A stretch of DNA of 5,277 bases from Oscillospiraceae bacterium (GTDB taxonomy: Bacteria > Bacillota_A > Clostridia > Oscillospirales > Oscillospiraceae), in contig SVLA01000134.1 in NCBI GenBank assembly GCA_015068175.1, forward strand, positions 1-5,277, written 5' to 3'. Position 1 is the first letter of the stretch; each line of letters opens with the position of its first letter. A program made the position numbers and the translations under genes. The notes under the pieces were generated by a model. It had not been told where the DNA came from. It worked only from the letters and a program-made list of their open reading frames with translations, and did no database searches. Shown here one piece after another: positions 1-5,277 of the stretch.

Positions 1-25
1 ATATGCGGTCGGCAAACCTTTCGGG

Positions 26-67
26 GCCCCTTTAGGGGCAAATGTCTGTAAAATGCCCTTCTAGGGC
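26..67. other. Two small hairpins in the non-coding left edge
   Basis: Two short perfect inverted repeats are visible. GCCCC/GGGGC (26-39) closes a four-base TTTA loop, and GCCCT/AGGGC (55-67) closes a TCT loop. Neither is followed by a clear T-run, so neither is a convincing terminator alone. Together with the stronger hairpin at 76-97 they make three stem-loops within about 75 bases. No credible gene is seen in 1-117: the plus-strand frames are closed by stops at 33-35, 49-51 and 62-64. The tail of a plus-strand gene entering from the left cannot be excluded. These may be part of its 3' untranslated region. Confidence 0.4.
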
Positions 68-75
68 TTAATCAA

Positions 76-97
76 GCCTCCGGCTTAGCCGGAGGTT
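76..97. terminator. Intrinsic terminator, probably bidirectional
   Basis: CCTCCGGC (77-84) and GCCGGAGG (88-95) form a perfect 8-bp GC-rich stem with a TTA loop, extended by a G-T wobble and A-T pairs. On the plus strand the stem is followed by TTTTGACTTATT, a fair U-tract. On the minus strand the following bases are CTTGATTAAG, a weak U-tract. It begins about 20 bases beyond the stop codon of the minus-strand phosphodiesterase gene, so it is the natural end of that operon. The better tract on the other strand suggests it also serves a convergent gene lying left of the window. Confidence 0.75.
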
Positions 98-117
98 TTG
101 ACTTATTCGGTGCGGGA

Positions 118-924
118 TCAAGGCTCAAAATTTTCAAAGATGGGTAGGCTGCCCTCGGCAACGGCGGTGTCGAAATCGGCCCGGGAGCGGAGGGTCCAGC
201 TCACCATTTGGCAACCCCAGACCCGGCGGCAGAGGGTGGGGGCCAGGCCCTTGCGGTGCCCGAAATTGTAGGCGATGAAATCCGGCCGGGTGAGGAATCC
301 CATCATCAGATTGGTCAGCAGGAACCGGGTGGGCCAGGAGAGATTGGAGGCCTTGTCTCCCAGAAAATCCATGGAAAGCTGACCGCGGATGATCTCCGGC
401 CGGTTTTTCCGCAGCCAAAGAATGCACCGGGGATCAAAGGACTCGATGCAGTAGGGCCCCCGGTAGCTGTCCAGCAGGCGGCAGGCGGCCTGGCAGAGGG
501 CGGCGTGGTTGCCCCGCTCGGACTTCAGTTCCACAATGAGGGGTGCCTTGCCGGCAAAGAGTTCCAGCACCTGGGAAAAGAGGGGAATGGCTTCATCGGT
601 GCTTTCCAGGCGGTATTGATCCAGGTCGGCCAGGGTCAGATCTTCAATAAAAACCTCCGCGCCGGCGGTGCGCTTCAGGCTGGCATCGTGGATCACCGCC
701 ACATGGCCATCTTTCATCAGATGCAGGTCCAGCTCGATGCCGTAGCCATGTTCCAGCGCCAGCCGGAAGGCAGCCATGCTGTTTTCGGGAACGCCGCTGC
801 CGTGGAGACCCCGATGAGCATAGGCCCAGCCCCGGAGGGCGGGGAGATCCTTATGCCCCCGGCGGCAGGCCATGGCCAGCACATAGGCCCCGGCCAGCAA
901 GATTAGAACAATCAAAATCGGCAT
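118..924 (-). CDS. Membrane-anchored glycerophosphodiester phosphodiesterase family protein
   Basis: Members of the GDPD family hydrolyse glycerophosphodiesters to glycerol-3-phosphate and an alcohol; the true substrate here is not shown. The 268-aa product has the family landmarks of a TIM-barrel enzyme: HRG at residues 37-39, PENS at 46-49, the metal-binding E64-L-D66 followed by H68, HD at 79-80, and E132-K134 on a later strand. Residues 1-20 are one hydrophobic segment, with no positive charge before it and RRGHK after it. This predicts an anchor with the catalytic domain on the cytoplasmic side. The C-terminus reads PIFENFEP where many relatives have a TD-P motif. The start is fixed by TAAGGAG (930-936) five bases upstream. 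That site overlaps the stop of the transporter gene, and only nine bases separate the two genes, so they are surely one operon and probably translationally coupled. Length is normal for the family. Confidence 0.92.
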   Translation of the reverse strand: MPILIVLILLAGAYVLAMACRRGHKDLPALRGWAYAHRGLHGSGVPENSMAAFRLALEHGYGIELDLHLMKDGHVAVIHDASLKRTAGAEVFIEDLTLADLDQYRLESTDEAIPLFSQVLELFAGKAPLIVELKSERGNHAALCQAACRLLDSYRGPYCIESFDPRCILWLRKNRPEIIRGQLSMDFLGDKASNLSWPTRFLLTNLMMGFLTRPDFIAYNFGHRKGLAPTLCRRVWGCQMVSWTLRSRADFDTAVAEGSLPIFENFEP

Positions 925-929
925 AGCTG

Positions 930-936
930 CTCCTTA
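930..936 (-). promoter_or_regulatory. Ribosome binding site overlapping the upstream stop codon
   Basis: The minus strand reads TAAGGAG, in which TAA (934-936) is the stop codon of the transporter gene. AAGGAG (930-935) is the Shine-Dalgarno site of the phosphodiesterase gene, five bases before its ATG. The arrangement lets ribosomes finishing the first gene reinitiate on the second, and it fixes the second start codon. Confidence 0.85.
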
Positions 937-2475
937 ATCGTCGTTGTCGAAGGCTTCCAGGCCCTTCTTGGCGATGATCTTGCTGTCGCCGTGACGGACC
1001 AGGGCCATGGTCACGAAGGCCAGAGCCACAAAAATGGTACCGTAGGGGAAGAGGACGGTCATGCCCAGCTCGTCCATCAGGTAGCCGGAGACCATGGGGG
1101 TCAGGGTCTGGGCGGCCATGGAGGCGGTGTAATAGAAGCCGGTGTACTTGCCCACGTCGGCGCCGGAACACATCTCCACCACCATGGGGAAGGAGTTGAC
1201 GTTGATGGTGGCCCAGGCGATGCCGGCCAGGGCAAACAGGGCGTTGATCAGCAGCATGGGAGAATCGGAGCGGATGAAAGAGGCGGCGCCGAAGGCCACG
1301 GCCAGCATCACCACGCCGGCCATGATGGTCTTTTTCCGGCCGATCCTGGAAGCCACCAGGCCCACGGGCACATAAGCCACCACGGCGGCGGCCTGGGCGA
1401 TGATCATGGTGAAGTTGTAGTCCTTATCCAGCACATTGGCGGCGTAGACGGAATACTTGGAAGTGATGGCGTTGTAGCCGAAAAACCACAGCACGATGGA
1501 GGCCAGCAGGAACAGCAGGCTCCACTTTTCGTTCTTGGAAAGGCCCCTCTTCTCGTCGGCCACTTCTTCCTTCTCCTCAATACCCAGACGGATGGAGGCT
1601 TCCTGCATCTCCGCGGCCCACTTGGGCTCCCGCACGGTCAGCAGGAACACGGCCAGGGCAGCCAGCATGATGCCGCCTACCACGCCGAAGAATACGGTGT
1701 AGGTCATCATGGCGTTGCGGATGGCGGTGGTGGAGAATACCATGCCCAGCACCAGCACCACGATGCCGCCGGCGGTGCCCATGAGATTGATGATGGCGTT
1801 GGCCTTGGAGCGCAGAGGTTTCACGGTGACGTCCGGCATCAGGGCCACGGCGGGGCTGCGGAAGGTGGCCATGGCCACCAGCACGATCAGCAGCAGGGCG
1901 ATGAACAGGATCAGGGAAGAAGGATCACGTTCGGTGACCTGGGCGGTATAGGCCTGCCGTGCAGGTACCACGAAATTGGTGTACTCCGGGTTGGTGGTGC
2001 CGTCGGGGAGCTGCATCCGGATGGCCAGGAAATCTTCCTTGGACATCGCTTCCGTCAGCACGAAGGTGTCGCCTTCGGGGGTGTTCAGTTCCACCTTGGC
2101 GGCGTCGGAGTTGTAAATGGTCTCCAGCGCAGCGGTGTCATCGATGGCGGCCACGGCGTCGATCTTCTGAAGCTGGGCCGCGTCCACGAAGGACAGACTG
2201 ATAAAGGCGGCTACGGCCACAATGGTGCCGGCCACGATGAAGGGGGTCCGGCGGCCGTGACGGCTCTTGCTCTTGTCGGACAGAGCGCCGAAGAGAGGCA
2301 GCATGAACAGGGCCAGAATGTTGTCGATGGCCATAATAACGCCGGACCAGGTCTGGCTCATGCCGAATTTATTGGTGAGGATCAGGGGGATGATGCTGTC
2401 GTAGGCCTGCCAGAAGGTGCAGATCAGGAAAAAGGCAAAGCCGACCAAAATGGTGCGCTTGGTGTTGAGCTTCAT
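934..2475 (-). CDS. MFS transporter, GPH/SLC45-like, with extracytoplasmic insert
   Basis: A 513-aa, 12-segment membrane transporter, likely a cation-coupled sugar or glycoside carrier by family resemblance; its substrate cannot be read from the sequence. Hydrophobic segments lie near residues 8-30, 43-64, 79-97, 187-204, 226-248, 257-280, 317-335, 353-376, 383-401, 405-425, 445-467 and 472-493. The TM2-TM3 loop has GALSDKSKSRHGRRTP (63-78), the motif-A variant typical of SLC45 and GPH carriers. A second, weaker copy, SRIGRKK (376-382), is in the second half. RSPAVALMPD (206-215) after TM4 also fits this group. The odd feature is residues 98-186, a hydrophilic stretch of about 90 residues between TM3 and TM4, predicted outside the membrane, where ordinary carriers have a short loop. 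A charged cytoplasmic loop (281-316) joins the two halves. The start has GGAGGT (2483-2488) seven bases upstream. First gene of a two-gene operon. Confidence 0.9.
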   Translation of the reverse strand: MKLNTKRTILVGFAFFLICTFWQAYDSIIPLILTNKFGMSQTWSGVIMAIDNILALFMLPLFGALSDKSKSRHGRRTPFIVAGTIVAVAAFISLSFVDAAQLQKIDAVAAIDDTAALETIYNSDAAKVELNTPEGDTFVLTEAMSKEDFLAIRMQLPDGTTNPEYTNFVVPARQAYTAQVTERDPSSLILFIALLLIVLVAMATFRSPAVALMPDVTVKPLRSKANAIINLMGTAGGIVVLVLGMVFSTTAIRNAMMTYTVFFGVVGGIMLAALAVFLLTVREPKWAAEMQEASIRLGIEEKEEVADEKRGLSKNEKWSLLFLLASIVLWFFGYNAITSKYSVYAANVLDKDYNFTMIIAQAAAVVAYVPVGLVASRIGRKKTIMAGVVMLAVAFGAASFIRSDSPMLLINALFALAGIAWATINVNSFPMVVEMCSGADVGKYTGFYYTASMAAQTLTPMVSGYLMDELGMTVLFPYGTIFVALAFVTMALVRHGDSKIIAKKGLEAFDNDD

Positions 2476-2507
2476 GGGGGTGACCTCCGTTTGAAGTTGA
2501 TAAGACC

Positions 2508-2535
2508 ATTATACCGAAAATCGGGGAAAAGTCCA
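2508..2535 (-). promoter_or_regulatory. Sigma-A-type promoter of the transporter-phosphodiesterase operon
   Basis: On the minus strand a perfect TATAAT -10 (2508-2513) follows TGGACT (2530-2535; four of six matches to TTGACA) with a 16-base spacer. Transcription should start near 2501, leaving a leader of about 25 bases that contains the Shine-Dalgarno site. The spacer includes CCGATTTTCGG (2514-2524), a small inverted repeat that could be an operator, although it is short enough to be chance. Confidence 0.75.
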
Positions 2536-2597
2536 GTAAAATAAGAAGATGTTAAGGAACGGAAAACACCAAAGGGCCCCAAAGTGCAAAATCGGGG
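2517..2597. repeat. Ten-base direct repeat upstream of the transporter gene
   Basis: AAAATCGGGG occurs at 2517-2526 and again at 2588-2597, 71 bases apart. The first copy sits inside the spacer of the predicted promoter and the second lies upstream of it. A pair of regulator sites is possible, but a ten-base match can arise by chance and no known operator is recognised. The rest of 2536-2663 holds no gene or strong structure that I can support. Confidence 0.35.
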
Positions 2598-2663
2598 TTT
2601 GCGGTTCCGCTGCATCGTTTTAACAGCGCGATCCTCTGAATATTGGACCGTATGGACAGACAA

Positions 2664-2688
2664 AGGCGGACTGCTGTGCAGTCCGCCT
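2664..2688 (-). terminator. Intrinsic terminator of the folate transporter gene
   Basis: AGGCGGACTGC and GCAGTCCGCCT form a perfect 11-bp stem closed by a three-base loop, starting seven bases after the TAA of the folT-like gene. The minus-strand tail reads TTTGTCTGTCC, T-rich but interrupted, so termination may be incomplete. It separates the folate gene from the downstream transporter operon, which has its own promoter. Confidence 0.85.
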
Positions 2689-2694
2689 CGGGCG

Positions 2695-3789
2695 TTACTT
2701 GGAATAAATGACGTTGAACAAGGTGATTTCACCGGTCTCTTCGTTCTGGGTGTAGGTGGCGGTGCCCACCTTTTCCAGGGATCCGTAGGGATCCTTGGCC
2801 GGCTTGGACTTGGAGTAGCCCCAGAGGGTGTCCATGGTGTACGCAGGATCGGCGGCCTGGCCGGCGGCGAAGGCCTCCTTATTCAGGATGTAGATGGACA
2901 CGGTGTATTCCGTATCCTTGTCAAACAGTCCCCGGTAAGCGCTGTCCACGATGCACACCAGAGTCTCGTTGCTGAAGGACTTATCCTGATCCTCCACAAC
3001 GGCAGTGGCGGCCTTGTTGGCCTCCATCCGCTGGGCATCGGAATAGTCGGAGGAACGGGAGGTGGTGTTGTAGCGGTCGTTGAGATAGAACATGGTGCCC
3101 GTCAGGCCCACGGCGATCAGCAGGACCATGGCCACCACCTGCTTGGTGCTGAACCGCAGGTCGGCATCGGGACAGAAGGTCAGGCTGAATTTCTGAGTCA
3201 CCGGCAGCAGGGCCTTCAGGAACAGAGTCAGCACCACGGTCTCAATGGGGAAGCACACCAGGTTCTTGAAGATCCGGGTGGTGGTCATGATGCCCATGAT
3301 GGAATTGATGGCGCTCTCCGGCTGACCGATGTAGGCGTAATACCAGGCGTAAATGAACTGCTGCAGCACCACGTTGACCAGCAGGCAGATGCCAAAGCGG
3401 GCCAGCATCACCCGGGTGGTGGATACTTTGCTGCGGTAAAGGAACAGGGCGTAGATCATGGTGCCGGCGATCTCCGTGAGCATAAAGGGCAGGAAATAGT
3501 CGCCGGTGGGCCAGATGATAAAGCCGATGGTGTCGGAAATGATGGCAGCGGGGATGGCGATCACCGGTCCGTAGATCATGGCGCCCAGGGCGGTGGCCAG
3601 GGTGGCGGTCTGGATGCTCAGGTTGGCGGCCAGGGGAATGGCCAGGGGTTTCAGGGCGATGCGCATGGCGGTGAGCAGGGCGGCGATGACCAGCATCCGG
3701 GTGTTGCTCAGCTCGGAAGCGGCGTCGCGCCAATATCCCCGGGAGAAGGGGTGCTTGTACAGGGTCGCGGGTCGGTTTTTGTTGGACAT
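2695..3789 (-). CDS. folT: Folate ECF transporter S component with C-terminal extension
   Basis: Substrate-binding membrane subunit of an energy-coupling-factor importer for folates. The 364-aa product has a FolT-type core in residues 28-200: L-x-N-T-R-M-L-V-I-A-A-L at the start of TM1, then IYGPVIAI (72-79), SDTIGF (85-90) and WPTGDYFLP (93-101), ending in LFLYRSK. That core is about the normal size of an S component. Beyond it come a further membrane segment (217-236) and a hydrophilic tail of about 128 residues that should lie outside the cell; I do not recognise this domain. No ECF ATPase or EcfT gene is adjacent, which fits a group II system sharing a module encoded elsewhere. The start at 3789 has AAAGGAGG eight bases upstream. 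The frame stays open back to 4062, but that stretch is the riboswitch leader. The THF riboswitch upstream independently supports a folate role. Confidence 0.92.
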   Translation of the reverse strand: MSNKNRPATLYKHPFSRGYWRDAASELSNTRMLVIAALLTAMRIALKPLAIPLAANLSIQTATLATALGAMIYGPVIAIPAAIISDTIGFIIWPTGDYFLPFMLTEIAGTMIYALFLYRSKVSTTRVMLARFGICLLVNVVLQQFIYAWYYAYIGQPESAINSIMGIMTTTRIFKNLVCFPIETVVLTLFLKALLPVTQKFSLTFCPDADLRFSTKQVVAMVLLIAVGLTGTMFYLNDRYNTTSRSSDYSDAQRMEANKAATAVVEDQDKSFSNETLVCIVDSAYRGLFDKDTEYTVSIYILNKEAFAAGQAADPAYTMDTLWGYSKSKPAKDPYGSLEKVGTATYTQNEETGEITLFNVIYSK

Positions 3790-3797
3790 GATTGATT

Positions 3798-3805
3798 CCT
3801 CCTTT
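3798..3805 (-). promoter_or_regulatory. Ribosome binding site that fixes the folT start
   Basis: AAAGGAGG on the minus strand lies eight bases before the ATG at 3789. It decides between this start and the longer open frame beginning at 4062, which has no comparable site and would translate through the riboswitch and its terminator. Confidence 0.88.
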
Positions 3806-3823
3806 GATGGTTGCCGGATCCGT

Positions 3824-3858
3824 AAAAAAATACCCCCGCGCGCAATGAGCGCAGGGAG
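3824..3858 (-). terminator. Riboswitch-controlled intrinsic terminator in the folT leader
   Basis: On the minus strand CTCCC-TGCGC, loop TCATT, GCGCG-C-GGGGG forms two 5-bp helices separated by one bulged C, then TA and seven Ts (3824-3830). It lies between the THF aptamer and the folT ribosome site, so it is a transcription attenuator rather than the end of a gene. The 5' arm (3852-3860) can instead pair with aptamer loop L3, giving an on/off choice. CCGGATC (3864-3870) and GATCCGG (3814-3820) also flank it and could pair. Confidence 0.87.
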
Positions 3859-3873
3859 TTCCAGATCCGGTAT

Positions 3874-3910
3874 GGGCAGGACGACAAAACAGCCGGTTTC
3901 ATCCTTGCCC
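3874..3910 (-). other. Long hairpin in the folT leader between aptamer and terminator
   Basis: The minus strand reads GGGCAAGGATG, a loop region, then CGTCCTGCCC. This gives ten base pairs with one bulged A and one G-U pair. It has no T-run after it. It probably stacks between aptamer and terminator and brings the two closer in space. Confidence 0.6.
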
Positions 3911-3928
3911 GACCGAGTATCGTTGCTA

Positions 3929-3951
3929 CATAAAGGAGAGTGTCCTGTATG
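3929..3951 (-). other. Short hairpin directly after the riboswitch aptamer
   Basis: CATA-C-AGGA, loop CACTC, TCCT-T-TATG forms two 4-bp helices separated by one C/T mismatch. It begins two bases after helix P1 of the aptamer. No function is known; it may simply be a spacer element or a folding checkpoint. Confidence 0.5.
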
Positions 3952-3952
3952 C

Positions 3953-4046
3953 AACAGCGGGTGCGGCGACAGCATCGTGGAATGATCCTTCGTCCTGCAG
4001 GCAACTCCCCGTCCTGAGGCACTTAACGCGCTGTCCCTACTCTGTT
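3953..4046 (-). ncRNA. THF (tetrahydrofolate) riboswitch aptamer
   Basis: The family binds reduced folates and regulates folate transport or synthesis genes. On the minus strand the element opens with AACAG-AGTAG and closes with CACCCGCTGTT, so AACAG (4042-4046) and CTGTT (3953-3957) form P1. GACAGC (4030-4035) and GCTGTC (3968-3973) form P2. Between them are the strongly conserved GCGTTAAGTG (4020-4029), a P3 stem CCTCAGG/CCTGCAGG with one bulge, the loop GGGGAGTTG, and GACGAAGG. The G-run of the P3 loop can pair with the CCC of CACCCGC before P1, as the family's pseudoknot requires, though this pairing is short here. Position just after a promoter and upstream of a FolT gene is the classic context. 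I matched it by eye to the known consensus. Confidence 0.93.
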
Positions 4047-4053
4047 CGTCATC

Positions 4054-4082
4054 ATCATACATGATTCTTCCAGAAAAGTAAA
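4054..4082 (-). promoter_or_regulatory. Promoter of the riboswitch-folT unit
   Basis: On the minus strand TTTACT (4077-4082; four of six -35 matches) and TATGAT (4054-4059; five of six -10 matches) are 17 bases apart. The predicted start is near 4047, immediately before P1 of the aptamer, so the RNA would begin with the sensor. Upstream, the minus strand is A/T-rich (GAAAAAATATC), as in an UP element. Confidence 0.75.
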
Positions 4083-4105
4083 GATATTTTTTCAGTTTCT
4101 CCGGC

Positions 4106-4134
4106 TTGCCTCCCCCGGGAAAATGATGTATAAT
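4106..4134 (+). promoter_or_regulatory. Promoter of the CapA-like gene
   Basis: TTGCCT (4106-4111; four of six -35 matches), a 17-base spacer and a perfect TATAAT (4129-4134). Transcription should begin near 4141, giving a leader of about 40 bases with AAAGGAGG at 4167-4174. The -35 box is 23 bases from the -35 box of the oppositely oriented folT promoter, so the two promoters share one short divergent region. Confidence 0.75.
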
Positions 4135-4180
4135 GACGGTGTTGCGATCCGCAGATCAATTATCGGAAAGGAGGCCGGGT

Positions 4181-5277
4181 ATGGCCAAGCATTATCGGGC
4201 ACCGCGGATGCGGCGCTATATCCCCCGGCGCACCAAGTGGGCCATAGGCCTGACGGCGGTGGCGGTGATCCTCGTCGGATTGCTGGTGGCCGGCTTCCTG
4301 AAAGGCTGGATCAAGGTGCCCCAATGGCCCTGGGAACAGGAACCGGAGGTGACGGTGCCTACGGAGCCGAAGCCGGACACGGTGATCCACCTGGTGGCCG
4401 GCGGCGATGTGAAGGTCACCGGTTTGGGAACGGTGGATGACCACCTGGCCGCCCTGACGGATATTCTGCCGGTCCTGTCCGGCGCCGACCTGACGGCCTT
4501 GAATTTTGAAGGCAACGTCTATGCCGATGCCACGGACCGCACTTCCTCCCCGCAATTGCTGGATGCCCTGCGGCAGGGGGGCGTGGACGTGCTGCAGACC
4601 GCCAATTCCGAGTCTATCACCAACGGCCTGCTGGGCCTGATGGCCACCAATAACGCCATCCGCAATGCCGGCATGCAGCCTTTGGGCACCTATGCCACCG
4701 AAGCGGAATATGAACAGTATCGGGGCTATCTGATCTATGAGATCCAGGGCATCCGGATCGCCCTGGTGGCCTTCACCAAGGGCATGGACGACCGGAACCT
4801 GGAGGGCAATGAGCATTGCGTCAATCTGCTCTATACGGATTACACGTCCACCTATAAAGAGGTGGACAAAACCGGCATCACCGAGGTGATCCGGGCGGCC
4901 CAGGAGGAAGAACCGGACCTGATCGTGGCCATGCTCCATTGGGGCGGCCGCACCAGCGACCAGGTCAGCGGCACCCAAAAGCAGATCGTGAAGCTGATGA
5001 AAAACCTGGGGGTGGATGCGGTCATCGGCACTCATTCCCGCCATGTGCAGAAGATGGGCTTCGAGGACCGGGACGGGATGTTCGTGGCCTATTCCCTGGG
5101 GGATTTCATGGTGGACCGGGAAAATGTCACCACCGGTTACAGCGTCCTGCTGGACCTGGAGATCACCCGGGACGGCGCCACCGGCCAGGTGCGGATCACG
5201 GGGTACGATTATGTGCCCGTGTATCAGTATTACCGGGAAGACGGGACCCTGGAGCTGCTGCGGATCCGGGAAGCCAT
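4181..5277 (+). CDS. CapA family protein, membrane-anchored (3' end outside window)
   Basis: The first 365 codons of a protein related to CapA/PgsA, a metallophosphatase-like fold linked in some bacteria to poly-gamma-glutamate capsule export; most homologues have no proven role. Residues 1-20 are basic, 21-40 form one membrane segment and 46-66 are a Pro/Glu-rich linker, so the domain should lie outside the cell. Family motifs follow: AGGD (73-76), NFEGNVY (108-114), ANSESITNG (141-149), MLHWGG (251-256), IGTHSRHVQ (282-290) and YSLGDF (304-309). The third is odd, because relatives usually read ANNH-x-x-D-x-G: here Asn, His and Asp are replaced by Ser, Glu and Thr. GTHSRH replaces the usual GHHPH, and SLGDF replaces SLGNF. 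The start has AAAGGAGG six bases upstream. No stop occurs before the window ends. No pgsB- or pgsC-like gene is adjacent. Confidence 0.88.
   Translation, partial: MAKHYRAPRMRRYIPRRTKWAIGLTAVAVILVGLLVAGFLKGWIKVPQWPWEQEPEVTVPTEPKPDTVIHLVAGGDVKVTGLGTVDDHLAALTDILPVLSGADLTALNFEGNVYADATDRTSSPQLLDALRQGGVDVLQTANSESITNGLLGLMATNNAIRNAGMQPLGTYATEAEYEQYRGYLIYEIQGIRIALVAFTKGMDDRNLEGNEHCVNLLYTDYTSTYKEVDKTGITEVIRAAQEEEPDLIVAMLHWGGRTSDQVSGTQKQIVKLMKNLGVDAVIGTHSRHVQKMGFEDRDGMFVAYSLGDFMVDRENVTTGYSVLLDLEITRDGATGQVRITGYDYVPVYQYYREDGTLELLRIREA

Follow-up and report, generated by a model that had tools for sequence, protein, structure and literature searches.

The stretch of DNA analysed here, called the window, is 5,277 nucleotides long and carries on its minus strand a folate transporter gene, folT, behind a leader that contains a THF riboswitch aptamer and an intrinsic terminator. 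A divergent gene of the PGA_cap family lies on the plus strand (4133-5275) and starts about 50 nt past the promoter-like sequence of folT. The features of the folT unit, in the order in which they are transcribed, are the following.

4054..4082, minus strand: putative promoter TTTACT-17-TATGAT, by pattern match only, directly before the aptamer
3953..4046, minus strand: THF (THF-I) riboswitch aptamer (RF01831, full length, 76.1 bits, E 9.1e-17)
4002..4012, minus strand: L3, the P3 loop ACGGGGAGTTG, assigned from the RF01831 structure line, the pairing and the covariation with J2/1; pseudoknot strand and, at 4011-4003, proposed antiterminator strand
3958..3963, minus strand: J2/1, CACCCG; by L3/J2-1 covariation, L3 forms its pseudoknot with the CCC at 3961-3959
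3922..3955, minus strand: predicted hairpin (minimum-energy fold) that overlaps the P1 3' strand (GTTGCATACAGGACACTCTCCTTTATGTAGCAAC) and contains the anti-Shine-Dalgarno (anti-SD) CTCCTTT at 3938-3932
3907..3922, minus strand: element CGATACTCGGTCGGGC, conserved in the genus, between the anti-SD hairpin and the spacer
3852..3860, minus strand: anti-L3 strand AACTCCCTG, the 5' foot of the terminator, identified by conservation in relatives; conserved core R-CTCCC-Y at 3859-3853
3824..3857, minus strand: intrinsic terminator, with stem 3857-3849 / loop / 3841-3833 and T-rich tail 3832-3824 (TATTTTTTT)
3798..3805, minus strand: Shine-Dalgarno (SD) sequence of folT, AAAGGAGG, read from the sequence
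2695..3789, minus strand: folT, folate-family ECF transporter S component, 364 aa (TIGR04518, 67.5 bits, cut-off 60)

The RF01831 match covers positions 1-99 of 99, its 76.1 bits comparing with a gathering cut-off of 36, and the aptamer scores 79.2 bits with our own covariance model, in whose building the window was included. The gene downstream is a folate gene (TIGR04518 folT family). Its profile covers only residues 28-194 of the 364-aa FolT (2695-3789, minus), and by eye the C-terminal half resembles an extra membrane segment and an outer domain. Sequences resembling the window promoter (TTTACT...TATAGT/TATGAT) were seen by eye at the equivalent position in two relatives, L001 and L002. 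In the computed fold of the window leader, a spacer hairpin is predicted between aptamer and terminator; the terminator, which stands before folT with its T-rich tail, has a stem of -16.2 kcal/mol.

A preliminary description had claimed that L3 matches the 5' arm of the terminator over nine contiguous pairs, one of them G-U, and the letters bear this out: on the minus strand, 4011-4003 reads CGGGGAGTT and 3860-3852 reads AACTCCCTG, giving the pairs C4011-G3852, G4010.U3853, G4009-C3854, G4008-C3855, G4007-C3856, A4006-U3857, G4005-C3858, U4004-A3859 and U4003-A3860. The computed energy of this duplex is -13.1 kcal/mol. C3858 and A3859 have no partner in the terminator stem and lie outside the aptamer. 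In our judgement nine pairs within an 11-nt loop would strain P3, and six to seven pairs are more realistic. Among the 20-nt stretches of the window, counted on both strands, 236 of 10514 likewise offer at least nine pairs with L3, as do 1.8% of random 20-mers of spacer composition. Taken alone, the match in the window is weak evidence, being expected by chance about 2% of the time; its weight comes from relatives.

These relatives were identified through FolT, which matches two named Oscillospiraceae MAG contigs, both from one genus, at 66% and 65% identity over the best segment. The genus sample comprised 101 genomes, 88 of them with a THF aptamer, and 101 places. The genus set consists of 100 distinct places (100 fetched, plus the window, minus one duplicate), 99 of which come from one Oscillospiraceae genus, the window being counted together with them; 196 other loci bring the distinct aptamers to 296. 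The covariance model found the aptamer in 299/299 sources, which had been preselected by their RF01831 match and 36 of which were used in building the model. Among the genus leaders, 96 were located and 90 gave a terminator by our rule; 89 were analysed, L095 being dropped because the L3 pattern missed its L3, and this leader does carry ACTCCCC. Control terminators (n = 236) were obtained by the same rule from 400 kb, in 20 stretches of 18 genomes of the genus, with THF places avoided.

The pseudoknot of L3 was examined over 289 of the 296 distinct aptamers, L3 of the other seven being unrecognised by the pattern. L3 and J2/1 change together: GGGGA occurs with CCC in 192/193 cases, GGGAA with UCC in 56/56, GGGAT with UCC in 8/9 and GGAAC with UUC in 2/2. 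The exceptions are GGGAG, which lacks UCC in 7/17, GGGAC with UUC (3/4) and GGAGA with CCC (6/7). The window has GGGG opposite CCC. In the part of PMC11477058 considered, the L3 pseudoknot forms the regulatory THF site and the partner of L3 is named J1/2; unlike this designation, the covariation points to J2/1 as its place. For the THF-II structure, the part of PMC9881143 considered states that the pseudoknot site alone matters for gene control. The L3 bases that match the terminator are also those that covary with J2/1, so that L3 should be able to pair with only one of the two at a time. Both sequence and conservation are in line with an antiterminator pairing that engages an aptamer strand in a mutually exclusive manner.

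Our main finding is that the complement of L3 is maintained in the terminators of the genus. L3 contains GGGGAG in 95 of the 100 genus places, and 91 of these 95 have a downstream hairpin or terminator with CTCCC in its 5' foot. The motif is absent from the remaining four (L069, L076, L087 and L120), and the rule finds no terminator there either; the sole CTCCC of L069 lies within coding sequence, and L076 precedes folE (GTP cyclohydrolase I). A stricter automatic count gave the motif in 84/95 places; its 11 misses were these four, which are real, and L044, L046, L060, L067, L084, L096 and L073, the first six having CTCCC terminators found by the main rule, and all seven were added back to give 91. 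In L073 and L078 hairpin and motif are present and the U-tract is weak. A third rule placed terminators in 74/100 genus places, 70 of them with at least seven L3 pairs. The low automatic counts arise from the start-codon rule, which mis-cut genus leaders and often took the GGGGAG of the terminator for a Shine-Dalgarno sequence.

Compared with the controls, CTCCC is present in the 5' arm region of 87/89 genus THF terminators and of 14/236 control terminators. The two exceptions, L054 and L048, are both wrong choices of hairpin by the rule, L054 having GACTCCCT ahead of its true terminator. The true terminator of L048 starts AACTCCCT, though it lies about 130 nt farther from the aptamer than the median; the additional 130 nt or so before it are repeat-like sequence, and make this leader a natural test of the reach of L3. 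When nothing is anchored, CTCCC still ranks first among the 5-mers of the 5' arm region (88/90). Its complement GGGAG occurs in the 100 genus aptamers 100 times inside L3 and four times elsewhere. At least seven pairs with L3 are possible in 86/89 genus terminators and in 28/236 controls (29 with the other common L3). They are also reached in about 21% of trials with a permuted L3; matches of this length occur by chance, and in such sequence comparisons it is only the ensemble of leaders that is convincing. L3 is moreover the best upstream partner of the foot in 86/87 leaders, with a median pairing energy of -14.0 kcal/mol, compared with -8.8 for the next-best site and -6.4 for the SD.

A good terminator may by itself need CCC opposite GGG before its U-tract, and G-rich 3' feet are frequent in terminators. 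The terminator could then be a fixed attenuator, or serve another purpose, with CTCCC inherited and kept as a good foot; indeed, CCC is found in the 5' arm region of 85/236 controls, and all genus terminators may have a single ancestor. We consider this explanation improbable. It does not predict that CTCCC as a whole should be rare among the controls, as it is, nor that CT should precede CCC in 87/87 anchored terminators, where, by register, the stem leaves the C of CT unpaired in 71 and both C and T unpaired in 40. Because this C is mostly unpaired in the stem, folding of the terminator does not explain the conservation of CTCCC. Inheritance would in addition have spared the motif while both flanks diverged to near chance: over 88 terminators, pairwise identity averages 0.858 within the motif, against 0.275 upstream of it and 0.328 inside the stem, in an alignment whose anchoring fixes the five letters CTCCC, for which the unbiased figure is the 87/89 given above. 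The columns flanking the motif on either side hold 0.01-0.60 bits, mostly below 0.35. For sequences of this kind, we take the divergence of the flanks to be a better argument than the Fisher p value, which ignores relatedness.

The limits of the conserved pairing can be read from the neighbouring bases. The base before CT is a purine, which is what a pair with the U of L3 requires, in 60 of the 71 stem-unpaired cases (p 2.6e-9 against 50%, relatedness ignored). Over all 92 rows, among them the L069 match in coding sequence, this base -1 is A or G in 76 and T or C in 16, so that the outer pair between L3 and the arm, as predicted from these letters, is not always kept. At base -2 no preference for pairing with U was seen. 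With the pairing part of L3 invariant in the 95 places, the genus cannot reveal compensatory change in L3 and the arm; the variation that exists is one-sided and only of the kind compatible with pairing (purine opposite U, pyrimidine opposite G). The genus has a second type of THF aptamer, in L127-L131, whose L3 is GGGAGGTTG and which is without CTCCC; L129, the one tested of these, precedes a different ECF S component.

The same complementarity could be read the other way round, the GGGG of the terminator 3' arm mimicking L3 and capturing J2/1, instead of L3 capturing the 5' arm. We give this reading very little credence: a GGGGAG 3' arm does exist in some leaders (for example L002, L040 and L042), but the C and T of CT are both matched in register by the 3' arm in only 16/87, so that in most leaders the 3' arm does not extend as GGGGAG and CTCCC stays in the 5' arm all the same. 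The match of L3 to the foot, its conservation in the genus independently of terminator pairing, and the covariation of L3 with J2/1 can be regarded as established at the level of sequence comparison.

Whether L3 could open the terminator is in part a question of timing. Free folds and folds constrained to the L3-arm helix, the check put forward in the preliminary description, favoured the L3-arm helix for the growing RNA and left it about even or weaker for the finished one. For an RNA ending at 3849, whose 3' arm is not yet made, the L3-arm state is computed at -81.0 and the best fold at -72.3, the cost of the pseudoknot being excluded. For the whole leader, the unconstrained best fold is -88.4 and contains the terminator, which stays in the fold when L3 is forced single-stranded (-86.1); with the L3-arm helix, the value is -90.0, again with the pseudoknot cost excluded. 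The finished leader is therefore balanced or favours the terminator, and according to these models the terminator would probably win over the L3-arm helix at equilibrium. The computed energies are close (-16.2 for the terminator, -13.1 for the L3-arm duplex). L3 would have to act during RNA synthesis.

On this basis we propose, as the likely reading of these sequences, that the folT leader works as a THF-I riboswitch of the transcriptional kind, whose pseudoknot loop L3 also serves as antiterminator strand. When THF is scarce, the L3 core GGGGAGU (4010-4004) would pair with the foot R-CTCCC-Y (3859-3853) as soon as the latter is transcribed; the upper stem of the terminator may still fold, and would stop short of the U-tract, allowing read-through into folT. 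When THF is bound, L3 would be locked in the pseudoknot with J2/1 and the foot left free, so that the terminator closes and folT is off. We infer three points: the helix forms in the cell, THF chooses between the two states, and the sign with ligand is OFF. An L3 antiterminator, which THF would withdraw, is what the preliminary description had suggested, and this suggestion held up in the comparative tests: the anti-L3 strand is kept where its bases are not required by the terminator, the motif is absent where the terminator is, and L3 is the best upstream partner of the foot. Two features come in addition to that description, namely an anti-SD element between aptamer and terminator, and an apparent lineage specificity.

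The anti-SD element raises the possibility of translational control. AAAGGAG of the folT SD is the exact complement of 3938-3932, and arrangements like the hairpin at 3922-3955 were also seen by eye in relatives. Across the genus, CCTCCTTT or something near it is often kept as anti-SD and pairs with the SD region, with a median of -18.9 over 83 of 95 leaders, the other 12 of which could not be scored. The pairing is strong in the terminator-less L087 and L120. Control could thus be purely translational: THF would stabilise P1, the hairpin overlapping P1 would open, CTCCTTT (3938-3932) would pair with the folT SD, and the match of L3 would be secondary. The strength of anti-SD pairing in many genus leaders and its retention in L087 and L120 speak for such control, as do the mostly short and, by eye, translational-looking leaders examined outside the genus and the terminator-like hairpins in only 16/196 other loci, by a rule that under-detects in the genus too. 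A purely translational switch nevertheless leaves both the terminator and its conserved anti-L3 strand unexplained, and the pairing that extends past the SD core is better than shuffled sequence at z < -2 in only 42% of the 83 leaders (median z -1.48). The window matches only in the SD core, and its pairing beyond this core is not superior to shuffled sequence (z +0.67). We hold this alternative to be unlikely, and a second, anti-SD lock in the window itself is uncertain. It is plausible that the terminator module was added to a translational leader. More tentatively, and somewhat against our expectation, the genus may have two locks in series, L3 acting on the terminator and the P1 neighbourhood on the anti-SD hairpin, the terminator having been inserted into an ancestral, purely translational leader.

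Next to the anti-SD hairpin, the element CGATACTCGGTCGGGC (3907-3922) is exact in 45/100 genus places and 0/196 others, and GATACTCGG, a part of it, in 69/100 and 1/196; of the four leaders without a terminator, three have the element. No pairing partner for it was found. The conserved CGATACTCGG seemed, by eye and in a few leaders, to form a long helix with the spacer ("P5"); tested on 78 leaders, this helix did no better than with shuffled spacers (median z -0.4). RNAalifold on a gapped spacer alignment of 57 leaders (14 of 71 having been dropped by the pattern) gave no structure.

Outside the genus, the common arrangement in the leaders examined by eye is an SD-sequestering hairpin adjoining the aptamer, and leaders are short, with a median of 70 nt versus 170 by a rough rule. 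Seven of the 16 terminator-like hairpins found in the 196 other loci have at least seven L3 pairs; L255 and L263 are of the CTCCC type, and the other five pair mostly via U-rich or G-U-rich arms. A pattern search for CTCCC...GGG...TTT in the leader retained 6/98 other loci with L3 GGGGAG. One of them, L291, was set aside by eye as an SD hairpin, which leaves a similar foot in 5/98 (L020, L161, L238, L255 and L263). Some of these five may come from the genus itself or from a sister genus; the genus of G257, the source of L161, has nine genomes. L012 and L022, other THF loci with terminators, have no anti-L3 foot. L300, with L3 GGGAAG and arm CTTCC, was suggestive as a case of covariation and was rejected, as its six-pair run, counted by eye, is at chance level. 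Five loci whose L3 is ATGGGAAGTCG (L150, L273, L296, L298 and L303) have strong terminator-like hairpins with U/C-rich 5' arms, and may represent a further THF-I platform acting on transcription; the gene after L298 has a Mur ligase domain (folC by eye). The L3-terminator platform looks specific to this gut-bacterial lineage.

If the proposed mechanism is true, a riboswitch can signal whether ligand is bound by way of its pseudoknot loop instead of the closing helix P1. The long-range partner of the loop would be a seven-letter conserved island in an otherwise free terminator, and complements of ligand-locked loops would provide a search rule for expression platforms. We found no description of an L3-antiterminator platform in the literature searched, the primary THF-I papers (Ames 2010, Trausch 2011, Huang 2011, Trausch and Batey 2014, Wilt 2021) lying outside its coverage. 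The part of PMC13273304 considered presents whole-riboswitch models for other classes, and tetrahydrofolate occurs in that paper only in a reference.

The novelty is that of an expression-platform variant of THF-I, not of a new riboswitch class. With the known THF-I (RF01831) folT leaders, the window shares the aptamer, the gene, the L3-J2/1 pseudoknot and the expected OFF sense; outside the genus these leaders have, by eye, mostly a short SD-sequestering platform, to which the genus adds a terminator with an anti-L3 foot. In strand exchange of the xpt-pbuX type, P1 is the shared strand. As in the P1-type exchange of the xpt-pbuX purine riboswitch, described in the part of PMC10907184 considered, an aptamer strand would be reused in the antiterminator; unlike it, the reused folT strand would be the pseudoknot loop and not a P1 strand. 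The guanidine-IV riboswitch, in the same part of PMC10907184, also has a pseudoknot into the terminator hairpin that destabilises the hairpin; there, however, the ligand promotes pairing with the terminal loop of the terminator and the switch is ON, whereas in the proposed folT switch the loop of the ligand-free aptamer pairs with the foot of the stem, and the switch is OFF with ligand. Finally, the ZTP (pfl) riboswitch shares the competition of a ligand-stabilised pseudoknot with a terminator, whose formation disrupts P3 and the pseudoknot, the switch being ON with ligand (PMC10907184 and PMC13273304, in the parts considered). ZTP-type invasion of the aptamer P3/pseudoknot strand is not what the window presents, as its aptamer ends at 3953 and its terminator begins at 3857; unlike that of ZTP, the folT terminator stands 95 nt beyond the aptamer, and it is the loop that would reach out to the terminator.
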